In this document: piece after piece, positions 1 to 64,000 of the stretch | Numbering within the stretch: the first letter of the stretch is position 1 | How the letters are laid out: each line of letters opens with the position of its first letter | Assembly: GCA_022826945.1 (NCBI GenBank) | Contig: JAJDTY010000073.1 | Location: 186,001 to 250,000, forward strand | From: Candidatus Binatia bacterium | GTDB taxonomy: Bacteria; Desulfobacterota; Binatia; Bin18 | Direction: 5' to 3' | Length of the DNA: 64,000 nucleotides | The notes under the pieces: model-generated | The model's database searches: none | The model's input: only the letters and a program-made list of their open reading frames with translations | Told to the model about the DNA's origin: nothing | Translations under genes and position numbers: made by a program

Positions 1-308
1 GAGGCACCCCGCCGGGTCGCAATCGTGACAGCGGCAGAGTTGAAATCGGCCAGCGTCTCCAACTCTGAGGTCTTCTCGGTATTCGCCACGAGGAAGAGCC
101 CGGTCGCGTTGTACGGTGACGTGAAATTGACCCTGAGATTGCGTTCCGGCAGGATCGACAAGCCCTTCGCCGTTCAACTCCCCAGTCTCCCCCTGCTTCT
201 CCCGGATCTCACACCTCGCAAGAACTCCTTCATCTCAACGACACATCCCCCACTTTTCGCTAGACAGTTGTTATATGCTGGGTTCCGGCTATAGGAAAAA
301 TTACTGGG
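1..308. other. Left-edge region without a confident gene
   Basis: No convincing gene is visible. A plus-strand open frame (25-294) has low-complexity, Arg/Leu/Pro-rich composition and no recognisable motif. On the minus strand an open stretch (about 1-170) could encode the N-terminus of a protein running off the left edge, but it lacks a clear start or ribosome binding site. I see no repeat or RNA here. Confidence 0.4.
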
Positions 309-333
309 TATAGTCAAAAATAGATATTCCAGG
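309..333 (+). promoter_or_regulatory. Upstream sequence shared with 33676-33700
   Basis: The 12-mer TATAGTCAAAAA is followed, after two variable bases, by GATATTCC and then AGG. The same 12-mer, spacing and ATATTCC element recur at 33676-33700, with about 21 of 25 positions identical. This copy ends about 50 bases before the GTG of the alpha/beta hydrolase gene; the other lies upstream of an enoyl-CoA hydratase gene. A shared operator or promoter is inferred. A decayed repeat is the alternative. Confidence 0.4.
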
Positions 334-383
334 CTGTAGAACTGCCGAGCTTATGCTAACCCTAATGGCAAAAGGGAAAATCC

Positions 384-1199
384 GTGAGCATGACTCCGCA
401 ACAAGAAACACTTGAACTGCGCGGGGACGGCGCGGCGCAGGCCACTATTCAATTCTGCTACCATCAGGCCGGCCGGGGGCTGCCGCTGGTATGGCTCCAC
501 TGGCTGTGGGGCGAGCCGGGCTGGATGGACTACCACCAGCGGCTCGCCGAACGTTTCCAGGTATTTGTGCCCGACCTGCCGGGCTATGGACAATCCACGT
601 TGCCGGAATGGGCGAAGACCCCGCACGACTTGGCGGTGTTGCTGCTGCAATTCCTCGATGCGCTGTCGCTTCAACGACCGATTGTCGTTGGCTCGTGCCT
701 CGGGGGATGGGTCGGGGCTGAACTCGCCCTGCTCAGGCCGGAGCGTATTGCCAAGCTGGTTTTGATCAGCCCGCTCGGCTTGGTGCAGGATTGGACCAAG
801 GTGCCCAACCTCTTCTATACGGACCCGGCGCGCCTGCCGCGGTATCTTTTTACGGACACGGCTCCGGAGCAGGCCTCACTGTATGTTCCGGAACTGCGTC
901 ACTGGACCGACGCATTCATCAACAACCGAAACGCGAGCATCCGCCTGGTGTTTGACCCCTACCTCCACAGTCGCGGGCTGCGCCATCATTTACATCTTTT
1001 GACGACCCCAACGCTTGTCGTCTGGGGCGAGCGGGACCCTCTCCTGGGGCCAGCGCACGCCGCGCTGTGGACGGCATCGCTGCCGCAGGCCCACCGCGTG
1101 CTCATTCCGGGGGCGGGACATCTCCCGTACGTGGAAGAGTGCGAGGCCGTGCTCCAGGCTATTCACACCTTCATTCCGCCACAGGAGGGAGGAGCATGA
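384..1199 (+). CDS. Alpha/beta hydrolase with a cysteine nucleophile
   Basis: A 271-residue alpha/beta-hydrolase-fold protein of the size and style of meta-cleavage-product and lactone hydrolases. The nucleophile elbow, usually GHSLGG, reads GSCLGG, so Cys105 replaces serine. Asp218 (WGERDP) and His246 (GAGHLPY) complete a probable Cys-Asp-His triad. Dienelactone hydrolases use cysteine naturally, but in a different subfamily. The GTG at 384 is two codons before an ATG at 390; an AAAGGG ribosome site precedes both. Its TGA overlaps the ATG of the next gene (ATGA), so the two are probably translationally coupled. The context suggests it hydrolyses the product of the adjacent flavin monooxygenase. 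Fold and residues are seen; substrate is unknown. Confidence 0.88.
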   Translation: MSMTPQQETLELRGDGAAQATIQFCYHQAGRGLPLVWLHWLWGEPGWMDYHQRLAERFQVFVPDLPGYGQSTLPEWAKTPHDLAVLLLQFLDALSLQRPIVVGSCLGGWVGAELALLRPERIAKLVLISPLGLVQDWTKVPNLFYTDPARLPRYLFTDTAPEQASLYVPELRHWTDAFINNRNASIRLVFDPYLHSRGLRHHLHLLTTPTLVVWGERDPLLGPAHAALWTASLPQAHRVLIPGAGHLPYVEECEAVLQAIHTFIPPQEGGA

Positions 1200-2353
1200 G
1201 AGTCTTTAATATGGTGCTGTTTGGCTGGCCGCATCTGCCCGACGATGCTCCCGTTGGGACGCCCGGATCGTATCCACTGTCGAACAGGTATTTTGATCCT
1301 GTCCAAGGAAACGCCCTGCTGCAACAAGAGTTGGACCGGATCACGCTCAGTGATGAGCTTGGGTTGGACGGCTTTACCTGTCAGGAGCATCATGGCGGCG
1401 GCGGATTTTGTGCCATGGTACCCTCGACCCACCTCATGGCGGCCGCCGTCTCACAACGCACGCAACAGCTTCACGTGGCGGTCACCGGCACGTGCATTCC
1501 GTTACACCACCCGCTGGCCATTGCGGAAGAGGTCGCCATGCTGGACCACCTGAGTAATGGACGTTTCATCTGGGGGGCGCTACGCGGCTTTCCGACCGAA
1601 TACCTGTCCTACAACGTCAACCCGGCGGAATCCCAGGCCCGGTTTCGGGAAGGGTTTTCCTTGGTCCTGAAAGCCCTTTCGAGTGAGGGGCCGTTTGATT
1701 TTGACGGCCAGTTTTACCGCGTCCGGGACTACAACATCTGGCCCAAGCCCCTGCAGCAGCCCTATCCGAAAATCTGGATGGCGGCCAACAGCCTGGACTC
1801 GCTCGATTTTGCGGTCAAGAATCGCACCTATATTGCCACGCCGTGGGTCAGTATTGAGCGCACGCGCGCGGTGCACGAGACGTATTATCGGCTGGCTCAC
1901 GAGCAAAGCATCCCCGTCCCCGAGGATTTTGATGACATGTTTGCCTCGATCTGTGCCTTATACGTGGGCGAGAGCGATAAGAAGGCCCGCCAGGAGGCCG
2001 AGGCGCACTTGGAATACCATTTCTTCCGCGCGCTGGCGTCGTTTGATATCGGCACCGTCTCGCTTATCCCCGGACATATGAGCGTCAACGGCATGCGCGA
2101 TTGGCTAAAGAACGTCACCAGCAAAGACACGGGTCAGGCCATGGGCTATAGCGTCGATGAGGGCATTGAGAATGGGACGGTCATTTTGGGTGGACCGGAA
2201 AGCGTGATCGCTCAAATCAAACGCCAACGCGAAGAGGGCAAACGCGGCACCCTCCTGGCGATGTTTCAGTTTGGTTCCCTGCCGGATGCACTCGCGACGC
2301 AGAGCCTGCGGCTCTTTGCCCAAGAGGTATTGCCCCAGATCCGCGCCATTTGA
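1196..2353 (+). CDS. LLM-class flavin-dependent monooxygenase
   Basis: A 385-residue luciferase-like TIM-barrel oxidoreductase. Features typical of the two-component FMN luciferase family include the CQEHHG motif near residues 60-67, AIAEEVAMLDHLSNGR in the middle and a C-terminal block that matches a substrate-channel filter (GGPESVIAQI). Such enzymes insert oxygen using reduced flavin supplied by a separate reductase; none is encoded nearby. The ATG at 1196 has a GGAGGGAGGAG ribosome site and overlaps the previous stop codon. It is paralogous to the gene at 3866 and, like it, is paired with an alpha/beta hydrolase, which suggests oxygenation followed by hydrolysis. Substrate is not predictable. 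Confidence 0.87.
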   Translation: MRVFNMVLFGWPHLPDDAPVGTPGSYPLSNRYFDPVQGNALLQQELDRITLSDELGLDGFTCQEHHGGGGFCAMVPSTHLMAAAVSQRTQQLHVAVTGTCIPLHHPLAIAEEVAMLDHLSNGRFIWGALRGFPTEYLSYNVNPAESQARFREGFSLVLKALSSEGPFDFDGQFYRVRDYNIWPKPLQQPYPKIWMAANSLDSLDFAVKNRTYIATPWVSIERTRAVHETYYRLAHEQSIPVPEDFDDMFASICALYVGESDKKARQEAEAHLEYHFFRALASFDIGTVSLIPGHMSVNGMRDWLKNVTSKDTGQAMGYSVDEGIENGTVILGGPESVIAQIKRQREEGKRGTLLAMFQFGSLPDALATQSLRLFAQEVLPQIRAI

Positions 2354-2404
2354 GGCGGCGACCGCCCTGGACGGATAGGCGACCGGGCCTCTATACGTAG
2401 CGGC

Positions 2405-3688
2405 ATGGCAGGCCAAGGCGACGGACGTGGCGATGGGGCGCCTGCGTTTTTTTATGGCTGGTGGATTGTCGTGACATGCTTTGTCAGCATGTCGATGGCC
2501 GGTGGTGTCGGTAATCTGTCCTTCCCCGTCTTTCTCAAACCCTTGACCGCAGAGTTCGGCTGGACCCGGGCTCAGGTATCCGGCGGGATTTCAGCCTTTA
2601 TGTTGGCCATTACCTTCACCGCCCCTTTTGTCGGGCGAGCGGTAAGCCTGTATGGACCGCGGGCGGTCATGATCCCGGCGGCCGTCTTGGTGGGTCTGTG
2701 CCTGATGCTGCTGTCCCAGATGACGGCCCTGTGGCAACTCTATCTGCTGCGTCTCGGAGTGGGGGTTGGGTTTACGGCTCTGGCCCATGTGCCGGTCAAT
2801 ATCGTTATTTCGCGCTGGTTTACGCGCAAGCGCGGTCGGGCCATGGGCACGGCCATGATCGGCGCTCCGGTGGGCGGCCTACTGATGACGCCCTTTGCCT
2901 CGTCTTGTATCGAGTGGGTCGACTGGCGTCTCACCTTGTTGATCCTGGGCGGGCTGCTGTGGCTTATCCTGGTGCCGGTGTTGTTTGGGCTGCTGCGCGA
3001 TACGCCGGCTGACCTGGGTCTACTGCCGGACGGCGAGGCGAGACGAACCATGGACGACCCGCCACCCAATGGTGGCGTCGGAGAGGGGATATCCGCCCGC
3101 GAGACGCTCTGGACCGGCCGTTTCTGGGCCCTCATCGGGATTTATTTTCTGGCCTATGGCTGCCTCTTTTCCGTGATGATTCATCAGCATCCCTATTTTA
3201 CGGATCAAGGCTTTTCCGCCCAGCACGCGGCCCTGCTGGTGAGCGGGCTGCTCAGCGCGTCCGTGCTCAGCGGCCTGGGTTTTGGCTGGGCGAGTGAGCG
3301 CTATGATCCGATGCAACTGGCGGCGACCTGTTACGCCCTGGGCGGGATCGGCATAGCCCTGCTCTTATGGGCTTCTCCCGTCGTGGCTGTGGTCGGCTTT
3401 GTGGTCTGCTTCGGCTTCTTCTTTGGTGGCACCACTCCGCTGACCGCGCTCGTGACCGGGCGCATGTTCGGCATGAAAGCGCACGGCGTGATCTACGGCT
3501 TCTATCAGACCGTTATCTGTTTGAGCGGTTTCGTCGGCCCGACGGTGATGGGCTTTCTCTATGACACGACCGGCAGCTATCAACTCGGGTTCAGCGGCGT
3601 GGGTATCGGTCTGCTGTGCGCTGCCGCGTTGATGCTGGTTGTGCGGGCGAGAACCAGGCTTCTGCCCGTGTCTGGTGCGTCCACCTGA
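2405..3688 (+). CDS. MFS transporter (12 TM)
   Basis: A 427-residue Major Facilitator Superfamily permease with about twelve hydrophobic segments. It opens with AFFYGWWIVV, the N-terminal signature of the MFS branch that includes oxalate/formate antiporter-like and monocarboxylate porters. The loop between TM2 and TM3 and the central cytoplasmic loop (around residues 205-230, charged and Pro/Gly-rich) fit the fold. It lies between the two monooxygenase/hydrolase pairs, so it probably imports their substrate or exports a product. The ATG at 2405 has no strong ribosome site; a slightly later start is possible. The final residues are basic. Confidence 0.88.
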   Translation: MAGQGDGRGDGAPAFFYGWWIVVTCFVSMSMAGGVGNLSFPVFLKPLTAEFGWTRAQVSGGISAFMLAITFTAPFVGRAVSLYGPRAVMIPAAVLVGLCLMLLSQMTALWQLYLLRLGVGVGFTALAHVPVNIVISRWFTRKRGRAMGTAMIGAPVGGLLMTPFASSCIEWVDWRLTLLILGGLLWLILVPVLFGLLRDTPADLGLLPDGEARRTMDDPPPNGGVGEGISARETLWTGRFWALIGIYFLAYGCLFSVMIHQHPYFTDQGFSAQHAALLVSGLLSASVLSGLGFGWASERYDPMQLAATCYALGGIGIALLLWASPVVAVVGFVVCFGFFFGGTTPLTALVTGRMFGMKAHGVIYGFYQTVICLSGFVGPTVMGFLYDTTGSYQLGFSGVGIGLLCAAALMLVVRARTRLLPVSGAST

Positions 3689-3865
3689 ACAAACAGTTCG
3701 GACTTTCCTCTTGTGGCTCAAATCGACGGCTGATACAACTCTTGCACTTCGTGCACCTAAAGACGCCCGGCCCGGCGTGCGGCTGTTTCTCCGAGGAAAG
3801 AGGCTGCCAAACGGCGAGGCGGGTGTCTGATGTTCGTCCCGAGCCGCCAACAAGGAGGGCCTGTT

Positions 3866-5083
3866 ATGAAAAGCCATTGGTTTCATTTAATGCCGTATCA
3901 AGACCTGCCCGAAGACTTTAAGGAAAAACATCCGAGTGTGTGGGTGGATGTTTCCAGTGAATTATTCGACCCTGCTCGCGGGCACCAATTTTACAACGAA
4001 TATCTGGACGAGCTGGAGTTTGCCGACAGCCTGGGATTTGACGGTATCTGCGTGAACGAGCACCACGCCAACGCCTACGGCCTGATGCCGTCCCCCAATA
4101 TCATTCTGGCCGCACTCGCCCGCCGGACCTCCAAGGCCGCGCTTATCGTGCTGGGCAACTCGATTGCGCTGTACAACCCGCCGATTCGCATTGCCGAAGA
4201 AATGGCCATGCTCGACTGCATCTCGGGGGGCCGCTTTGTGGGCGGCTTTCCGGTCGGGACCTCGATGGACACCAATTTTGCGTACGGCCAGACGCCCCTG
4301 ACGCTACGGGAGAAATACCGGGAAGGCCACGACCTGATCATCAAGGCCTGGACCGAGCCGGAACCGTTTGCCTTTAACGGCAAATATAACCAGCTCCGCT
4401 ATGTGAACATCTGGCCCCGCCCGATTCAAAAGCCGCACCCGCCGGTGTGGATTCCAGGCGGCGGCAGCGTCGAGACCTGGGACTGGGTGGCTGCGCACGA
4501 CTATATGTATGCCTTCCTGAGCTATTTCGGCTACGAGCCGGCCACGCAGGTGATGAAAGGCTATTGGGAGGCCGTGGACCGGGCCGGCCGCGACCCCAAC
4601 CCCTACCGCGCCGGCTATCTGCAAGTCATCGGCGTGTCCGAGACCGACGCCCAGGCGGAAAAAGACTACGCCGAGGCGGTCTCGTATTTCTACCATCGCT
4701 GCCTGCACGTGCCCGATCACTGGGCCGCGGCGCCGGGGTACCTGACGCTCAAGACGATCAAGTCGCTCAAGTCGCCCTTCAGCTTCGAGCAGTTGGCCGA
4801 CCTCAAATGGAAGGATTTTGTCGAGCAGGGCTACGTGATTGCCGGCTCGCCGGCCACCGTGCGCGACCGACTGGTCGAGGTCCTCAAGGAAATGAATGTC
4901 GGCCAGCTTTTCACCCTGCTTCACTTCGGCAACCTGAGCGCCGCGCTGACCCGCAAGAACACCGAACTGTACGCCAGGGAAGTACTGCCCTTTTTGCGTG
5001 AGCAGTTGTGGAACGAGTGGGAAGACCGCTGGGCGCCGCACCCGATGAAGGAAGAAGACCGCATGCCGGTCGCGGCCCTCTGA
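3866..5083 (+). CDS. LLM-class flavin-dependent monooxygenase
   Basis: A 405-residue luciferase-like monooxygenase, paralogous to the gene at 1196. It has the VNEHHANAYG motif near residues 63-72, an AEEMAMLDCISGGR block, and a C-terminal segment (AGSPATVRDRLVEVL) typical of bacterial luciferase-like proteins. It begins with the ribosome site AAGGAGGG five bases before ATG 3866, so the upstream in-frame GTG/ATG codons are unlikely starts. A hydrolase gene follows after 31 bases, repeating the monooxygenase-hydrolase pairing seen upstream. Type II Baeyer-Villiger-like chemistry followed by lactone hydrolysis would suit the context but is inference. Confidence 0.87.
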   Translation: MKSHWFHLMPYQDLPEDFKEKHPSVWVDVSSELFDPARGHQFYNEYLDELEFADSLGFDGICVNEHHANAYGLMPSPNIILAALARRTSKAALIVLGNSIALYNPPIRIAEEMAMLDCISGGRFVGGFPVGTSMDTNFAYGQTPLTLREKYREGHDLIIKAWTEPEPFAFNGKYNQLRYVNIWPRPIQKPHPPVWIPGGGSVETWDWVAAHDYMYAFLSYFGYEPATQVMKGYWEAVDRAGRDPNPYRAGYLQVIGVSETDAQAEKDYAEAVSYFYHRCLHVPDHWAAAPGYLTLKTIKSLKSPFSFEQLADLKWKDFVEQGYVIAGSPATVRDRLVEVLKEMNVGQLFTLLHFGNLSAALTRKNTELYAREVLPFLREQLWNEWEDRWAPHPMKEEDRMPVAAL

Positions 5084-5114
5084 GGCGCTACCCCCCGAAG
5101 GGAGATCGTTTGGA

Positions 5115-5888
5115 ATGCAAGACGTGAAGGTTACTGTTCGGAATGGAAAATTTACCACCTCAATGCAGTGGGGCGGCAACGGCGAGCCGCTCCTGTTCCT
5201 GCACGGTGCCGGCGGCCCCATGGTAGGCGCGCCGTTTCTTGAGGAACTCGCCCAGAATTTTACCGTCTACGCTCCGGCCCATCCCGGCTTTGGCCCCGGA
5301 ACGGGTATCGAGCATATTGACGACGTCATTGACTTTGCCCTGTACTACCATGATTTTCTCGACGAACTGCAGATCGATAGCCCGCATATCGTCGGGCACT
5401 CGCTGGGTGGCATGCTGGCCGCGGAGATCGCCGCGCTCGCCCCGTACCGGATCAACCGCTTGGTGCTGGTCTGCCCGGCAGGGCTGTGGCTTGATGACAA
5501 TCCCATTCCGGATTTCTTTACCTTTAACCCGCAGCAGATGGTGGAACACGTGTTTCACGATCCCAGCGGTCCCATGAGCCAAATGTTCACCGAACAGTTG
5601 CAATCCCCCGAAGCCCAGCTTGAGATGTATAAATGCCTGGCCTCAACCGGGAAATTCCTGTGGCCGATTCCCGATAAAGGGCTCAAGAAGCGCATCCACC
5701 GGGTGCAGCTGCCGACCCTGTTGCTGTGGGGGGAATCCGACAAGCTCATTCCCCCGGTCTATGGGGAGGCGTTTCAACGCGCCATTCCCGGTTCGCGTCT
5801 GGTCCACTTCGCGAGTTCGGGTCATATGATCATGCTGGAGGAGCAGGAGGCTTTTGTCGACGCGGTCTCGGATTTTTTATTGGAGTAA
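5115..5888 (+). CDS. Alpha/beta hydrolase, Ser-Asp-His type
   Basis: A 257-residue alpha/beta hydrolase. The elbow GHSLGG places nucleophile Ser96; Asp209 (WGESDK) and His237 (SSGHMIM) complete the triad. The oxyanion-loop motif HGAGGP is at residues 30-35, as in MhpC/BphD-like C-C hydrolases and related lactonases. In contrast to the hydrolase at 384 it keeps serine, so the cluster holds one Ser and one Cys version. ATG 5115 has a GGGAG ribosome site. A VOC gene follows after 17 bases; together they look like the tail of a ring- or lactone-degrading operon. Confidence 0.88.
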   Translation: MQDVKVTVRNGKFTTSMQWGGNGEPLLFLHGAGGPMVGAPFLEELAQNFTVYAPAHPGFGPGTGIEHIDDVIDFALYYHDFLDELQIDSPHIVGHSLGGMLAAEIAALAPYRINRLVLVCPAGLWLDDNPIPDFFTFNPQQMVEHVFHDPSGPMSQMFTEQLQSPEAQLEMYKCLASTGKFLWPIPDKGLKKRIHRVQLPTLLLWGESDKLIPPVYGEAFQRAIPGSRLVHFASSGHMIMLEEQEAFVDAVSDFLLE

Positions 5889-5905
5889 CCCGAAAGGAGG
5901 AGAAA

Positions 5906-6286
5906 ATGATTAAGGCGAAATCGATACGTCATGCTGGGGTGCCGGTCTCGGATGTGAGAAAGGCAAAGCGGTTCTATGGAGAGATTCTCGGCTTCGGCGA
6001 GATTGAGCGACCCAAAATCAAGGGTGTTCCCGGGGCGTGGTACGAGGTGGATGGAACCCAGGTGCACATCATTGGCCAGCGCAACGCCATGGCCGACAAG
6101 GATATTCCGGGTATCGGCACCCATATCGCGGTCCAGGTCGAAGACCTCGAAGAGGCCAAACGTGTGCTGAAGAGAAGGCGGGTGAAGTTTCATGAATTTG
6201 CTCCGCCGCCGAGCATGGGTTTGGCCCCGGTGGTCTTTGTCCGCGACCCGGACGGCAATGTGGTCGAGTTGCGGGCGGAAGCCTAA
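5906..6286 (+). CDS. VOC (glyoxalase/dioxygenase) family protein
   Basis: A 126-residue vicinal-oxygen-chelate protein with two beta-alpha-beta-beta-beta repeats. The N-terminal metal ligand is His9 (IRHAGVPV), a second candidate is His54 (TQVHII), and the C-terminal DPDGNVVEL block supplies the usual glutamate ligand. The family includes lactoylglutathione lyases, epimerases and extradiol dioxygenases; a single 126-residue module points to a homodimeric lyase or isomerase rather than a full extradiol enzyme. ATG 5906 has a strong AAAGGAGG ribosome site; an upstream extension in frame is rejected. It closes the first catabolic cluster and is followed by a terminator-like hairpin. Confidence 0.87.
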   Translation: MIKAKSIRHAGVPVSDVRKAKRFYGEILGFGEIERPKIKGVPGAWYEVDGTQVHIIGQRNAMADKDIPGIGTHIAVQVEDLEEAKRVLKRRRVKFHEFAPPPSMGLAPVVFVRDPDGNVVELRAEA

Positions 6287-6318
6287 GCATACCGCCTCTT
6301 GAGTGGCATACATCGGAG

Positions 6319-6357
6319 AGGAACCCACCCTGCTGCGGAGCAGCGGGGTGGGTTCCT
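6319..6357 (+). terminator. Strong intergenic hairpin after the VOC gene
   Basis: A nearly perfect stem of about 18 bp. AGGAACCCACCC (6319-6330) pairs with GGGTGGGTTCCT (6346-6357), and GCTGC pairs with GCAGC around a 3-base loop. A short T run follows. It probably ends the transcript of the first catabolic cluster, but it may also be a dispersed repeat, since AACCC-type arms recur around 26687-26777. Confidence 0.6.
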
Positions 6358-6389
6358 TTGCCTCTAAGGCACCAGCAGGGAGAGATCCG

Positions 6390-6875
6390 ATGCTGATCGA
6401 AATTTATCCAAAACCCGACGGCATGCAGCATATCAATCTCATGTTCTGCGAGACCGAGCCCGATCCCGAGGACGGCTGGGTTCGCTCTCATATCGACGCA
6501 TTTCCCACCCCGCCAAAGCGCACTTTCGAAGAGGAACGCACCGGCCGGACATATACCACCCTCCAGTACGGCCAGTGTGTCATCGGACATTCCATGTTCT
6601 ATATCGAAAAGCACAAAGGCGTGGTGGACAAGCTGCTCGGGATCTGTACGAGCGAGCTTGAGCGGGCCTCGCTGGATCGTCCTACCCGCAACGCGGTTAT
6701 CTCCCGTCTGGCACTGGAATTGGACAAGCAGGCCAGATTTTCGGTTGACGATCAGGGCAATTTGACCATTGCTCTGAAAGAAGTGGATGAGGCCGAAATT
6801 CACAGACGCCTGGGGGATCTTATGGCCGAAGAAACGTCTGTCCGGCCTGTCGAAACCGTCGGAAGCGAGGCCTGA
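6390..6875 (+). CDS. Conserved-looking protein of unknown function
   Basis: A 161-residue soluble protein that I do not recognise. It has no signal peptide or membrane segment and is rich in charged residues. The centre carries a QYGQCVIGHSMFYIEKHKG stretch and the C-terminal half is predicted helical. ATG 6390 follows an AGGGAGAG ribosome site; in-frame codons before it run through the terminator hairpin and are unlikely to be translated. Two SDR genes follow with 1-base gaps, so it is probably the first gene of that operon and may act in the same pathway. Confidence 0.7.
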   Translation: MLIEIYPKPDGMQHINLMFCETEPDPEDGWVRSHIDAFPTPPKRTFEEERTGRTYTTLQYGQCVIGHSMFYIEKHKGVVDKLLGICTSELERASLDRPTRNAVISRLALELDKQARFSVDDQGNLTIALKEVDEAEIHRRLGDLMAEETSVRPVETVGSEA

Positions 6876-6876
6876 C

Positions 6877-7629
6877 GTGGCAGGGGTGGAAGGAAGAGTC
6901 GCGTTGATAACCGGAGCCGGGTCGGGTATCGGGCGCGCGACCGCGCTCGTCTTAGCCACAGGCGGCGCTGATATTGTGGTGACGGATATCAATATGGCCG
7001 GGGCTGAGGAAACGGCCCAGGCCGTCACTGAACTGGGCTGCAAGGCGCTCGCGCTTCAGGTGGATGTCTCCGACCTGCATGCGGTTGAAACGGCGACGGC
7101 CCAGGCACGCCGGGAGTTGGGTGCGATTGACATCCTGTTCAGCAACGCCGGTATCGGAACCCAGGTCGCGTTTACGGACATGACCGAGGAGGACTGGGAT
7201 CATATGTTCGACGTTCATCTCAACGGGACCTATCACTGCTTTCGTGCGGTCCTGCCTGAGATGAAAACGGCCGGCTGGGGCCGGTTAATCAGTACCTCCT
7301 CCATGGGAGCTTTTACCGGCGGAGTCCGTTTGGCCCATTACTGTGCGGCCAAGGCCGGCATTGCCGGACTCACCGTTGCCATGGCAAGCGAGTTGGCGCG
7401 AACGGGCATTACGGTCAATGCCGTTGCGCCCGGTGTGATTGATACGCCGATGGTCCGTCAGAGTCCGGAACGCTGGGTCAAGAATATGACCAAGACCATT
7501 CCGATGCGCAAACTGGGGCAACCCGAGGACATCGCCCATGCCGTCGCCTATCTGGCCTCGGAAGAAGCCGGATTCATGACCGGCCAGATTCTCAGCCCCA
7601 ACGGCGGTTCGTATATGAAGTGGTGTTAA
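6877..7629 (+). CDS. Short-chain dehydrogenase/reductase (SDR)
   Basis: A 250-residue classical SDR of the FabG type. The nucleotide-binding motif TGAGSGIG is at residues 12-19, NNAG is represented by SNAG, and the catalytic set is Ser (STSSMG), Tyr (HYCAAK) and Lys four residues later. The C-terminal SPNGG element is typical. The Asp after beta-2 (VVTDINMA) suggests preference for NAD. GTG 6877 lies one base after the preceding stop; the following SDR starts one base after this one ends. The two SDRs are about as similar as paralogues and probably oxidise successive hydroxyl intermediates. Confidence 0.88.
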   Translation: MAGVEGRVALITGAGSGIGRATALVLATGGADIVVTDINMAGAEETAQAVTELGCKALALQVDVSDLHAVETATAQARRELGAIDILFSNAGIGTQVAFTDMTEEDWDHMFDVHLNGTYHCFRAVLPEMKTAGWGRLISTSSMGAFTGGVRLAHYCAAKAGIAGLTVAMASELARTGITVNAVAPGVIDTPMVRQSPERWVKNMTKTIPMRKLGQPEDIAHAVAYLASEEAGFMTGQILSPNGGSYMKWC

Positions 7630-7630
7630 G

Positions 7631-8386
7631 ATGCGACTGGCAGGAAAAACCGCACTGATAACCGGCGCCGGGTCGGGCCTGGGCCAAGCAACCGCTCAGC
7701 TCTTTGCTCAGGAGGGGGCGCACGTCGTTGTGGCTGATATCAGCCAGCGTCGTGCTGAGGCCGTCGCCGCCGAGATCAATCACACCAACGCTTCTCCGGC
7801 CATAGGCATTCAGGCTGATGTGACACAGAGCCAGGCCGTCAGCGCTCTGGTTGAACAGGCCAAGAGCGCGTATGGACCGATTCATATTCTTGTGAATAAC
7901 GCCGGGATTGCCCAGATCAAGGATCTGCTCGATATCACTCCTGAAGACTGGCAGCGCATGATCGACGTCCACATGAAAGGGACCTTCCTGTGCACGCGGG
8001 CCGTGATCGGAGAGATGATAGCCGCCCAGTGGGGACGGGTGATTAACACGGCCTCTGTTGCCGGTATGACCGGCGGCCCGCAAAATGCGCACTACGCCGC
8101 GGCCAAGGCCGCCATTATCGGTTTTACCCGCTCGCTGGCCCTGGAGTACGCGCGGTCGGGTATTACCGTGAATGCGGTTGCCCCCGGATTGATTGCAACG
8201 CCGATGGTCAAACAAGGCACCGGCCCGGCTGCCGAGAAGGTCGTGGATTTCTTTATCCGTCGCATTCCCATGCGCCAAATGGGCACGCCCGCAGACATCG
8301 CTGCGGCTCATTTGTATCTGGCCTCGGACGATGCCGCCTATGTGACCGGGCAGGTGCTGAGCCCGAACGGCGGCTATCTGGTATGA
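7631..8386 (+). CDS. Short-chain dehydrogenase/reductase (SDR)
   Basis: A 251-residue classical SDR. TGAGSGLG binds the nucleotide, NNAG is intact, and Ser (TASVAG), Tyr and Lys (HYAAAKAA) form the active site. VVVADISQ after beta-2 suggests NAD preference. The C-terminal LSPNGGYLV matches its neighbour, which supports tandem duplication. ATG 7631 starts one base after the upstream SDR stop, so the pair is surely co-transcribed. The substrate is unknown; a hydroxyacyl-CoA or alicyclic alcohol fits the surrounding acyl-CoA dehydrogenase and desaturase genes. Confidence 0.88.
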   Translation: MRLAGKTALITGAGSGLGQATAQLFAQEGAHVVVADISQRRAEAVAAEINHTNASPAIGIQADVTQSQAVSALVEQAKSAYGPIHILVNNAGIAQIKDLLDITPEDWQRMIDVHMKGTFLCTRAVIGEMIAAQWGRVINTASVAGMTGGPQNAHYAAAKAAIIGFTRSLALEYARSGITVNAVAPGLIATPMVKQGTGPAAEKVVDFFIRRIPMRQMGTPADIAAAHLYLASDDAAYVTGQVLSPNGGYLV

Positions 8387-8432
8387 GGCGTTTTTCCTTG
8401 ACGTTGACGCACGCTGGTTGTAGCGTGGCGGT

Positions 8433-9368
8433 GTGAACGAAACCTTTGAACACCGTTCGCTCATTGACCGCACCCTCCTCCGCTCCCTTCAGCAGCGCCA
8501 AGACTGGCCGTCCATTATCCGGTTGACCCTCCATCTGTCGGCCTTTCTGCTGTGCGCGTACGGCGTGCTGCTCGTCACGCCGCATTCTCACCTGGCGGCC
8601 GGTCTGCTCTCCATTGTGCTGGGCGGGATGTGGGCTTCGCTGTTCGCCCCCTTTCATGAGTGTACGCATCAAACCGCTTTTAAGTCCGCCTGGCTCAACT
8701 CCCTGGGTGCGTGGGTCAGCGGCTTTCCCTTTGGTATGGCACCGGCTGTGTACCGGGCTTTCCATTTCGATCATCATCGCTACACCCAATATCCCGACAA
8801 GGACCCCGAGTTGTTGTTCTTGGGCGGGCAGCCGGTGTCCTGGCCGACCCGATGGAAAAACTGGCTGCTCATGATTAGCGGTTGGGGTCTTATCCAGTTC
8901 AAAACAGGCGCCTTCGTGCGTTTTCCTTTTCTGGCGTATGAGAAGTGGGAGGCTTTCGCTCCCTGGGCGCCGCTCGACCAACGTCCCACATTCGCGTGGC
9001 AGTCGGCCGTGATCGCCCTTTTTTGGGTCGGACTGATTGTCGCGGCCTGTATTGGCCCCGCGGGTATGGGCTGGGTGCTTTTTGCCGGGCTGCTGGGCCA
9101 TATGTTTCAGGCTATCTGGATCACCACCGAGCACACCGGCCTGCCGAATGACGGTTCTATTCTTGCGCGGACGCGGACCATGCAGACTTGGCCGTTTTTC
9201 AGTTGGTGGCTGTGGAATATGAATCTCCATGCCGAGCACCATGCCTGGCCGGCGGTCCCGTGGTATCGGCTGCCCGCCCTGCACCAGGAAGTGGCGGAAC
9301 ATCTTGATGCCACGGAGCGCGGCTATGCCCGGCTCCAGTTCAAGGTCTGGAGCAAGGTCGGGGTGTAG
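8433..9368 (+). CDS. Membrane fatty-acid desaturase / hydroxylase family
   Basis: A 311-residue integral-membrane di-iron enzyme. The three histidine boxes are present: HECTH, HFDHHRYT and HAEHHAWP. About four membrane helices surround them. The family includes fatty-acid desaturases, beta-carotene ketolases and alkane-type hydroxylases; the short length and the HAEHH box suit small desaturase/ketolase-like members. GTG 8433 is the only start compatible with the N-terminus; it has a GCGTGGCG stretch upstream rather than a clear ribosome site. It lies 46 bases after the SDR pair and before an acyl-CoA dehydrogenase, consistent with lipid or isoprenoid oxidation. Confidence 0.85.
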   Translation: MNETFEHRSLIDRTLLRSLQQRQDWPSIIRLTLHLSAFLLCAYGVLLVTPHSHLAAGLLSIVLGGMWASLFAPFHECTHQTAFKSAWLNSLGAWVSGFPFGMAPAVYRAFHFDHHRYTQYPDKDPELLFLGGQPVSWPTRWKNWLLMISGWGLIQFKTGAFVRFPFLAYEKWEAFAPWAPLDQRPTFAWQSAVIALFWVGLIVAACIGPAGMGWVLFAGLLGHMFQAIWITTEHTGLPNDGSILARTRTMQTWPFFSWWLWNMNLHAEHHAWPAVPWYRLPALHQEVAEHLDATERGYARLQFKVWSKVGV

Positions 9369-9452
9369 GGCCCGACCTGCCCCTCTCCTTGACCCTCAGA
9401 AACCCAGCGTCTAGGCTCAAGCCAACAGCAGATCAGGAGGTTAGGAATCACG

Positions 9453-10616
9453 ATGCTCACCGCACCGACGCGCTTTTTTACCGAAGATCATGAGATATTC
9501 CGCGAACAGGTTCGTAATTTTGTGACCAAGGAAGTCCATCCGCATATTGACCAATGGGAAGAGGAGGCCCTTTTCCCCAAGTCGCTCTACCAGCGCATGG
9601 GTGAACTGGGATTTCTGGGCATCCGCCATCCCGTAGAGTACGGGGGCAGTGCCGGGGATATCTGGATGACGCTCGTCTTTTGTGAGGAGTTATGTCGCTG
9701 TCGGGCCCTGGGCTTACCCACCAGCGTGCTGGTCCATACCGACATGTCCTCGACCCATATCGCGCGGAACGGAACGGCAGAGCAGAAAGAAAAATACCTG
9801 CGGCCCATGATTACGGGCGAGGCGGTCTGTGCCATAGGGGTGACCGAACCCTCGGGCGGGTCCGACGTTGCCAGCATACGCACCACGGCAGTGAAAGATG
9901 GTGATTCCTACGTCATCAACGGTTCCAAGATTTTTATTACCAACTCCGTCCACGCCGATGTCTTTTGTGTGGCAGCCAAAACCGACAAGGATGCCCAGGC
10001 GCGTGGCATCTCCATGTTTATTGTTGAGCGCGACACCCCCGGCTTCAGCCTGGCCAAAAAGCTGGACAAAATGGGCTGCCACAGTTCGGATACCGGTGAG
10101 TTGGTTTTTGAGGACGTGCGCGTCCCGCGTCACAACCTCTTGGGAGAGGAGGGCAGGGGATTTTATTATATTATGCAGAATTTTCAGGACGAGCGCCTGA
10201 TTGCGGCCAGTATGGCCGTGAGCGCGGCCCAGCAAGCCCTCGAAGACACGCTCAGATACACGCGTGAGCGGCAGACGTTCGGCCAGCGCGTGTTTGATCA
10301 TCAGGTCATATCGCATCGTCTGGCGGATATGGCGACTGAATTGGAAGCCGCCCGTCAGTTGACCTACTACGCGGCCGATGTGCTGGCCGGCGGGCGTGAC
10401 TGTAGTACCGAAGTCTCGATGGCCAAGCTGTATGGCTGCAACGTGGCCAACAAGGTCGCCTATGAGTGCGTCCAGATGCACGGCGGCTACGGCTATATGA
10501 AAGAGTTTGCGGTGGAACGGTTCTACCGCGATATCCGTCAGACCACGATTGCCGGAGGGTCCGCCGAGATTATGAAGGAAATCATCGTCAAGCGCGGGCT
10601 GGACCGGGATCTGTAG
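9453..10616 (+). CDS. Acyl-CoA dehydrogenase
   Basis: A 387-residue FAD-dependent acyl-CoA dehydrogenase. Visible landmarks are GVTEPSGGSDVASIRT (FAD/substrate loop), the DKMGCHSSDTGEL segment, ERQTFGQRV and the C-terminal MHGGYGYMKE block. The position that holds the catalytic Glu in short/medium-chain enzymes (YEGTSEI) reads AGGSAEI, so the base is probably the glutamate of the DERLIAAS helix, as in isovaleryl- and long-chain enzymes. ATG 9453 has an AGGAGG ribosome site. It follows the SDR/desaturase operon and may belong to it. No electron-transfer flavoprotein gene lies nearby. Confidence 0.9.
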   Translation: MLTAPTRFFTEDHEIFREQVRNFVTKEVHPHIDQWEEEALFPKSLYQRMGELGFLGIRHPVEYGGSAGDIWMTLVFCEELCRCRALGLPTSVLVHTDMSSTHIARNGTAEQKEKYLRPMITGEAVCAIGVTEPSGGSDVASIRTTAVKDGDSYVINGSKIFITNSVHADVFCVAAKTDKDAQARGISMFIVERDTPGFSLAKKLDKMGCHSSDTGELVFEDVRVPRHNLLGEEGRGFYYIMQNFQDERLIAASMAVSAAQQALEDTLRYTRERQTFGQRVFDHQVISHRLADMATELEAARQLTYYAADVLAGGRDCSTEVSMAKLYGCNVANKVAYECVQMHGGYGYMKEFAVERFYRDIRQTTIAGGSAEIMKEIIVKRGLDRDL

Positions 10617-10761
10617 GCCGGATTATTCGTCGCCCTTGGCTCTGAGCGGCAGGGCAATGAATTGATTTGACTGGTGATATTGCGGCGAAGTCGGTTGGGT
10701 AGCCCCGAACCCTGTTCCGTCTAGGGAGCACGCTAAGCACTCCGGGTCGAACGCCACGCGC

Positions 10762-10974
10762 TCAGAACAAGTCCCTGAGCGCCGTCCGGGGTTCTACCGC
10801 AGGGATGGGCGAGCGCGCGTAGTCCCGGACGTTCCGCGTGACGATGTACCGCGTGCTGCAGGCCCGCGCGGCCGCCACCTGCAGCGCGTCCTCGAGGTCC
10901 GCCATCGGCAGGTCCGCCGCGTACCGGAGGGCCTCGGTGCTGGTCGCGGCCACCGCCGAAGACGAGAACCTCAA
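10762..10974 (-). pseudogene. C-terminal remnant of a PIN-domain (VapC-like) toxin
   Basis: About 50 residues match the C-terminal half of a PIN ribonuclease: DLEDALQVAAA, then YIVTRNVRDYARSPIPAV, the usual last acidic site and the SPIPVL-type tail. The N-terminal half, with the first catalytic Asp (DTNV), is missing; the sequence before residue 20 is unrelated. The fragment abuts an oppositely oriented fragment of another toxin-antitoxin pair (10951-11040), so this is a rearrangement scar. Not expected to be active. Confidence 0.6.
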
Positions 10975-11040
10975 ACGTGGGTGAGCGCCGGACGCTTCAT
11001 CGATACGAACGTCCTCAATGAGGCCAGCACCGGGGACTGA
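10951..11040 (+). pseudogene. Antitoxin tail plus N-terminus of a PIN toxin (fragment)
   Basis: On the plus strand a short frame ending EDENLKRG-stop (stop 10982-10984) overlaps by GTGA a second frame, GTG at 10981, that reads SAGRFIDTNVLNEAS before stopping at 11040. FIDTNVL is the classic first strand of a PIN domain with its catalytic Asp, and the four-base overlap is typical of vapB-vapC. Only about 20 codons of toxin remain. The C-terminal half of a PIN toxin lies immediately to the left on the other strand. Confidence 0.5.
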
Positions 11041-11167
11041 TGCTACTTTACTTTGAATCTGCTATATTCTATTAAAAACGAGTAACACCTCTGGCGGTGT
11101 CGTATGTGGATGTGTGGAATGGATCCGTTGTGTGGTGGTGGATTGGTGGTATGTGGAGGAGGAATCC

Positions 11168-11653
11168 ATGGGAGTGGTGCTGGAGGTCGAAGTCCCACAA
11201 AGAGCGTTTAATCGTCGTCTCCAACCCTTTGCTATAGCCCTTGCCGAAGTCTCCTGGCGCGTGAAGATGTTCACGCACGAAGGCGTGGTTCTGGCAGCCC
11301 TGTATCTTGAGGAGCCCGACCTCATTCTCGCCATGGTCCTGTGGCCGAACGTGGACTCTGCGCGGCGTTTGTTCAAAGGCCGTTTTGAAATCTGTTTGTG
11401 CTCGGCCGCAGACCCGGCGGGGCGGGTGCGTCTTGCCGTGCAGATTGATCCTGACATGGTCGAGGAACTCTTTGTCGCCGCCGAGCTGATTAACCCCAAG
11501 CCGTCAAGGGCAGGGGCGAAGCGGGCGGAAAAATATTTTACCGAGTTCCTGGCCTTGGGCTTCCCGGACTCTCAGGTCGTCTGGGCGCGGTCGTGCCGGT
11601 GGCAGGAGACGCCCGAGTACCTGGAAGCGACGACGCCGATCAGGGTGGGCTGA
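11168..11653 (+). CDS. Hypothetical soluble protein
   Basis: A 161-residue protein that I cannot assign. ATG 11168 has a good ribosome site (GGAGGA, 11157-11162); an earlier in-frame ATG at 11114 lacks one. The sequence starts VVLEVEVPQ, is mixed alpha/beta and has no signal peptide or membrane segment. A region near residues 80-110 has several Asp/Glu and Cys residues (EICLCSAADPAG) but no metal-binding motif. It stands alone between toxin debris and the DAHP synthase gene, with an AT-rich upstream region that could hold its promoter. Confidence 0.65.
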   Translation: MGVVLEVEVPQRAFNRRLQPFAIALAEVSWRVKMFTHEGVVLAALYLEEPDLILAMVLWPNVDSARRLFKGRFEICLCSAADPAGRVRLAVQIDPDMVEELFVAAELINPKPSRAGAKRAEKYFTEFLALGFPDSQVVWARSCRWQETPEYLEATTPIRVG

Positions 11654-11782
11654 GAAACGGGCTCGCATTCGGACAAAAGACGTGGTATGCCGTGAACTTC
11701 ACGCCTCTTTCGGGTGACTGAAGTTCCGATGCCACGATACTGAAAGGCTGGCCATACGTCTGCTTTTCCACTGGAAAGCCGC

Positions 11783-12853
11783 ATGCCTGAGAAAATTGAA
11801 AATTCCCATCTCATTGAGATGACCCCCCTGGTCTCTCCTCGGATGATCAAAGCCAAACTCCCGCTGACCGAAGGCGCGGCTGGGCTGATTATGCAAACCC
11901 GGCACGCGATCTGCGATATCTTGCACGGTCGGGACCGACACCGCCTGCTGGTGGTCACCGGTCCATGCTCCATCCATGACCCCCAGGCCGCCTATGAATA
12001 CGCCGAGCGCCTCAAACCGGTGATTGACGAAACACGCGATCACCTCGTTGTGGTGATGCGGACCTATTTTGAAAAGCCGCGCACAACCATAGGCTGGAAA
12101 GGGCTGATTAACGATCCCCATCTCGACGGGTCGTGCGACATCCCGACCGGTCTGGAACTGGCCCGTGAGATCTTACTCCATATCAACCATATGGGGGTGC
12201 CCTGCGCGAGTGAACTCTTAGACCCGGTAACCCCGCAATATGTCGCCGACCTGCTCAGTTGGGCGGCCATAGGCGCGCGGACCACCGAGAGCCAGACGCA
12301 TAGAGAGATGGCCAGTGGGCTCTCCATGCCGGTCGGTTTCAAGAATACGACCGGGGGGGCGGTGTCCGGGGCGATCAACGCCATGATTTCAGCCGGTCAC
12401 CCGCATAGTTTCCTGGGCATCAACGCCGATGGCGTGACCTCGGTCATCAAGACCCTGGGGAATCCCGACCGTCATATTATTTTACGGGGTGGGGGCGGGC
12501 GGCCCAATTACCGCCAGAAGGATATTGCGCAGGTAACGGAGATGGTTGCCAAAGAGGGGATAGCGCGCCCGATTATGGTGGACTGCTCCCACGGCAATTC
12601 AGATAAGGATTATACCCGTCAGTCTGCGATCTGTCGGGACGTGTTACAGGTGCGCCAAGAGCAAGAGTACGATGTCATGGGCATCCTCCTGGAGAGCAAT
12701 TTGAACCCAGGCAACCAGTCCTGGAAAGAAGGCTCCCATCTCGAATACGGGGTGTCCATTACCGATGCCTGCATCGGTTGGGAAGAGTCGCGCGGCTTAT
12801 TGTATGAAATGGCTGAAATGGTGCAGTCCAACTCGCTGGCCGTTCCCGCATAA
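11783..12853 (+). CDS. aroG: 3-Deoxy-7-phosphoheptulonate (DAHP) synthase, class I
   Basis: A 356-residue type I-alpha DAHP synthase, the first step of aromatic amino acid biosynthesis: phosphoenolpyruvate plus erythrose 4-phosphate gives DAHP. Family landmarks are TGPCSIHDP (metal-binding Cys), FEKPRTTIGWKG, GARTTESQTHRE, ILRGG and DCSHGNS. The length matches the E. coli AroF/G/H isozymes. The N-terminus, about 25 residues before the barrel, is where aromatic amino acids bind in feedback-regulated members; which one regulates here cannot be told, so the symbol denotes family only. The gene overlaps the start of a lipoprotein-like frame. Confidence 0.93.
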   Translation: MPEKIENSHLIEMTPLVSPRMIKAKLPLTEGAAGLIMQTRHAICDILHGRDRHRLLVVTGPCSIHDPQAAYEYAERLKPVIDETRDHLVVVMRTYFEKPRTTIGWKGLINDPHLDGSCDIPTGLELAREILLHINHMGVPCASELLDPVTPQYVADLLSWAAIGARTTESQTHREMASGLSMPVGFKNTTGGAVSGAINAMISAGHPHSFLGINADGVTSVIKTLGNPDRHIILRGGGGRPNYRQKDIAQVTEMVAKEGIARPIMVDCSHGNSDKDYTRQSAICRDVLQVRQEQEYDVMGILLESNLNPGNQSWKEGSHLEYGVSITDACIGWEESRGLLYEMAEMVQSNSLAVPA

Positions 12854-13196
12854 TGAACGGCTCGCGTGGTTCGTCGGAAGACCGACCTTCCGGGTCTTCT
12901 GTTTGTACAGCCTGCTGGCATTCGTTGCCGGAGGGGCCGCCTCGTGCACCTATGCCGAACGCAAGTGGGATCAGAAGATTGCCGAGTTCAATAAGGGCAT
13001 CGATCAACAAATGGCGCAAGCCGAAGGCAAGGCCGGTCGCTGTCAGGCCCGAGGCGGCGTCTTTTACAATGAACAATGCTATATGCCCGATATGAACCCT
13101 GCCGTTCAGGATGAACAGACGTGTCGTCTGCACGGTGGTCTGTTCATCAATGAGGAATGCCTGACTGACCAACGCCGGAAGGCCTCATTTCAATAG
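12804..13196 (+). CDS. Small Cys-containing lipoprotein-like protein
   Basis: A putative exported protein of about 130 residues that I do not recognise. A hydrophobic stretch (LYSLLAFVAGGAASC) ends in a possible lipobox cysteine. After it come a charged helix and four to five cysteines arranged as C-Q-A-R-G-G-V-F-Y-N-E-Q-C and C-R-L-H-G-G-L-F-I-N-E-E-C. These two imperfect repeats, CxxxGGxFxxExC, look like a small disulphide domain. The start is uncertain: ATG 12804 lies inside aroG, and TTG 12903 would place the signal peptide at the N-terminus. It runs into a GFA gene after 56 bases. Confidence 0.6.
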   Translation: MKWLKWCSPTRWPFPHNERLAWFVGRPTFRVFCLYSLLAFVAGGAASCTYAERKWDQKIAEFNKGIDQQMAQAEGKAGRCQARGGVFYNEQCYMPDMNPAVQDEQTCRLHGGLFINEECLTDQRRKASFQ

Positions 13197-13252
13197 CGGC
13201 CCACGGCAGATGGGCCAGCCCGCGGGGCACGATCTCAAAAGAGGAGGACGTC

Positions 13253-13732
13253 ATGGACGAATCTGAAGAGGACGCAGAACTGGTTCGCGGAAGCTGTTTC
13301 TGCGGCGCTATCCAGTTTGAGTTTGCCCTGCCGACGCTCTTCTGCGGTCACTGTCACTGCTCGATGTGTCGGCGCATGCACGGGGCCGGCTATGTGACCT
13401 GGATAGGGGTGCCCACACCGCAATTCAGCCTGACTGCGGGGCAGGAGCAGTTGACCGTTTTCGCCTCTTCGGAGCATGGCAAACGATCGTTTTGCACTAC
13501 CTGCGGCAGCTCACTGTTCTGTCAGTCGAGCAAGCATCCGGAAATCATGGATATTGTCCTGGCGAATCTGCACGATACCATCGACCGCGAACCGCAAGCC
13601 CACTACTATTTTTCTGATCGCGCGGACTGGACGGCCATAGGAGACGCGCTGCCTCGCTTTGGCGGAAAAACCGGGACCGAACCCCTGGCCGCGGAGTCTG
13701 CCAGCCATATGACAGCGGAGAAACACGCATGA
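13253..13732 (+). CDS. GFA / CENP-V domain protein
   Basis: A 159-residue protein of the glutathione-dependent formaldehyde-activating (GFA) fold. The zinc ligands are visible: GSCFCGAI, CGHCHCSMCRR and FCTTCGSSLF. GFA domains bind two zinc ions and are found in enzymes that handle S-adducts; most family members have no known substrate. ATG 13253 has an AGAGGAGG ribosome site. Its stop overlaps the ATG of the following enoyl-CoA hydratase gene by four bases, so the two are translationally coupled. Confidence 0.88.
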   Translation: MDESEEDAELVRGSCFCGAIQFEFALPTLFCGHCHCSMCRRMHGAGYVTWIGVPTPQFSLTAGQEQLTVFASSEHGKRSFCTTCGSSLFCQSSKHPEIMDIVLANLHDTIDREPQAHYYFSDRADWTAIGDALPRFGGKTGTEPLAAESASHMTAEKHA

Positions 13733-14565
13733 GTTACGAACAGATTTTATACGACGCCCAGGATGGTATTGCGACGATTACGCTGAATCGACCGGAGAAG
13801 CTCAACGCCTGGACGAACGTGCTGGAGCAGGAAGTCCGCCATGCCATGACCGAGGCGACCGCGGATGCGGCTGTCCGGGTGATTATGCTGACCGGCGCCG
13901 GACGTGGGTTTTGCGCCGGAGCGGATATGTCTCTGCTGAACACGGTCCGAGAGCGGTCCGAAACCGCATCCGCGACCGAGAGCCCGGTCGCCTTTCCCGG
14001 ACCGATCCCGGGCGGTCTCGATCTGCCCCAGGCATTCTCCTATCGCTACGCCTATTTCCCCACCGTCCCGAAGCCCATCATCGCTGCCATCAACGGTCCG
14101 GTCGCCGGCTTAGGCCTGATCCTCTCCCTGTACGCCGACCTCCGTTTTGCGTCGGATACGGCCGTCTTCACCACGGCCTTCTCGCGGCGCGGGCTCATTG
14201 CCGAACACGGGGTTGATTGGATTCTGCCGCGGGTTGTCGGCCTGCCAAACGCCCTGGACCTGATGCTCTCGGCCCGAAAAATCACCGCCCAGGACGCCCT
14301 CCAGATGGGCCTGGTGAACCGCCTCTATCCGGCCGACGCCTTTCTGTCGGAAGTCCGGGCCTATGCGCTTGAGCTGGCCACCATGGTGTCGCCGCGTTCC
14401 ATGCGGGTGATGAAATCGCAGCTCTTTCGGGCGCAGGACGTTGATTTCGCGACCTCGCTCCAGGCCGGTCTGACCGAGATGACCGCGAGTTTCGGCAGCG
14501 AAGACTTTAAGGAAGGGGTGGCCCATTTTGTGGAAAAGCGTCTGCCCGAGTTTTCCGGCAAATAA
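13729..14565 (+). CDS. Enoyl-CoA hydratase/isomerase family protein
   Basis: A 278-residue crotonase-fold protein. The oxyanion hole segments are GRGFCAGADMSLL and GPVAGLGLIL; the LIAEHGVDWILPRVVG segment carries the glutamate used by hydratases. The C-terminal helix GVAHFVEKRLPEF is typical. It probably hydrates or isomerises an unsaturated acyl-CoA. The ATG overlaps the GFA stop, and the MOSC gene follows after 41 bases. Confidence 0.9.
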   Translation: MSYEQILYDAQDGIATITLNRPEKLNAWTNVLEQEVRHAMTEATADAAVRVIMLTGAGRGFCAGADMSLLNTVRERSETASATESPVAFPGPIPGGLDLPQAFSYRYAYFPTVPKPIIAAINGPVAGLGLILSLYADLRFASDTAVFTTAFSRRGLIAEHGVDWILPRVVGLPNALDLMLSARKITAQDALQMGLVNRLYPADAFLSEVRAYALELATMVSPRSMRVMKSQLFRAQDVDFATSLQAGLTEMTASFGSEDFKEGVAHFVEKRLPEFSGK

Positions 14566-14606
14566 GGCGCTCACAGCAAACCCCAGCAGAGCCCACGGAG
14601 GACAGG

Positions 14607-15467
14607 ATGCGAGTTGGGACAATCAAACAGATCTGGCGCTATCCGTTCAAGAGCATGCTGGGCGAACTGCTGGAGCAGACCGAGGTCAGCCCCCAGGGCG
14701 TAGTGGGCGACCGGGGCTGGGCAGTGCGGGATGAGGTCCGGGGGGGAATTACGAGCGCCAAAAAAATCCCGACGCTGATGCACTGTCAGGCGCGCTATCC
14801 GGACAGCCCGACAAAAGAACAGATCGGCCCGGTTGAGATTACCGTTCCGGACGGCACGACCTTCTTGTCCAACGACCCGGATGCCGCGGCCCGGCTCAGT
14901 CAGGCCCTGGGCCGTCAGGTTTCCATCTGGCCGATTCAGCCGGCCGAAAACCTCGACCACTATCGACGCGGAAAGCCGACGCACAGCAATCCGGCAGAAG
15001 AGTTACGCAGCCTCCTCGGTTTGGAGCCAGACGAACCCCTGCCGGACTTATCCATCTTCCCCAAAGAGATTCTGCAATACGCCTCGCCTCCGGGCACCTA
15101 TTTCGATGCTTTCCCACTGCTGCTGGTGACCGAGGCGTCGTTGCGGCAGTTGCAGTCCTTGAGTCCGGCTTCGCAGATTGACGCCCGGCGCTTTCGTCCA
15201 AATTTTTTGATTGAGACCGAGGAGGTGAGCGGTTTTGTTGAGACTGCGTGGCCGGGCAAACAGCTCCGCATCGGGAATATGACCCTTGACGTGACGATGA
15301 ACTGTCTGCGCTGCGTTATGACCACCCTCGGCTGCGCGAACCTGCCCAAAGACCCCAAGATCATGCGTACCCTGGTGCGTGAGGCCAACCAGAATTTTGG
15401 GGTCTATGCTACGGTGAAAACCCCTGGACAGGTCGCGGTTGGCGACCAGGTCGAGATTTTAACGTAG
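14607..15467 (+). CDS. MOSC domain protein with N-terminal beta barrel
   Basis: A 286-residue MOSC protein (molybdenum cofactor sulfurase C-terminal family). The N-terminal beta-barrel begins IWRYPFKSM-LGE and contains GDRGWAVRD; the MOSC core includes RRFRPNFLI and the conserved cysteine region NCLRCVMTT followed by LPKDPKIMRTL. Members such as YcbX and YiiM deliver or use Moco to reduce N-hydroxylated compounds. Here that would suit the molybdenum hydroxylase operon elsewhere in the window, but the link is only by cofactor. ATG 14607 has a CGGAGGA ribosome site. It converges on the LLM gene at 15482 with a gap of 14 bases. Confidence 0.88.
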   Translation: MRVGTIKQIWRYPFKSMLGELLEQTEVSPQGVVGDRGWAVRDEVRGGITSAKKIPTLMHCQARYPDSPTKEQIGPVEITVPDGTTFLSNDPDAAARLSQALGRQVSIWPIQPAENLDHYRRGKPTHSNPAEELRSLLGLEPDEPLPDLSIFPKEILQYASPPGTYFDAFPLLLVTEASLRQLQSLSPASQIDARRFRPNFLIETEEVSGFVETAWPGKQLRIGNMTLDVTMNCLRCVMTTLGCANLPKDPKIMRTLVREANQNFGVYATVKTPGQVAVGDQVEILT

Positions 15468-15481
15468 CCCTCATCGCCTCC

Positions 15482-16558
15482 TTAATACCGCGCCATAACC
15501 TTGTCTTTAAAATCGGTCAGCACTTTGCGGGCGCTGGCCATCGGAGGGAGTAAGCTGACTTCCTTGAGTCCGTTTTTCTCCGCAGCACGCAGCTTGTCAA
15601 TAATCTCGTCCGGCGTGCCCACGATGCACGAACCCTCAATGGCCTTGGGCGTGATAAAGCGCCGCTCCTCGGGCATCAGAAACGTGCAGTGGCCATTGTG
15701 AATCTGGAGATAGCGTTTCTCCGCCGGAGTCTCCATTTTTTTCACATAGGCGCAGTATTCATCCCAAACATCGTGGATGGACGGGGGAATCATCTCTTCC
15801 TTGCCGGTGAACTCGTAGATTTCATAGGCAAAGTGCAAGACCGCGGACACCCATGAGCCGCACTCGTCTATGACCCGGTCCGAGGTGAGGTCCTCGCCCG
15901 GCTCCAGCACAACGACCGAAGTGAGCGAGACCGTATGATAGTCGCTCAGGTCCCGGCCCACTCTGGCGGCTCCCTGGCCCACGTAGTCCATATTCAGATT
16001 GAGAACGGCCTCCTGCTCGTTCAGCACCGAGATCAGACCATCACCAAATTCCCCGGCGGCTTTGAGAGCCAAGGGGCCATTGGCCGCCACAATGATGGGA
16101 ACAGGGTGCTCCAGGTCGATGAATTTCAGATCCTGGTGCAAAAACCGGATGGTCCGGGTTGTGTCATTGAAGGTGTACTCGACCTCTTCGCCTTGAAGGA
16201 GCGTCCGGAGGACACGCAGGTACTCGCGAAAGTCACGGATTTTCATGGGATTCATGCCCATGACGCGCATGGCGGTATGTCCGGTCCCGATACCGAGAAA
16301 GACGCGGCCCGGCGCAAGCCGATTAACCGAGGCGATCGAGTGGGCGGTGACCGGAGCGATCCGGGTGCCGGGGATGGCGACGCCGGTGCCGAGTTTGATC
16401 CGTGAGGTGTTTTGCGCCGCTACGGCCAGCGTGGCGTAGCAGTCGGACCAGATCATCTGGGAATCGGGCACCCAGGCCCGGTCATAGCCCAAGTCTTCGG
16501 CGAATTTAATGAGTTGCCAGTCTCCGATATTGGTTGCCACCGTGACGCTGAACTCCAT
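15482..16558 (-). CDS. LLM-class oxidoreductase, F420-type
   Basis: A 358-residue luciferase-like enzyme of the branch related to F420-dependent methylenetetrahydromethanopterin reductase and F420 glucose-6-phosphate dehydrogenase. Visible are KLGTGVAIPGTR, LGIGTGHTAMRVMG and the AAEKNGLKEVSLLPPM C-terminal segment. F420 versus FMN use cannot be proved from sequence. The minus-strand ATG at 16558 has a GGAGGAGG ribosome site. It is divergent from the FAD-oxidase operon at 16749; the 190-base gap contains a TTGACA hexamer at 16654 but no convincing -10. Confidence 0.88.
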   Translation of the reverse strand: MEFSVTVATNIGDWQLIKFAEDLGYDRAWVPDSQMIWSDCYATLAVAAQNTSRIKLGTGVAIPGTRIAPVTAHSIASVNRLAPGRVFLGIGTGHTAMRVMGMNPMKIRDFREYLRVLRTLLQGEEVEYTFNDTTRTIRFLHQDLKFIDLEHPVPIIVAANGPLALKAAGEFGDGLISVLNEQEAVLNLNMDYVGQGAARVGRDLSDYHTVSLTSVVVLEPGEDLTSDRVIDECGSWVSAVLHFAYEIYEFTGKEEMIPPSIHDVWDEYCAYVKKMETPAEKRYLQIHNGHCTFLMPEERRFITPKAIEGSCIVGTPDEIIDKLRAAEKNGLKEVSLLPPMASARKVLTDFKDKVMARY

Positions 16559-16748
16559 GGCCTCCTCCTTACACAGGGAAAATTCTCTTGGGGATCACCG
16601 GAGGCATACCATACCGGAGTGTCTTTCGCCATGTCCGGGGCGGCGCAAAACAATTGACAAACGGTAGGACTGAATGAGACAACCGCCTACAGGGTTGGCC
16701 GGAGGAGGGGAGAACGAGAGACCGAGGTCAGGCGAAGGGAGTCGTCCA

Positions 16749-17894
16749 ATGGAAACATGCGATTTTCTCATTATCGGAGCGGGCATAGCCGGGGCGTCGG
16801 TTGCCTTCGAGCTGGCTCCACACGGTCGGGTCATTGTCCTTGAACGCGAAGCCGTGCCCGGCCATCATTCAACCGGCCGGTCCGCCGCGGTCTTAACCCA
16901 GAATTACGGCAACTCCATTATTCGACGCCTCACCCTGGCGACCCGCCCGTTTCTGGAACACCCGCCGGACGGGTTTACCGAATACCCGCTGACCGCTCCC
17001 CGCCGGATGCTGTGGATCGCCCGCGAAGACCAAAAGGCCGGGCTGGAGGCAACGCTTGATGAGGCGCAGCGCCTCGTCCCCACGATTCGCGCGGTTGCGT
17101 CCGCAGAGGCATACACGCTGTGTTCTGCCTTACGAACCGGCTATGTCGCCTATGCCATCCTGGAGCCCCACGCCTTGGACCTGGATGTGCATGCCATCCA
17201 TCAGGGATTCTTGCGGGGATTAAGAAACCGGGGCGGAACGGTGGTCACAAACGCCGAAGTGGTCCGGTTTCGGCAGACGGACGCAAGCTGGGAGGTCCAG
17301 ACGCCTGACCAGCAGTACGCGGCTGCGGTCGTGGTGAATGCGGCTGGGGCGTGGTGTGATGTCATTGGCCAGTTGGCAGGAGCGCGGCCAGTCGGCCTGG
17401 TACCGAAACGCCGCACGGCCTTTACCTGCAGCGGTCCTGCCGGGATACCGCCGGAAGAGCTCGCGGCGTGGCCGGTCATCATCGATAGCGATGAAGATTT
17501 CTATTTCAAGCCCGAGTCCGGCGGGATTCTGGCCTCTCCCGCGGATGAAACCCCGATGGACCCGTGCGATGTGTTTCCGGACGACTACGATGTGGCGGTC
17601 GCCATAGACCGGATTCAAAAGGCCACAACCTTGTCCATTGCGCATATCAATCGCAGGTGGGCTGGATTGCGCAGCTTTGTCCCGGATAAAACACCTGTCG
17701 TGGGCATGGATAGCGAACGCGCCGGATTTTTCTGGTTAGCCGGGCAGGGCGGCTATGGCATCCAGACCTCGTCTGCCATGGGCCGTACCGCGGCCAGCCT
17801 GATAGTGAACCAACATTTACCCCAAGACGTAACCGATATGGGGCTCACGCCTGAGGATCTGGCGCCGATTCGGGTCCAAGCGGAAAGAGACTGA
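16749..17894 (+). CDS. FAD-dependent oxidoreductase (DAO family)
   Basis: A 381-residue D-amino-acid/glycine oxidase-type flavoprotein. The Rossmann motif GAGIAGASVAFEL is at residues 10-22, followed by GRSAAVLTQNYG and the C-terminal GQGGYGIQTSSAMG block that contacts FAD. The family oxidises amines and N-methyl amino acids. ATG 16749 has a GAAGGGAG ribosome site. It starts an operon with a Tat-exported binding protein (17904), a lipoprotein and a GST-like protein, which suggests uptake and oxidation of an amine or amino-acid-like compound. Confidence 0.88.
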   Translation: METCDFLIIGAGIAGASVAFELAPHGRVIVLEREAVPGHHSTGRSAAVLTQNYGNSIIRRLTLATRPFLEHPPDGFTEYPLTAPRRMLWIAREDQKAGLEATLDEAQRLVPTIRAVASAEAYTLCSALRTGYVAYAILEPHALDLDVHAIHQGFLRGLRNRGGTVVTNAEVVRFRQTDASWEVQTPDQQYAAAVVVNAAGAWCDVIGQLAGARPVGLVPKRRTAFTCSGPAGIPPEELAAWPVIIDSDEDFYFKPESGGILASPADETPMDPCDVFPDDYDVAVAIDRIQKATTLSIAHINRRWAGLRSFVPDKTPVVGMDSERAGFFWLAGQGGYGIQTSSAMGRTAASLIVNQHLPQDVTDMGLTPEDLAPIRVQAERD

Positions 17895-17903
17895 GGAGGG
17901 CAG

Positions 17904-19103
17904 GTGCGGAAGAAGGACAACCGCATAAAGAGACGGGACGCGCTGAAATGGATTGCCGCTTCAGGTGCCGCAGCGGTCCTGGGGCGCTCTCCATTCGTAT
18001 CGTCTGTCTTTGCCGGTGAGCAGACCGTCCGTATTGGAGCCCTCATCCCCCTCACCGGGGATGCCGATGCGTACGCCCGGCAGATGCGTCTGGGCATTGA
18101 GACTGCCGTCGCCGAGATCAATGGAAGCGGCGGGGTGCTCGGCAGGAAGGTCGCGGTTGAGTACCGTGATTCGGAAACGACCCCGGCGGTCCTGCCCGAG
18201 CGCTGCCGGGAGTTGGTGGACGAGTGGGGAGCGATCGCCCTGATCGGACCCTGGGCTGCGGCCGGTCGGAAGTATGCGGCCCGTTTTTTGGCCGAGCGTC
18301 ATATTCCCCTGGTGAATGCGAGCAATCACGCGGGCGGCTTTTGCTCACCGGTGCTCTTCTCTCTCGGCCCGACCACGAGTCAGGATGGCCATGCCCTCGT
18401 CCGCTATCTGGACGAAGAAGAGCAGATCAAAGACTATTTCATGCTGGGCTCGTATCCCAGTTGGCAAAACACGATGTTCCGTCAACTGCGCTTCCCGATG
18501 TATCAACGCGGTCACCACGTCCACGGCCAAGCCCTGACCGCGACCGGGGAGCAGCAATTCCGGCCCATCATCCGCTGGATTCAAGAGACGAATACGGCCT
18601 CGGTGTTGTTTTGCGTGATGCGGAAGCAGGGTCAGGCATTTCTCCATCAAGCCGGCGAGCTCGGCCTGCTGAACAAAATCACCGTCGGCTGGGTCGGGTT
18701 TAACGACACGCTGGTTGACGGACTCACGCCCGAAGAGTTGGAACGGATCGTGACCACGAGTCCGTTTGTTGCGAGCGACTCCGAAGGCGGCGTGCCCGAT
18801 TTCGTTGCGCGGGTGCGCTCGCAGCACGGGAGCCATACGACCATCGGTTATCACGCCCTGACGCATTATAACGCTATGCACGCGCTCAAGGCGGCCTGGG
18901 AAAAAAGCGGAGAGGTGAGTGCCGAAGCGACACTCACGGGGCTACGCGGGTTGAGCTTCGAGTCTCCGACAGGTCCGGTAAGCATAGACCCGGAAAACCA
19001 GCATGCGACCCTGCCCATCGTGGTTGCCCGCGGCAGTAAGGATGGCCTACAGATTGTCAAAAGACTCGGCCCTATTCCCCCGGACCCGGGGTGCAGCATC
19101 TGA
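17904..19103 (+). CDS. Tat-exported branched-chain/amide-type binding protein
   Basis: A 399-residue periplasmic substrate-binding protein of the Leu/Ile/Val and urea/amide type (type I periplasmic fold). The N-terminus is KRRDALKWIAASGAAAVLG, a Tat-like signal with a twin Arg. The mature part starts QTVRIGALIPLTGD and contains GLRGLSFESPTGPVS near the C-terminus. No ABC permease or ATPase lies beside it, so it may serve a distant transporter or a sensor. GTG 17904 has a GAGGAGGG ribosome site. The operon position after the FAD oxidase suggests that its ligand is an amide or amine. Confidence 0.88.
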   Translation: MRKKDNRIKRRDALKWIAASGAAAVLGRSPFVSSVFAGEQTVRIGALIPLTGDADAYARQMRLGIETAVAEINGSGGVLGRKVAVEYRDSETTPAVLPERCRELVDEWGAIALIGPWAAAGRKYAARFLAERHIPLVNASNHAGGFCSPVLFSLGPTTSQDGHALVRYLDEEEQIKDYFMLGSYPSWQNTMFRQLRFPMYQRGHHVHGQALTATGEQQFRPIIRWIQETNTASVLFCVMRKQGQAFLHQAGELGLLNKITVGWVGFNDTLVDGLTPEELERIVTTSPFVASDSEGGVPDFVARVRSQHGSHTTIGYHALTHYNAMHALKAAWEKSGEVSAEATLTGLRGLSFESPTGPVSIDPENQHATLPIVVARGSKDGLQIVKRLGPIPPDPGCSI

Positions 19104-19117
19104 ATGCGGAGGAACGT

Positions 19118-19558
19118 ATGCCTGACCCAGAACCGCTCTCTTCGAGAAGATTACTCCGTCGATACGGCTGGCTGATCGTGTTTGGGCTCTTGGGCGCGTG
19201 TGCTCCGCGACCGCCGGGCGACCTTGCGTCGCTGCGGCGAGCCGAAATCCCGAGCGGCATCACGGATGCGCGCGGTCGAGCCGTCTCAAGTCGGGCGCTG
19301 AAAGCCTATAAAGCCTCTCAGGTTCGCACCATCGAAAGGCAGTACACAACGGCTGACCATGCCCTGTCACAATTGCCGGGGGTGGTGGCGGTTCGACCCG
19401 GCCACGGAGTCGTCTATGTCTATACCAACCGGCCCGCGGAACTGCCTGCGGAATTTGAGGGAACTCCCATCAGAGCCTTGCCGCCGGAGTTTGTGAACGG
19501 CGTCTCCGAAGAATGGGTGACGCCGGATCAACTTCCTCCGCTTGGTCAGGGAAATTAA
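19118..19558 (+). CDS. Small lipoprotein of unknown function
   Basis: A 146-residue protein with the signal sequence RRYGWLIVFGLLGAC, where LLGAC is a good lipobox (Cys near residue 29). The mature part has an acidic-basic region and a C-terminal half with a beta-strand pattern (VVAVRPGHGVVYVYTNRPAE). The start at 19118 has a GGAGGAA ribosome site. I do not recognise the family. It lies between a binding protein and a GST-like gene in the same operon. Confidence 0.7.
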   Translation: MPDPEPLSSRRLLRRYGWLIVFGLLGACAPRPPGDLASLRRAEIPSGITDARGRAVSSRALKAYKASQVRTIERQYTTADHALSQLPGVVAVRPGHGVVYVYTNRPAELPAEFEGTPIRALPPEFVNGVSEEWVTPDQLPPLGQGN

Positions 19559-19577
19559 CAGCAGAAGGAGAACGTCT

Positions 19578-20357
19578 ATGGCCGAATATGTCAGTGTTGC
19601 AGAAGCAAGAAAGCAATCCGGTATGCGGATGGTCCTGGGCCAAGGTATCCCGGGTCCGTGGGCGGAAGGGATTCGCGGCATTCTGGACGTGAAGAAGATT
19701 CCGTATACGCGCGGGCTGTTTGAGATCGGCTCCGACCACGTCGACCTCATTGCCTGGACGGCGCAGGCCTCCGCGCCGGCGATTGCCTGGAATGATGAAT
19801 TTCCAAAATCAAACTGGGCCGAGCAGCTCTATCTGGCGGAACGCATTCAACCCGAGCCCGCGCTTATTCCGGCCGATCAGGCCGACCGGATCAAAATGTT
19901 CGGCTACGCCAACGAACTGTGCGGCATGCACGGCTTTGGCTGGAGTCGGCGCTTGATGATGGTGCACCAGGGCCTGTCCGCGCCAAACCTGCCGGAAGAG
20001 CAACGGGCTTTCTTCCAAGCCTTCGGCGCAAAATACGGGTACTCGCCCGAGGCCGCGGCGGCGGCTCCCGCGCGGGTAATCGCAATCCTGAACGCCCTGA
20101 GCAGCCTGCTTGAAGAGCAGCAGGCCCGGGGCAGGCGCTATTTTATTGGGAACGCGCTGTCAGCGCTGGACATTTATTGGGCCGGCTTCTCTCATCTGAT
20201 TGAGCCCTTGCCGCCTGACGAGTGCCCGATGCTCGAAGAGTTCCGGCCGCTCTACCAGAACCATGATCCCGACGTAGCCGCTGCAGCCACGCCGATACTT
20301 ATGGATCACCGGCATTTCATTTACGCGGAGCATTTGGGTCTGCCCATGGATTTGTAA
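19578..20357 (+). CDS. Glutathione S-transferase-like protein
   Basis: A 259-residue protein with a thioredoxin-like N-terminus (MRMVLGQGIPGPWAEGIRG), a cis-Pro-like segment (SAPAIAWND) and an all-helical C-terminal half, which fits the glutathione S-transferase fold. The motif FIGNALSALDIYWAGF resembles the GST C-terminal N-capping box. No clear catalytic Ser or Cys of a known class can be named. The ATG at 19578 has an AGAAGGAG ribosome site. It closes the FAD oxidase/binding-protein operon, and a palindromic repeat follows after 17 bases. Confidence 0.78.
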   Translation: MAEYVSVAEARKQSGMRMVLGQGIPGPWAEGIRGILDVKKIPYTRGLFEIGSDHVDLIAWTAQASAPAIAWNDEFPKSNWAEQLYLAERIQPEPALIPADQADRIKMFGYANELCGMHGFGWSRRLMMVHQGLSAPNLPEEQRAFFQAFGAKYGYSPEAAAAAPARVIAILNALSSLLEEQQARGRRYFIGNALSALDIYWAGFSHLIEPLPPDECPMLEEFRPLYQNHDPDVAAAATPILMDHRHFIYAEHLGLPMDL

Positions 20358-20374
20358 GGTTCGGCGGAGGGGGA

Positions 20375-20396
20375 GGGGCCATTCATGAATGGCCCC
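20375..20396. repeat. Perfect 22-bp palindrome (REP-like), copy 1
   Basis: A perfect inverted repeat: GGGGCCATTCA followed at once by its reverse complement. A second, less perfect copy at 21820-21847 ends with the same AATGGCCCCTACGGGT. This one sits between the convergent GST-like and SMP-30-like genes; the other lies between the SnoaL-like and LLM genes. It could act as a bidirectional terminator, but the sequence sharing suggests a dispersed repeat. Confidence 0.7.
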
Positions 20397-20403
20397 TACG
20401 GGT

Positions 20404-21345
20404 CTAGCGCTGGTGATAGAGCGGGTGCCCGCGCACGCTGGTATGCACACGACTGAAGTGGTCGCCTTCCAAATTGGCAAAATAGAGGTCCTGCAAATCC
20501 GAGCCGCCGAACGCGCAGTTAGTGGGAAAATTCAGCTTCTGCCCTTCAGGGTCGTCAATCAACATGCTCCACTGACCGTTGGTATCCACTTTGATGATCT
20601 GATGGGCCGGAGCCATATTGACGCCCTGATGGGCAATACCCTGGAGCGTATGTGAGCCGCCGATCTTGGCCGGTAGCGTGACGTAGAGATTGCCGTCCAC
20701 GTCAAAAGCCATCCCGTCGGGCAGGGCGGGAAAGTCCTTGGAGTATATTTCGGGTGCACCAAAAGTTCCGTCTTTCTTGATGTGAATGCGCAGGCAGTCG
20801 TCCCGAGTACTTTCCAGCACGTAGACCGCGTCTTCATCCGGCGCGATGGCCGTCCCGTTGGCAAGATAAATCCCGGTGGCAACGACATCGCCCCGGCCAT
20901 CCGGCCGGATACGAACCAGCGCGCCATTCGGGGCCGGCTGGGCCAACTCGTCAAGCGCCTTTTCCAGTGTCGGCGCGCTCGAAGAGTTGGAGACGTAGAG
21001 ATTCCCCTCCGCGTCATAGCTGGCGAAATTCGGCATGGTGAGCTTCACATCGCCCACTTGGTCGGCAATGAGCGAGACCTGGCCACTCTGAGAGACCCGC
21101 ATCACGGCCTGCTTGGCCAGGTCGCAGTAGACAATATTGCCCTCACGGTCCATGGTCACGCCGTTGGGCATGGACCCCTCCGGTAAATGGGCCATTTCGC
21201 TGACGGTCCCGTCCGGGGTCACTCTGTAGACAATGCCGTTACGACCCGCGCCGTAGGCTGAGCCATCTGTATCAATGACCACGCCTTCGGCCTGAAGCAC
21301 GCCTTTCCCAAAAATTTCCACCTGGTCCACAGAAAATGTCGCCAC
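20404..21345 (-). CDS. SMP-30/gluconolactonase-type beta-propeller
   Basis: A 313-residue SMP-30/gluconolaconase-like protein, a six-bladed beta-propeller that typically uses a divalent metal to hydrolyse lactones. Repeats of the type VVIDTDGSAYGAG, MDREGNIVYCDL, YDAEGNLYVSNS and FDVDGNLYVTLP mark the blades. Start is GTG 21345, with an AAGGAGC ribosome site. It lies upstream of a SnoaL-like gene and an LLM gene on the same strand in the opposite order, and may hydrolyse a lactone made by a flavin monooxygenase; that role is inferred. Confidence 0.87.
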   Translation of the reverse strand: MATFSVDQVEIFGKGVLQAEGVVIDTDGSAYGAGRNGIVYRVTPDGTVSEMAHLPEGSMPNGVTMDREGNIVYCDLAKQAVMRVSQSGQVSLIADQVGDVKLTMPNFASYDAEGNLYVSNSSSAPTLEKALDELAQPAPNGALVRIRPDGRGDVVATGIYLANGTAIAPDEDAVYVLESTRDDCLRIHIKKDGTFGAPEIYSKDFPALPDGMAFDVDGNLYVTLPAKIGGSHTLQGIAHQGVNMAPAHQIIKVDTNGQWSMLIDDPEGQKLNFPTNCAFGGSDLQDLYFANLEGDHFSRVHTSVRGHPLYHQR

Positions 21346-21379
21346 GCTGCACGCTCCTTTTCGTGAGTGAATGAGACCA

Positions 21380-21796
21380 TTACGGCGTCGTCAGCCGCAC
21401 CCGTTCCCCGTCCAGTTCAAGCGTGGTCTTGGAGTAGGTGAGTTTTTGAATAATCTTGCCGTCTTTGAAGTGCAGGACATCGATGCCACGCCGGGCTTCG
21501 TGTTTGTTTTCCTGGCCTTTCTCAAACGAGGGGGAGTCGAGCTGCCAACGATAGAGCATTTTCTGTTCGACCTCATCGATGAAGGTCTCTTCGTCCGTAA
21601 ACTTGAATCCTCCATGGTTGGCAAACCAGGGGGTCCAGGCCTGCCGCAGATTCTCCTTGCCCCTAACCCAGCCTCCGGTCCAGTTCTCGAAGTAAATCTC
21701 GTCGTGAAATAAATCCATCACGCCGTTGAGGTCGTGCTCGTTCCAGGCAACTCCCCATTTGGCGAACGCGCTAGACATCTCGTCTCGTGTCAGCAT
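21380..21796 (-). CDS. SnoaL/NTF2-like protein
   Basis: A 138-residue protein with the NTF2/SnoaL cone fold: AWNEHDLNGVMDLFHDEIYFENW at the N-terminus, then a strand-rich half ending DGERVRLTTP. The family includes polyketide cyclases, limonene-1,2-epoxide hydrolase-like and dehydratase-type proteins, but most are of unknown substrate. ATG 21796 has a GAGGAGGAGAAG ribosome site. The SMP-30-like gene follows after 34 bases, so the two probably form an operon. Confidence 0.83.
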   Translation of the reverse strand: MLTRDEMSSAFAKWGVAWNEHDLNGVMDLFHDEIYFENWTGGWVRGKENLRQAWTPWFANHGGFKFTDEETFIDEVEQKMLYRWQLDSPSFEKGQENKHEARRGIDVLHFKDGKIIQKLTYSKTTLELDGERVRLTTP

Positions 21797-21819
21797 GGCC
21801 TTCTCCTCCTCTTGTGCTG

Positions 21820-21847
21820 GTAGGGGCAGTTCACGAATGGCCCCTAC
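21820..21847. repeat. Palindromic repeat, copy 2
   Basis: GTAGGGGC at the left is paired with GCCCCTAC at the right, with a shorter inner TTC/GAA pairing between them. Its right end (AATGGCCCCTACGGG) is identical to the repeat at 20375. It lies between an LLM gene and a SnoaL-like gene on the same strand. Confidence 0.65.
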
Positions 21848-21850
21848 GGG

Positions 21851-22735
21851 TTACGATACGTCTTGGACTTGCTTGGCAAACGATCGGACTTCCTGAGCAA
21901 TACTATCCGGGTCGCGGCTGAGCGGAACGGTGTAGAGGACTTTTACCCCCAGGTCGCGGTAGGTTTTGATATCGTCCGGCGTGGTCCGGGTCGGGTCGGT
22001 CATGGCCGTCAGTTCGAGGTCGTCATAATTGCGTCCGGCCTCGTCCATAAGCCGTTTCAGTTGATCCAACATGGGCCGGATCTGGTTAAAGGTCAGCAGG
22101 GCAATATGCCAGCCATCGCCAAACCGGGCCACCCGTTTCAGGGCGTACACCGATTCTCCGCCAACCCAGATGGGCGGGTGGGGCTTCTGGAGGGGACGCG
22201 GGAGCACATTGACGTCTTCTTCCAACTGGACGAACTCGCCCGCATAGCGCGGGCTGTCTTCGGTCCACAGCGCCTTCATCATTTCGATATATTCACGCGT
22301 ACGTTTGCCGCGGCGCTGAAAGGGAACGCCCAGCAGATTGAACTCTTCTTCAAGCCAGCCGACCCCGGTGCCGAGAATGAAGCGTCCCCCGGACAGGACA
22401 TCGATGGTTGCAACCCGCCGCGCCACATCAAAAGGGTGGCGGTAGGGAACGATCAGGACGCTCAGGCCGAGCCGGACCTTTTCGGTAATGCCCGCGACAA
22501 AGGCGATGGTATCGAACGGGTCCAGCCATTCCATGCTGGTATAAATATCGTAATTCGGTTTTCCGTCGTTATACTCCTCATACGGCCACGGCGACGCTAT
22601 TGTTTTGGGCAGGACAATATGATCGCCAATGAGGAGCGAGTCGCAGCCTTCCTCCTCGGCAATACGGGCAACGTCCATGAGGACCTTCCGGTCACACACC
22701 GAAGCGCCGCCGGCTAAGTGTAGGCCGTATTTCAT
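21851..22735 (-). CDS. LLM-class oxidoreductase, F420-type (TIGR03619-like)
   Basis: A 294-residue luciferase-like enzyme of the TIGR03619-like probable F420-dependent group. Landmarks: EEEGCDSLLIGDHIV, RLGLSVLIVPYRHP, LSGGRFILGTGVGWLEEEF and PLQKPHPPIWVGG. Close in style to the gene at 34753. The ATG at 22735 has an AAGGAGGGG ribosome site on the minus strand; the in-frame upstream extension is rejected. No F420-biosynthesis gene lies in the window. It is upstream of the SnoaL-like gene with a 54-base gap. Confidence 0.87.
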   Translation of the reverse strand: MKYGLHLAGGASVCDRKVLMDVARIAEEEGCDSLLIGDHIVLPKTIASPWPYEEYNDGKPNYDIYTSMEWLDPFDTIAFVAGITEKVRLGLSVLIVPYRHPFDVARRVATIDVLSGGRFILGTGVGWLEEEFNLLGVPFQRRGKRTREYIEMMKALWTEDSPRYAGEFVQLEEDVNVLPRPLQKPHPPIWVGGESVYALKRVARFGDGWHIALLTFNQIRPMLDQLKRLMDEAGRNYDDLELTAMTDPTRTTPDDIKTYRDLGVKVLYTVPLSRDPDSIAQEVRSFAKQVQDVS

Positions 22736-22929
22736 GAATCCCCTCCTTAGGCATAAATAGAGAATAAAACTGCCCACGTCGTAGCGAAAAGATCGGTATC
22801 ACGCAAGGGAGAACGACCAGAGATGGTGCCGCCCTTGCCTCTCTGTACACCTCCCCTGGTACGATCTTGCTTGACAGCCCGAACGAGTTACTTCACAGTG
22901 ATTTTATTGTGGATGAGCAGCCTAAGGTG

Positions 22930-23661
22930 ATGAGACGGAGTGTAAGAACAGCCCCGCACCAACGGAGCCCGTGGCTCTGGAGTTGTGGCCTTCTTCTTGC
23001 TGCCTGCTGCGCCCTTCTGCTCTCGGCCTGCTCCTCTGCCACTCCGCTTGATCGATTGAAATCCCAGCTCGCCTCTGCGCCGGAATACGCTATTATTCTC
23101 AGCGATATGCGCGAGGAGGGCACGTTTTTCTCTTCGTATTTTCATCAATACCAGGTGGTCCAGGGGGAAAACTCCTGGACCACTGACTGGATGCAAGTCC
23201 CGGAATCCGTTTATCGCGCCAATGAGAATTTTCTGGGGATGACCCTCGCCTCCAAAACGCCTGACGGCGAGAACAATGTCCCTCATCCGCCCGGTTATGA
23301 TTACGTTGGCAATCCGCGCTACGGCTCGTGGCAGACGAATAGCAGCGGGATGTCGTTCTGGGCGTTCTACGGCCAATACGCGCTCATGCGCGACCTCCTC
23401 GGGATGGGCCGGGGGTCTATCTTTCGGAACGACTATGATGACTATCAACGCTCGCGCTCACAACGACGGCCGTACTATGGCCGGACGGGAAAAGAATACG
23501 GGACGCGGGGCACGGTCACCCAGCAGCAGAAACCGTCCTTTTTCGCCCGCCGCCGCGCCCGGGATGCCGCGCAACGCCAACGCTTTCAACAGAAATTCAA
23601 CAATCGCTTCGGACGGAGCAGCGTCCCGGTGCGCTCGCGTGGCTTTGGCTTTGGCAAATAA
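22930..23661 (+). CDS. Lipoprotein with Arg-rich tail, first gene of the envelope module
   Basis: A 243-residue predicted lipoprotein. The signal peptide LLLAACCALLLSAC places the lipidated cysteine in LSAC at about residue 34. The mature part has conserved-looking aromatic patches (TTDWMQVPESVY, PPGYDYVGNPRYG, SSGMSFWAFYGQYALMRD) and a C-terminal segment rich in Arg, Gln and Gly ending FGFGK. It is not a family I can name. Start ATG 22930 is preferred over an upstream TTG. The DUF350 gene starts after 16 bases, so it belongs to the DUF350/polyamine operon. Confidence 0.72.
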   Translation: MRRSVRTAPHQRSPWLWSCGLLLAACCALLLSACSSATPLDRLKSQLASAPEYAIILSDMREEGTFFSSYFHQYQVVQGENSWTTDWMQVPESVYRANENFLGMTLASKTPDGENNVPHPPGYDYVGNPRYGSWQTNSSGMSFWAFYGQYALMRDLLGMGRGSIFRNDYDDYQRSRSQRRPYYGRTGKEYGTRGTVTQQQKPSFFARRRARDAAQRQRFQQKFNNRFGRSSVPVRSRGFGFGK

Positions 23662-23677
23662 GCACAAGAGGTAGGTC

Positions 23678-24523
23678 ATGACCCTCGACGCCGTGATTCT
23701 GGCCAGTATCTATCTCCTGTCTGCCTATGTCTTGTTCTGGCTGGGGAAGCGCGTATTTGATTTTTTGCACCGCGATTTCCGCGTCCGAGAGGAATTGGTT
23801 GAGCGGAAAAACTCGGCCCTGGCGCTGGCCCTGGTAGGCTATTATCTCGGCGTCGTGTTTGCCATTGGCGGAGCCATTGTCGGTCCGTCGAGCGGCCTGG
23901 TTGACGATGTGCTGGATCTGTTCCTGTACGGGATATTGGCCATTATCCTGCTGAATATCTCGACGTTTGTCAGCGACCGCTTGATTCTCTTCCAGTTCAG
24001 CAACACCAAGGAGATCATTCAAGATCAAAATGCAGGAACGGGCGTCACCGCCGGGGGCGTATACGCGGCCACCGGTCTGATTCTGTTCGGCGCTATTTCC
24101 GGTGAAGGCGGCACGGTCTGGACGGCGATCGGTTTTTGGGGGCTGGGCCAACTGGCCCTGATTCTGACCGGACTCGTATACGAGTGGATCACGCCCTACA
24201 GCATTCATGACGAGATTGAAAAGGATAATGTTGCCGTTGGTGTCAGTTTTGCCGGAGCGCTGCTGAGCATGGGCAATATCCTGCGCTACGCGGTGAGTGG
24301 TGATTTTTATTCCTGGCAGGCAAATCTGCTGACCTTCTGCTCCCTGGCCGTGGTCGGCCTGGTGGCGTTGCCGATTATCCGCTGGGCGACGGACAAAGTG
24401 CTCTTACCGGGAACGACGATTACGGCCGAGTTGGTTGAGCACGAACAGCCGAATCTCGGGGCTGCCTACATCGAGATGTTCTCCTATATTAGTGCGTCTT
24501 TTCTCATCACTTGGTGTCTCTAG
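23678..24523 (+). CDS. DUF350 membrane protein (tandem domains)
   Basis: A 281-residue membrane protein with about eight helices that form two DUF350 units (roughly residues 1-130 and 145-275). Each has the GYYLGVVFAIGGAIVG- or GVSFAGALLSMGN-type kink. The E. coli homologue is YjfL, in a locus with a PspA-like protein and an ATP-grasp glutathionylspermidine-type enzyme. Here the ATP-grasp is replaced by a polyamine aminopropyltransferase, whose gene overlaps this one by about 30 bases. A role in envelope homeostasis linked to polyamines is inferred from the conserved neighbourhood. Confidence 0.85.
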   Translation: MTLDAVILASIYLLSAYVLFWLGKRVFDFLHRDFRVREELVERKNSALALALVGYYLGVVFAIGGAIVGPSSGLVDDVLDLFLYGILAIILLNISTFVSDRLILFQFSNTKEIIQDQNAGTGVTAGGVYAATGLILFGAISGEGGTVWTAIGFWGLGQLALILTGLVYEWITPYSIHDEIEKDNVAVGVSFAGALLSMGNILRYAVSGDFYSWQANLLTFCSLAVVGLVALPIIRWATDKVLLPGTTITAELVEHEQPNLGAAYIEMFSYISASFLITWCL

Positions 24524-26045
24524 TCTGCTGAAGCTGTGCCTGTTTGCCACAGGCTTGGCCGGCATAGTCGCCGAGTTTGTGCTGTGCACGCTTGCGACCT
24601 ACTTCCTCGGCAACGCGGTGTTGCAGTGGACGCTGATGATGTCCTTCATGCTGTTTGCCATGGGACTGGGCAGTCATCTGAGTCGCTATTGCAGTGCCCA
24701 TCTGCTGGACACCTTTACCGTTCTTGAGTTCGCGCTGTCCCTGTTGTGTGCCAGCGCCGCGGTCGCGGCCTACGTCCTGTCTCCTTTTCTCAACAACGTC
24801 GGGCTGGTGATTTACCCACTCGGCATCGCCATTGGCCTGTTGATCGGTATGGAGATTCCGCTCATTACGCGCGTCAACGCGGTCTATGAAGAACTTCGGG
24901 TCAACATCTCTTCGGTGATGGAGAAGGATTATTACGGAGCACTTATTGGAGGGTTGTTCTTTGCCTTTGTGGCCCTGCCGTATTTCGGACTGACCTACAC
25001 CCCGATAGCCCTTGGTGCCGTGAACTTCGGGGTTGCCTCGCTCCTGTTGTTTCGCTTTCGGTCTTTGCTGAGTGCCCCGCGACTGCTGAGCGGCCTCTGG
25101 GCCGGGGTTGGCGCCGGGCTTATCGGACTGTTTATCCTGGCGGAACCCATTCTCCTGTTTGGCGAGCAGGCCCTGTATAAGGACACCGTTATCCTGGCCA
25201 AGCAAACGCCCTACCAGCGGCTGGTGATGACGCGCTGGCGGAACGATTACTGGCTCTATATCAACGGTAACCAGCAGTTCAGCAGCTACGATGAAGAGCG
25301 CTATCACGAACCGCTCGTCCATCCGGCGATGGCGCTGGCCGGCAACCGCGCCGAGGTGCTCATTCTCGGCGGAGGCGATGGGTTGGCGCTACGGGAGGTG
25401 CTCAAATACTCCCAGGTACAATCCGTGACCCTGGTTGATCTCGACCCGGAGATGACCAGTCTGGCCGCCACCCATCCGGTCTTCCTGCAACTCAATGCAC
25501 ACGCCTTCGCCGACCCTCGGGTGTCGGTTGTCCATGCCGATGCCTTTTCCTTTCTCCAGGACACGTCGCATTTATTCGACGTGATTATTATTGATCTGCC
25601 CGACCCCAACTCCGCGGAACTGGCCCGGCTGTATTCGCTCAACTTCTACCGCCTGTGCAAGAGACATCTCAAACGGGGCGGCACTCTGGCCACGCAGGCG
25701 ACCAGCCCGTTTTTCAGCCGTCAAGCTTTTGTCTGCATTCAGAAAACGATGGCGGAAGCCGGCTTCAGCGTCCTGCCCTATCACAACCATATTCCCACGC
25801 TGGGTGAGTGGGGCTTTGTGTTAGGGGTGGATGGCGCGCTTCTTGAGGCTGCGGCTCTGAAGGAAACCGCACAAGGGTTGTCCTTCCAAGAGGTTGAGAC
25901 GCACTTTCTCAACCAGGAGGCGATGATTGCCATGGTACATTTTGGAAAGGGTGTTTTTCGGGACGCGGGCGAGATCGAGGTCAATCGGGAGAGTCGGCCC
26001 GTTTTACCGTCGTATTATCAGCAGGGCAGGTGGGAGGTGTATTAG
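24492..26045 (+). CDS. Membrane-bound polyamine aminopropyltransferase
   Basis: About 517 residues: an N-terminal membrane domain of six to eight helices (residues 10-225) and a C-terminal spermidine-synthase-type Rossmann domain. The latter has the SAM site GGGDG (residues 293-297), the acidic VDLDPEM, HADAFSF and IIDLPDPNSAEL, and a GEWGFVLG segment. It should transfer aminopropyl groups from decarboxylated SAM to a diamine or polyamine. GTG 24492 is preferred to the TTG at 24435 because it gives a clean membrane start; the frame overlaps the DUF350 gene. Its TAG overlaps the stop codon of the convergent DUF4178 gene. Confidence 0.88.
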   Translation: MRLFSSLGVSSLLKLCLFATGLAGIVAEFVLCTLATYFLGNAVLQWTLMMSFMLFAMGLGSHLSRYCSAHLLDTFTVLEFALSLLCASAAVAAYVLSPFLNNVGLVIYPLGIAIGLLIGMEIPLITRVNAVYEELRVNISSVMEKDYYGALIGGLFFAFVALPYFGLTYTPIALGAVNFGVASLLLFRFRSLLSAPRLLSGLWAGVGAGLIGLFILAEPILLFGEQALYKDTVILAKQTPYQRLVMTRWRNDYWLYINGNQQFSSYDEERYHEPLVHPAMALAGNRAEVLILGGGDGLALREVLKYSQVQSVTLVDLDPEMTSLAATHPVFLQLNAHAFADPRVSVVHADAFSFLQDTSHLFDVIIIDLPDPNSAELARLYSLNFYRLCKRHLKRGGTLATQATSPFFSRQAFVCIQKTMAEAGFSVLPYHNHIPTLGEWGFVLGVDGALLEAAALKETAQGLSFQEVETHFLNQEAMIAMVHFGKGVFRDAGEIEVNRESRPVLPSYYQQGRWEVY

Positions 26046-26611
26046 GATATGCTCTCCGACTGTTCCCGCGGCAGAATGTGGGAGAACTCGTACTCGTTGA
26101 CGTATTTACCTACAGAGGCTTCAAATTCGTCCTCATCCCACTGTTCGATGGTCAGGGTGTTGTCTTCCGAGGCGTCCATATAGTCCCAATAGATCATCTC
26201 ATCACCGGCAACCCGCCCGTTGGGATGATAATAGCCGGCGCCACTCTCGGCCAACCGAAAACGTATGCCTTGATATTCGATTTCCTCAGGCGGGTCGTCA
26301 TGCTGTCTGATATGCGCTCGCACACCTTGGCCCAGGGCCGAAAAGTCTATTTTGCGCGAGATATTCCATTCGACGCCATCGTCCTCTTCACGCTCAAGGA
26401 AGAATGCGTCGTCTCCGGCGTCGAGTTCCCACTCCTGCGTTTTGGTATCGTCGTCGTCAAAGGTATAGCTGCTCTGACTTTTGACCTGCCAGGTCTTGAG
26501 GTCATAGTCGACCAGATAGCCGACTTTCAGGTTCGAGAGGGTTAAATCGTTGAGCGGATCGAAGTCCGCCTGCTCGTCTTTTTTGCCAAAGAGTTTCTTC
26601 CAGAGAGACAT
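26042..26611 (-). CDS. DUF4178-like protein (YjfK-like position)
   Basis: A 189-residue acidic soluble protein. After a basic N-terminus (LWKKLFGKK) come GYLVDYDLKTWQV, the TQEWELDAGDDAFFLERE strand block and IEYQGIRFRLAESGAG, all consistent with a DUF4178/DUF2491-type beta-rich fold. The E. coli yjfK gene occupies the same place beside a PspA paralogue. Its TAA shares two bases with the TAG of the convergent aminopropyltransferase gene. It is the last gene of the minus-strand operon that also carries PspA, DUF2170, a K+ channel and rhodanese. Confidence 0.8.
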   Translation of the reverse strand: MSLWKKLFGKKDEQADFDPLNDLTLSNLKVGYLVDYDLKTWQVKSQSSYTFDDDDTKTQEWELDAGDDAFFLEREEDDGVEWNISRKIDFSALGQGVRAHIRQHDDPPEEIEYQGIRFRLAESGAGYYHPNGRVAGDEMIYWDYMDASEDNTLTIEQWDEDEFEASVGKYVNEYEFSHILPREQSESIS

Positions 26612-26686
26612 AGGGACTCCGCTGTTTACTCGGGAAATCTTTTTCCCAGAGGGACAGTCCTGGTCTGGGGCGTCGCGTCAACACGG

Positions 26687-26777
26687 AACCCGCCCCACCG
26701 CCGACGCGGCACCCCTCCGAGGAGGGGATAAGGGCTGCTCCCACCCTCGGAGGGGTAGCCGAAGGCCGGGGTGGGTT
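26687..26777. repeat. Nested inverted repeat between DUF4178 and pspA
   Basis: An outer pair, AACCCGCCCC (26687-26696) against GGGGTGGGTT (26768-26777), has one G-T pair. A perfect inner 12-bp pair joins ACCCCTCCGAGG (26711-26722) to CCTCGGAGGGGT (26745-26756). An extra stem CCCCTCC/GGAGGGG lies inside. It separates pspA from DUF4178 within the operon by about 220 bases. The AACCC-type arms resemble the hairpin at 6319. A dispersed repeat is likely; effects on mRNA stability are possible. Confidence 0.6.
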
Positions 26778-26830
26778 TTGCCTTGTCTTGCGTCATGAGC
26801 TTTGCCCTCTGAACCCTGGACACCTCAGGG

Positions 26831-27538
26831 CTATGCCGAAATCCCCATCTTGGCCTTGAGGGCGGCCAGGGAATCATTCGCCGTAGTATTGCCTTGGCTC
26901 AGGGCCGCATCGATCTCGTTGTCCACGCTCTTATCAATATCGGCGACCTGGCCGTACGCCTGGGCCAAGGACTCGTCTTCTTCGACCTTGTTGCGCATCT
27001 TTTCCAGCATGGCGATCGTGCTGGAGGAGTCGATCTTGGCGAGCTGCTGGTTGATCTTCTTGGTCGAGGCTGCCGTGCGTGCCCGGGCCTTGAGGGTAAT
27101 GAGATCGTTCTCATATTTGGTGATCGTAGATTTCAGCTTTTCGATCTTGCCCTGCAACTGGTTGGCCATATTGTCCTGATTTTCCCAGTCTTTCAGTGCC
27201 TGAGTCGCCTTTTGACTGGCCTCTTCTTTCTTCTTCAGGGCTTCGGTCGCCAGGCGCTCGGCCTCGGCCTGATCCATCTCGCCACTCTGCATCTTCTGCA
27301 GCAGCAACATAGCCTTGCGTTCATACTCGGCCGTCAGAGACTTACTGCTATCCCCATCCTTTTTCAGGCGAATAGCCACACTCTTGACCTCGGCCAGACT
27401 GGTCATGCTGGCCTGAAGATCGTTCTTGAGGTCACGGATACCCTGCTCGGTCATACGAATCGGGTCTTCCATATTATCAAGAACGGCGTGGGCTTCGGAT
27501 TGTCCGATTTTGAATAAGCGTTGAAAAAAACCTGCCAT
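26831..27538 (-). CDS. pspA: PspA/IM30 family protein
   Basis: A 235-residue PspA/IM30/Vipp1 ESCRT-III-like protein. The N-terminal amphipathic helix (AGFFQRLFKIGQSEAHAVLD) and the ME-DPIRMTEQGIRDLKNDL segment are followed by long coiled coil to about residue 190. PspA-like proteins oligomerise on damaged inner membrane and limit proton leak. It is closer in context to E. coli YjfJ than to the classical pspABC operon: no pspB, pspC or pspF gene is seen. The DUF2170 gene lies 20 bases upstream. ATG 27538 has a GGAGGAG ribosome site. Confidence 0.9.
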   Translation of the reverse strand: MAGFFQRLFKIGQSEAHAVLDNMEDPIRMTEQGIRDLKNDLQASMTSLAEVKSVAIRLKKDGDSSKSLTAEYERKAMLLLQKMQSGEMDQAEAERLATEALKKKEEASQKATQALKDWENQDNMANQLQGKIEKLKSTITKYENDLITLKARARTAASTKKINQQLAKIDSSSTIAMLEKMRNKVEEDESLAQAYGQVADIDKSVDNEIDAALSQGNTTANDSLAALKAKMGISA

Positions 27539-27558
27539 AGTCTGCTCCTCCAGAGTGA

Positions 27559-27957
27559 TTAGTGCGTGGTATAGGAGAGTAATTCTCCCGCATTCTCGGC
27601 CAGGGCCAGACTGAGCGCCTCAATCGAGCCCTCCAGTTCATTGCTGTCCAGATTCTCGATGCGCAGCGTGTCCCGGAAGAGGATGGTCTGCGTCTCTTCG
27701 TCCAACACAAAGGCACCGTGCACCAGCAGCCGGTTCATTTGCAGCAAACGCCGAAATAAATTCCCCGGCTCCTGCGGAATGGGCATGATGACCTGTTCCA
27801 GCACAAGCAGAGGGTCTTCGCAGTCAACGATGAGGTTGTTGATGCCGCTGTCCTCGTCATCGACGATAAACAATTCCTGGCCTTCGTCCTCTTGGGTAAT
27901 CGCATAGCCTAAATCAAGCAGCAGCGATTTTACTTTCTCAAAATACTCTGACGGCAT
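27559..27957 (-). CDS. DUF2170 protein (YjfI-like)
   Basis: A 132-residue soluble protein with the DUF2170 pattern LFRRLLQMNRLLVHGAFVL followed by a helix-rich C-terminus (GSIEALSLALAENAGE). E. coli YjfI is of similar length and also sits beside the PspA paralogue YjfJ. The fold is YbjN/chaperone-like in related families, so a partner-binding role is plausible; function is not established. ATG 27957 has a GGAGGAAG ribosome site. It lies 18 bases downstream of the K+ channel gene. Confidence 0.83.
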   Translation of the reverse strand: MPSEYFEKVKSLLLDLGYAITQEDEGQELFIVDDEDSGINNLIVDCEDPLLVLEQVIMPIPQEPGNLFRRLLQMNRLLVHGAFVLDEETQTILFRDTLRIENLDSNELEGSIEALSLALAENAGELLSYTTH

Positions 27958-27975
27958 ACGTCGCTTCCTCCACAC

Positions 27976-29004
27976 TTATCCCTGTTTGGGACGTTCCTGT
28001 CCGATAACGATGAGTTGATCTTCTGCCTGGATTATATAGTCGCTCGGCGGGTTTGCAAGAAACCTTGCCTGTGCCTGGCTTTCTACGGCGACAAGCAGGA
28101 GGTTCTGTTCTCTTTTCAGTTCGGTCAGGGCGTCTACAAAAGAACGATCAACACAGGTCTGCGGCACGGAAATGGTGTACAGCGCGCTCCCGAAGCGGTT
28201 GCTGACGAGTTCGTTAATCAGCAGGGGCACGCCCCGGTTCAAGGCAGCCTGGACAAGCAAGTTGGTGCTCATTGCCCCAGTGACGATAACCTCATCTGCC
28301 TTTGCCCGCTTGCCGTGGGCAATGTTTTGCTGGTCCAGCAGTTCGACGCAAGTATGCAGGCCAGGGCAGGTGGTTTTGATGGTGAGCGTATCCAGGATTG
28401 TCTTGGCATCCCGCGTATGGACCTCTCCCTGTTCATCGGCCAGTACAATGGCGACTTCTGCTTCTTGGGCATTGGCTCGTGCCAGGGTTTCCGGGCTGAC
28501 GACACCGCTGACAAATTGGACCTGTTCACCGTCCAAAGGATTCTCCGGTAAGTCGGCGATCAACACAATCGAACGGTTCCGGGCTTTTTCGTCGGCCCTG
28601 ACCTCTTCAATGATTTCCCTGGCCTTATAATTCCAGCCGCACAGGACAATATGTCCCGTACTTGAGAGCGGTTTCATCCCTTTTCCCTCCTGCCGCCGGT
28701 TTTCAACAAAGGTGCTGGCCAAGGTGGCCGTCAGCATACCCAAAAACCCGATGCCGAACAGCATCAGCAAAATGCCGACGATCCGGCCTCCCAACGAGGT
28801 TGGGTAGATATCACCATAGCCGACTGTGGTGACCGTCACGAGTGTCCACCACACCGCGTCCACTACGGATAACTGCGGCTCAAAAAACGAAATCCCCAAG
28901 ACCCCACTGGCGGCGATGACAACCAGCACCAAGAGAACCACGTCCAAATGCTCTTTCCGCATTTGGTGGGCGAATCGTCTCAAAAGGACCAGGATCGTGG
29001 GCAT
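27976..29004 (-). CDS. Two-TM potassium channel with RCK domain
   Basis: A 342-residue channel subunit. TM1 is at about residues 20-38, the selectivity filter TVGYGD at 60-65, and TM2 at about 75-95. The RCK/TrkA-N domain begins GHIVLCGWNYKA (residue 117 on), and a TrkA-C-like tail ends LIVIGQERP. It resembles MthK/GsuK-type channels gated by ligands or NAD(H). In this operon it sits between rhodanese (9 bases upstream) and DUF2170, and may sense or relieve membrane stress together with PspA. That coupling is inferred from gene order. Confidence 0.9.
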   Translation of the reverse strand: MPTILVLLRRFAHQMRKEHLDVVLLVLVVIAASGVLGISFFEPQLSVVDAVWWTLVTVTTVGYGDIYPTSLGGRIVGILLMLFGIGFLGMLTATLASTFVENRRQEGKGMKPLSSTGHIVLCGWNYKAREIIEEVRADEKARNRSIVLIADLPENPLDGEQVQFVSGVVSPETLARANAQEAEVAIVLADEQGEVHTRDAKTILDTLTIKTTCPGLHTCVELLDQQNIAHGKRAKADEVIVTGAMSTNLLVQAALNRGVPLLINELVSNRFGSALYTISVPQTCVDRSFVDALTELKREQNLLLVAVESQAQARFLANPPSDYIIQAEDQLIVIGQERPKQG

Positions 29005-29013
29005 GGGGACGGA

Positions 29014-29415
29014 TTATGACTTGTCTGGTTTTTCCACGGGCAGACCGGCCTCGGCCCAGCCGTTAAAGCCGACTTCCAGATGCGCAATATCGGGAAAACC
29101 CATATCTTGTAAAGCATCGGCAGCCAGCGCGGACCGGCCTCCCGCGGCGCAGTACACGACAATGCGTTTTTCGGGATCAACCTTTCCGGTGCAATACTGG
29201 GAGGACGGATCGAGCCAGAATTCCAGCATGCCGCGTGGTACATGCATGGCGCTCGGAATCCAGCCCAGCTTTTGCCGTTCACGCACATCTCGAATGTCAA
29301 GAAGCTGCGTCTCTCCGGACTCCAATTCTTGTTGTAACTGTCCCACGGACAGGTTCTCAATACGCGTCTTTGCCTCCTCCACCATCTGCTCCGCCGTTTT
29401 CTTGAGTTTAAACAT
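29014..29415 (-). CDS. Rhodanese-domain protein
   Basis: A 133-residue single-domain rhodanese. The helix-rich N-terminus leads into LLDIRDVRERQKLGWIPSAMHV, and the active-site loop is YCAAGGRS with Cys89. It likely carries persulfide sulfur. ATG 29415 has an AAAGGACC ribosome site; a longer upstream frame overlaps the mobile element at 29461 and is rejected. First gene of the minus-strand operon with the K+ channel, DUF2170, PspA and DUF4178. Confidence 0.88.
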   Translation of the reverse strand: MFKLKKTAEQMVEEAKTRIENLSVGQLQQELESGETQLLDIRDVRERQKLGWIPSAMHVPRGMLEFWLDPSSQYCTGKVDPEKRIVVYCAAGGRSALAADALQDMGFPDIAHLEVGFNGWAEAGLPVEKPDKS

Positions 29416-29460
29416 ACTGGTCCTTTCTGCTGCATCATCCGTTGCAATGCTAGAAGGTTT

Positions 29461-29864
29461 GGAAATTATAGCACGAAGGCACACGCACTACCGTTCTCGG
29501 CACCTGAAGTACCGCACGGGATATTCCCACCCGTGGGAGGACTCACAACCAGTCCTTGGTTCAAGATATTCAGCGCCGCATTCCAGTCCCGGTCAATGGA
29601 TAACCCACAGGCCGGACACATATGCGACTGATCGGATAGGGTTTTTGTCACTCGTTCCCCACATCGGCTACAGTCTTGCGACGTATGTTTCGGATCAACC
29701 TTTCGCACCCACCCACCAGCACTTGCAGCCTTATACAGCGAACGTTGCTGTTCGAGAAATGCCGTGAGCCGCGTATGAACAGCAGCACGCAGTTTTGCCG
29801 TGTAGGTGTACGTGCGATACATCTGACCTAACCCTACACCCTGTTACTTTGCACTATAATTCCC
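29461..29864 (-). mobile_element. TIR-bounded miniature element A with tnpB remnant
   Basis: A 404-bp element. The left end reads GGAAATTATAGC and the right end CTATAATTCCC, which form imperfect terminal inverted repeats of about 22 bp. It is flanked by GAAGGTTT (29453-29460) and AAAGGTTT (29865-29872), a probable 8-bp target duplication with one change. The interior carries the first residues and the zinc-ribbon C-terminus of a TnpB-like protein on the minus strand. A second, shorter copy lies at 50105-50367. Confidence 0.75.
29466..29822 (-). pseudogene. TnpB-like protein with internal deletion
   Basis: A 118-codon frame. The first 10-15 residues (YRTYTYTAKLR) fit a tnpB N-terminus. It then jumps to the C-terminal part: YKAASAGGWVRKVDPKHTSQ, the zinc ribbon CSRCG...CPACG and RDWNAALNIL. 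A complete TnpB has about 370-400 residues, so the RuvC and helical domains are missing. It lies within the TIR element A and ends a few bases from its left TIR. It may be translated, but cannot be a nuclease. Confidence 0.7.
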
Positions 29865-29942
29865 AAAGGTTTCCTCAAGAACAGCTACTCCGCGTTGTTA
29901 TGGATCGAAGCTTACATCTGCCTTCGTGGACAGCAGGCCTGC

Positions 29943-30212
29943 CTACTGTGGACTACAGGTCAAGCGGTCCCGGGGAGCGTTCTGACAGGCAATAGTGTCG
30001 GTAACACCCGAGGCGAGCAGGGCGCAGGCATTGGTAATTGCCGCCATCTGGGCCTCATGCTCCGTCGCCCCGTCCACTTCACGGCAGACCTGACGGCCGT
30101 GGAAAGTAATACAGACCTCACACCGCACTCCGCCGATCTGGAACGTCGAATAGACGACAATAGCCATCACCGCCAGAATCGCTCCCAATGCCACCCAACT
30201 CGTCAGCTTCAT
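29943..30212 (-). CDS. Small single-TM Cys-containing protein
   Basis: An 89-residue protein: an N-terminal hydrophobic helix (WVALGAILAVMAIVVYSTF) followed by a short polar domain with four or five cysteines (VRCEVCITFHGRQVCREV, ACALLASG, IACQ). The CEVC pair and an RQVC motif could form disulphides or bind metal. ATG 30212 has an AAAGGAA ribosome site. I do not recognise the family. It is divergent from the spmAB-like gene. Confidence 0.6.
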   Translation of the reverse strand: MKLTSWVALGAILAVMAIVVYSTFQIGGVRCEVCITFHGRQVCREVDGATEHEAQMAAITNACALLASGVTDTIACQNAPRDRLTCSPQ

Positions 30213-30263
30213 AGCCAGGTCATATTCCTTTGCCTGTCAGACTGCTATATTCCCGCCCGAACA

Positions 30264-30317
30264 AAAGAGTAAACGTGCCCAGCACCGACATGTCTATTGG
30301 AGGACACGTTGACTCTT
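30264..30317. repeat. Long-hairpin repeat family H, copy 1 (inverted orientation)
   Basis: AAGAGTAAACGTG near 30265 pairs with ACACGTTGACTCTT at 30304-30317. Its reverse complement matches copy 3 at 45910-45964: AACGTGTCCTCCAATAGACA, then a GCTGG element and the closing arm. It lies between the divergent genes 30212 and 30367, so it is not simply a terminator. Confidence 0.6.
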
Positions 30318-30366
30318 CGGTGTGTAGCATAGCTCCACATTCTCCGCAGCCGCTTCCCCGTCACCT

Positions 30367-31668
30367 ATGAACTGGATTTGGTTCAGCTTGATTGTCGGTT
30401 CTGTTGTGACTGCTGCCTTTACCGGCAAGATGGCCGAGGTGACTGCCGCCTCAATAGATTCCGCCAAATCCGCGGTGACGCTGGCCATCGGCCTGGTCGG
30501 CGTGATGGCATTCTGGCTGGGCATGCTGCGCATTGTGCAAGTCGGCGGGTTTCTGCACACCCTGGCGCGCTGGCTCCGTCCTCTCATGGTGCGCTTGTTC
30601 CCCGACGTTCCGGCCGACCACCCCGCTCTGAGCGCCATGATTATGAATATCGCCTCCAATATGCTGGGTCTGGGCAACGCGGCCACACCCTTCGGGATTA
30701 AGGCCATGCAGGAGCTTGATAGCCTCAATCCGCACAAAGGTACGGCAACCAACGCCATGGTCTTATTCCTGGCCATCAATACCTCGAATGTTGCCCTGGC
30801 CCCCCTTGGCGTGATTGCGCTGAGGGCGTCGATAGGGTCAGAAAATGCCGCCGGCATTTGGTTGCCCACCCTGCTGGCCACCTCATTCTCGACCTGCGTT
30901 GGTATTCTCGCGGCGAAGCTCTGGCAGAGGCTGCCCGTATTCAGCATGGGCGACCGAACCGCTGAGCAGGAAGAAAATATCTCTGAGGTCGGCTTACCGG
31001 ATGAGGAAACGCTGGGCACCGAGCAGCCGACCTCCCGACCGGGCTGTCTGCTGGCCATAGCATCTGTTGGAGCGATTGGCGTCGCCTTTCTCCTATTCCT
31101 GCAATCCGGCTTGAGCAGCGGTCAGACCTTTGGGCCATTGCTGCGTAACGCCATATCGGGCTGGCTTCTGCCGGTGCTGATCGTGGTGATGCTGGGCTAC
31201 GGCATTGCCAAAAGAGTGGCCGTATATGATGCCATGATCGAAGGGGCAAAAGAGGGCTTTCAGGTTGCCCTCAGGATCATTCCGTTTCTTGTCGCTATTT
31301 TGGTTGCCGCTGGCATGTTTCGGGCCTCGGGTTTATTGGATGTGCTGATCGCCGGCGTCCAGCCTGTTCTGAGCCTTATCGGATTTCCCGCCGAGGCATT
31401 GCCGATGGCTATCCTGCGGCCCCTATCCGGCTCTGGAGCCTACGCCATTATGGCTGAGATTCTGCAAGCCGAGGGGCCGGACAGTCTGGTCGGCTATCTC
31501 GTTTCTACGCTCCAGGGGAGCACGGAAACGACTTTCTACGTCCTGGCCGTGTATTTTGGTGCGGTTGGCGTGGTCCGTATTCGACACGCCTTAGTCGCCG
31601 GATTGACGGCGGATATCGCTGGAGTGATCGGCGCGGTCGTCGCCGTCCAGTGGCTGTTAATGGGATAA
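30367..31668 (+). CDS. Fused SpmA/SpmB-like nucleoside-recognition membrane protein
   Basis: A 433-residue membrane protein made of two Gate/nucleoside-recognition domains. The first (residues 1-200) contains NIASNMLGLGNAATPFGIKAM; the second starts around residue 240 and contains GSGAYAIMAEI and GSTETTFYVLAVYFG. B. subtilis has the halves as separate SpmA and SpmB. In non-sporulating bacteria such fused proteins are widespread; transport of a nucleoside- or peptide-like compound is suspected but unproved. Start ATG 30367 has a weak ribosome site. It converges with the amt gene. Confidence 0.85.
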   Translation: MNWIWFSLIVGSVVTAAFTGKMAEVTAASIDSAKSAVTLAIGLVGVMAFWLGMLRIVQVGGFLHTLARWLRPLMVRLFPDVPADHPALSAMIMNIASNMLGLGNAATPFGIKAMQELDSLNPHKGTATNAMVLFLAINTSNVALAPLGVIALRASIGSENAAGIWLPTLLATSFSTCVGILAAKLWQRLPVFSMGDRTAEQEENISEVGLPDEETLGTEQPTSRPGCLLAIASVGAIGVAFLLFLQSGLSSGQTFGPLLRNAISGWLLPVLIVVMLGYGIAKRVAVYDAMIEGAKEGFQVALRIIPFLVAILVAAGMFRASGLLDVLIAGVQPVLSLIGFPAEALPMAILRPLSGSGAYAIMAEILQAEGPDSLVGYLVSTLQGSTETTFYVLAVYFGAVGVVRIRHALVAGLTADIAGVIGAVVAVQWLLMG

Positions 31669-31682
31669 CGACCACTGGACGG
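31643..31682 (+). terminator. Hairpin overlapping the stop of the SpmAB-like gene
   Basis: CCGTCCAGTGG (31643-31653) pairs perfectly with CCACTGGACGG (31672-31682) across an 18-base loop that contains the TAA stop. It lies in the convergent gap before amt. There is no T run, so it would act as a bidirectional weak terminator or as mRNA 3'-end protection. Confidence 0.45.
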
Positions 31683-31713
31683 GATTCGTACAGTAGATTC
31701 AGTCAGGCAGGGG

Positions 31714-33135
31714 TTATTCGGAAGATGGAGCCGTTTGGGCACCAGTACGGAGTTCCTCCACATCGTCCGGGTCGGGCATGACAACAAACTCCGGATACGC
31801 TTCGATCCCGAGTTCCATGGCATCCTGACCGACCTCTTCGACGCTACGCGAGACCCGGACCCCAATAGTCTTTTCCAGCACCAGCCATACTCCCCACGAC
31901 GTCGCGAAGGCAAACACCCCTATCGCCAACACCCCGAGGAGTTGTACGCCGATATCGCCGCCTGCCGCGATGCAGACTGCCAGCGTTCCCCAGACGCCGG
32001 CGAACAGATGGGCTGGAATCGCGCCGACCACATCGTCCAGCTTCATATTCTCCAGTATCCTCATGCCGCCCAGACACACCACCCCGCCAATCGCGCCGAT
32101 GATGACCGCCCAATACGGCTTCACAATATCCGGTCCCGCAGTAATAGAGACGAGGCCGGCAATCGCACCGTTGAGAACGGCAAGCAGATCGACCCGTCCG
32201 AGTAAAGGTCGTGAGACGCATAAGGCGGCCACGACTCCCGCGGCGGCCGCCAGGTTCGTGTTGGCAAGCACATTACTCATGGCCACAGCATCAACCACGC
32301 CACCGAGGGCGAGTTGCGAGCCTCCGTTAAAGCCGAGCCAGCCAAACCACAGAATGAGCACGCCTAAGGTCACGAACGGGACGTTCGAGGGAGGCGTGGG
32401 TTTGACGCTGCCGTCGGGTCGGAACTTTCCCATTCGCGGCCCCACGACCATGGCGCCGGCCAACGCGGCCCAGCCGCCGGTCGAATGGACGATGGTGGAG
32501 CCGGCAAAGTCCTGAAACCCCATTTCATTGAGCCAGCCCCCACCCCAGGTCCAGGCTCCAATAATGGGATAGATAATTGCCGTCAAAACGGTGGTGAAGG
32601 CGAGAAACGACCACAGCCTGACCCGTTCGGCCAGGGTGCCGGATACAATCGAGGCGGCAGTCGCGACAAAGACCATCTGAAAAAACCAGTCCGACATGAC
32701 GGCGTAGCCGTTGGCGACGACCGCGGCCAGGGCCTCCGTCTGATCGGACAACAGGGCCAGTTCATCGGCTGAAGGACCGTAGAGGAGGGTCACCGAGCCG
32801 ACCCAGGATCCGACATCGACGTACATCAGGTTGTAGCCGATGAAGTAATAGGCCAGTCCGGCGACCGAGTACAGCCCGATGTTCTTGAGACAGATCACAG
32901 AAGCGTTCTTCGTGCGTACCGAACCGGACTCCAGCATGGTGAAGCCCGCGCACATCCACATCACCAGCGCTCCCCAGATGAGAAACGAGAAGGTGTTCAG
33001 AACAAACTGTGACTCTTCATCCACGGCCGCCTGCGCAGCATCAGCCGGTAACAGGAGGCCGACCGCCACGAGCAACGCTCCTGTGCTCACGACACTCCGA
33101 CCGGACCTCCCTCGTCCATCTCTGCCTCTGTTCAT
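31714..33135 (-). CDS. amt: Ammonium transporter (Amt/Rh family)
   Basis: A 473-residue Amt protein with a signal-peptide-like N-terminus, then eleven helices. The family marks are FWGWLGFNGGSQLA-type core, the STGGWAALAGAMVVGPR segment with the pore-lining first His of the twin-His pair (HSTGG), and DVVGAIPAHLFAGVWGT with the second. The C-terminus (GVRVSRSVEEVGQDAMELG) is the usual helix that meets GlnK; no glnK gene is adjacent. Start ATG 33135 is preferred to a TTG twelve bases earlier. It converges on the SpmAB-like gene. Confidence 0.93.
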   Translation of the reverse strand: MNRGRDGRGRSGRSVVSTGALLVAVGLLLPADAAQAAVDEESQFVLNTFSFLIWGALVMWMCAGFTMLESGSVRTKNASVICLKNIGLYSVAGLAYYFIGYNLMYVDVGSWVGSVTLLYGPSADELALLSDQTEALAAVVANGYAVMSDWFFQMVFVATAASIVSGTLAERVRLWSFLAFTTVLTAIIYPIIGAWTWGGGWLNEMGFQDFAGSTIVHSTGGWAALAGAMVVGPRMGKFRPDGSVKPTPPSNVPFVTLGVLILWFGWLGFNGGSQLALGGVVDAVAMSNVLANTNLAAAAGVVAALCVSRPLLGRVDLLAVLNGAIAGLVSITAGPDIVKPYWAVIIGAIGGVVCLGGMRILENMKLDDVVGAIPAHLFAGVWGTLAVCIAAGGDIGVQLLGVLAIGVFAFATSWGVWLVLEKTIGVRVSRSVEEVGQDAMELGIEAYPEFVVMPDPDDVEELRTGAQTAPSSE

Positions 33136-33206
33136 GCTCGCCCCCAATCCTGTTTCGACTCACTGGCTGCCACAAGAACTACGAACAAGGGTAAACGTGT
33201 CCAGCT

Positions 33207-33512
33207 TTAGACCGATAAGGTTTCGGACTTCTCTACCGTATATTTCTTCGCGTCCAGGGCTCCCGCCAGCAGGCTGGGGGCCTCTTTAAGGAAATTTTGC
33301 AGATGCTCGGTCTGAAAGTGGGCGGCAAGCGCCTCTTCTGACTCCCATTCCTCGAAGAGGAAGAAGGTATGTTCGGCGGTTGCCGCAGTATGGAATTGAT
33401 AACTGATGCAGCCCGGCTCTTTGAGCGTCTCCTCCACCATCTTGGCGGCAAGTGCCTTGGCGTCATCCCAGCGTTCAGCCTTGACCGGGATTGTCCCCGC
33501 AATAACGATCAT
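33207..33512 (-). CDS. ABM-family putative quinol monooxygenase
   Basis: A 101-residue antibiotic-biosynthesis-monooxygenase (ABM) domain protein, ferredoxin-like fold. Visible are MIVIAGTIPVKAE, EPGCISYQFHTAA, FFLFEEWESEEALAAHFQTEH. These dimers oxidise quinols without metal or flavin, as in YgiN, though many are of unknown role. ATG 33512 has a GGAGGAGA ribosome site. The remnant of a hairpin-repeat arm (GTAAACGTGTCC) lies just beyond its stop at about 33190. Confidence 0.87.
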   Translation of the reverse strand: MIVIAGTIPVKAERWDDAKALAAKMVEETLKEPGCISYQFHTAATAEHTFFLFEEWESEEALAAHFQTEHLQNFLKEAPSLLAGALDAKKYTVEKSETLSV

Positions 33513-33675
33513 GGGTCTCCTCCTTTTCTGTTGAGCACGTTGAGATATCGGGCGGTTGAGATCATGGCAGTCTTCAATTGAAAGCAGACTTTATGCATAG
33601 AACCACGGGCAACGTCTGTCAAACGAATAATTATCGAGTAGACGAACCGTAGAGAACTAAAGATTAATAATAGAC

Positions 33676-33700
33676 TATAGTCAAAAACGAATATTCCGGG
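33676..33700 (+). promoter_or_regulatory. Upstream sequence shared with 309-333
   Basis: TATAGTCAAAAA, two bases, AATATTCC and CGG/GG, in the same spacing as at 309-333. It precedes the enoyl-CoA hydratase gene at 33818 by about 120 bases. A second GTCAAAAATGG occurs at about 33720. Probably a common operator or promoter element of two catabolic units. Confidence 0.4.
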
Positions 33701-33817
33701 TCTTTGGAGCTATCCATTCGGTCAAAAATGGACATTTTCCGACGAGCCCTCCGCGCGAACTTCACGAGAAGAGCGGGGAGGGGTACAGTGGGAGCATACC
33801 AAAAAGAGGAGGCCATA

Positions 33818-34687
33818 ATGTCGGATTTTGAATCTATTTTGTATGAGACTCCTGTGGAGCACGTCGCGCGCATTGTCTTGAACCGGCCGGAGACACGAAA
33901 TGCGCAGGATACCAAGTTGCTGTATGAATTGAACTCGGCCTTTGACCGGGCCGCACAAGACGACGCTATCAAGGTCATTATCCTGGCTGCAAACGGGCCG
34001 CATTTCTCATCCGGCCACGATCTGCGGGAGCCCAACGTGTACGAGAAAATGTCTGAATTCGGCACGGTGGGAACCTGGTGTGGGTTTACGTGTGCGGGTG
34101 CGGAGAGACAGATGGCGCGCGAGAAAGAAATCTACATCGGCTTTTGTGAACGCTGGCGGAATATCCCCAAGCCAACGCTGGCTGCGGTACAAGGCAAGGT
34201 CATTGCCGGCGGTCTGATGCTGATCTGGCCCTGCGATATTATTATTGCCAGCGACGATGCGCAATTCTGCGATCCGGTGGTGAACTTCGGTATTGGCGGA
34301 GTAGAGTTCTTCGCCCACCCCTGGGAAGTCGGTGCGCGTAAGGCCAAAGAAATGCTCTTCACCTCGGACTGGCTATCGGTCGAAGAGGCGAAGCAACTCG
34401 GTATGGTGAATCAAATCGTCCCTCGGGAGAAACTCGACGAAACCGTACTCGCCATGGCCCAAAAAATCGCCAAAAAATCCCTATTTGCCCTGAAGCTGAC
34501 CAAAGAGGCGGTCAACGTGGCGGAAGATGCGCAGGGCCGGGTCCAATCCATGCACACGTCTTTTGCCTTGCATCAACTTGCTCATACCCACTGGCTGGAG
34601 CAGTACGGCGTCCTCTTGGATCCAACCGGCCTGCCGCCTGAAACGGCCAAAGCCATAGGCGCAAAACTCAAGCAGAAAGGGACATAG
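33818..34687 (+). CDS. Enoyl-CoA hydratase/isomerase family protein
   Basis: A 289-residue crotonase-fold protein. Oxyanion segments HFSSGHDLREP and GKVIAGGLMLIWPCDIIIAS are clear, and a Glu occurs in GIGGVEFFAHPWEVG. The insert between the first oxyanion loop and the next helix is longer than in typical hydratases. The C-terminal part has a KLTKEAVNVAEDAQG helix. ATG 33818 has a GAGGAGG ribosome site; the upstream in-frame extension lacks family homology. It is not in a beta-oxidation operon; its neighbour is the LLM gene on the other strand. Confidence 0.87.
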   Translation: MSDFESILYETPVEHVARIVLNRPETRNAQDTKLLYELNSAFDRAAQDDAIKVIILAANGPHFSSGHDLREPNVYEKMSEFGTVGTWCGFTCAGAERQMAREKEIYIGFCERWRNIPKPTLAAVQGKVIAGGLMLIWPCDIIIASDDAQFCDPVVNFGIGGVEFFAHPWEVGARKAKEMLFTSDWLSVEEAKQLGMVNQIVPREKLDETVLAMAQKIAKKSLFALKLTKEAVNVAEDAQGRVQSMHTSFALHQLAHTHWLEQYGVLLDPTGLPPETAKAIGAKLKQKGT

Positions 34688-34694
34688 GGGCAAG

Positions 34695-34750
34695 CGAAGA
34701 GGAAACGCGTCCTCCAATAGCACTGAGATGCTGGACTCGTTTCCCCTTCG
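34695..34750. repeat. Long-hairpin repeat family H, copy 2 (bidirectional terminator position)
   Basis: CGAAGAGGAAACGCGTCC pairs with GGACTCGTTTCCCCTTCG with three mismatches. The loop contains CTCCAATAGC and AGATGCT, shared with copy 3 at 45910-45964. It sits exactly between two convergent genes, so it can end both transcripts. The shared sequence indicates a dispersed element. Confidence 0.65.
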
Positions 34751-34752
34751 AG

Positions 34753-35778
34753 TTAGAAGGCTGGTTTCCAGCCTCCCTGGGGCTGGATGTTCTTGGCCTC
34801 AGGGATCACGCTGGCGCTAAACTGCTGCATCTGATCTTCAAGTTCGGACAGTTGCCCGGACGGACAGTCAAAGAAACACACCACCAGTCCATAGCCTTCT
34901 TTGGCAAAACCGTGGAGGTCTTCGAGGATTTGTTCCGCCGTGCCCGTACAGATGCGGCGTGGCTGCTCCTGGCTGAGGGAGTCAGCGGACGAGGTAACGC
35001 GGGCCGAGCTCACGCCCATCATGATGAATTCGTCGTGCGGGCGACCGATTGCATCCAGCTCTTTTCGGATCACGGCTTGTTCTTTGGTATAACGGTCCGG
35101 TCGCGCAAAAGGGTCGAGGAAAATCGGATAAAAGCCGTCGCATAAGCGTGCCGCTCGTCGGGCGCCGCCAGGGGTGACGCCGCCATAGATAATCGGGGGA
35201 GGCTGCTGCAGCGGCTTGGGATCCATGGACAGGGAGGCAAACTGATAGAATTGCCCCTGATAACTCACGACATCGTCCGTCCACGAGCATTTGTAGACCT
35301 CTATGCACTCGTCGGTCCGCGGGCCACGTTCGGCATAGGGAATACCGATTGCGGCGAACTCCTCCTGCATCCAGCCGGCCCCAACTCCGAACAGCAGCCG
35401 CCCTTTCGAGAGCTGATCGATGGTTGCAAACTGGCGGGCGTCGCTGAGGGGGTTGCGATAGGGGGAAATGAGGACACTCGTCCCGAGCTTGAGGCGGGTC
35501 GTCGTATGGGCAACGGCACCCATCACCACGGCGGCGTCGAACATGGTATGACGCGGCTCATAGGCTCGGCTGCCTGAGGCGTTGGCGACATGCTCGCTTT
35601 CCGAGGCCATGGGCATACACACATGGTCCGGAAACCACATGGAGTGAAAGCCCAGGCGTTCGGCGAGCTGGGCGGTTTCTACGGGCCGGAGCTGATTCGG
35701 GGGAAGGGAACGGGCCAGGACATTCTGGTCATCCCGATAAGCCAAACCGTGCGTGGTCGCATATATACCAATTTCCAT
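34753..35778 (-). CDS. LLM-class oxidoreductase, F420-type (TIGR03619-like)
   Basis: A 341-residue luciferase-like enzyme. It has GFHSMWFPDHVCMP near the N-terminus, KLGTSVLISPYRNP, LSKGRLLFGVGAGWMQEEF and PPPIIYGGVTPGG. Its blocks match the gene at 21851 but are more divergent at both ends. ATG 35778 has a GGGAGAC ribosome site. The C-terminus ends at a long hairpin repeat. No partner gene is adjacent, so the substrate is not predictable. Confidence 0.86.
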   Translation of the reverse strand: MEIGIYATTHGLAYRDDQNVLARSLPPNQLRPVETAQLAERLGFHSMWFPDHVCMPMASESEHVANASGSRAYEPRHTMFDAAVVMGAVAHTTTRLKLGTSVLISPYRNPLSDARQFATIDQLSKGRLLFGVGAGWMQEEFAAIGIPYAERGPRTDECIEVYKCSWTDDVVSYQGQFYQFASLSMDPKPLQQPPPIIYGGVTPGGARRAARLCDGFYPIFLDPFARPDRYTKEQAVIRKELDAIGRPHDEFIMMGVSSARVTSSADSLSQEQPRRICTGTAEQILEDLHGFAKEGYGLVVCFFDCPSGQLSELEDQMQQFSASVIPEAKNIQPQGGWKPAF

Positions 35779-35805
35779 GTGTCTCCCTGTGTTGAGTGGA
35801 TGGAC

Positions 35806-36225
35806 TCATCTCCTGAACGGGTTTGTGATAACTATTCTTTCAATATGCTGACCATGCTGGAGGTCTTCGCTGTAGAGGGTTTTGCAGCCTGCGTCGAGCG
35901 CGGCGGCAATGATCAGGCTGTCGTAAAAGCTGAATTGATAGCGGGTTTGTAGATCGAGGCCGCGCTGGTACAGCGTCCGGGTCGGGTTGACGCGCCACAG
36001 AGGGATCAAGGCATAATCCAACATCTGTCGAGCTTTCTCTGGCGTTGCCTTGAGTTTTCGAGTGATGACGTTCATCGTCTCCTGAACGACCTGATAACTG
36101 ATGCAACCGGTTTCGTTTTCTAGCGCCTGTTGAACGAGTTGCTCTGCTCTGGCTCGTTTATCAGCATCGGTTTCGTCAAATCAGGAAACGAAGATATTGG
36201 TGTCGAGGAAGTTTTCAACGCTCAT
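35806..36225 (-). pseudogene. VapC-like PIN toxin with an in-frame stop
   Basis: Read from ATG 36225 the frame gives SVENFLDTNIFVS, then TGA, then FDETDADKRARAEQL and a complete rest of the PIN domain (VVQETMNVITRKL, DSLIIAAALDAGCKTLYSEDL). FLDTNIF carries the first catalytic Asp and DSLIIAAA/YSEDL the others. The stop falls where the family usually has a Ser or Tyr, so a single base change probably inactivated the gene. The upstream antitoxin overlaps the start by 11 bases and is intact. Confidence 0.7.
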
Positions 36226-36430
36226 TCATTTCGTCCCGAGTGAACTTTCGTCCTCTGGTGAATATGCTGCCTTGCAGTTCTCGAATGACTTTCATGGCTT
36301 CGGCAGCCTGCTGTTCGCGCCCGACATAGTGGCTGAGCCATACCCGAAACTGCTCGTTTACGGTCGTACGCTCTGCCATCGCGCGTCGGCGCGCCGCTTC
36401 AATCAGGTTCTCGTCTGCCCTGGTGTACAC
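36215..36430 (-). CDS. VapB-like antitoxin (ribbon-helix-helix type)
   Basis: A 71-residue protein: an N-terminal ADENLIEAARRRAMAERTTVNEQFRVWL segment that fits a ribbon-helix-helix DNA-binding unit, then a polar C-terminus (GSIFTRGRKFTRDEMNER) of the type that wraps the toxin. It overlaps the start of the broken toxin gene by 11 bases, the standard vapBC order. With the toxin disrupted it may persist as a solitary repressor. Confidence 0.7.
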   Translation of the reverse strand: MYTRADENLIEAARRRAMAERTTVNEQFRVWLSHYVGREQQAAEAMKVIRELQGSIFTRGRKFTRDEMNER

Positions 36431-36553
36431 TATTTTCGTGTCTGAGCGAAAGGAGGCAGGAATCGCTTTCGTTGGCTCGAAAAGGCGAGGGAGAACGCCT
36501 GCGCTTGCCAGGTGCGGACGCTTCGGTCCTCTTTACGCTACGAAGCGGCCCGA

Positions 36554-36790
36554 CTAGGCGGCTTGCTTCTCCAGGGCGGATTGGATTTCCCTATTGTCGG
36601 GAAAGACGCCGGTTTCGAGTTTGGAGTAAATCTTCGTCCCGTTGACAACGACCTCAAACCGCCCGTCGTCATACGGGACCAGCGTCAGACCGTGAACCCG
36701 TTGTTTATTGCTGGTCAATATATATTCCGCCAAACTGACGGCTTCCGGCTCATAGCTTCACGCCGCGCAATACTCAATCCGAATATCCAT
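36554..36790 (-). CDS. Predicted SelW/Rdx-type selenoprotein (CxxU)
   Basis: A 78-residue Rdx-family protein read through an in-frame TGA (36758-36760). The N-terminus MDIRIEYCAA is followed by UGA at codon 11, then SYEPEAVSLAEYILTSN, LTLVPYDDGRFEVVVNG and IYSKLETGVFPDN, which match the SelT/SelW/SelH thioredoxin-like fold. This gives the redox motif C8-A-A-U11. A Cys version (CTQC) of the same family lies at 40991. A GGGGG ribosome site precedes the ATG. Sequence continuity across the UGA is direct evidence; selenocysteine use is inferred, as no selA-D gene or clear SECIS hairpin is seen here. Confidence 0.75.
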
Positions 36791-36937
36791 ACTGCCCCCT
36801 GCCCGCGATCTGTACCACACTCGGGAAGTGGGCTCAACGAAGCGCGCGTTGCGAAACAGGCTGACTTTGCTTTCTTGACCTGTGTGGTCTATGCTCCGGC
36901 CAAAGAAGCATAAATTCCCTTTGTTGAGGAGAGGATT

Positions 36938-38245
36938 ATGAATTGGCGTGATCACTGCGGTGATAAACTGGTCTCTGCTCAAGAGGCGGTCCGGTGTGTA
37001 CGGAATGGTGACTCCGTACAGTTCAACTGGCTGCACGCAACCCCGCTCTCGCTATGCGAGGCGCTTCTCGGGCGCAAAGAAGAACTGCGTGATGTGAAAA
37101 TTGGCACCATCGGTCCGCTCTTTGATTGGGACCAGCCCGGCGCGGACCAAGCCTTCACCATTCAGACTCCCTACCTGGGGACGACCACCCGTCCGCTCAT
37201 GGGAAAAAAGAATATGGATTTCATCCCGGTGATGTATTACCGCCGGGGTGAACTCCCCCCAGGCATCGTCTGCGACGTGTATATGACCCCGGTTTCCGCG
37301 CCCGACAAGCACGGCTACTGCAGTTTCGGACACAGCTTGTTCATGTCCAAAACGATGGCCGCTGCGGCTCGGACAGTCGTGGCCGAGGTCCAGGAAGACT
37401 TTATCCGCACCGGCGGAGAGAATTATATTCATGTGTCTGAGATCGACTATTTGGTAGAACCCACGCGGCCCGCGGCCGAACTCCCGGCCACGCAACGCAG
37501 CGAAGAAGAAACCGCTATGACCGAGGTTATCTGCACCCTGGTTGCCAACGAACTCATTCACGATGGCGATACCATCCAAATCGGTTTGGGCAGCGTTTCC
37601 TCCCCGCTCGGCATGTATTTAGGCAATAAGAACGACCTGGGTATTCACACCGAGGTGATTCCCGCTGGTATTGCCCGCCTGGTCAAGGAGGGCGTTATTA
37701 CCGGAAAGTACAAGACGGTGAACCCCGGCAAGGTCGTTGCCAGCGCCGGGATCGGGGTGTTCCCGGATGAGCTGTCGATCATCGACGGAAACCCGAAGTT
37801 CGAGTTTTACGACTTCACCTATACGGATGATTTACGCTTGCTGGTCAATCAGGAGCACTATGTTGCCGTCAATAACGCCCTCGCCGTGGACCTGGGCGGA
37901 CAGGCCTGCTCCGAGTCGTTCGGTCCGTTTATGTATACCGGAACGGGTGGCCAGACCATTTTTACGATCACTGCGGCCTACTGTAACCCGGGCCGGTCGG
38001 TGATTGTCACGCCGTCGAGCGCCGTGGTGGGCGGCCGCCGGGTCTCGCGGATCGTCCCCATGCTTGAGCCTGGCAGTGTAGTGACCGCGCAGCGGACCTT
38101 TGTTGACTCTGTGGTCACCGAGTTCGGGATTGCCGAACTCAAGGGGAAGTCTCTCAAGCAGCGTGCGGCCGCCCTCCTGGAGGTTGCCCATCCTGATTTC
38201 CAGCCGGACCTCAGACGGGAAGCCGAGCGTATTTATCACATATAG
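36938..38245 (+). CDS. CoA-transferase (4-hydroxybutyrate/acetyl-CoA hydrolase family)
   Basis: A 435-residue acetyl-CoA hydrolase/transferase family protein. HTEV at residues 237-240 carries the probable catalytic Glu239, and [13 protein letters not shown] precedes it. The C-terminal domain holds the [16 protein letters not shown] and [16 protein letters not shown] blocks. It probably exchanges CoA between short-chain acids and acetyl-CoA. ATG 36938 has a GAGGAGAGG ribosome site. It is divergent from the selenoprotein gene and lies 23 bases before the YyaL-like gene. Confidence 0.9.
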
Positions 38246-38268
38246 AGAGGGCTCATCAGCAGGTCGGT

Positions 38269-40338
38269 ATGCCGGAAAAATTCACGAACCGTTTGGTGAC
38301 AGAAACCAGCCCTTATTTGCTCCAACATGCCCACAACCCGGTGGACTGGTACCCGTGGGGCGAAGAGGCTTTTTCCCAGGCCCAGGCGGAAGACAAACCG
38401 ATTCTGTTGAGCGTCGGCTATTCGGCCTGCCACTGGTGTCACGTCATGGCCCACGAGTCCTTTGAGAACGAACAGATTGCTGACCTGATGAATAAGCTGT
38501 TCGTCAACATCAAGGTCGATCGGGAAGAACGGCCGGATGTTGATGAAATCTATATGAATGCGGTGCAGATGCTGACCGGTCGCGGCGGCTGGCCGATGAC
38601 GGTGTTTCTCACCCCGGAGGGTAAGCCGTTCTATGGCGGTACCTATTTCCCGCCTGAGGATCGCCATAACCTTCCCGCGTTTCCGCGAGTCCTGGCGGGT
38701 GTCGCCCAAGCCTATCGGGAAAAACCGGCGGATGTCACCCGATCGACAACCGAGATTCTGTCCAGGCTCGAGCAACTCGCCCGGCGTGAACCAACGACGC
38801 AGCCGTTTGAGGTGTCGGTGTTGGAGAAAGCGATTGAGGGGCTGGCCCAGCACTATGATGAGACCCACGGCGGGATAGGGCAGGCTCCCAAATTCCCGAA
38901 CACCTCGGTTTTTGCGCTGTTTTTGCGCTACGCCCACGCAACCGGCAATCAGCGCTATCTGGACATGACCACGCATACGCTCCGCAAAATGGCGCAAGGC
39001 GGCATGTACGACCATCTCGGGGGAGGCTTTCACCGCTATTCGGTCGACGAGCGCTGGCTGGTGCCCCATTTTGAGAAGATGCTGTACGACAACGCGCTTC
39101 TGGCCCGGCTCTATCTTGAAGGCTACCAGGCCAGCGGGGATCCCTTCTTTCGGCAGGTTGTGGAGAACACGCTCGCCTATGTCGAGCGGGAGATGGTCAG
39201 CCCGGAGGGAGGATTTTATTCAACCCAGGATGCCGACTCGGAAGGCGCGGAAGGCAAGTTCTTTGTCTGGGACCAAGACGAAGTGATGCGCATCCTGGGC
39301 GACGAGGTAGGAGAGCTATTTTGTCGCTACTACGACGTCACGGATGTCGGGAATTTTGAGCGGAAGAACATCCTGCATCCCACGCTGGAACTGGACCAAC
39401 TGGCGCGGCTCTTTCAGCGCGATGTGGACGACATAACGCAGTTGATCAGCCAGGCCACAGACACCCTCTTTGCGGTCCGTGAACAGCGGATAAAACCGGG
39501 CCGGGACGAGAAAATCCTGACCAGTTGGAACGGACTCATGATCTCGGCGTTTGCCGAGGCGTATAAAGTGTTGGGGAATCCCGGCTATCTCGAAGTCGCA
39601 CGGCGCGGGGTCCGTTTTATTCAAACGGCGTTGTCCCGTGAGGGCCGCTTGCTACGCAGTTATAAGGACGGACACGCCAAATTCAACGCCTATCTTGACG
39701 ACTACGCCTGTTTCAGCGCGGCCTTGCTCGACGTGTATGAAGCGACCTTTGAGCCGAAATATCTGGACGAGGCCGCGGCCTTGACCGATGTGCTGCTGGA
39801 CCGCTTCTGGGATGCACAGGAGGGAGGATTCTTTTTTACCAGCTCAGACCATGAAACGCTGATCAGCCGCTCAAAGTCCGCTTTTGACGGCTCTGTTCCG
39901 TCGGGGAATTCCGTGGCCGCTTCCGTTCTGCTGCGCCTGTATTATGCCACTGAGCGGCAGGACTACCTGACCAAAGCGGAAACGATCTTCCGGTTATTCT
40001 ACGACGCTCTGGAGCAAAATCCCTTCGGCTTCAGCAATATGCTGGGCGGGCTGGATTTCTACCTGCGCCGGCCCAAGGAAATCGTGCTCCTGGGAGACCC
40101 GGCCGCTCCCGAAACCACAGCGCTGCTGCGCAACATTCATGGGAGGTTTATTCCGAATAAGACGCTGTTGTGTTTCGATCCTGCACGGCCACCACAGCGG
40201 GGTGTCCCAAGTTTGCTCAAGGGCAAGGCGCGGATTGATGATCAACTGACGGCCTACGTCTGTCATAATTTTTCCTGTTCCCTGCCGGTTACAAATTGGG
40301 AAGAGTTGCAATCGTTGGTAACTCCGACACGGCACTGA
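38269..40338 (+). CDS. YyaL/SPATA20-like thioredoxin-domain protein
   Basis: A 689-residue protein with an N-terminal thioredoxin-like domain ([15 protein letters not shown], CxxC) and a long (alpha/alpha)6-barrel part with [20 protein letters not shown] and [17 protein letters not shown]. The family (DUF255, human SPATA20) has no settled function, though links to redox control of carbohydrate-related enzymes have been proposed. Length and motifs match the family. A hairpin overlaps its stop codon. Confidence 0.9.
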
Positions 40339-40360
40339 GGACGGCACTATCCGTCCTCAG
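40335..40360 (+). terminator. Hairpin at the stop of the YyaL-like gene
   Basis: CTGAGGACGG (40335-40344) pairs perfectly with CCGTCCTCAG (40351-40360) around a 6-base loop. The TGA stop is inside the left arm. No T run follows and the next gene begins 24 bases later on the same strand, so termination may be partial, or the hairpin may protect the upstream mRNA. Confidence 0.5.
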
Positions 40361-40383
40361 CGGGGTCGAAGGAGGAGAGGGTT

Positions 40384-40980
40384 ATGCGATTTATAAGCGG
40401 ACTCTTGCAGGTTGTTTTTTTTCTGGCTGTGGTGTGGGCGTCCCTCCTGGCTGCCGGGCTTATTTCCAATGATCTGCCGTGGAGTGACCCTCCAGGGATG
40501 GGAACGCGGCTACTGACCTATCTGTCAACGAATACTGCGGAAACAACGCCAGACTCCGCCTTTCCCGAACTCCGACCACGCACCTATGCAGCCCCCGCGG
40601 CCCTGATGTTTGATGTTGCTCGCCGGGCAGCCGAGGCACTCCACTGGAAGTTAAACACGGTTGAGTCTGAAGAGCGGAAAATAGAAGCCGTAGCGACGAC
40701 GAGAGTTATTAAATTCAAGGATGATGTCACCATCTGGGTCGAGGCTGATGGAGAGGAGCGGAGTACGCTCTTCGCGCGTTCCGCCTCACGCGTCGGCAAG
40801 TGGGATTTAGGGGCAAATACTCGCCACATCATGGACTTGTTTGAAACCGTGGATATCATCGCACCGGTAACGGCCGTTGTGGATGAGGAGGATACGGCTG
40901 AAGAGTCCCAAGCCTCCCCCGAAGCAATGCCCACAGAAAGTGATACCCCGTCTACAACAGAAGCTCCGTCACAGGAATAA
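40384..40980 (+). CDS. DUF1499 protein with N-terminal membrane anchor
   Basis: A 198-residue protein. A hydrophobic N-terminal helix (VVFFLAVVWASLLAAGL) is followed by a DUF1499 domain: PELRPRTYAAPAALMFDVA, IEAVATTRVIKFKDDVTIWVEAD and RSASRVGKWDLGANTRHI, which match the family pattern of FxDDV and RSxSRxGxxDxGxNxxRI. The C-terminal 35 residues are acidic and Ser/Thr/Pro-rich. Function unknown. ATG 40384 has a GGAGGAGAGG ribosome site. Ten bases after it starts the Cys-type Rdx gene. Confidence 0.85.
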   Translation: MRFISGLLQVVFFLAVVWASLLAAGLISNDLPWSDPPGMGTRLLTYLSTNTAETTPDSAFPELRPRTYAAPAALMFDVARRAAEALHWKLNTVESEERKIEAVATTRVIKFKDDVTIWVEADGEERSTLFARSASRVGKWDLGANTRHIMDLFETVDIIAPVTAVVDEEDTAEESQASPEAMPTESDTPSTTEAPSQE

Positions 40981-40990
40981 TGCCGCAACG

Positions 40991-41272
40991 ATGCCTCAGC
41001 AGCCGCGTGTCGAGATCGTCTATTGTACGCAGTGTCGCTGGCTCTTGCGGGCAGGCTGGATGGCGCAAGAACTGCTCTCCACTTTTCCAGATGAACTCGG
41101 CGAGGTCGCGTTGATTCCGGGTGGAAGCGGCGTTTTTGAAATACGGCTGAACGATGAACTGATCTGGTCACGCCATGAACAGGGTGGCTTTCCTGAAATC
41201 AAAGTCCTCAAACAGTCCATACGAGAGAAAGTCGCCCCGCACAGGAGCCTGGGCCACATTGATCGCTCATGA
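40991..41272 (+). CDS. SelT/SelW/SelH (Rdx) family protein, CxxC form
   Basis: A 93-residue thioredoxin-like Rdx protein: RVEIVYCTQCRWLLRAGWMA gives the redox CTQC (Cys12, Cys15), and GGSGVFEIRLNDELIW and GGFPEIKVLKQ complete the pattern. It is the cysteine homologue of the predicted selenoprotein at 36554. The ATG at 40991 is chosen because it starts the family; it lies 10 bases after the DUF1499 stop. It probably works in redox maintenance; substrates are unknown. Confidence 0.88.
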   Translation: MPQQPRVEIVYCTQCRWLLRAGWMAQELLSTFPDELGEVALIPGGSGVFEIRLNDELIWSRHEQGGFPEIKVLKQSIREKVAPHRSLGHIDRS

Positions 41273-41281
41273 CATCACACC

Positions 41282-42193
41282 GTGACCTGGGTTGAAATTT
41301 CCATTGCCGCCGGCGTTTTTGTGACCCTGCGGAACGCGCTGGCGCGGACCCTGTCCGGCCAGGTGTCTCCCGTCCTGATCAGTTGGGCACGTTTTGCGTT
41401 TAATTTGCCGTTCTCGGGTCCTGCCGTACTCATCCTGCTCATAACGAGCGGAATGCCGCAGCTTTCGTTCGCCTTCTATGGGTATTGTTTTTTGACTGGA
41501 GTCACTCAGATTCTTTCCAACATCGCCCTGGTCTCCGCCTTTCAGCACACCAATTTTGCGCAGGCCATTGTCCTGCACAAATTAGAGGTGCTCTTCACCG
41601 CCCTGTGTGGCCTGATGTTTTTCTCGGAATATCCATCCGCCTTCGGGTGGGTCGGCATCATCGCTTCCAGCTTGGGGGTGATGCTGATGAACCTGAGCAA
41701 AGAGGGCGGGCCCGCAGGCTTGCGACGGGCCTTGCATTTTGACCTGGGCGCCTTGCTCGCTCTGGGGTGCGCCGTCTTTCTGGTCCTCGCCAGTTTTCTG
41801 TTGAAGGAGGCGACGACAGAGTTTGCCGCCTTAAATCCCCACCTTGGAACAAGTCGTTTCGAGGCTGCCGTTCACGCCGTGTTTCATACCACCTGGATGG
41901 AGGTAGTGATGCTGACAGCCTACCTGTGGTGGCTGAAACGCAAGGAATTGCAGAATATTACACCTCACTGGCACCGGATGTCGCTCATCGGGGCAGCAAG
42001 CTTTTGCGGCAGTATCTGTGCCTTTTGGTCGTACTCGTTGACCCTCGTAGTCTATGCCAAGGCAGTTGCTCAAATTGAAGCCGTCGTGGCCATTGGGCTG
42101 GCGCTCCTTCTGTGGCGTGAACACGAAGTCTGGCGTCAGCTCCCTGGTATCGCCCTTGTGCTGAGTGGAATAGCGATGATTCTACTGGGGTGA
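41282..42193 (+). CDS. EamA-family (DMT) transporter
   Basis: A 303-residue protein with about ten hydrophobic helices in two EamA-type halves. GLMFFSEYPSAFGWVGIIAS and RRKELQ-type loops are visible, and the second half contains KAVAQIEAVVAIGLALLLWREHE. It should be a drug/metabolite exporter or an amino acid permease of the DMT superfamily. GTG 41282 is the likely start, nine bases after the Rdx stop, so the two may be co-transcribed. Confidence 0.82.
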   Translation: MTWVEISIAAGVFVTLRNALARTLSGQVSPVLISWARFAFNLPFSGPAVLILLITSGMPQLSFAFYGYCFLTGVTQILSNIALVSAFQHTNFAQAIVLHKLEVLFTALCGLMFFSEYPSAFGWVGIIASSLGVMLMNLSKEGGPAGLRRALHFDLGALLALGCAVFLVLASFLLKEATTEFAALNPHLGTSRFEAAVHAVFHTTWMEVVMLTAYLWWLKRKELQNITPHWHRMSLIGAASFCGSICAFWSYSLTLVVYAKAVAQIEAVVAIGLALLLWREHEVWRQLPGIALVLSGIAMILLG

Positions 42194-42345
42194 ATGTACA
42201 CACCGCTCCAGGATTGACTACTGCGGGTCTCCAATGTTTTCTGATGCATTCCCTCTCGAACATTTCGTCCGGAATATTTTTCTGGACGGCTGCCGCATTG
42301 TGGCATACGATGAGGTCCGCCAACTTCGTATGAGGAGGCTTTGCC

Positions 42346-43365
42346 GTGGGCCTGCCACAATCGAGTCGTTTGCAATTTACTCAGGATCTCACCATCTGCC
42401 GTATTCTTAACGGCTTATGGCAGGTGTCTGGAGGACACGGGCGCATCAATCCCCAAGCCGCGATCCGGGAGATGTTTGACTATCATGAGACTGGATTCAC
42501 CTCGTGGGATCTTGCGGATCACTATGGCCCGGCCGAAGATTTTATCGGCGATTTCCGGCGTCAGCTCGCGAAGTCGCGCGGCACTGAAGCACTCCCTCGC
42601 ATCCAAGCCTTTACCAAATGGGTCCCGCATCCTAGTCGCATGACACGCGAGGTAGTAGAGCATAATATCGACATCTCTTTACGTCGCATGGAGGTGGAGA
42701 CGCTTGATCTCCTGCAGTTTCACTGGTGGGACTACCGCGACAAACGCTATTTGGATGCACTCAAACACCTCTCCGATCTCAGAGAAGAAGGCAAGATTCG
42801 CCATCTTGCCTTGACCAACTTCGATACTGAGCACCTCAGAATCATTACCGAGCACGACATCACCATCGTTTCCAATCAAGTCCAGTTCTCCCTGATTGAT
42901 CGCCGACCAGAGATCGAGATGATTCCGTTTTGCCAAGCGCATAACATTCAGTTGCTGACCTATGGGACCGTGTGCGGCGGGCTGCTGTCTGAACAGTTTC
43001 TTGGCCGGCGTGAGCCGGGCCAATGGTCGCTGAAGACAGCGAGCCTTCAGAAATATAAACAGATGATCGATGCTTGGGGCGGGTGGCAACTCTTCCAAGA
43101 ACTGTTGGGCTGTCTCAAGGATATCGCCGAGAAGCATGCCGTGAGTATTGCGAATATGGCTACCTATTACATCCTTACCAAACCTTGCGTGGCTGGCGTT
43201 ATTCTTGGCACCCGACTGGGTGTTTCTGAGCACCGCGCTGACAACGCGCGCGTTTTTGATATGACGCTCGACGCAGGGGAGCTTGATCAGGTGCATAGCC
43301 TCCTGAGCCACTCGAACAACCTCTTTCAGTCCATTGGCGATTGTGGAGATGAGTACCGGAATTAG
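42346..43365 (+). CDS. Aldo/keto reductase family protein
   Basis: A 339-residue aldo/keto reductase-like TIM barrel. NGLWQVSGGHGRI begins the barrel; DLADHYGPAEDFIG holds the Asp-Tyr pair, FTKWV the Lys, and LDLLQFHWWD the His. NIVSNQVQFSLID-type residues follow. It should reduce carbonyls with NADPH. GTG 42346 is an uncertain start but matches the N-terminal block. It stands alone; the gene at 43405 follows after 39 bases. Confidence 0.85.
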   Translation: MGLPQSSRLQFTQDLTICRILNGLWQVSGGHGRINPQAAIREMFDYHETGFTSWDLADHYGPAEDFIGDFRRQLAKSRGTEALPRIQAFTKWVPHPSRMTREVVEHNIDISLRRMEVETLDLLQFHWWDYRDKRYLDALKHLSDLREEGKIRHLALTNFDTEHLRIITEHDITIVSNQVQFSLIDRRPEIEMIPFCQAHNIQLLTYGTVCGGLLSEQFLGRREPGQWSLKTASLQKYKQMIDAWGGWQLFQELLGCLKDIAEKHAVSIANMATYYILTKPCVAGVILGTRLGVSEHRADNARVFDMTLDAGELDQVHSLLSHSNNLFQSIGDCGDEYRN

Positions 43366-43404
43366 ACTGAGCATGGCAATCAGTTGTAGCGGACGAGGAC
43401 AGAA

Positions 43405-45864
43405 ATGGAGCGTCTGAGCGTAAACCTTCCTTCGCATACGCAGGTCGTCATTATTGGCGGTGGAATAATAGGGTGCAGCGTAGCCTACCACCTCTGTAAA
43501 CTTGGCCTCACCGATGTGGTCCTGCTCGAACGGAAAAGCCTGACCAGCGGCACCACCTGGCACGCGGCCGGCTTGGTGGGACAATTACGGGCAACCCAGA
43601 ATCTGACCAGACTCGCCCAATATACGACGACACTCTTGCAGGAACTTGAAGCCGAAACCGGACAAGCAACCGGCTTTAAGCAAACCGGCTCCCTGGCCAT
43701 TGCCAATAATGCCGAGCGTTTTGAGGAACTGAAGCGCGGCGCGTCCATGGCCAAATGCTTCGGGCTTGAGGTGGAAGTGATCAGCCCACGGGAGGCGGCC
43801 GAGCTGTGGCCGCTCATGAATGCCTCGGATCTGGTGGGGGGGGTGTATCTACCGGGTGATGGGCAGACCAACCCAACCGATACCACCCAGGCCTATGCCA
43901 AGGGGGCCAAAATGCGCGGTGCCCGGATCTTCGAGAATGTGCAGGTGGCCGGCATTCATCAAAAAGATGGCAGAGCCAGCGGAGTTGCCACCGAATACGG
44001 CGATATCCACTCGGAATATGTCGTCAACTGTGCCGGTATGTGGGCGCGGCAGGTCGGTCGCCTGGCCGGGGTCAGCATTCCCCTGCACGCGGCGGAACAT
44101 TTTTACGTGGTGACCGAGCCGATTGCCGGTCTGGCCTCCGGTTTGCCGACGTTGCGCGACCCTGGGAGTGCGACGTATTTCAAGGAAGAAGTCGGTTGCG
44201 TTCTGGCCGGTTTCTTTGAACTCCAGGCCAAGCCGTGGGGCAGGGGAGGCGAGGCCGTTCCTGAAGACTTTGCGTTTGGCACTTTTGGTGAAGACTGGGA
44301 CCATCTTGAGGAGGTGTTCAACCAGGCGATGCACCGTCTGCCGGCGTTGGAGACCGCGGGGATCAAACTTTTTCTCAACGGTCCCGAAAGTTTCACCCCG
44401 GACGACCGCTACCATTTGGGCGAAGCGCCCGAGCTCAAGAATTTCTATGTTGCCGCGGGCTTTAACTCTATCGGCATTCAGTCTTCCGGCGGAGCCGGGA
44501 AGGTCCTGGCCGAATGGATTGCGCACGGCCACCCGCCGCTCGACCTGTGGGACGTTGATATTCGCCGCAACCGGTCCTTCCAGAACAACCGCCGCTATTT
44601 GGAAAAGCGGGTCTCGGAAACTCTGGGGCTTTTATACGATATGCACTGGCCGTTCCGGCAGTACGTAACAAGCCGTAATGTGCGTATGTCGCCGCTGCAC
44701 GACCGCCTGGTCGCCCAGGGGGCGTGTTTCGGCGAAGTCACCGGATGGGAGCGGGCAAACTGGTTTGCTCCTCCAGGCGTGGAACCCCGGTATCAATATT
44801 CGTACGGCAAACAAAACTGGTTTGCCTATTCGGCAGCAGAGCACCGAGCCGTGCGCGAGAATGTCGGTCTGTTCGACCAGACCTCTTTCAGCAAGTTTCT
44901 CCTCCAGGGACGGGATGCGCTGAGCGTACTGAACCGTCTGTGCGGGAACCAGATTGATGTCGCGCCGGGGAAGGTCGTCTACACCCAAATGCTGAATGAG
45001 CGGGGCGGAGTCGAGGCCGACGTGACCGTCACCCGCACTGCGCCGGACTGTTTCTACATTGTGGACGCCGCAGCCACGCAGACCAAAACGTTTTCCTATA
45101 TCCAGTCGCATATTGCTGCGGACGAATACGCCTTTCTCACCGATGTGACCTCAGCCTACGCCGTACTCGGAGTCATGGGTCCGAATGCCCGGACGCTCCT
45201 GAGCGGCCTGACCGATGCGGACCTCTCCAATCCGGCCTTCCCGTTTGCCAGCTCACAGGAGATCGACTTTGCCGATGCCAGCCTGCGAGCCATCCGTATT
45301 ACCTATGTGGGGGAGCTGGGCTGGGAGCTGCATATTCCGACTGAGTTCGCTCTTTCCGTCTATGACGCGCTGACGCAGGCCGGTCAAGCGCTGTCGCTCC
45401 AACACTGCGGCTATCACGCGCTCAATTCCTTGCGCATAGAGAAAGCCTATCGCCACTGGGGCCATGACGTGACCGATGAGGAAACACCGCTCGAAGCCGG
45501 GCTGGGGTTTGCCGTCCGGCTGAATAAAGACCATTTCTTGGGCCGAGAAGTCCTGCTGGAGCAAAAACACAAGGGCGTCAAAAAACGGCTGGTTCAGTTT
45601 GCGTTAGAAGACCCGGAGGCATTGCTCTATCACAACGAGCCCATTTGGCGGGATGACGAAATTGTCGGCTTTATGACCTCCGGGATGTTCGGTCATACCC
45701 TGGGCGCGGCCATTGGCCTGGGGTATGTCAATCATGCGGACGGCGTCACGCCCGAATATATTCGGTCCGGCCGCTATGAAATCGAGGTCGCGGGCAGGCG
45801 TATTCCGGCTCGGGCTTCGCTGCGTCCTTTCTACGACCCGGAGAACGAACGGATAAAAATGTAG
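43405..45864 (+). CDS. Dimethylglycine/sarcosine dehydrogenase-like FAD protein fused to GcvT
   Basis: An 819-residue fusion. The first half is a DAO-type flavoprotein with the Rossmann motif GGGIIGCSVAYHL and TTWHAAGL, where His53 is the residue that carries covalent FAD in DMGDH and SarDH. The second half (about residues 430-819) is a GcvT-like aminomethyltransferase domain with the EAGLGFAVRLNKD and GYVNHADG segments. It probably oxidises an N-methylated amine and passes the C1 unit to tetrahydrofolate. ATG 43405 has an AGGACAG ribosome site. A long hairpin lies just beyond its stop. Confidence 0.9.
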   Translation: MERLSVNLPSHTQVVIIGGGIIGCSVAYHLCKLGLTDVVLLERKSLTSGTTWHAAGLVGQLRATQNLTRLAQYTTTLLQELEAETGQATGFKQTGSLAIANNAERFEELKRGASMAKCFGLEVEVISPREAAELWPLMNASDLVGGVYLPGDGQTNPTDTTQAYAKGAKMRGARIFENVQVAGIHQKDGRASGVATEYGDIHSEYVVNCAGMWARQVGRLAGVSIPLHAAEHFYVVTEPIAGLASGLPTLRDPGSATYFKEEVGCVLAGFFELQAKPWGRGGEAVPEDFAFGTFGEDWDHLEEVFNQAMHRLPALETAGIKLFLNGPESFTPDDRYHLGEAPELKNFYVAAGFNSIGIQSSGGAGKVLAEWIAHGHPPLDLWDVDIRRNRSFQNNRRYLEKRVSETLGLLYDMHWPFRQYVTSRNVRMSPLHDRLVAQGACFGEVTGWERANWFAPPGVEPRYQYSYGKQNWFAYSAAEHRAVRENVGLFDQTSFSKFLLQGRDALSVLNRLCGNQIDVAPGKVVYTQMLNERGGVEADVTVTRTAPDCFYIVDAAATQTKTFSYIQSHIAADEYAFLTDVTSAYAVLGVMGPNARTLLSGLTDADLSNPAFPFASSQEIDFADASLRAIRITYVGELGWELHIPTEFALSVYDALTQAGQALSLQHCGYHALNSLRIEKAYRHWGHDVTDEETPLEAGLGFAVRLNKDHFLGREVLLEQKHKGVKKRLVQFALEDPEALLYHNEPIWRDDEIVGFMTSGMFGHTLGAAIGLGYVNHADGVTPEYIRSGRYEIEVAGRRIPARASLRPFYDPENERIKM

Positions 45865-45909
45865 GAATAGTTTTTTCTCCCCCCAAGGGAGAGAGGCTCC
45901 CTACGCCGA

Positions 45910-45964
45910 AAAGAGTAAACGTGTCCTCCAATAGACAGGCAGATGCTGGACACGTCTACTCTTT
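45910..45964. repeat. Long-hairpin repeat family H, copy 3
   Basis: AAAGAGTAAACGTGTCC pairs with GGACACGTCTACTCTTT, 15 of 17 pairs perfect. The loop carries TCCAATAGACAGGCAGATGCT. It lies between the convergent DMGDH-like gene and the molybdenum operon; its right arm includes the stop codon of the SRPBCC gene. Bidirectional termination fits, and the core is shared with copies at 30264, 34695 and 50451. Confidence 0.7.
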
Positions 45965-46405
45965 GAAACGTCTTGCAACATTCCGGGCGAACTCGGCTAC
46001 GATCCTATCCGCCTTTTTCCGAATGACGGGCTGGCCGAACTCCCCCAGTTTGCCCATGAGGCGGGCTTCGGTCTGGATGGACAGCTGGGTTTGCGCCTCT
46101 TCCTGTTCGACTAAAGTCAGCTCGGCACTAATATGGACGCCGCCGCCAACGCGGCGATCATTCGCTTCCGCTCTGCCAACTGCTCGCCAATTCGTTTGAT
46201 CGAGTTCCTGTATGCTCAGCTCGCCCTGCAAGGTGAGCCGAATAGGGCCGAAGGTGATTTTCATCCGGCCCGCGTATTGATCCGTACCGGTGGCGACAAC
46301 CTCACTCACCCCAGGTACACAGGATGCCATCTGAGGAACATCCATGAGAAAGTCCCACAGGGTTTCGCGGGCAACCGGGACCGTACAGCTATGCTCGAAG
46401 TTCAT
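45956..46405 (-). CDS. CoxG-like SRPBCC protein
   Basis: A 149-residue SRPBCC (START-like) protein of the carbon-monoxide-dehydrogenase subunit G family: EHSCTVPVARETLWDFLMDV, MASCVPGVSEV, then KITFGPIRLTLQGE. In CO dehydrogenase clusters CoxG anchors the enzyme at the membrane. ATG 46405 overlaps the stop of the FAD subunit gene by four bases. It is the last gene of the molybdenum hydroxylase operon. The final codons lie in a long hairpin repeat. Confidence 0.87.
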   Translation of the reverse strand: MNFEHSCTVPVARETLWDFLMDVPQMASCVPGVSEVVATGTDQYAGRMKITFGPIRLTLQGELSIQELDQTNWRAVGRAEANDRRVGGGVHISAELTLVEQEEAQTQLSIQTEARLMGKLGEFGQPVIRKKADRIVAEFARNVARRFKE

Positions 46406-47286
46406 CCGTTTCCGCTCGTTCCCCTGGCTTGTGTCACTGCCTGTTCGATGGCCCGCTGAGTAAAGATGACGGCCATGTCGCGCTTGTATTCCGCTGAGCC
46501 GCGAAAGTCTGCGAGCGGGTCAATCTCTTCCGCAACAAGGGCGGCCGCATCATGAATAAGCTTGGGGGTCGGCGCTTGGCCCTGGAGGGCGGTTTCAACT
46601 GTACGTGCCCGCAGTGGGGTTGCCGCGGCTGCACCCAAAGCGATGCGGGCCTGGGCAATAGTGTCACCGTCCAAGGAGACCAGTGCGGCGACGGCAATAG
46701 TTGCGTAATCGTCATGCGTTTGGGGCAGGAATTTAAGAAAGGCGGTTCCCGTGCCGGCAGGCTGGGGCGGGATGACAACGGTGGTAATGAGTTCTTCAGG
46801 TTCGAGCGCGGTTTCATAATAATCAACAAAAAAATCGCTCAACGCGATTTCCCGCGCGCCGTGGCGCGATTGGACCCGAATCCGCGCGTCCAGGACGAGC
46901 AGCGCGGGAGGTGGGTCCTGGTTGGGGTCGGCATGCGCCAATGAACCGCCAATGGTTGCAGCCGTCCGAATCCGGACGCTGGCCACATGCTGAAAGGTTG
47001 TCGCCAAAAGGGGAAGGCGGTGTTGAATCAGGGCCGAGGTTTCTATGGTCCGGTGCGAACACAACGCCCCAATCGTGAGGCCGCCGTCGGGTCGAATCTC
47101 GGCGAGTTCCGGGACACGGGTCAATTGGCGGAGACCGATCAGATACGCGGGCTGCACCAGACGCTGCTTCATCAGGTTGACCAGCCCGGTCCCACCGGCA
47201 AGAACCTTGGCGTCCTCGCCGTACTGTTCAAGCACGGCTAAGGCCTCTTCGAGGCTTTCCGGTTCGACATATTCAAAGGCAATCAT
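46402..47286 (-). CDS. Molybdenum hydroxylase FAD-binding subunit
   Basis: A 294-residue CoxM/CutM-type flavoprotein. VLAGGTGLVNLMKQRL and TIGGSLAHADPNQDPPPALL bind FAD, and the C-terminal GAAAATPLRARTVE block is a CO dehydrogenase flavoprotein C-terminal domain. It passes electrons from the 2Fe-2S subunit onward. It overlaps the neighbouring genes by four bases on both sides, so translation is coupled. Confidence 0.9.
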   Translation of the reverse strand: MIAFEYVEPESLEEALAVLEQYGEDAKVLAGGTGLVNLMKQRLVQPAYLIGLRQLTRVPELAEIRPDGGLTIGALCSHRTIETSALIQHRLPLLATTFQHVASVRIRTAATIGGSLAHADPNQDPPPALLVLDARIRVQSRHGAREIALSDFFVDYYETALEPEELITTVVIPPQPAGTGTAFLKFLPQTHDDYATIAVAALVSLDGDTIAQARIALGAAAATPLRARTVETALQGQAPTPKLIHDAAALVAEEIDPLADFRGSAEYKRDMAVIFTQRAIEQAVTQARGTSGNG

Positions 47287-47753
47287 GTGGCGACCTTTCC
47301 GTCCGCCACCGCTTGGATCGACTCGATGATTTTATAATAGCCGGTACAGCGGCACAGATTGCCCATCATCCAGCTTTGAATCTCGTCTTTTGAGGGATGC
47401 GGATTTTCGTCCAACAGGGCTTTGGCCGACATGATCTGACCCGGCGTACAAATGCCGCACTGAAAGCCGCCATAGTCGATGAACGCCTTTTGGAGCGGAT
47501 GCAGTCTGTCGCCTTCAGCCAGTCCTTCGATGGTCGTGACTTCGCAGCCGTCTGTCGTGACAGCGAGAGTCAAACAGGAACTGACGGGCTTGCCTTCAAG
47601 CAGAACGGTACACGCCCCGCACACACCCACGCTACAGCCTTCCTTCGTCCCTGTAAGATCAAGACCATTGCGTAACAAATCGATAAGCAGGGTATTGTCC
47701 GCAACGTCTCGCTCGACCGCTTGGCCGTTGACTCGGAGTTGAATAGATTTCAT
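47283..47753 (-). CDS. Molybdenum hydroxylase 2Fe-2S subunit
   Basis: A 156-residue subunit with two [2Fe-2S] clusters. The plant-ferredoxin-type part has CSVGVCGACTVLL and a later SSC; the second cluster is formed by CGICTPGQIM and GNLCRCTGYYKI. Typical of CoxS, XdhC-like and related dehydrogenase small subunits. ATG 47753 lies 15 bases after the large-subunit stop. It passes electrons from molybdopterin to FAD. Confidence 0.92.
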   Translation of the reverse strand: MKSIQLRVNGQAVERDVADNTLLIDLLRNGLDLTGTKEGCSVGVCGACTVLLEGKPVSSCLTLAVTTDGCEVTTIEGLAEGDRLHPLQKAFIDYGGFQCGICTPGQIMSAKALLDENPHPSKDEIQSWMMGNLCRCTGYYKIIESIQAVADGKVAT

Positions 47754-47768
47754 GTCTGGCTGTTTCCT

Positions 47769-50054
47769 CTACGCATCGCTCTTGAACGCGCTGTTTTTTT
47801 CTCGCAGGGCCGCGTACACCTTTTCTGCGGTTACGGGCAAATCCATCAGACGAACCCCCACCGCATCAAAGACGGCGTTTGCCACCGCGGCCGGCACCGC
47901 CACATTGCTATGCTCGCCAATGGCCTTGCCGGCGTAGGGTGCGGGGCCGGCGTCGCTTTCGACCAGGACGGTTTTCAGCTCCGGAATATCCATGCTGGTC
48001 GGCAGTTTATAGTCGCCCAGATGGACATTCGTCACGGCTCCGTCCTGCACGATAAGATGTTCGGTCAGCGCGTGGCCGACCCCTTGGACCGCCCCGCCTT
48101 CAACTTGTCCCTGGTGGGTGAGCGGATTGAGAACCGTGCCAACATCGTGCGCGGTCGTGAGTTTCTGCAGGGTCACCTGGCCGGTTGCCGGGTCAACTGC
48201 GACTTCCGCGATTTGCGCGCAGAACGAGGTTACATCCATGGGGTCTTCCGCTACATATTCTCCAGTATAGCGTAACGGCAGCTCTTCCCGGTCGACGAGT
48301 GCGGCCATTAGCGTGGGAAGGGCAAGACGCTGTCCGTTCGTATTCACAAACTCACCCGCCCGATATGTAACCTGCTCCGGCGGAGTTTCCATATGACGCG
48401 CGGCAAAGGCGGTGAGCCCTTCCTGTAGCTTTTGAACAGCGGCAAGGGTCGCCTGACCGGCCATATGCGTCAGACGACTTCCCCCGGCGCCCACTTCCCA
48501 AGGAGCGGAGTCGGTACTCCCCTGCACGACCCTGACGGATGCCAAAGGGACCTGTAATTCTTCAGCCACGACCTGCTGGAGAACCGTATACGAGCCGGTA
48601 CCGGTATCGGCCGCGCCCGTCATGAGGGTCAGCGTCGTGTCGGCCGCGATACTCAAGGTTGCGCTCGATGGTCCAAACGCCCCCGGCTCGCGGTCGTACA
48701 TGCCTATGCCGCGCCCAACATGAGCCGCCTTTTCGGTGTTCCACTTCGCTTCCTTGGCCGCCGCCTCCAGCGTCTCTTTACAGCGAATTTTCTTCCACTT
48801 TTCACCCAGCGGGGCGGCGTCGCCTTCGATGAGCGTATTGCGAAGCCGAAACTCCAAAGGGTCAAGCCCCAGTTCCTGGGCAATCAGGTCCATATGACTC
48901 TCAACCCCAAAAACGATCTGGGGTGCACCCGGTGCGCGCATATGCCCGGCGGGCACGGTGTTGGTGTAGACCCGGAAGACTTCAATCTCGACATTGGGCA
49001 TACGATACGGACCGGCGGCATGAACACTGCCGTGCACGGTATGCAGGGGCGTGAAGGCGCTATAGGCCCCACAGCTAAAGACCAGCCTGGCCTTACGAGC
49101 AACAATCCGGCCGTCGGCGTCTACGCCGGTCCGGAGCGTAATGACTGCCGGATGACGCGGATTGCCGGCTGACAGCTCTTCGGTATAGCTCATGACCATT
49201 TTGACCGGTCGGCCTGAAGCTGCGGCCAAGTGGTAGCACACGACACTATCCATCAATGAACCCTTGCCCCCAAAATCCCCGCCAATGGGCGCGGTGTTGA
49301 CGCACACGCGATCCTCGGTCACGCCGAGCGCAGCCGCAAACTGAGCCCGGGCCACAAAGGGGGTCTTATTGGAAATCCACAGATTGACTTTGCCGTCCGG
49401 CTCAATCTGGACGACACTGGCGTGCGGCTCAATATAGCCCTGATGAACCGGAGGAATGGTAAATGTATGGGTAAACTCGCGAGCGGCCTGGGCAAAGCCG
49501 GTTTCGACATCACCGTGAGTGTAGAATACCTGTGACACCACGTTGGGAATGTCCGGGTAGAGGCGGTCGTCACCCGGATGAACAAAATCGGGCACGGGAG
49601 GATGGGTGTATGTACTCGTGTCGGCATGGACGCGCGGTGCATCTTCCCGCATGGCCTCGACCGGGTCAAAGACCGCGGGCAGGGCTTCATACTCGACCGC
49701 TATGCGGGTGAGGGCTTCCTCGGCAATATCCATGGACTCAGCCGCCACCGCGACCACCTTCTCGCCCACAAAACGGACCACATCACGGGCGAGGACGGGC
49801 TTGTCCAAAAAGAAACGACCGATACGGCGGTCCGGCAACTCCGCGCCGGTAATAACCGCGTGGACACCGGCCAGCGCTTTTGCCTGCGAGGTATCAATCG
49901 AGAGAATGCGCGCGTGGGGAAACGGGCTGCGCAGGCATTTGCCGTACAGCAAACCGGGCAGCCGAATATCTGCGGTATAGCGGGCTTGTCCGGTTACTTT
50001 TGACGGCCCTTCTACATGGCCCGCCGGTTGCCCAACGCTGGCTAAACTCGCCAT
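47769..50054 (-). CDS. Molybdopterin-binding large subunit of a xanthine-dehydrogenase-family hydroxylase
   Basis: A 761-residue subunit. The Moco region has IGGDFGGKG, the substrate loop VPAGHMRAPGAPQ and the catalytic Glu in the GKAIGEHSN motif near the C-terminus. The loop is not the AYXCSFR form of aerobic CO dehydrogenase, so the enzyme oxidises another substrate (an aldehyde, purine, pyridine or aromatic acyl-CoA). Start is ATG 50054 with a GTGGAGG ribosome site rather than the GTG at 50066. First gene of a 4-gene operon. The element at 50105 is inserted just upstream. Confidence 0.9.
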   Translation of the reverse strand: MASLASVGQPAGHVEGPSKVTGQARYTADIRLPGLLYGKCLRSPFPHARILSIDTSQAKALAGVHAVITGAELPDRRIGRFFLDKPVLARDVVRFVGEKVVAVAAESMDIAEEALTRIAVEYEALPAVFDPVEAMREDAPRVHADTSTYTHPPVPDFVHPGDDRLYPDIPNVVSQVFYTHGDVETGFAQAAREFTHTFTIPPVHQGYIEPHASVVQIEPDGKVNLWISNKTPFVARAQFAAALGVTEDRVCVNTAPIGGDFGGKGSLMDSVVCYHLAAASGRPVKMVMSYTEELSAGNPRHPAVITLRTGVDADGRIVARKARLVFSCGAYSAFTPLHTVHGSVHAAGPYRMPNVEIEVFRVYTNTVPAGHMRAPGAPQIVFGVESHMDLIAQELGLDPLEFRLRNTLIEGDAAPLGEKWKKIRCKETLEAAAKEAKWNTEKAAHVGRGIGMYDREPGAFGPSSATLSIAADTTLTLMTGAADTGTGSYTVLQQVVAEELQVPLASVRVVQGSTDSAPWEVGAGGSRLTHMAGQATLAAVQKLQEGLTAFAARHMETPPEQVTYRAGEFVNTNGQRLALPTLMAALVDREELPLRYTGEYVAEDPMDVTSFCAQIAEVAVDPATGQVTLQKLTTAHDVGTVLNPLTHQGQVEGGAVQGVGHALTEHLIVQDGAVTNVHLGDYKLPTSMDIPELKTVLVESDAGPAPYAGKAIGEHSNVAVPAAVANAVFDAVGVRLMDLPVTAEKVYAALREKNSAFKSDA

Positions 50055-50104
50055 AATAACCTCCACAGTCAGACACGACCCAAAGTACGGATATCGTCAT
50101 GAAT

Positions 50105-50367
50105 GGGAATTATAGCGAAAGGTAACAATCGCTACCGTTCTTGCCGTATATAGCGACACTCGGGGTATTCCCACCCGAGGGAGGACTGACAATTAGCCCC
50201 CGGTTTAGAATGTTCATCGCCGCATTCCAGTCCCGGTCTCTGGATAAGCCACAGGCCGGGCACCCATGGAGCCGGTCGTGCGTGGACACACGCAGCTTGG
50301 CGGTATACGTGAGGGCGCGATGCATCACCTAGCTCCATCGTACTTGTTACTTTTCGCTATAATTCCC
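50105..50367 (-). mobile_element. TIR-bounded miniature element B with tnpB remnant
   Basis: A 263-bp element. The left end (50105-50127) and right end (50345-50367) form a 23-bp terminal inverted repeat with a single mismatch (GGGAATTATAGCGAAA followed by A or G, then GTAACA). It is flanked by TCATGAAT at 50097-50104 and again at 50368-50375, an exact 8-bp target duplication. The interior is a shortened version of element A at 29461-29864, with the same tnpB 3' end. It inserted between the molybdenum hydroxylase operon and its likely upstream control region. Confidence 0.85.
50110..50328 (-). pseudogene. TnpB-like relic, shorter than in element A
   Basis: A 72-codon frame: MHRALTYTAKLR at the start, a jump, then CPACGLSRDRDWNAAMNILNRG and a tail similar to element A. 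The first CxxC pair of the zinc ribbon is lost as well as the nuclease domains. It is a separate deletion derivative, since the junction differs from element A. Not expected to have activity. Confidence 0.65.
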
Positions 50368-50546
50368 TCATGAATCCTTTTCGCAGTCAAGCGCCGTGGG
50401 TCAGATTGACCTGAAAGGCCGTAGGTCAGTATAGTTACGCTAGAGGGGAGAAAGAGGAAGCGTGTCCTTCCTCCACCAGCAGATGCGAGATACGGTTCCT
50501 CTTTAGTGTCAGGAGCGCCGCGTGCCTATGGGAGAGGGTGATTGGG
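50368..50546. other. Intergenic stretch after element B
   Basis: About 180 bases. It contains the right target duplication of element B (50368-50375) and a fourth hairpin repeat (50451-50504). No gene is seen. Confidence 0.5.
50451..50504. repeat. Long-hairpin repeat family H, copy 4 (diverged)
   Basis: AAAGAGGAAGCGT (50451-50463) pairs with ACGGTTCCTCTTT (50492-50504) with one mismatch. The interior retains GTGTCCT and CAGATGC, as in copy 3. It lies upstream of the small unknown gene at 50547. Confidence 0.5.
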
Positions 50547-50849
50547 ATGCCGAGTTTCGATATTGGGGTTGGACATGGCTCCGCCTATCACCTGGTTGAA
50601 GACAATATTGCGCACTACGTGGTCAAGGCGTATCGCGGCCGGCCCGACCGTGCGCTGACGGCCGGCAGCATTGTTCGGCATATTATACAAGAGCTGGGCG
50701 TGACCGGATTCTCCTTACAACCGGAGCATATCATGAGGGGGGTCTCGGTATTTGAAGAACGGACGGGTCGAAAGATGCTTGAAGCGGAGACCGGCACGTT
50801 TCCGGTACGCTACCGGTGCGTGTACCACAAAGATATCCGGATTCCCTGA
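50547..50849 (+). CDS. Unknown 100-residue protein
   Basis: A 100-residue soluble protein. The N-terminus PSFDIGVGHGSAYHLVEDN is followed by helices and a C-terminal strand region (ETGTFPVRYRCVYHKDI). I do not recognise the family. ATG 50547 has GGAGAGGG nine bases upstream; the GTG at 50538 is closer to the site and less likely. A strong terminator follows 25 bases after its stop. Confidence 0.6.
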   Translation: MPSFDIGVGHGSAYHLVEDNIAHYVVKAYRGRPDRALTAGSIVRHIIQELGVTGFSLQPEHIMRGVSVFEERTGRKMLEAETGTFPVRYRCVYHKDIRIP

Positions 50850-50874
50850 TCCAGTGGCTGCCTGCTCCAGTCAA

Positions 50875-50910
50875 AACGGCCAAGGGCGGATACCCTTGGC
50901 CGTTCTTTTT
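50875..50910 (+). terminator. Rho-independent terminator
   Basis: AACGGCCAAGGG (50875-50886) pairs perfectly with CCCTTGGCCGTT (50893-50904) across a 6-base loop, and CTTTTT follows. It serves the unknown plus-strand gene and may also act for the amidohydrolase gene that ends at 50931 on the other strand. Confidence 0.88.
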
Positions 50911-50930
50911 GCGAGCGGTGGACTGAAATT

Positions 50931-52109
50931 TTATGCGTTCAACTTGGCTTCGTCCGCTGCGGTCGGCCCCTCGACTCGATACAGCTTTTCTCCGTTGTCC
51001 CATAGAATTTTACGTCGAACTTCCTCCTCGCAATCGTCTAGGCCGTTTTTGATACGGTCATGAACCTCGTCGCCGTAAAGCGAAGTCGGGTGGGGAAAGT
51101 CGGTTTCAAACATGATCCGGTCAACCCCGACCTTATCGATCAGACGCCGCGGGGCGATCTGCTCGAACCAGTAGCAGGCGTAGATATTCCGCGCAAAATA
51201 CTCGGACGGCAGCATATCGAGGTCGGGCCGCTCTTCCGGGACACGGTTGCCGAGGAACTGATAATCCAGGGCTTCGAGAGCAAACGGAATCCAGCCGATC
51301 CCACTCTCGACCGAGACAAATTTAATACTGGGATAACGCGCCAGTACGCCCGAAATGATCAGGTCGCTCAACTGAATACCGTTGCGCATGAAGATGTCAA
51401 CTGACAGCTCGGCAAAGGCCGCCATTTTACCGTAGGTTTTCACCTTGTCGCGCCGCAGTCCGCCATCCATATTGCCCGAGCCGATATGGAAGCTGATCGG
51501 CTGGTCAAGCTCGCAGGCAACTTCCCACAACGGATTCCAGTGCGGGTCGCCCAAGAGGGGCTGGCCGAGCGATTGTGGGTCTCCGGTGAAGAGAATGCCT
51601 CTATGACCCATAGCGTGACAGCGTCGGATTTCTTCAACTGAGGCGTCAACATCCCAGAAGGGCGTTGAGGTGATCGGGAGCAGGCGGCGCGAATCGGCTG
51701 ACGCCCACTCGGTTTGCCAATCGTTATACACCTTGACACAGGTGAGCTTGAGGTCTGAGTCTTCCAGGCGGAGAAACTCCTGGCTGCCAAATCCACCGAC
51801 GTTGGGATACATGACCATTGCCCAGATACCCATTTCATCCATGTATTTGAGACGCTCCTGGGCGTCGAACGCCCCTGGGTGCATCTCGTCATACGACTTG
51901 GGCCAGTTGGTCATATCACCCACACCCGCAGTGGCGGTCAGACCCGGATTGGCTATGCGCCGGTCGCCGAGGAACCACCACTGGCGTCCCTTGGCATCAA
52001 AGTCAACACGGGGAACCGCGTCTTTCAACTTATCAGGGACCCGACTGGTCCACAGGTCCGGGGTCTCTGTTACGTGCGTGTCAACGTCAATGATTGTATA
52101 GCCACTCAT
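50931..52109 (-). CDS. Amidohydrolase family protein (ACMSD-like)
   Basis: A 392-residue TIM-barrel metal hydrolase of the amidohydrolase-2 type. It begins IIDVDTHVTE, has FHIG in the middle, a SVESGIGWIPFALE segment and ETDFPHPTS near the C-terminus; these are the usual metal ligands of ACMSD-like decarboxylases and hydrolases. ATG 52109 has a GGAGGC ribosome site. Such proteins often act on aromatic or amide intermediates, consistent with the catabolic context. Confidence 0.88.
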   Translation of the reverse strand: MSGYTIIDVDTHVTETPDLWTSRVPDKLKDAVPRVDFDAKGRQWWFLGDRRIANPGLTATAGVGDMTNWPKSYDEMHPGAFDAQERLKYMDEMGIWAMVMYPNVGGFGSQEFLRLEDSDLKLTCVKVYNDWQTEWASADSRRLLPITSTPFWDVDASVEEIRRCHAMGHRGILFTGDPQSLGQPLLGDPHWNPLWEVACELDQPISFHIGSGNMDGGLRRDKVKTYGKMAAFAELSVDIFMRNGIQLSDLIISGVLARYPSIKFVSVESGIGWIPFALEALDYQFLGNRVPEERPDLDMLPSEYFARNIYACYWFEQIAPRRLIDKVGVDRIMFETDFPHPTSLYGDEVHDRIKNGLDDCEEEVRRKILWDNGEKLYRVEGPTAADEAKLNA

Positions 52110-52281
52110 ATGCGTGCCTCCTTCAGCCGCCGTTCTGAGGCTCTACCGTATCTGAGGACCCGACAATTGCCAAGTCGGACGGAAGGGCCAATGATGCCAT
52201 GACGGGGGTGGTCGTTGTCGTCAACCTGTCCATATATGATACACTGGAATCAGTCGAACCAACGAGGCAAGGGAGGACGGC

Positions 52282-52527
52282 ATGGCAACAAAAAAAGATA
52301 TCGCTCTGGTAAGAGAATTGCGGCCCAGTAACCCAACAGAAGAACCCGCGCCCGCAAAGGAGCCTGCTCTGATAGACGAATTTCGACTTACGAGCCTGGC
52401 AGGGGAATTTGAGCAGCATAGTCAGGCAGAAATCGAACGTTTGGGCAGTGAGAATCCTGATTTCGACGAGCCTCTCTACCACGAAGCCGTTTCCCTCGTT
52501 CTACGAAAACTCGGCCGGTATCGATAA
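52282..52527 (+). CDS. Small acidic protein before the SMC-like ATPase
   Basis: An 81-residue soluble protein: KKDIALVRELRPSNPTEEP, then a helical C-terminus (PLYHEAVSLVLRKLGRY). I do not recognise the family. ATG 52282 has a GGGAGGA ribosome site. The SMC-like ATPase starts 33 bases later, so they are probably co-transcribed, and it may be a small regulator or partner. The upstream gap (52110-52281) has TATGATAC, a possible -10, at about 52236. Confidence 0.55.
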   Translation: MATKKDIALVRELRPSNPTEEPAPAKEPALIDEFRLTSLAGEFEQHSQAEIERLGSENPDFDEPLYHEAVSLVLRKLGRYR

Positions 52528-52560
52528 CCAAGTCCGTGCTGAATTCACAAGGAAACTTTT

Positions 52561-54825
52561 ATGATCATTACGAGTGTTCACGCCAAAAATGTGCTTCGTT
52601 ATGCGGAACTGAAACTCACGAATCTCCCCCGGCGCGGAATGATTGGGATAAGCGGAGCCAACGAATCCGGCAAAACGACCATTGCCGAGATTCTGTGTCT
52701 GGCACTGTTTGGCCGGACGTTCTCTCACGCTGAGGACGATTTCCAAAAAAACATCAAGTGGGGCGAGTTCGGCGCGTCAGTCTCTGTTGGCTTTCTTGCC
52801 AAGGATAAACACCGCTATCTGGTGACGCGCTCTTTTGACGCAGACGGGAATCACTTGGCCCAACTCCGCAGGGAAGGGGAAGACGAACCTTTTGTCCGTG
52901 GGGCTGCTGCGGTGAACGAGAATGTGGCGCAGCTGTGCGGTTTTACCTATCAACGTTTTATCGATTCCTTTTATTTAGCCCAGCGTAATATCGCCTCTCC
53001 GTCTATCCTCCTCCAGACCGCCAAGGCGTTGGCAGGAGTTGAAACCTTTGAGCACGTGGCGACGGAATGTGAGTCCGATATACACACCCTCGAGGAAGAA
53101 CTCGCCCCTCTGCACAGCGGCCTTGCCGAGACTCGCCGGCAGCACAGTGAACTCGATATTCAGGCTGATGCGTTGCCGAATTTGAAGACAGAAAGGAACG
53201 CGCAAACTACAGCTATTGCCGGGCAAAAAGAAGAGAATACGGCCCGTCAGTTGACGCTCGACCGGCTGCGCGCTGCAATCGTGGAGATCACTGCGCAAGT
53301 GAAAAAGACGATGCACGTCACTCTCGATACCAGCTTGCAGCAGTGGCTCCAGTATGCGGAGAACCTCGAGACGGCCACACAAAACGTCGACGTGGCGAGT
53401 GAAGGGGCGGAATCCGGTTCGGGGCCACGACTGACAGGGACACTCCAATCTTGGCGTGCAGACCTGCACACGCGCCTTGAGGCTTTTACCCCGGTGCGGA
53501 ACGCGACAGCCACGTATCGCCAACGTTTGGCCTGGCTCATTGGCCAGGGAGAGCGACCGGCTGAGGTTAACGCTCGTGCGCGCTCTTTACCCGACCAGAG
53601 CGCACAACTCCTCAGTCAGGGGGAAGGCATACGCGGGAAGCGAACCGGTCCTATTATCGGATTTTTTGGCGTGCTTCTGCTGATGGTTATGAGTTGGAGT
53701 GCGCTCTGGTTTCTGAACTATATGCCGGAACACGCCATCGGACAGTGGCTCAGCAACGACCTGCAACTACAGGTGGCGCATACCACTGTGCTTCTCCTGG
53801 TTGCTGCGGTCTCCAGCGGGCTGAGCCTCGTGTTGCTCGTTATGGTTTTCCTTCTGACGGAGCAGATTCTGACTGCGCGGCAGAAGGCCGCCCGCCTCCA
53901 AGCCGACCAAGAAAAAATCAAAGCCCATCTCCAAAGCTTAGACGATCTCCCCCAGCAATCCCTGGCGACTGAGGTGGCGGCGCTTGATGCCTGTGATGAT
54001 CCACAATTGAAAGAAGCCCTGACCCAGTTTGTCGGCGGTCCCGGCGCGGCGCTGCTCGATGCGGAGGCGCTCGTAGCGTTTCTTGCTCCGCTGGAGGCCG
54101 CGAGTCGTACCTGCCAGGAGGATGCTGACGCCATCACCAGACGGATCACTGAAGAAATACAGTCTGTTGAGACGAATATGGCTGCCATGCAACAAGACCT
54201 GGAGCGTTTGGACCAAGCTATTACGGAAGAAGAGCGTCGCCTCAATAAAGCGGCGCAACTGGACCAGGAGGTCGCCGCGTTCGAAAAGGATATTGATAGC
54301 AAAACCCACAGTATTGAAGTACGGCGAATCGCCCAAAATCTCCTCGCTGGTTCACACCGTCGTTTACTGAGTCGGTTTAACCTGGAGATGCGACACGTGG
54401 TGAGTAAAATCATGCCGAAGCTCACCGAGGGACGCTACGAGACCATGCAGATCGATAATGACCTGAACGTCCGGGTATGGTCGAGTGAAAAGGGTCATTT
54501 TGTTGATCTGAACGAGATCTCGGGAGGCACCTATAATCAGGTCATGCTGGCGATCCGTCTTGCCTTGTCACAAGCGTTGATTACCTCATCGCTGTGTGGC
54601 GTTGAATGCCTGATTCTTGATGAGCCGTTCGCCTTTTTTGACGCCCAGCGTACCCAAAAGACTCTGGAGATTTTGCCTCAGGTCAGTCCTGAAATCGAAC
54701 AGATGTGGATTATTGCTCAGCAGTTTGATGATAGCAGCTCCCTTGCCCTGCACCTGAGTTGTTCACGGGACGCGGAGGTTTTGATCGCTCCAGTAGGCGA
54801 ATACGAGGCGCTGGAGGAGGGGTAG
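52561..54825 (+). CDS. Membrane-spanning SMC/RecN-like ATPase (YhaN-type)
   Basis: A 754-residue SMC-family ATPase. Walker A is GANESGKT at residues 32-39; the ABC signature LNEISGGTYNQVML lies at about residue 650 and Walker B CLILDEPFAFFD at 683. Coiled coils fill the middle, with two hydrophobic helices at residues 363-388 and 404-431, so the coiled-coil hinge is membrane-embedded. YhaN-type proteins share this design and usually pair with a nuclease (YhaO); no nuclease is seen here. It may act in DNA or envelope maintenance or defence. ATG 52561 has an AAGGAAAC ribosome site. Confidence 0.85.
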   Translation: MIITSVHAKNVLRYAELKLTNLPRRGMIGISGANESGKTTIAEILCLALFGRTFSHAEDDFQKNIKWGEFGASVSVGFLAKDKHRYLVTRSFDADGNHLAQLRREGEDEPFVRGAAAVNENVAQLCGFTYQRFIDSFYLAQRNIASPSILLQTAKALAGVETFEHVATECESDIHTLEEELAPLHSGLAETRRQHSELDIQADALPNLKTERNAQTTAIAGQKEENTARQLTLDRLRAAIVEITAQVKKTMHVTLDTSLQQWLQYAENLETATQNVDVASEGAESGSGPRLTGTLQSWRADLHTRLEAFTPVRNATATYRQRLAWLIGQGERPAEVNARARSLPDQSAQLLSQGEGIRGKRTGPIIGFFGVLLLMVMSWSALWFLNYMPEHAIGQWLSNDLQLQVAHTTVLLLVAAVSSGLSLVLLVMVFLLTEQILTARQKAARLQADQEKIKAHLQSLDDLPQQSLATEVAALDACDDPQLKEALTQFVGGPGAALLDAEALVAFLAPLEAASRTCQEDADAITRRITEEIQSVETNMAAMQQDLERLDQAITEEERRLNKAAQLDQEVAAFEKDIDSKTHSIEVRRIAQNLLAGSHRRLLSRFNLEMRHVVSKIMPKLTEGRYETMQIDNDLNVRVWSSEKGHFVDLNEISGGTYNQVMLAIRLALSQALITSSLCGVECLILDEPFAFFDAQRTQKTLEILPQVSPEIEQMWIIAQQFDDSSSLALHLSCSRDAEVLIAPVGEYEALEEG

Positions 54826-54906
54826 GGGCTATAGCACCTCAGAGATTAATTCCATAAAAGTCCTACTCAGTCTTGTACCACGACATAATTCAGTCAAGGA
54901 GATGGT

Positions 54907-56058
54907 ATGGATTTCGCCCTCACCAAAGAACAAGAAGCGTTCCGCGCAGAAATCCGGGAATTCCTGTCGAGCGAGGTGTCGGCTGAGGCGCGGGTTGAAG
55001 ACGGCTGGATTAGCGGCTACTCGCGTGAGTTTTCTCAGAAACTTGGCCAGCAAGGCTGGATCGGATTAACCTGGCCCAAGCAATACGGCGGGCAAGAAAG
55101 GTCGTATCTCGACCGCCTGATCCTGACCGAAGAATTATTGCGTGCCGGAGCCCCAGTCGCGGCGCACTGGCTGGGGGATCGCCAAGTTGGTCCGGCGCTG
55201 CTGGCATACGGCAGTGAAGAGCAAAAACAAGAAATCCTCCCGCAAGTCTGTAGAGGCGAGATCGTCTTTTGTCTGGGTATGAGTGAGCCAGGGTCTGGCT
55301 CAGACCTGGCTTCGCTCCAGACTCGGGCAGAAGAGGAAGGCGACCACTATACCTTAAACGGCCAGAAAATCTGGACCAGCTTTGCCCATGTTGCAGACTA
55401 TGCCTATCTGGTTGCCCGTACGGACCCGGATGCCCCGAAGCATAGGGGGATTAGTGAATTTCTGGTTGCGATGGATATCCCGGGTGTCGATGTGCGACCT
55501 CTCATCGATGCCACAGGGGAACATCATTTTAATGAGGTCTTTTTTGATAATGCTGAGGTGCCGAAAAACCGGCTCATTGGTGAGAAAAATCGAGGCTGGT
55601 ACCAGATTGCCTCTCAGCTTGACTATGAACGTAGCGGTATTGAGCGGCTGCTGAGCAATTACCCTCTTTTTCAGGATGCCGTTCGGTACGCAAAGGAACA
55701 GGGGCTGACGAAAGACCCGCTTGTCAGGGACACCCTGGCTCAGCTTCAGATCGAGCTCGATTTGGGTCGTTCCATGGTCTACAAGGTCGCGTGGTATCTG
55801 ACTCAGAAGACTGTGCCGAACTATGAAGCCGCCATGGCAAAGTGTTTTTGTACTGAAGTGGAACAGCGTATTGCGAACGCAGTGAGTGAACTGCTGGGTG
55901 ATTATGCAGTCCTCTTACCCGGCTCACCTCATGCTCGCCTCGCCGGCCGTGCGGCCCGAGAATATCTGTACGCCCCGGCCTACACGATCCAGGGCGGAAC
56001 GAGCAATATTCTGCGCAATATCGTTGCGATCCGTGGCCTTGGTTTGCAGCCAGGGTAG
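54907..56058 (+). CDS. Acyl-CoA dehydrogenase
   Basis: A 383-residue acyl-CoA dehydrogenase. It has MSEPGSGSDLASLQTRA, KIWTSFAHVADYAYLVART and C-terminal IQGGTSNILRNIVA. The usual motif YEGTSEI is replaced by QGGTSNI, so the base may lie elsewhere, as in FadE-type dehydrogenases of steroid and terpenoid pathways. ATG 54907 has a CAAGGAGA ribosome site. An SDR and an LLM gene follow on the same strand, suggesting a degradation unit. Confidence 0.9.
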   Translation: MDFALTKEQEAFRAEIREFLSSEVSAEARVEDGWISGYSREFSQKLGQQGWIGLTWPKQYGGQERSYLDRLILTEELLRAGAPVAAHWLGDRQVGPALLAYGSEEQKQEILPQVCRGEIVFCLGMSEPGSGSDLASLQTRAEEEGDHYTLNGQKIWTSFAHVADYAYLVARTDPDAPKHRGISEFLVAMDIPGVDVRPLIDATGEHHFNEVFFDNAEVPKNRLIGEKNRGWYQIASQLDYERSGIERLLSNYPLFQDAVRYAKEQGLTKDPLVRDTLAQLQIELDLGRSMVYKVAWYLTQKTVPNYEAAMAKCFCTEVEQRIANAVSELLGDYAVLLPGSPHARLAGRAAREYLYAPAYTIQGGTSNILRNIVAIRGLGLQPG

Positions 56059-56139
56059 GGGACAGCATAAGAGCGGGCGATTGCTCTTATGCCGCTCGCT
56101 GTTTGAGACAGGCCAGCCAGCCCTGACTGAGGGAGTACC

Positions 56140-56892
56140 ATGCTTTTGAAAAATAAAGTTGCGCTTATTACTGGATCGGTGCGGGGGACCGGAGCCGGCA
56201 TTGCCCGTGTTTTTGCTGGCGAAGGGGCTCAGGTTGTCATTAACCAAGTCAAAGAAGAGGGCAACCCTCAACAGGTACTCGAAGAAATCGAGTCAGCCGG
56301 CGGGCAAGTCTTATTTGTCAAGGCAGACATTACAGATGAAGCCCACGTCACGGATATGGTTCGACAAATCGAAGACCGGTTTGGTCAGGTTGATATCTTG
56401 GTTAACAATTATGCTGGGGGTATTCCGCAGAAATTGTTTCAGGAGACAACCTGGGCGGACTGGCAGTATCAGCTCGATACGACGGTCAAAGCTGCGTTTT
56501 TGTGTGCGCAAGCGGTTCTGCCTGGAATGAAAACGCGACGGTGGGGGCGGATTATCAACATCAACACGATTGGTATCCATCAACCCAGTCCGCACTATCA
56601 CGCCTATATCGCAGCAAAAACAGCCATGTTGGGCTTCTCTCGAAATTTGGCGGTTGAATTTGGTCAATATAATATCACCGTCAACATTGTCTCTCCCGGC
56701 TTGACCTTGACCCAGGAAGTCAAAGACATGCTGACACAGGAAACCCAAGCAAAGCATGAGAGCAAGGTGCCGTTGCGCAGAACGGGAACCGTTGAGGATA
56801 CAGCAAACGCAGCACTGTTTTTTGCGTCTGAGTTGGGCAGTTTCGTCACCGGCCACTATATGCCCGTGTGTGGCGGGCAAGTGTTAGCGTAG
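56140..56892 (+). CDS. SDR-family oxidoreductase with altered active site
   Basis: A 250-residue SDR. The nucleotide motif is TGSVRGTG rather than the usual TGxxxGIG, and NNYAG takes the place of NNAG. The active-site Ser is replaced: IININTIG where the family has NISS, although Tyr and Lys (HAYIAAKTA) are kept. A Thr could stand in for Ser, or the protein may be a weak or binding-only member. ATG 56140 has a GAGGGAG ribosome site. It lies between acyl-CoA dehydrogenase and LLM genes. Confidence 0.85.
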   Translation: MLLKNKVALITGSVRGTGAGIARVFAGEGAQVVINQVKEEGNPQQVLEEIESAGGQVLFVKADITDEAHVTDMVRQIEDRFGQVDILVNNYAGGIPQKLFQETTWADWQYQLDTTVKAAFLCAQAVLPGMKTRRWGRIININTIGIHQPSPHYHAYIAAKTAMLGFSRNLAVEFGQYNITVNIVSPGLTLTQEVKDMLTQETQAKHESKVPLRRTGTVEDTANAALFFASELGSFVTGHYMPVCGGQVLA

Positions 56893-56961
56893 GCTGAAAG
56901 ATCGCTTATTTGCTAAATATGAGGCTGATAATTATTCTTCTGTCAAATATGAGGAGGATGT

Positions 56962-57975
56962 ATGCAGCGATATGGAATCGCTCTTTTTACACCGACGATC
57001 CGCGACATGATGGAGGTCGCTCAACTCGCCGATGAGGCTGGCTTTGATTCTCTCTGGAACGGCGAGTTTTTTAATCGCAATGGCCTTGTCACCTTAGCCG
57101 CCGTTGCTACGTGCACCCAGCGCGCCAAAATTGCCACTGGAATCGCCTATGCGTACATGCGGAACCCGGTCCTGAATGCGACCGGGGCAATGGATATTGA
57201 CGAACTCTCGAACGGTCGTCTGATTCTTGGCTTAGGGAGCGGGACCCGTTCCATGAACGAAATGTGGTACGGAGAAAAGTTTGAGCCCCGCTCAGCGCTG
57301 AAAATGAAAGAGTGTGTCGCCCTGATCCGAAAAATATGGGCATCGCACGCGGGGGGTGGGATGAAGTTTGAGGGCGATTACTATCAATTGAACATCCCTG
57401 CGTACGCGCGTCCGCATATCGTCCGTGATCGTATTCCTCTCTATCTGGCTGCAGTGCAAAAGGGCATGTTACGCACGACTGGCGAGATTGCCGACGGCTT
57501 GGTCGGCCACCCACTCTATAGCCGGAAATATATCGAGGAATTCATTCGACCGAACATAGAGATCGGAGCCAAGCGGGGAGGGCGTACCGCCAAAGATATT
57601 GACATGACAACGCTGCTGATTACTGCGATCAGCCATGATCGCGAGCAAGCCCTACGTGATGCGAAGAATCAGATCGCCTTTTATGCCTCGGTGAAATCCT
57701 ACGAGGGCATTCTGAATTTGCATGGTTGGGAAGAACAAAAGCGGACGATATGGGAACATTTCAGAACCTTTAATTTGCCGAAGATGGCGGCTGCCGTGAC
57801 TGATGATATGGTCGAACAAATTGCAATCGCGGGTACGCCGGAAGAATGTCGTGAGCAGATTGAGCAATGGAAAGACGTCGTGGACCTGCCTATTCTGTAT
57901 ACCCCAACGGCTGGGGTCAAAGCTGATCGCGTCCGAGAGAATCATAGGCTCATTGTCGAGACGTTTGGCCAATAA
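56962..57975 (+). CDS. LLM-class oxidoreductase, F420-type
   Basis: A 337-residue luciferase-like enzyme of the methylenetetrahydromethanopterin-reductase-like branch: GFDSLWNGEFF, KIATGIAYAYMRNP, LSNGRLILGLGSGTRSMNEMW and RDRIPLYLAAVQKG. ATG 56962 has a GAGGAGGA ribosome site. An imperfect direct repeat, AAATATGAGG, occurs twice just upstream. It closes the acyl-CoA dehydrogenase/SDR/LLM unit. The substrate is unknown. Confidence 0.87.
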   Translation: MQRYGIALFTPTIRDMMEVAQLADEAGFDSLWNGEFFNRNGLVTLAAVATCTQRAKIATGIAYAYMRNPVLNATGAMDIDELSNGRLILGLGSGTRSMNEMWYGEKFEPRSALKMKECVALIRKIWASHAGGGMKFEGDYYQLNIPAYARPHIVRDRIPLYLAAVQKGMLRTTGEIADGLVGHPLYSRKYIEEFIRPNIEIGAKRGGRTAKDIDMTTLLITAISHDREQALRDAKNQIAFYASVKSYEGILNLHGWEEQKRTIWEHFRTFNLPKMAAAVTDDMVEQIAIAGTPEECREQIEQWKDVVDLPILYTPTAGVKADRVRENHRLIVETFGQ

Positions 57976-58273
57976 TACAAACCGTGCATAAGTGTTAGCG
58001 CCGCCGGAGGAAAATGTTTCGTGTGAAACAGCTAAGGTATTGGATGAGATAATTCAGTTTCTCAAGTATTTTCTCCGCTTGATGAGACTAAAAATATATC
58101 AAGCAGTTATATGGCAAGATGAGCACTTCTCTGAGGTGGAACCTCACTTTTTGATATGTTGCTATACCATGCAGAACGACTTCATCGATCCTCCGCTCTC
58201 CCGGTTGAAGGAATATGTACAAACTGAAATCTAGCTATTCCCAACCGACGTTGATGAGATAAAAATTATCAAG
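57976..58273. other. AT-richer gap before murI with doubtful small frame
   Basis: About 300 bases, richer in A and T than its surroundings. It contains the parS-like site at 58015-58030. A plus-strand 80-codon frame, GTG 57992 to 58234, has no family match and its GTG lacks a ribosome site; a GGAGG at 58007 instead precedes ATG 58014, which closes after 12 codons. I do not call a gene. Confidence 0.45.
58015..58030. promoter_or_regulatory. parS-like site (TGTTTC-GTGT-GAAACA)
   Basis: Both 6-base arms of the bacterial ParB-binding site, TGTTTC and GAAACA, are exact at the right spacing; the central four bases are GTGT instead of ACGT, so 14 of 16 match the consensus. It lies upstream of murI and secA. 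It could be a true chromosomal partition site or chance; ParB sites with two centre changes are usually weak. Confidence 0.4.
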
Positions 58274-59080
58274 GTGAATAGTGTGAGCGAAGAGGCGGCC
58301 ATCGGAATTTTTGACTCCGGTATAGGCGGGCTTACCGTCTATCAGCAAATCGCGATGCTTTCGCCCGCTGAAAACCTGATATATCTCGGAGATACCGCAC
58401 GCTGTCCGTATGGGACAAAGTCACACGATGTTGTAACGCAATATGCGTGCGAAAATAGCGATTTTCTCGCCGAACGGAATATCAAGATGCTGGTAGTGGC
58501 GTGTAATACGGCCTCGGCAGTAGCACTCAGGGCTTTACAAGAGCGCTACTCCATGCCCGTTATCGGTGTCATACAGCCCGGTGCTTCAGCCGCCGTCCGG
58601 TCGAGTCGAAACAAAAAAATAGGGGTGATAGGGACCGAGGCAACTATCGCGAGTGGAGCGTATACAAAAGCACTGCGCGCTTTAGACCCCTCTCTTGAGA
58701 TTTATACGCGTGCGTGTCCGTTGCTTGTTCCGTTAGTGGAGGAGGGGTGGGTTGAGAACGATGTGGCTCGCTCGACAGTGGCCACGTATCTCAGTAGCCT
58801 CAAACAGAGTGGTATAGATACCTTGATTTTGGGCTGCACGCATTATCCCTTATTAAAAAAGACGATTGCGGCGTATCTCGGCGACCATGTACAGCTTATT
58901 GATTCTGCTGAGGAAACGGCCAAGGTGGTGAGCGCCACCTTATCTGACAATAAACGCCCCCAGTCGAATGGGTCGGGTCGGGGCAGCTTTTTCGTCACAG
59001 ACAGCCCGGATCAATTCATTAAAGTTGGCGCCCGTTTTCTCGGGGACGTCGTTGAATCAGCCGTACGTCTGGAACGTTAA
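58274..59080 (+). CDS. murI: Glutamate racemase
   Basis: A 268-residue glutamate racemase, which supplies D-glutamate for peptidoglycan. The two catalytic cysteines are in VACNTASA (Cys77) and LGCTHYPLL (Cys188). [12 protein letters not shown] and [12 protein letters not shown] mark the N-terminal lobe. GTG 58274 is preferred; a second GTG is three codons later. The secA gene follows after 20 bases. Confidence 0.94.
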
Positions 59081-59100
59081 TATCTAAAGGTAACACGATC

Positions 59101-62100
59101 ATGTTAGCACGTTGGGCACAGAAGATTTTTGGGAGCAAAAACGAACGTGAGCTCAAGCGCATGCGTCCGTTGGTGGAAGAGATTGGCCAGCTTGAAGCCG
59201 GACTGCAACCGCTCAGTATGGACGAACTGCGAGCGAAAACGGGTATATTCCGTAGCCGTATCCAAGAAGCTACTGCGGCGACACGCGCTCAGCTGGATGA
59301 GATGGCGCAGCAGGTGGTAGAGATTACTCCAGAAGGCATCCCTGACGAAGAGGCGTTGGAAAAGCTGGACTACTTCCAAGAGGAACGAACCATCCTGGAA
59401 AAAGAACTCCGTGCGGCTGAAGCCGATGTGCTTGACGACATTTTGCCCGAAGCCTATGCGACAGTCCGCGAAGTTTCGCGTCGCGTCACCGGTATGCGCC
59501 ATTTTGATAGCCAGCTCCTTGGCGGCATTGTCCTCCATCAAGGCCGTATTGCCGAGATGAAAACGGGCGAAGGAAAGACGCTGGTGGCAACCCTCCCGCT
59601 CTATCTCAACGCCCTGCTCGGTCGTGGCTCACATCTGGTAACGGTTAACGACTATCTGGCTCGACGCGATGTGCAGTGGATGGGGCCTATTTATCACGCC
59701 CTTGGGCTGTCCGTTGCTTCTATCGTGCATGACGCGAGCTTCCTCTTTGACCCGACCCATGTGGTCAAAGATTATCGCTATATGAATCTTCGCCCGGTCA
59801 ACCGGAAAGAAGCCTATGCGGCCGATATCACCTATGGAACGAATAACGAATACGGCTTCGACTACTTACGCGATAACATGAAGTTCAATCTTGAAGATTA
59901 TGTTCAGCGTGAGTTGCATTTTGCCATTGTTGATGAAGTGGATAACATCTTGATTGACGAAGCCCGGACGCCGCTGATTATTTCCGGTCCGGCAGAAGAA
60001 TCCACACAGAAATATTACTCGCTCAATCGGGTCATCCCACGTCTCCAGCGCGAGATGGATTACGCCATTGACGAAAAACTCAGAACCGCAACACTTACCG
60101 AAGAGGGGGTGGCGAAGGTTGAGCGCATTCTCGGCGTGCGTAACCTGTACGACCCGTCTGAGATCGGAACCTTGCACCATGTCAACCAGGCACTGAAAGC
60201 CCATGCCATTTTTAAGCGCGATGTGGACTATGTGATTAAGGATGGCGAAGTCGTCATCGTTGATGAATTTACCGGCCGCCTCATGCCCGGCCGACGCTGG
60301 TCGGACGGGCTGCATCAAGCAGTCGAAGCCAAGGAGGGCGTCCGGATTCGTGAGGAGAATCAGACTCTTGCGAGCATCACGATTCAGAATTACTTCCGCA
60401 TGTACGACAAATTGGGAGGCATGACTGGGACCGCAGATACGGAAGCGGTTGAATTCAAGAAGATCTACGACCTTGATGTGGTGGTTATTCCACCCAACCG
60501 TCCCATGGTCCGGGCGGATCATCCCGACGTGGTGTACAAGACCGAGCGCGAGAAATTCGAGGCTGTGATTGCCGATATCCTCGACTGTCACGAGCGGGGA
60601 CAGCCGGTGCTGGTCGGGACGATTTCAGTTGAGAAGTCCGAATATTTGGGTAGACTCCTCAAGCGAAAAAAGGTCAAGCACAACGTCTTGAATGCGGTCA
60701 ACCACGAGGCTGAGGCGAATATTATTGCCCAGGCAGGTCGTTTTGGTGCCGTGACGATTGCCACGAATATGGCCGGCCGGGGGACCGATATCTTACTTGG
60801 TGGAAACCCGGAATTCCTGGCCCGCTCCGATATTGAAAAAAAATGGGTCAACAAGGCCAGTGCCGCTCGGACCAAAAAAGACGCAAAAACAGCGGCTACA
60901 ACAGAAAAGAGTTACGAAGACCAGCTAGAAGAAATCCGTGCAGAATACAACGCGTCTATCGCCCAGGCCCAGGAAAAATATGAACCTGAATGGACTCCCT
61001 TCGAGGAGGCCCGTAACGCGGCCTTGAAGCGGATGACGGAGACCTATCGTCCCTACCTCCACGCCACGCTGCAGAAAGCCCGGGCCGACTATCAAGAGGC
61101 GGCGCAGGTGATTGACCCGACGCACGGCACTCTTTCATCGACGCAATTGGAGACGTATGGCCAGGTCCGAGAGGCGTATGAGTCGGCATTATCAGAATAT
61201 GACAAAGTGGTCGGTCCAGCGCTCAATGAAGAGCAACAACAAGAATATGAGACCGCGCGTACCGATTTCATTGCAGTATTGACTGAAGATGGGACAGAAG
61301 AGGAGGAGGCGGCTGAACGCCTGAACCTGAATCGAATCCGCTACGAAGGCTGGCTGGAAGATTACTGCCAGTCCATTATCCAGATGGCCGGCTTAGCCCT
61401 GAGTGAAAACGGCCGGGTACAAGAGGGGTACGAAGCCGCACGCCAAGCATATGAAGAAAACCAACAGGCATATCAAGAGGCGGACCGACGCTATGAAGAG
61501 GCCCGGAAACCGTATGAAGCCGCTGTTGCCGAGGCAGAACGTGTGTACGAGCAAAAGCGTAAAGATCATGTTCAGGTCATAGAAGAGGTCCGGGAACAGC
61601 TTGAGAAAGCACCGGACGTGTATAGCCAGGATTTCAAAGAAATCCTGGAGAAATACGAGCAAACGTGCAGCCAGGAGCGGGAAAAAGTTGTCGCTGCCGG
61701 CGGTGTACACATTTTGGGCACCGAGCGTCACGAGTCCCGGCGCATCGATAACCAACTCCGCGGACGGGCGGGACGCCAGGGAGACCCTGGTTCGTCCCGA
61801 TTTTTTCTCTCGCTCGAAGATGACCTTCTGCGCATTTTTGGCGCGGAACGCGTACAGAAGATAATGGACCGGCTGGGTATGGAAGAGGGAGAACCCATAG
61901 AAGCCGGACTCGTCACCCGGGCTATCGAAAATGCCCAGGGACGCGTCGAGGGCCACAACTTCGATATCCGAAAACATCTGCTGGAATATGATGATGTGAT
62001 TAACAAGCAACGTGAAGTCATCTATGAGCGGCGCCGGGGATTCCTGTCCGGTGAGAATTTGAAAGGGCAGGTACTGGAAATTGTTGAAGAGATGGCTGAG

Positions 62101-62781
62101 GAAAGTGTGCTGAACTATGCGGATAAAGGAGTCGACCCGACGGAGTGGGACTGGAAAGGACTTGATGACACGGTATTTCGCCAATTCAATATGCGTCTTG
62201 GCTTAAGTGAGGAACAGCAAGAAGAGCTGATAACGGAAGACCTTCAAGACTTGGTGCGGGACCGGGCACTCCAACACTACGAAGAGCGAGAACAAGCTTT
62301 TACACCGTCTGTTATGCGCTACCTCGAAAAGGTGATCATGCTGCAAACCATGGACAGCCTGTGGAAAGATCACCTGTTTGCCATGGATCACCTCAAAGAA
62401 GGGATTGGGCTGCGCGGCTACGGTCAGAAAAATCCCCTGCAAGAGTATAAGAAAGAGGCATTTAGCCTTTTTGATGACCTTTCCCGCCGCATGCAGGAAG
62501 ATGTGGTTGAGAAGCTCTATAGCGTCCAAGTGGCACGCCAGGAAGATGTCCAGCGGATGGAGGAAGGGCAGGCCGCCCAACGCCCCATGCAGATGCTGCA
62601 CGGCGGACAGGCAACGCCCCAACAACCACAGCCGACAACGCGCACCGCACACGGGAGACCGAATGGACAGCCGTCTGCGGAACGGCCTGTCCAAGCCGTA
62701 CGGGATACGCCTAAGGTGGGTCGGAACGCCCCCTGTCCGTGTGGCAGCGGCAAGAAATACAAGAAGTGTCACGGGGCATGA
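59101..62781 (+). CDS. secA: SecA translocase ATPase with a very large insertion
   Basis: A 1226-residue SecA, against the usual 840-930. The motor is standard: TGEGKT at residues 155-160, [41 protein letters not shown] and the SEC-C zinc motif [12 protein letters not shown] at the C-terminus. Between about residues 577 and 860, in the second nucleotide-binding domain, there is a charged insertion of about 280 residues predicted as coiled coil; E. coli SecA has about 30 there. Tyrosines fall in heptad spacing at 686/693/700 and 784/791/798/805. No frameshift is seen and the frame is open throughout. Confidence 0.95.
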
Positions 62782-62799
62782 GAGAATCAGAGCCGGGTC

Positions 62800-64000
62800 A
62801 TGAAAATCACCGTCAAAAAATCGCCAGTCATTGTCCCCGGATTCCGATTCTCCGGGGTGTCCTGCGGGCTCAAACCGAGCGGTAAAAAAGACCTGTCATT
62901 GCTGGTATCGAACGTACCGGCGACGGCGGTTGCCGCATTCACGACGAATAAGGTGAAGGCCGCTCCGGTCGCCGTCGGTGAAGAGCGCCTCCGGGCCGGA
63001 CGCTTGCAAGCTATTGTCGTCAACAGCGGAAATGCCAATGCTTCGACCGCCCAACCCGGACTCAAGCTGGCGCGGGACACCTGCGCGCTGGTCGGCCGTG
63101 AACTCGCCATGGATGCGCAACTGGTGCTGCCATCGTCTACAGGGGTGATCGGCGTGCTGCCCGACTGGAAGAACATGCAAATCGGCATCCCGGCGGCGGC
63201 GGCGGCCCTGTCGCCGCGCGGTTTCTGGAATGCCGTGGCCGGCATCATGACGACCGATGCCTTTCCCAAAGTCGAGACCCGGCAGGTGACATTGAACGGA
63301 CGGATGCTGACCATCGCCGGTATGGCGAAGGGCGCAGGGATGATTAACCCGAACATGGCGACCATGCTGTGCTACGTGTGTACCGACGCGTCCGTAAGCC
63401 GAGTTGCGCTCCAACAGGTGCTCGACCAGACCTTGCCCGACTCTTTCAACGCGATCTCCGTCGATGGGGATACCAGTACAAATGACACCCTAGTCCTGCT
63501 CGCCAACGGGCAGGCCGGCAACCGGGAGATTACGCCGCGCAGTCGCGGATATGCAGCCTTTCGAGACGCAGTCCGGGAAGTCCTGTGCAGCCTGGCCCGG
63601 ATGTGTGTCAAAGACGGGGAGGGAGCGACCAAGGTGGTCGATATTTATGTCAACGGCGCAAAGAACAGGACGGACGCGGAAAAAGTCGCCCGCAGCATCG
63701 CCTATTCACCCCTGGTCAAAACGGCCTTTTTCGGCGGCGACCCGAACTGGGGACGCATTGCCTGTGCAGTGGGCTATGCGGGTGCGCAATTAGATCAGGA
63801 TCGGCTGGCCATTAGCGTCGGCGATGTTCCTATCGGTCGCAACGGCATGAGTACTGGTCCTCAAAACGAAAAACGGGCCGCCCGGATCATGCAGCAGGAC
63901 GAGTTCTCCATAGACATCCATTTGCATCTGGGCCGCGGCCGTGCCCATGTCGTCACCTCCGACCTGTCCACCGGTTATGTCCACTTCAACTCGGCGTATA
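62800..64000 (+). CDS. argJ: Ornithine acetyltransferase / N-acetylglutamate synthase (3' end cut)
   Basis: About 400 codons of ArgJ, which moves the acetyl group from N-acetylornithine to glutamate in arginine synthesis. The cleavage and catalytic site is NPNMATML with Thr188; the upstream GMAKGAGMI and the NGKANRT-type segment (VNGAKNRTDAEKVARS) and GGDPNWGRI are intact. The frame reaches the window edge at HFNSAY, so only the last few residues are missing. ATG 62800 lies 18 bases after secA. It probably belongs to another operon. Confidence 0.93.
   Translation, partial: MKITVKKSPVIVPGFRFSGVSCGLKPSGKKDLSLLVSNVPATAVAAFTTNKVKAAPVAVGEERLRAGRLQAIVVNSGNANASTAQPGLKLARDTCALVGRELAMDAQLVLPSSTGVIGVLPDWKNMQIGIPAAAAALSPRGFWNAVAGIMTTDAFPKVETRQVTLNGRMLTIAGMAKGAGMINPNMATMLCYVCTDASVSRVALQQVLDQTLPDSFNAISVDGDTSTNDTLVLLANGQAGNREITPRSRGYAAFRDAVREVLCSLARMCVKDGEGATKVVDIYVNGAKNRTDAEKVARSIAYSPLVKTAFFGGDPNWGRIACAVGYAGAQLDQDRLAISVGDVPIGRNGMSTGPQNEKRAARIMQQDEFSIDIHLHLGRGRAHVVTSDLSTGYVHFNSAY

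What the first reader, a model, noticed from the sequence alone, without database searches (positions are those of the whole stretch)
22930..29415. Convergent envelope-stress module linking polyamine synthesis, PspA and a K+ channel
Seen: plus-strand lipoprotein, DUF350 and membrane aminopropyltransferase genes meet minus-strand rhodanese, RCK-type K+ channel, DUF2170, PspA and DUF4178 genes at stop codons that overlap by two bases. Known: E. coli yjfI-yjfL-like loci join DUF2170, PspA paralogue, DUF2491 and DUF350 with an ATP-grasp glutathionylspermidine-type enzyme. Here a membrane polyamine transferase replaces that enzyme and a K+ channel and rhodanese are added. The unit may couple polyamine or thiol-polyamine status and ion flux to membrane repair. 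Related layouts may already be described.
Basis: partly seen in the sequence, partly recalled or inferred. Interest (0 to 1): 0.7.

Follow-up and report, generated by a model that had tools for sequence, protein, structure and literature searches.

The report
Two-part envelope-stress cassette with potassium channel
A bacterial gene cluster combines a membrane-embedded aminopropyltransferase-like enzyme, a membrane-protecting PspA protein and a potassium channel; its core is already published, but the channel proves to be a regular partner and, in this genus, the enzyme persists without the gene thought to supply its substrate.

Summary
The window belongs to a Binatia MAG. Six of the eight genes match an operon type already described by Ravi et al. 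2024 (their second CesT/Tir-PspA group).

New here: (1) The K+ channel (MthK-like) is a regular partner. A channel profile gave one strong hit in 40 of 56 genomes carrying the enzyme. In 16 genomes not used to build the profile, 14 of those channels sat directly upstream of CesT-PspA-DUF4178. (2) The unit is two separable cassettes, lipoprotein-DUF350-SpeE and channel-CesT-PspA-DUF4178, found convergent, collinear or on separate contigs. The overlapping stop codons are incidental. (3) No SAM decarboxylase (SpeD) was detected in 7 of 7 genomes of this genus, although SpeE keeps every checked active-site residue and is under purifying selection. The five other Binatia genomes with this enzyme have SpeD within 2.5 kb. 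(4) The rhodanese is genus-specific.

Most likely mechanism (inferred): a membrane-bound transferase modifies an unknown envelope target while PspA, its chaperone-like partner and a ligand-gated channel respond at the inner face. Substrate, donor and channel ligand are unknown.

The parts
22930..23661 (+). lipoprotein, 243 aa, lipobox Cys34, conserved cationic C-terminal tail; cassette A gene 1
   Evidence: no Pfam or NCBIfam hit; in 70 of 81 SpeE loci; AlphaFold pLDDT 85, no PDB match at E<=0.001
23678..24523 (+). tandem DUF350 membrane protein, 281 aa; cassette A gene 2
   Evidence: PF03994 1.5e-53; in 73 of 81 SpeE loci; profile match to E. coli YjfL; AlphaFold pLDDT 93, no PDB match at E<=0.001
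24435..26045 (+). 7TM membrane domain fused to spermidine-synthase-like domain (start codon uncertain; conserved part begins about 24525); cassette A gene 3
   Evidence: NF002956 581 bits over cut-off 472; PF01564 4.5e-40; active-site columns retained
26042..26611 (-). DUF4178 protein with N-terminal aromatic/basic stretch; cassette B gene 4
   Evidence: PF13785 9.5e-26; N-terminal pattern seen in most relatives listed
26831..27538 (-). PspA/IM30 paralogue; cassette B gene 3
   Evidence: PF04012 9.4e-41; a second PspA beside a PspF-like activator lies elsewhere in the genome
27559..27957 (-). CesT/Tir-like protein, PF22550 (not DUF2170); cassette B gene 2
   Evidence: 7.3e-48; 51-67% identical across phyla
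27976..29004 (-). two-TM K+ channel with TVGYGD filter and RCK domain, MthK-like; cassette B gene 1
29014..29421 (-). single-domain rhodanese with active-site-like CAAGGRS loop; genus-specific addition
   Evidence: PF00581 5.1e-19; beside the channel in 7 of 7 genus genomes

Best explanation
This is a two-cassette envelope-protection system of the published CesT/Tir-PspA plus 7TM-spermidine-synthase type. Cassette A (lipoprotein, tandem DUF350, 7TM-SpeE) is inferred to carry out an aminopropyl-type transfer at the inner membrane onto a membrane-located acceptor rather than making free spermidine, with DUF350 and the lipoprotein handling the product or reporting across the envelope. Cassette B (MthK-like K+ channel, CesT-like partner, PspA, DUF4178, in some phyla also a J-domain protein) is inferred to be the inner-face arm: PspA coats damaged membrane, the CesT-like protein chaperones or holds PspA, DUF4178 docks through its N-terminal stretch, and the ligand-gated channel resets ion balance. 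Shown: gene identities, order, co-occurrence, separability, selection, conserved active site, absence of detectable SpeD in the genus. Inferred: the acceptor, the chemistry, the channel ligand, and every physical interaction.
For: Published operon type with the same six families (PMC11237479). The channel profile A2 gives one strong hit (323-522 bits, next best 250) in 40 of 56 SpeE genomes. In 16 genomes whose channel was not in the profile and lay outside the fetched SpeE locus, 14 channels head a channel-CesT-PspA-DUF4178 run. That four-gene order occurs in 24 loci plus L144; nine further loci have channel, J-domain, CesT, PspA. In Binatia the channel is in 9 of 12 genomes with 7TM-SpeE and 1 of 136 without (Fisher p 3e-11, not corrected for kinship). 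The membrane half of SpeE is as conserved as the enzyme half (70 of 225 versus 63 of 291 columns at >=93%), so it is probably more than an anchor. A separate PspF-PspA-type locus exists, so this PspA is a dedicated paralogue. E. coli yjfIJKL is linked to heat tolerance and P. aeruginosa BacA/BacB (DUF2170/PspA) to biofilm and osmotic shock (passages read).
Against: The channel is missing (no hit above 250 bits) in 16 of 56 SpeE genomes, among them all ten Latescibacterota and Gemmatimonadota genomes tested, which have SpeE with CesT-PspA; so it is common, not obligatory. G163 has cassette B without a detected 7TM-SpeE (81% complete). No shared regulatory motif was seen by eye upstream of the two converging operons. 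Missing SpeD in the genus weakens the aminopropyl chemistry. No expression, interaction or biochemical data exist for this genus in what I read.
Confidence: 0.5

Rival explanations
1. Ordinary polyamine (spermidine) synthesis that happens to lie beside stress genes: SpeE makes spermidine from putrescine and dcSAM.
For: Family name polyamine aminopropyltransferase; the genome has biosynthetic arginine decarboxylase beside a carbon-nitrogen hydrolase; SpeD is encoded in 38 of 50 other SpeE genomes (class 1: 35; class 2: 3).
Against: No SpeD in 7 of 7 genus genomes, two of them single-contig. The acceptor-side region reads IPTLGEWGF; the TYPSG form of ordinary spermidine synthases is recalled, and the solved relatives shown lack it too. 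Conserved 7TM half. Li et al. 2019 (recalled; not held) report that such fusions do not restore spermidine synthesis.
Confidence: 0.12
2. The 7TM-SpeE in this genus uses a donor other than SpeD-made dcSAM, for instance SAM itself (3-amino-3-carboxypropyl or methyl transfer), so the system is not polyamine-related here.
For: SpeD absent while the active site is intact: the checked columns are the same in 18 SpeD-less and 40 SpeD-bearing sequences; SpeE dN/dS 0.09.
Against: SpeD lies within 2.5 kb of SpeE in the five other Binatia genomes with the enzyme, which points to dcSAM; no residue change marks the SpeD-less set; an unrelated decarboxylase or uptake could supply dcSAM.
Confidence: 0.2
3. 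Two unrelated operons that meet by chance.
For: The overlap of stops and the gap length are not conserved within the genus; the two halves lie on different contigs in 13 of the 14 genomes with a separately fetched cassette B (contig lengths).
Against: The two halves co-occur across many phyla in three different layouts, which is evidence for linkage of function rather than chance.
Confidence: 0.06

Closest known systems
Ravi et al. 2024 (PMC11237479) second CesT/Tir-PspA group: 7TM-spermine synthase, 8TM DUF350, lipoprotein (Ctha_1186), DUF4178, CesT/Tir-PspA, e.g. Shewanella AAN56744-AAN56747
   Same: Six of the eight genes and their domain make-up (that the lipoprotein is Ctha_1186 is inferred from its place; no model for it was run)
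   Different: Here a K+ channel heads the PspA side and a rhodanese is added; the text read names a channel only for the third group; the two halves can be separate; no SpeD found in this genus
Third group of the same paper / E. coli yjfIJKLMC (DUF2170, PspA, DUF2491, DUF350, DUF1190, ATP-grasp)
   Same: PspA with a CesT/Tir-type partner, DUF350, a lipoprotein, and in some species a K+ channel
   Different: ATP-grasp ligase instead of 7TM-SpeE; single instead of tandem DUF350; DUF2170, DUF2491 and DUF1190 proteins of E. coli show no significant profile match to the window's CesT-like, DUF4178 and lipoprotein families
MFS-SpdSyn fusion / DUF350 / AdoMet decarboxylase clusters (Li et al. 2019, Biochem J; recalled, cited by Ravi et al.)
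   Same: Same enzyme family and DUF350 partner
   Different: SpeD not found in this genus
MthK calcium-gated K+ channel
   Same: Full-length match, two TM helices plus RCK (E 1.2e-20)
   Different: Of the recalled Ca2+ ligands D184, E210 and E212, the alignment keeps E210, replaces E212 by Leu and leaves D184 uncertain; the ligand may differ

Membership tests
Ravi group 2 operon (CesT/Tir-PspA with 7TM-SpeE) | CesT/Tir-like gene next to pspA | tested here: met
   PF22550 and PF04012 neighbours; both in 36 of 81 SpeE loci, many of which are cut by contig ends
Ravi group 2 operon (CesT/Tir-PspA with 7TM-SpeE) | spermine-synthase domain fused to N-terminal 7TM domain | tested here: met
   NF002956 over cut-off across residues 9-514
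Ravi group 2 operon (CesT/Tir-PspA with 7TM-SpeE) | 8TM DUF350, lipoprotein and DUF4178 in the same neighbourhood | tested here: met
   Two PF03994 stretches, lipobox, PF13785. That the lipoprotein is Ctha_1186 was not tested by a model
PspA/IM30 | PF04012 over its cut-off | tested here: met
   140 bits, cut-off 33.9
DUF2170 (PF09938) | match to PF09938 | tested here: not met
   No hit at E<=0.1; PF22550 instead; no significant match to YjfI
MthK-type K+ channel | two TM helices, TVGYGD filter, RCK domain | tested here: met
MthK-type K+ channel | Ca2+ gating site | tested here: inconclusive
   Alignment only; ligand positions recalled
SpeD-dependent aminopropyltransferase | SAM decarboxylase in the same genome | tested here: not met
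   PF02675 at E<=10 and PF01536 at E<=1: 0 of 7 genus genomes
SpeD-dependent aminopropyltransferase | use of dcSAM and a free polyamine acceptor | not testable with these tools
   Needs enzyme assay

The most novel reading that the evidence does not exclude
In this Binatia genus the membrane-embedded SpeE homologue works without SpeD, using SAM or another donor to modify a lipid or envelope protein. Together with a dedicated PspA, its chaperone-like partner and an RCK-gated K+ channel it would form a polyamine-independent membrane-modification and repair system.
Probability: 0.2. Interest if true: 0.75.

Novelty: new variant of a known kind. Interest (0 to 1): 0.5.

Why it matters
PspA systems protect membranes across life, and what PspA's polyamine-linked partners do is open. 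Here the K+ channel becomes a regular, testable partner, and the system resolves into two cassettes that can be deleted separately. The SpeD-less genus gives a natural test of what the 7TM-SpeE enzyme uses as donor.

Tried and rejected
Chance grouping: rejected by conservation. DUF2170 label: rejected. Homology of DUF4178 to DUF2491, and of the lipoprotein to DUF1190, suspected by eye: no significant profile match. Anti-phage defence: PADLOC gave only generic hits, SpeE to mad2 and PspA to JetC coiled coil. Fold of lipoprotein and DUF350: confident models but no PDB match at E<=0.001; second-look Z at most 4.6 and 7.0, which is uninformative. CesT-like profile against PDB sequences: no hit at E<=0.1. 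Shared regulatory motif upstream of the two operons: none seen by eye in genus alignments. Repeat copies of the GC-rich stretch between PspA and DUF4178: only its own copy in the window. Literature: searches (searches listed only the top 20 of 1,440 and of 35 papers); only Ravi et al. held PspA, DUF350 and spermidine synthase together. Absence from print of the channel as partner of the 7TM-SpeE group rests on those searches and on the passages read; Ravi's supplementary tables were not readable here.

Full report
WHAT IS THERE. The window lies in contig C17 of a 4.7 Mb Binatia MAG (the class is read from the titles of near-identical records). All eight genes of the finding are present at the stated places. 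Family searches give: lipoprotein with no family hit; tandem DUF350; NF002956 polyamine aminopropyltransferase with a membrane half, over its cut-off; DUF4178; PspA; PF22550 CesT_Tir_1; a two-TM K+ channel with RCK; rhodanese. The stop codons do overlap by two bases, but the spacing varies from -4 to 2845 nt within the genus.

IS IT REAL. In the genus (six or seven genomes per gene) every gene is under purifying selection, median dN/dS 0.04-0.12. A scan of genome contigs with SpeE kept the best 80 of 144 confirmed loci, from many phyla. With profiles built from the window genes, 81 non-duplicate loci with SpeE gave: lipoprotein 70, DUF350 73, DUF4178 46, PspA 36, CesT 36, channel 27, J-domain 14, SpeD 6, rhodanese-like 6. 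Many contigs end inside the region, so these are lower bounds.

THE CHANNEL. Profile A2, made from 21 locus-linked channels, was run on 56 SpeE genomes: 40 have one hit of 323 bits or more, the next best being 250. Sequences in the profile score high by construction. In 16 genomes the strong channel was not in the profile and lay outside the fetched SpeE locus; 14 of the 16 sit at the head of a channel-CesT-PspA-DUF4178 run and 2 stand without CesT or PspA nearby. For 13 of those 14 the contig length differs from that of the SpeE contig; in G054 both halves share one contig, about 8.6 kb apart. The four-gene order is present in 24 loci and in L144; nine loci have channel, J-domain, CesT, PspA. 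In Binatia the channel occurs in 9 of 12 genomes with the 7TM-SpeE and in 1 of 136 without; kinship inflates the significance, because the nine belong to two genera. Against this, 16 of 56 genomes lack a strong channel, including all ten Latescibacterota and Gemmatimonadota genomes tested. The channel aligns with MthK over its full length.

TWO CASSETTES. The halves occur convergent (24 of 81 loci), with DUF4178 and, where seen, other cassette-B genes on the SpeE strand (DUF4178 on that strand in 20 of 81 loci), or apart. The convergent layout is one of three and carries no special meaning.

THE MISSING SpeD. PF02675 found nothing in 7 of 7 genus genomes even at E<=10, nor did the class 2 model PF01536. 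G001 and G006 are single-contig genomes. The five other Binatia genomes with the 7TM-SpeE all have SpeD within 2.5 kb of it. In 50 genomes from other phyla 35 have PF02675 and 3 of the remaining 15 have PF01536, so 12 of 50 have neither; some of those may be incomplete. The SpeE active-site columns checked are the same in SpeD-less (18) and SpeD-bearing (40) sequences, apart from D/E and A/G exchanges and two single substitutions. The genome encodes biosynthetic arginine decarboxylase next to a carbon-nitrogen hydrolase, and its two other PF01564 hits are a 952-residue multi-TM protein and a weak 349-residue one; so an ordinary SpeD/SpeE spermidine route was not found.

MECHANISM. The conserved membrane half of SpeE (70 of 225 columns at 93% or more, against 63 of 291 in the enzyme half), the predicted lipoprotein and the inner-face proteins suggest modification of a membrane-located target coupled to PspA-based membrane protection and ion flux. 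Ravi et al. [quoted passage not shown] DUF4178 proteins mostly begin with an aromatic and basic stretch that may dock at the membrane (inference). The genome also has a second PspA beside a PspF-like activator, so the window's PspA is an extra, dedicated one. Donor, acceptor, channel ligand and all interactions are unproven.

KNOWN AND NEW. Known: the six-gene core (Ravi et al. 2024, passages read), the enzyme fusion and its DUF350 link (Li et al. 2019, recalled). From passages read: E. coli yjfIJKL was upregulated in heat-evolved strains (PMC12492005), and P. aeruginosa BacA/BacB bear on biofilm (PMC10948618). New within what I could search: the channel as a regular member of the 7TM-SpeE type, the separable cassettes, the J-domain partner in 14 loci, and a genus with an intact enzyme but no SpeD.

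Noticed in passing
L020 5070-7027 (G000 contig C65): Second PspA of the genome (229 aa) divergent from a 373 aa PspF-like AAA+ activator: looks like a classical Psp locus.
   Followed up: partly
window 29466-29822: C-terminal zinc-ribbon piece resembling TnpB/OrfB (seen by eye), just upstream of the rhodanese; the four other genus genomes aligned differ there.
   Followed up: partly
window 26650-26830: GC-rich, hairpin-like stretch between PspA and DUF4178; a 30-base piece occurs only once in the window.
   Followed up: partly
L060 10714-11106, L091 10715-11110, L090 11849-12247 and 11 other loci: Small J-domain protein (PF00226 in the three tested) near the CesT-like gene in 14 loci; no DnaJ or J-domain term in the main text of Ravi et al..
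   Followed up: yes
L145, L146, L147: Other Binatia genera carry a different layout: SpeD, then (in L145) a large protein with a zinc-ribbon-like start, DUF350, 7TM-SpeE, without CesT, PspA or channel.
   Followed up: partly
L085 2986-4041, L093 1256-2311: SpeD fused to a soluble spermidine-synthase domain (Pfam for L085; L093 by its equal length and SpeD hit), in the same locus as the 7TM-SpeE.
   Followed up: partly
L115 895-3753: 952 aa protein with two membrane halves and a spermidine-synthase-like domain followed by what look like TPR repeats; function unknown.
   Followed up: no
window 30367-33147: Nucleoside-recognition Gate protein (PF07670) and, by eye, an ammonium transporter next to the module; ordinary neighbours.
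   Followed up: no

Follow-up and report, generated by a model that had tools for sequence, protein, structure and literature searches.

TnpB relics in inverted-repeat transposons of a Candidatus Binatia genome: a pairing known from eukaryotes and not found for bacteria in the literature searched

Introduction

Can a bacterial tnpB gene travel inside a transposon that is bounded by terminal inverted repeats (TIRs) and moved by a DDE transposase? The question is raised by a locus in a stretch of 64,000 nucleotides (the window, by which we mean the whole stretch analysed) on contig C17 of a Candidatus Binatia genome (G000; 4.71 Mb, 86 contigs). TnpB is the ancestor of Cas12 and, to our knowledge, elements of the IS200/IS605 and IS607 types have no TIRs and make no target duplication. 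The IS1595 family is characterized by GGG ends, an 8-bp duplication and passenger genes, and mobile insertion cassettes and MITEs are TIR-bounded, transposase-free and mobilised in trans. Going by the portions of the source available to us, prokaryotic TnpB resides in IS200/605 and IS607 elements and Fanzors reside in DDE transposons with TIRs and target-site duplications, both of which are predicted to be part of the Fanzor guide-RNA scaffold (Yoon et al. 2023, PMC10711439). Similarly partial sources name IS4-type elements with 8-bp duplications as carriers of Fanzor1 (Bao and Jurka 2013, PMC3627910), assign the TnpB elements of six species to IS605, IS607 and IS1341 (Wang et al. 2023, PMC9956272) and describe IS607 as having neither TIR nor target duplication (PMC6188088). 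In the literature searched, and within what these partly available sources cover, bacterial TnpB is reported from elements with a Y1 transposase (IS200/IS605) or a serine recombinase (IS607) and from lone IS1341, and only the eukaryotic Fanzors from DDE transposons that have terminal repeats and target duplications. No bacterial TnpB in a DDE element was found in that literature, which was searched at the level of titles and abstracts, with most subscription papers outside the search.

Two insertions with 8-bp target duplications

The window holds two related elements, A and B, with the following features (window coordinates; ends of the A/B type are denoted GGGAATTATAGCGAAAGGTAACA / GGGAATTATAGC):

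29461..29864, minus strand: element A, 404 bp, an internally deleted TIR-tnpB-TIR element
29453..29460, no strand: left target-site duplication of A, GAAGGTTT (direct reading; one copy in 6/6 empty sites)
29461..29483, plus strand: left TIR of A (tnpB 3' side), within which lie the stop codon of tnpB and the 3' arm of the final hairpin of the predicted guide RNA
29842..29864, minus strand: right TIR of A (tnpB 5' side), with the ATG at element nucleotide 43
29865..29872, no strand: right target-site duplication of A, AAAGGTTT (direct reading; empty sites)
50105..50367, minus strand: element B, 263 bp, a second internally deleted TIR-tnpB-TIR element, with a short frame that has the zinc-ribbon end
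50097..50104, no strand: left target-site duplication of B, TCATGAAT (empty sites)
50368..50375, no strand: right target-site duplication of B, TCATGAAT (empty sites)

The repeat arms of A (29458-29483 against 29842-29867) are imperfect, being complementary at 77% over 26 nt, and its flanking octamers are identical at 7/8 positions. The repeats of B are cleaner (24 nt with one difference) and its octamer is perfect on both flanks. By themselves, the 16/22 repeat and 7/8 octamer of A are weak evidence, since a free scan of 42 loci also gave pairs with 15-18/22 repeat matches and at most one octamer mismatch in six loci where no meaning is attached to them (L018, L021, a second pair in L051, L052, L053 and L054). 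The decisive proof comes from empty sites, which we searched for across the genus, using the flanks of A and of B as they would read with the element and one octamer removed. The A site is empty in all six sister genomes of the same genus, where the flanks are joined by a single octamer and the sequence runs straight through the junction; this octamer is exactly GAAGGTTT in two genomes and AAAGGTTT in two, and has one other base change in the remaining two. The B site is likewise empty in 6/6 sisters, with the octamer exact in five and changed at one position in the sixth. As both sites are empty in every sister, A and B are insertions with an 8-bp duplication that are seen in the own genome only. 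Element A is thus confirmed as a genuine transposed element with an imperfect TIR and an 8-bp duplication (7/8), and with it the imperfect inverted repeats and flanking octamers that the original prediction had placed at 29453-29872.

A and B share 76% identity over 160 bp, and a third, solo end (C) lies at about position 47260 of contig C75. No further copy beyond these three was found in the own genome, nor any autonomous copy with the A/B TIR within 3 mismatches.

Both elements retain the ends of a tnpB gene

The interior of A is occupied by one reading frame:

29466..29822, minus strand: tnpB relic of A, in-frame, in which some 33 residues of the N terminus run directly into the C-terminal zinc ribbon, with RuvC I and II missing

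This minus-strand frame of 118 aa matches the TnpB zinc ribbon (PF07282, E 1.6e-20). Its residues 1-33 align with the N terminus of intact TnpB, at a score that none of 500 shuffles reached, and the remainder aligns with the C terminus of intact TnpB from residue 317, so that about 280 residues are missing, including RuvC I and II. The suggestion that a tnpB start had been joined here to its zinc ribbon was therefore correct. The frame of B is shorter and agrees with that of A in its start region and in its zinc-ribbon end (PF07282, E 3.1e-6); its 20 N-terminal residues alone gave no significant match to TnpB (161/500 shuffles), being too few. In both elements the ATG stands at element nucleotide 43 and the stop codon lies within the opposite terminal repeat, and the internal deletions differ. 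Different deletions between identical ends imply that full-length TIR-tnpB-TIR ancestors existed. The RuvC I and II catalytic motifs are deleted in A and there is no room for them in B; with this part gone from both, the A and B copies are most likely dead as nucleases. Neither element has room for a Y1 transposase (TnpA) or contains a DDE transposase (PF12762 with PF12760), the tnpB relic being their only gene, and no full tnpB was found in the own genome.

The differences between A and B are distributed unevenly over the frame. In the zinc-ribbon half they fall 3/2/10 over the three codon positions, an excess at third positions (binomial 0.0085), and in the 19 N-terminal codons 6/4/11 (binomial 0.056), while from PPTGG to the end they fall 9/8/7 (binomial 0.74). 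We read this pattern as indicating that A and B diverged in large part while tnpB was still selected as a protein, and hence that the deletions are late. In our reading of the same counts, the last 78 nt, which have no codon-position bias, would not have been selected as protein.

A predicted guide RNA at the element tip

For the 3' end of A, a guide-RNA scaffold was predicted:

29461..29560, minus strand: predicted guide-RNA (omega/reRNA) scaffold of A, four hairpins reaching the element tip

Structure prediction gives A and B the same set of four hairpins at their 3' ends, and the terminal repeat supplies the 3' arm of the final one. An alignment of A, B and the solo end C has 27 pairs with 88.9% of cells paired, and five pairs are changed on both sides compared with 0-2 in slid controls; RNAalifold on this alignment returned nearly the same structure. 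The loss of codon bias and the five compensated pairs would fit a guide RNA, but the covariation rests on three sequences only and the single-sequence folds are unexceptional (z -0.4 to -1.5), C by itself folding differently. Neither A nor B came near the threshold for an Rfam match. We infer, from predicted structure, that the A/B 3' end is as expected of a TnpB guide RNA that ends at the transposon tip.

IS1595-type ends in related genomes

The TIR of B (24-25 nt) is found in three of the six sisters (G001, G004 and G005) and, with one change, in G003, with other cargo each time. Among the MAG records of these four genomes, three are named Candidatus Binatota or Binatia and one Desulfurellaceae. 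In G005 it bounds a cassette of 873 bp with ATTACAGC at both ends that encodes a 267-aa protein without Pfam match. Next to the end in G001 are an HNH protein, which scores below the Pfam cut-off, and a C5 cytosine methyltransferase (E 1.4e-53). A second element end was not found in G001, G003 or G004.

A class-wide search for the TIR allowing at most 3 mismatches gave 15 places in 10/148 genomes, compared with one for a reversed control pattern. In G130 both ends bound an element of 2814 bp (L051), with TIR GGGAATTATAGCGAATAGTCACA and CGAGCAGG on both sides, which encodes an IS1595 transposase (PF12762, E 6.1e-39, and PF12760) and a methyltransferase passenger, and whose TIR has 20/23 letters in common with the left end of B. 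In G132 (L052) both ends bound a complete element of 1783 bp with an IS1595 transposase and no duplication; used as a query, this transposase found relatives in 9/16 genomes of the family and at six places in the genome that carries A and B. Two of these places are complete IS1595 elements, L057 (TCCCAAGA) and L067 (AATTCAAA), which have GGGAATTATATA ends, perfect 8-bp duplications and both PF12762 and PF12760. The outer GGGAATTATA of A and B is thus common to complete IS1595 elements in the own genome and in another Binatota family. The TIRs of L057 and L067, however, match the A/B TIRs for about 10 nt at the outer end and no further, the inner part being different, and no transposase element in the own genome has a TIR matching A/B beyond about these first 10 nt, so the exact partner transposase is not identified.

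It had been predicted that the TIR and 8-bp design points to mobilisation by a DDE transposase, and this gains support from the empty sites together with complete IS1595-family elements that have the same outer ends and 8-bp duplications. As to the suggested search for a full-length relative with the same TIR and a transposase gene, IS1595 elements with like ends exist (L051, at 20/23 and with an 8-bp duplication), but a full-length TnpB parent with the A/B TIR was not found in the 148 genomes of the class. The set viral_contigs contained no match to this TIR. Two matches (L034 and L038, TATAGCGATAGGTCACA) were dropped as chance, the GGGAATTA part being absent, and a possible IS1595 zinc-ribbon remnant to the right of the G001 element was left unused, having no Pfam match.

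Several minor observations concern these loci. The HNH and C5 cytosine methyltransferase genes of G001 lie just inside the terminal repeat (L019, 7813-10426) and are likely a restriction-modification pair. A small protein of 51-61 aa that has a GRPGRP motif and no Pfam match adjoins the TIR in three sisters (L006, about 829-1014; L007, about 1555-1723; L012, about 1570-1725). The IS1595 element L057 (814-3552, contig C67 of the own genome) has as passengers a CsgG-family protein (PF03783) and a small, weakly Cas2-like protein (PF09827, below cut-off). In G004 another repeat pair (L018, 9430-10602; GGTAGTGTA, 18/22), flanked on each side by GAATAGAT, has an alpha/beta-hydrolase-like gene between its arms and is possibly another passenger cassette.

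TIR-bounded tnpB elements on plasmids

We found full-length tnpB genes between TIRs outside this class of bacteria. A first survey covered 25 tnpB loci, with repeats of at least 14/22 and an octamer duplication spanning the gene as the criterion. Two loci stood out, both on Bosea plasmids: L093 (Bosea sp. RAC05; 972-2330, repeat 18/22, CTTACAGC twice) and L125 (Bosea ANAM02; 961-2332, repeat 20/22, CTTTGTTA twice). The other 23 reached at most 15/22, and weak pairs of this level in control tnpB loci were treated as noise. Six further loci, picked for similarity to the Bosea TnpB, added L139 (Methylobacterium aquaticum; 1927-3164, repeat 18/22, GAAATGTC twice). In total 3/31 tnpB loci, a non-random sample, are TIR-tnpB elements with perfect 8-bp duplications, all of them on alphaproteobacterial plasmids.

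The full-length proteins of the two Bosea elements match PF01385, PF07282 and PF12323 and their tnpB looks intact; L139 is not counted as intact because its tnpB has an in-frame stop (read by eye; it looks decayed). When the flanks of the ANAM02 element are joined, a frame of 205 aa, which we take to be adenylate kinase-like, becomes whole again, and joining those of the RAC05 element gives no recognisable gene. The 3' ends of the Bosea elements close with a hairpin of which the terminal repeat is the 3' arm (z -6.3 in ANAM02, -2.6 in RAC05). The plasmid elements have another TIR (GGTTCTTCGTCATTC-type ends) than A and B. A search of plasmids gave no transposase that goes with it, and the transposase family behind these ends is unassigned. 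In viral_contigs there were five relatives of the A protein, of which four were re-scanned and the fifth (L091) has the same weak pair as L090, and no relative of the Bosea TnpB.

Origin of the elements and relation to known systems

We consider it probable that A and B derive, by internal deletion, from a transposon with IS1595-type TIRs that carried tnpB and an overlapping guide RNA, that they are non-autonomous and were mobilised in trans by an IS1595-family transposase, and that the ancestral TnpB was a guided nuclease. The insertions with their 8-bp duplications, the tnpB ends, the architecture common to A and B and the IS1595 elements with like ends are observed. In the full-length ancestor, which is inferred, tnpB and the guide RNA would have filled the space between the TIRs. 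An IS1595-family DDE transposase acting in trans would have inserted A and B and made the duplications; its action in trans is an inference, and its family is inferred from the ends and the duplication length. The ancestral TnpB is inferred to have been an RNA-guided nuclease. Its guide RNA would have extended across the 3' end of tnpB and the TIR, with the guide itself supplied by the DNA next to the element. Such a nuclease could have cut the emptied donor site and so helped to retain the element, a role that has already been proposed for TnpB and that is here only inferred. In A and B the TIRs are left, together with the guide-RNA-like 3' end and a small frame for the zinc ribbon.

An alternative is that an ordinary tnpB of the IS200/IS605 or IS1341 type inserted by chance into an IS1595-type MITE and later decayed, TIR and tnpB being functionally unlinked. 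The cassettes with the A/B TIR carry varied and unrelated cargo, which makes the capture of any gene plausible, and the own genome lacks a full tnpB. We nevertheless regard this as unlikely, though not negligible, given that the ends of two elements with 76% identity over 160 bp coincide exactly (the ATG being at nucleotide 43 and the stop in the TIR), that the tnpB 3' end and the TIR pair in one covarying hairpin (predicted, from three sequences), and that full-length TIR-tnpB-TIR elements exist on plasmids. It is also improbable, in our view, that the mobility of the TIR elements depends on a DDE transposase outside IS1595 that likewise makes 8-bp duplications, as those of the ISL3 and IS256 types do. 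The missing inner-TIR match among transposase elements of the own genome and the clearly different TIR of the plasmid elements would fit such a transposase; against it stand the 20/23 TIR letters and equal duplication length that the IS1595 element L051 has in common with B, and the outer 10 nt that A and B share with the two IS1595 elements of their own genome. Chance inverted repeats around an ordinary tnpB remnant, to which the near-chance repeat and octamer of A alone would lend some colour, are refuted by 12/12 empty sites (A and B together) that end exactly at the repeats, and an ordinary IS200/IS605 relic is ruled out by the TIR and target duplication.

A and B share features with several known systems. 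With IS1595 they have in common GGG ends, the 8-bp duplication (also seen in L051, L057 and L067), the lineage-type TIR, passenger genes and complete IS1595 elements in the same genome. In contrast to IS1595, they lack a transposase, their passenger is tnpB and no matching autonomous TIR was found in their own genome; holding only a tnpB relic and no DDE transposase, they are at most a non-autonomous IS1595 derivative, not an IS1595 element. The TnpB zinc ribbon and the predicted guide-RNA-like 3' end at the element tip recall IS200/IS605, IS607 and IS1341, within what the partial sources on these describe, and among the hallmarks of TnpB itself the C-terminal zinc ribbon is present and RuvC I and II are not. 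Unlike IS200/IS605 and IS607 elements, however, A and B have a TIR and a target duplication, and no Y1 TnpA lies within them. Like mobile insertion cassettes and MITEs they are TIR-bounded, without transposase and probably moved in trans, but their cargo is an RNA-guided nuclease gene with a guide RNA predicted to reach into the TIR.

The closest parallel, as far as the accessible parts of the sources go, are Fanzor1 / Fanzor2* in eukaryotic TIR-TSD transposons, where a TnpB-family nuclease gene likewise lies within the TIR and duplication of a DDE-type element and the TIR is in the predicted guide-RNA scaffold. Judged against the same sources, A and B differ from Fanzors in being bacterial, with an ordinary bacterial-type TnpB, IS1595-type ends and the state of deleted relics; a eukaryotic or viral host and a Fanzor-type protein are both lacking, the relatives being Candidatus Binatota MAGs and the protein matching a TnpB-type domain. 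The available evidence supports the pairing of TnpB relics with inverted-repeat transposons as one known from eukaryotes and not found for bacteria in the literature searched. The suggestion that this may be a previously unseen TnpB-carrying family is supported within the literature searched, in which none was found described, and TIR-tnpB-TIR elements do exist elsewhere. It is limited by the loss of RuvC from A and B, by the absence of a transposase from both, and by the failure to find a full-length parent with their TIR.

We hypothesise, tentatively and with somewhat more doubt than confidence, a bacterial equivalent of the Fanzor transposons, in which tnpB moved from elements of the Y1 and serine-recombinase kinds into DDE elements on two or more occasions (with IS1595-type ends in Binatota and with GGTTCTTCGTCATTC-type ends on alphaproteobacterial plasmids), the TIR serves as the last guide-RNA hairpin, the guide is read from the target site, and the miniature copies may still make guides for a TnpB in trans. 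If true, partnership with DDE transposases would be no eukaryotic invention. The 8-bp duplication raises the question of whether it is part of the guide or of the scaffold, and these small, tractable elements would allow tests of the part that an RNA-guided nuclease plays in the life of a DDE transposon.

Surroundings of the two insertions

A and B each lie about 40 bp upstream of the start of a minus-strand gene and in the same orientation (29415-29460 and 50054-50104), the downstream genes being presumably rhodanese-like for A and molybdenum-hydroxylase-like for B. An outward TATAAT lies inside the terminal repeat, and the insertions might affect the expression of the adjoining genes. Close to B, at about 50450-50504 of the window, is a dispersed repeat of about 55 bp that has copies in all seven genomes of the genus.

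Follow-up and report, generated by a model that had tools for sequence, protein, structure and literature searches.

The window analysed here (the whole stretch of 64,000 nucleotides, positions 186,001 to 250,000 of contig JAJDTY010000073.1 from a Candidatus Binatia bacterium) carries a short minus-strand gene with an in-frame UGA, a hairpin downstream of this codon, and two plus-strand genes, one a divergent neighbour and the other a distant paralogue. The features are as follows:

36554..36790, minus: SelW-like selenoprotein gene, predicted to encode 78 residues including selenocysteine (Sec) at position 11, with an ATG start and a TAG stop
36758..36760, minus: in-frame UGA, predicted to be read as selenocysteine (TGA in 63/64 loci, TGC in one)
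36727..36741, minus: predicted bacterial SECIS hairpin CCGUCA-GUU-UGGCGG (codon-preserving null, covariation and sliding control)
36795..36800, minus: AGGGGG as a Shine-Dalgarno-like sequence, ending 4 nt ahead of the ATG; most close relatives have GGAGG
36938..38245, plus: acetyl-CoA hydrolase/transferase family gene, the divergent neighbour, adjacent to the SelW gene in all of the Binatia-clade loci examined
40991..41272, plus: Cys-type Rdx paralogue (YCTQC; Rdx E 2.1e-33), of a distant subfamily and with no SECIS-like hairpin

The gene, MDIRIEYCAA-UGA-SYEPEAVSLAEYILTSNKQRVHGLTLVPYDDGRFEVVVNGTKIYSKLETGVFPDNREIQSALEKQAA-TAG as read on the minus strand (36790-36554), consists of 10 codons, the TGA, 67 further codons and the TAG. 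The UGA takes the second active-site position of a C-x-x-U motif (EYCAA-UGA, C8-A-A-U11), and on read-through the predicted product is a near full-length Rdx (SelW-family) domain (Pfam PF10262, E 5e-18, 65.5 bits vs the cut-off of 22.6, profile positions 2-72 of 74). With an ordinary ORF caller the gene falls apart into two unrelated-looking pieces, a 59-aa ORF with a TTG start (36554-36733) and a 92-aa ORF with a GTG start (36758-37036), the latter terminating at the UGA. No consensus sigma-70 promoter was found upstream of the gene. A first-pass annotation had placed the gene exactly at these coordinates, leaving out the strand; it had described MDIRIEYCAA, the TGA and 67 in-frame codons that continue the Rdx fold, which the domain match bears out, had assigned the UGA to the second active-site residue (C-A-A-U), in agreement with its alignment to the CxxC of the Cys forms, and had expected standard gene calling to miss the gene, as the two fragments illustrate.

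In a set of 58 genomes (the window's own genome and relatives) a version of the gene with one TGA is present in 14 of the 16 same-family genomes, in all 14 at the same codon, and in six more genomes of the class (the locus L039 was inspected). The UGA gene occurs in 20 of the 44 genomes with selA and in none of the 14 without selA over the cut-off (Fisher p 0.001, phylogeny being ignored); one of the latter (G022) has only a Cys-type Rdx. A second collection, of named genomes and overlapping with the first, yielded 64 loci with a homologue, which span Binatota, Verrucomicrobiota, Planctomycetota, Poribacteria, Bacillaceae and one actinobacterium. The equivalent of codon 11 is TGA in 63 of these and TGC in one (L073), the latter being a relative with Cys at the UGA position such as the first-pass annotation had suggested looking for. 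Frameshifts or stops elsewhere in the frame of the relatives, which it had named as contrary evidence, have their counterpart in a plain result: the aligned part contains no further internal stop in any of the 64 loci. As judged from these alignments, the conservation of frame and UGA over several phyla is far beyond chance. The dN/dS after the UGA (NG86) ranges over ~0.14-0.33 for six congeners and ~0.23-0.27 for three relatives further removed, and purifying selection is seen from these estimates to act downstream of the UGA. Since independent assemblies agree, assembly error as the source of the UGA is very unlikely.

The window's own genome (4.71 Mb in 86 contigs, with a completeness of 90% and a contamination of 5.2%) encodes SelA (E 2.4e-181 in a profile search), a tRNA-Sec that adjoins selA (70.7 bits; anticodon tca by ARAGORN), a full-length SelB (E 5.5e-115, with 579 of the 581 profile positions covered) and SelD (E 4.5e-92). 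The selD gene is on the contig of the window, ~2.5 kb to the left of it. The absence of Sec machinery, the other ground on which the first-pass annotation might have been refuted, is not what was found. SelD has the Cys form of the active site and makes up the C-terminal portion of a 760-aa protein (L015 262-2544, contig C17); the N-terminal half of this protein, as read from the sequence, looks like an FAD/NAD-dependent oxidoreductase.

Folded from the UGA onward, the transcript is predicted to form a hairpin with a 6-bp stem and a GUU loop that begins 16 nt after the UGA; the loop (36733-36735) opens with a conserved G, separated from the UGA by 22 nt. Whether the hairpin is a by-product of the peptide was tested against a null in which synonymous codons are redrawn at their local usage. 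The 55 sequences have a mean hairpin energy of -8.15 kcal/mol vs -4.23 under the null (sd of the mean 0.27), and 5.87 of the 7 tested stem pairs are formed vs 4.32 expected (sd 0.11). The window's hairpin alone is modestly unusual (13% of codon resamplings are equally stable), hence the strength of the signal derives from the comparison, in which the sequences are related and non-independent. In a sliding test the main signal falls in the segments that start 15, 18 and 21 nt after the UGA start (z about -13, -13 and -5), with a lesser dip at 27 nt (z -4) and little further on. Among 22 distinct sequences 95.5% of the cells are paired vs 20-46% when slid, and in four of the six stem pairs both partners have changed. 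The covariation score reaches 0.506, as compared with 0.226 after shuffling and no more than 0.159 after sliding. All 55 sequences have G as the first loop base, and the loop serine codon is AGT in all of the 51 cases, while the hairpin is absent from the Cys homologue L073 and from the Cys paralogues tested. The first-pass annotation had advised a search for a bacterial SECIS just after the UGA, and we conclude from the codon-preserving null, the covariation and the sliding control that the predicted hairpin is this element. When folding began 3 nt upstream of the UGA, the best structure was another one and of no significance. An Rfam scan of the window returned no matches, and a terminator-like match at 36741-36727 was set aside, since it consists of the SECIS and the AT-rich stretch behind it.

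The hairpin sits within the coding sequence of a conserved peptide (A-V-S-L-A/T-E) and might be conceived as its by-product, with the UGA decoded by another route; the codon-preserving null rejects this, and the peptides AVS, AAS, AVG and ASS, although different, retain the same stem by compensatory changes, so that we assign this explanation a very small probability. Equally improbable is a UGA that is reassigned or generally leaky (Trp, Gly or Cys) with no involvement of selenium. Trp-type or near-cognate readthrough would likewise keep the frame open, but UGA ends 17 of the 49 long non-overlapping ORFs in the window, the genome has the complete Sec machinery and the gene a SECIS, and the sole alternative codon seen is the one for Cys. 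The two fragments found by the ORF caller are also what would be expected of a pseudogene, in which the UGA is a true stop that arose by nonsense mutation and the remainder a relic. Such a decay is refuted by the conservation of the UGA, which stands at the catalytic CxxU site in loci of at least five phyla with no further internal stops, and selection persists downstream of it; the probability that we would grant a pseudogene is negligible. The locus is almost certainly a functional SelW-like (Rdx family) selenoprotein gene in which UGA would specify selenocysteine. This is how the first-pass annotation had read it, as a SelW-like selenoprotein hidden by an in-frame UGA, and the Sec machinery, the SECIS, the conserved UGA and the Cys relative uphold that reading.

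The AlphaFold2 model (20 aligned window and locus proteins) has a pLDDT of 94.3 and superposes, with TM values of 0.91-0.95 (by query length), on the ten best SelW-family crystal chains. Foldseek places 23 structures of the SelW/Rdx family at the top of its PDB matches, mouse SelW and MIEN1 among them, and thioredoxins follow weakly. The predicted structure is a thioredoxin-like Rdx fold that matches the SelW-family crystal structures. Mouse selenoprotein W (PDB code: 2npb) has the same fold (TM 0.71 by query length) and likewise a CxxU motif, however, it is distant in sequence (phmmer E 0.18), and the eukaryotic SECIS is located in the 3' UTR in contrast to the hairpin inside the coding sequence here. 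The fold is also common to MIEN1 (PDB code: 2ljk; TM 0.79 by query length) and to the Cys-type bacterial Rdx proteins (PDB codes: 2fa8, 2p0g, 2obk and 3dex), which have CxxC instead of CxxU and no Sec. From these computational results (gene, UGA conservation, SECIS, Sec machinery and fold) we infer both the insertion of Sec and the redox chemistry. We propose that SelB with Sec-tRNA(Sec) would bind the hairpin just downstream of the UGA, and that the ribosome would insert selenocysteine at codon 11; the 78-residue product would combine a thioredoxin-like fold with a C-x-x-U redox motif. Fold and motif together suggest that the chemistry is likely a selenol-thiol exchange, in which Cys and Sec would probably form a reversible selenenylsulfide during thiol-disulfide exchange.

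The Cys homologue that the first-pass annotation had pointed out at 40991 is a genuine Rdx protein and its Cys aligns to the UGA position, but it is an anciently diverged paralogue and not a direct Cys counterpart of the Sec protein. The two proteins share 26% identity, and the tree places the paralogue on a separate branch of Cys-type proteins (support 100/100). One congener has the paralogue at the matching place, and none was detected there in five others.

The gene belongs to the bacterial SelW-like CxxU selenoproteins, which have been known since 2005. They were the most abundant selenoprotein family in the Sargasso Sea (PMC1088965), were represented by ten sequences from sequenced bacteria in 2006 (PMC1794560), proved to be the largest selenoprotein family in the GOS data (PMC2398784) and appear under PF10262 in recent reviews (PMC9312934, PMC13188914). 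With these SELENOW-like proteins the gene of the window has in common the Pfam family, the domain and the C-x-x-U motif, as well as a SECIS that directly follows the UGA and carries a G in its small apical loop. The host phylum, Candidatus Binatota, is not named in either of the two reviews, and a literature search for Binatota together with selenoprotein or selenocysteine, which covered few subscription papers, found no report of a Binatota selenoproteome. The present case is a real gene split by ordinary ORF calling in this little-studied phylum, and the catalogue of redox enzymes of the lineage is probably wrong in many places owing to unread UGA codons.

While the gene of the window is paired divergently with the CoA-transferase gene, the intergenic stretch between the two being partly conserved in the Binatia clade, the SelW-like genes of Bacillaceae sit among sel genes. 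In 25/25 Bacillaceae loci (L059, L063-L072, L074-L078, L080, L081, L085, L086, L092, L093, L100, L101 and L103) and in three Verrucomicrobiota loci (L055, L062 and L106) the SelW-like gene is within ~5 kb of selA and/or selD, which suggests that it travels with the Sec machinery in Bacillaceae and some Verrucomicrobiota. In several of these loci selB is also nearby. In Cytobacillus spongiae the gene lies between selD and selA, at a place where the gene table of the plasmid, self-described as incomplete, is empty. Between the SelW gene and a luciferase-like gene of the window there is a PIN-domain-like ORF (35806-36430, minus), a weak match below the Pfam cut-off, which is found at the same place in L048 and not in L044, L045, L046 and L049; a small ORF upstream of it may be its antitoxin.

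In the window's own genome one in-frame TGA each was found in 8 of the 18 CMD/AhpD-like matches and in 5 of the 10 AhpC/TSA matches. These make at least 13 further candidate genes in the genome, as follows:

Eight AhpD/CMD-like UGA genes (L109-L116), UGA at the CxxU site: C20:15875, C71:15525, C54:137363, C7:205, C16:2405, C34:15690, C83:170858, C43:14153
Five AhpC/TSA-family UGA genes (L117-L121), TDGU/TPGU or UPYC/UPFC motifs, then a G-loop hairpin: C67:43370, C46:22434, C17:337586, C83:255625, C64:13963

The TGA of these 13 genes stands in C-x-x-U, T-x-x-U, T-x-U-like (TDGU, TPGU) or U-x-x-C motifs. In all of them the UGA is followed at 16-23 nt by a candidate hairpin that has G among its first two loop bases, as picked by a finder that takes the best of many placements; in each of the AhpD/CMD-like genes the G-loop hairpin is 17-20 nt downstream. 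Congeners likewise carry TGA-containing CMD genes, which disfavours contamination as their source. Together with SelW, the candidates number 13-14 (1 SelW-like, 8 AhpD/CMD-like and 5 AhpC/TSA-like), the lower count applying if the near-identical AhpD-like copies on C7 and C16 are, as they may be, one gene assembled twice. As six selenoprotein genes are the threshold for a selenoprotein-rich organism (PMC5029168), the genome would count as such. It is quite probable, on the strength of these candidates, that the Candidatus Binatia family to which the genome belongs is an unreported selenoprotein-rich lineage, with SelW possibly part of an expanded selenium-based defence that acts on peroxides and thiols.

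Two DsbA-family matches with one in-frame TGA each (C1:21101-21541 and C48:38798-39376) were left out of the candidate count. In the case of L122, an NADH/formate dehydrogenase-like match, the nearby TGA has the look of an ordinary terminator; the better FdhA matches of the genome are all free of TGA. A codon-bias scan of the window for further UGA-interrupted genes, which requires a coding-looking upstream part and is escaped by a very early UGA such as that of the SelW-like gene, gave ordinary adjacent genes and one antisense artefact only.

Two Virgibacillus loci (L101 and L103, 5001-5201) retain the UGA but have Arg instead of the first Cys of CxxU (FRMQ-UGA-NY). Two MAG contigs, L050 and L062, are titled Klebsiella pneumoniae and Akkermansia muciniphila, and their SelW genes resemble those of Binatota and Verrucomicrobiota, respectively. 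Since L050 groups with Binatota in the tree and L062 resembles Verrucomicrobiota loci outside Akkermansia, the names of these records are probably wrong or the bins contaminated.
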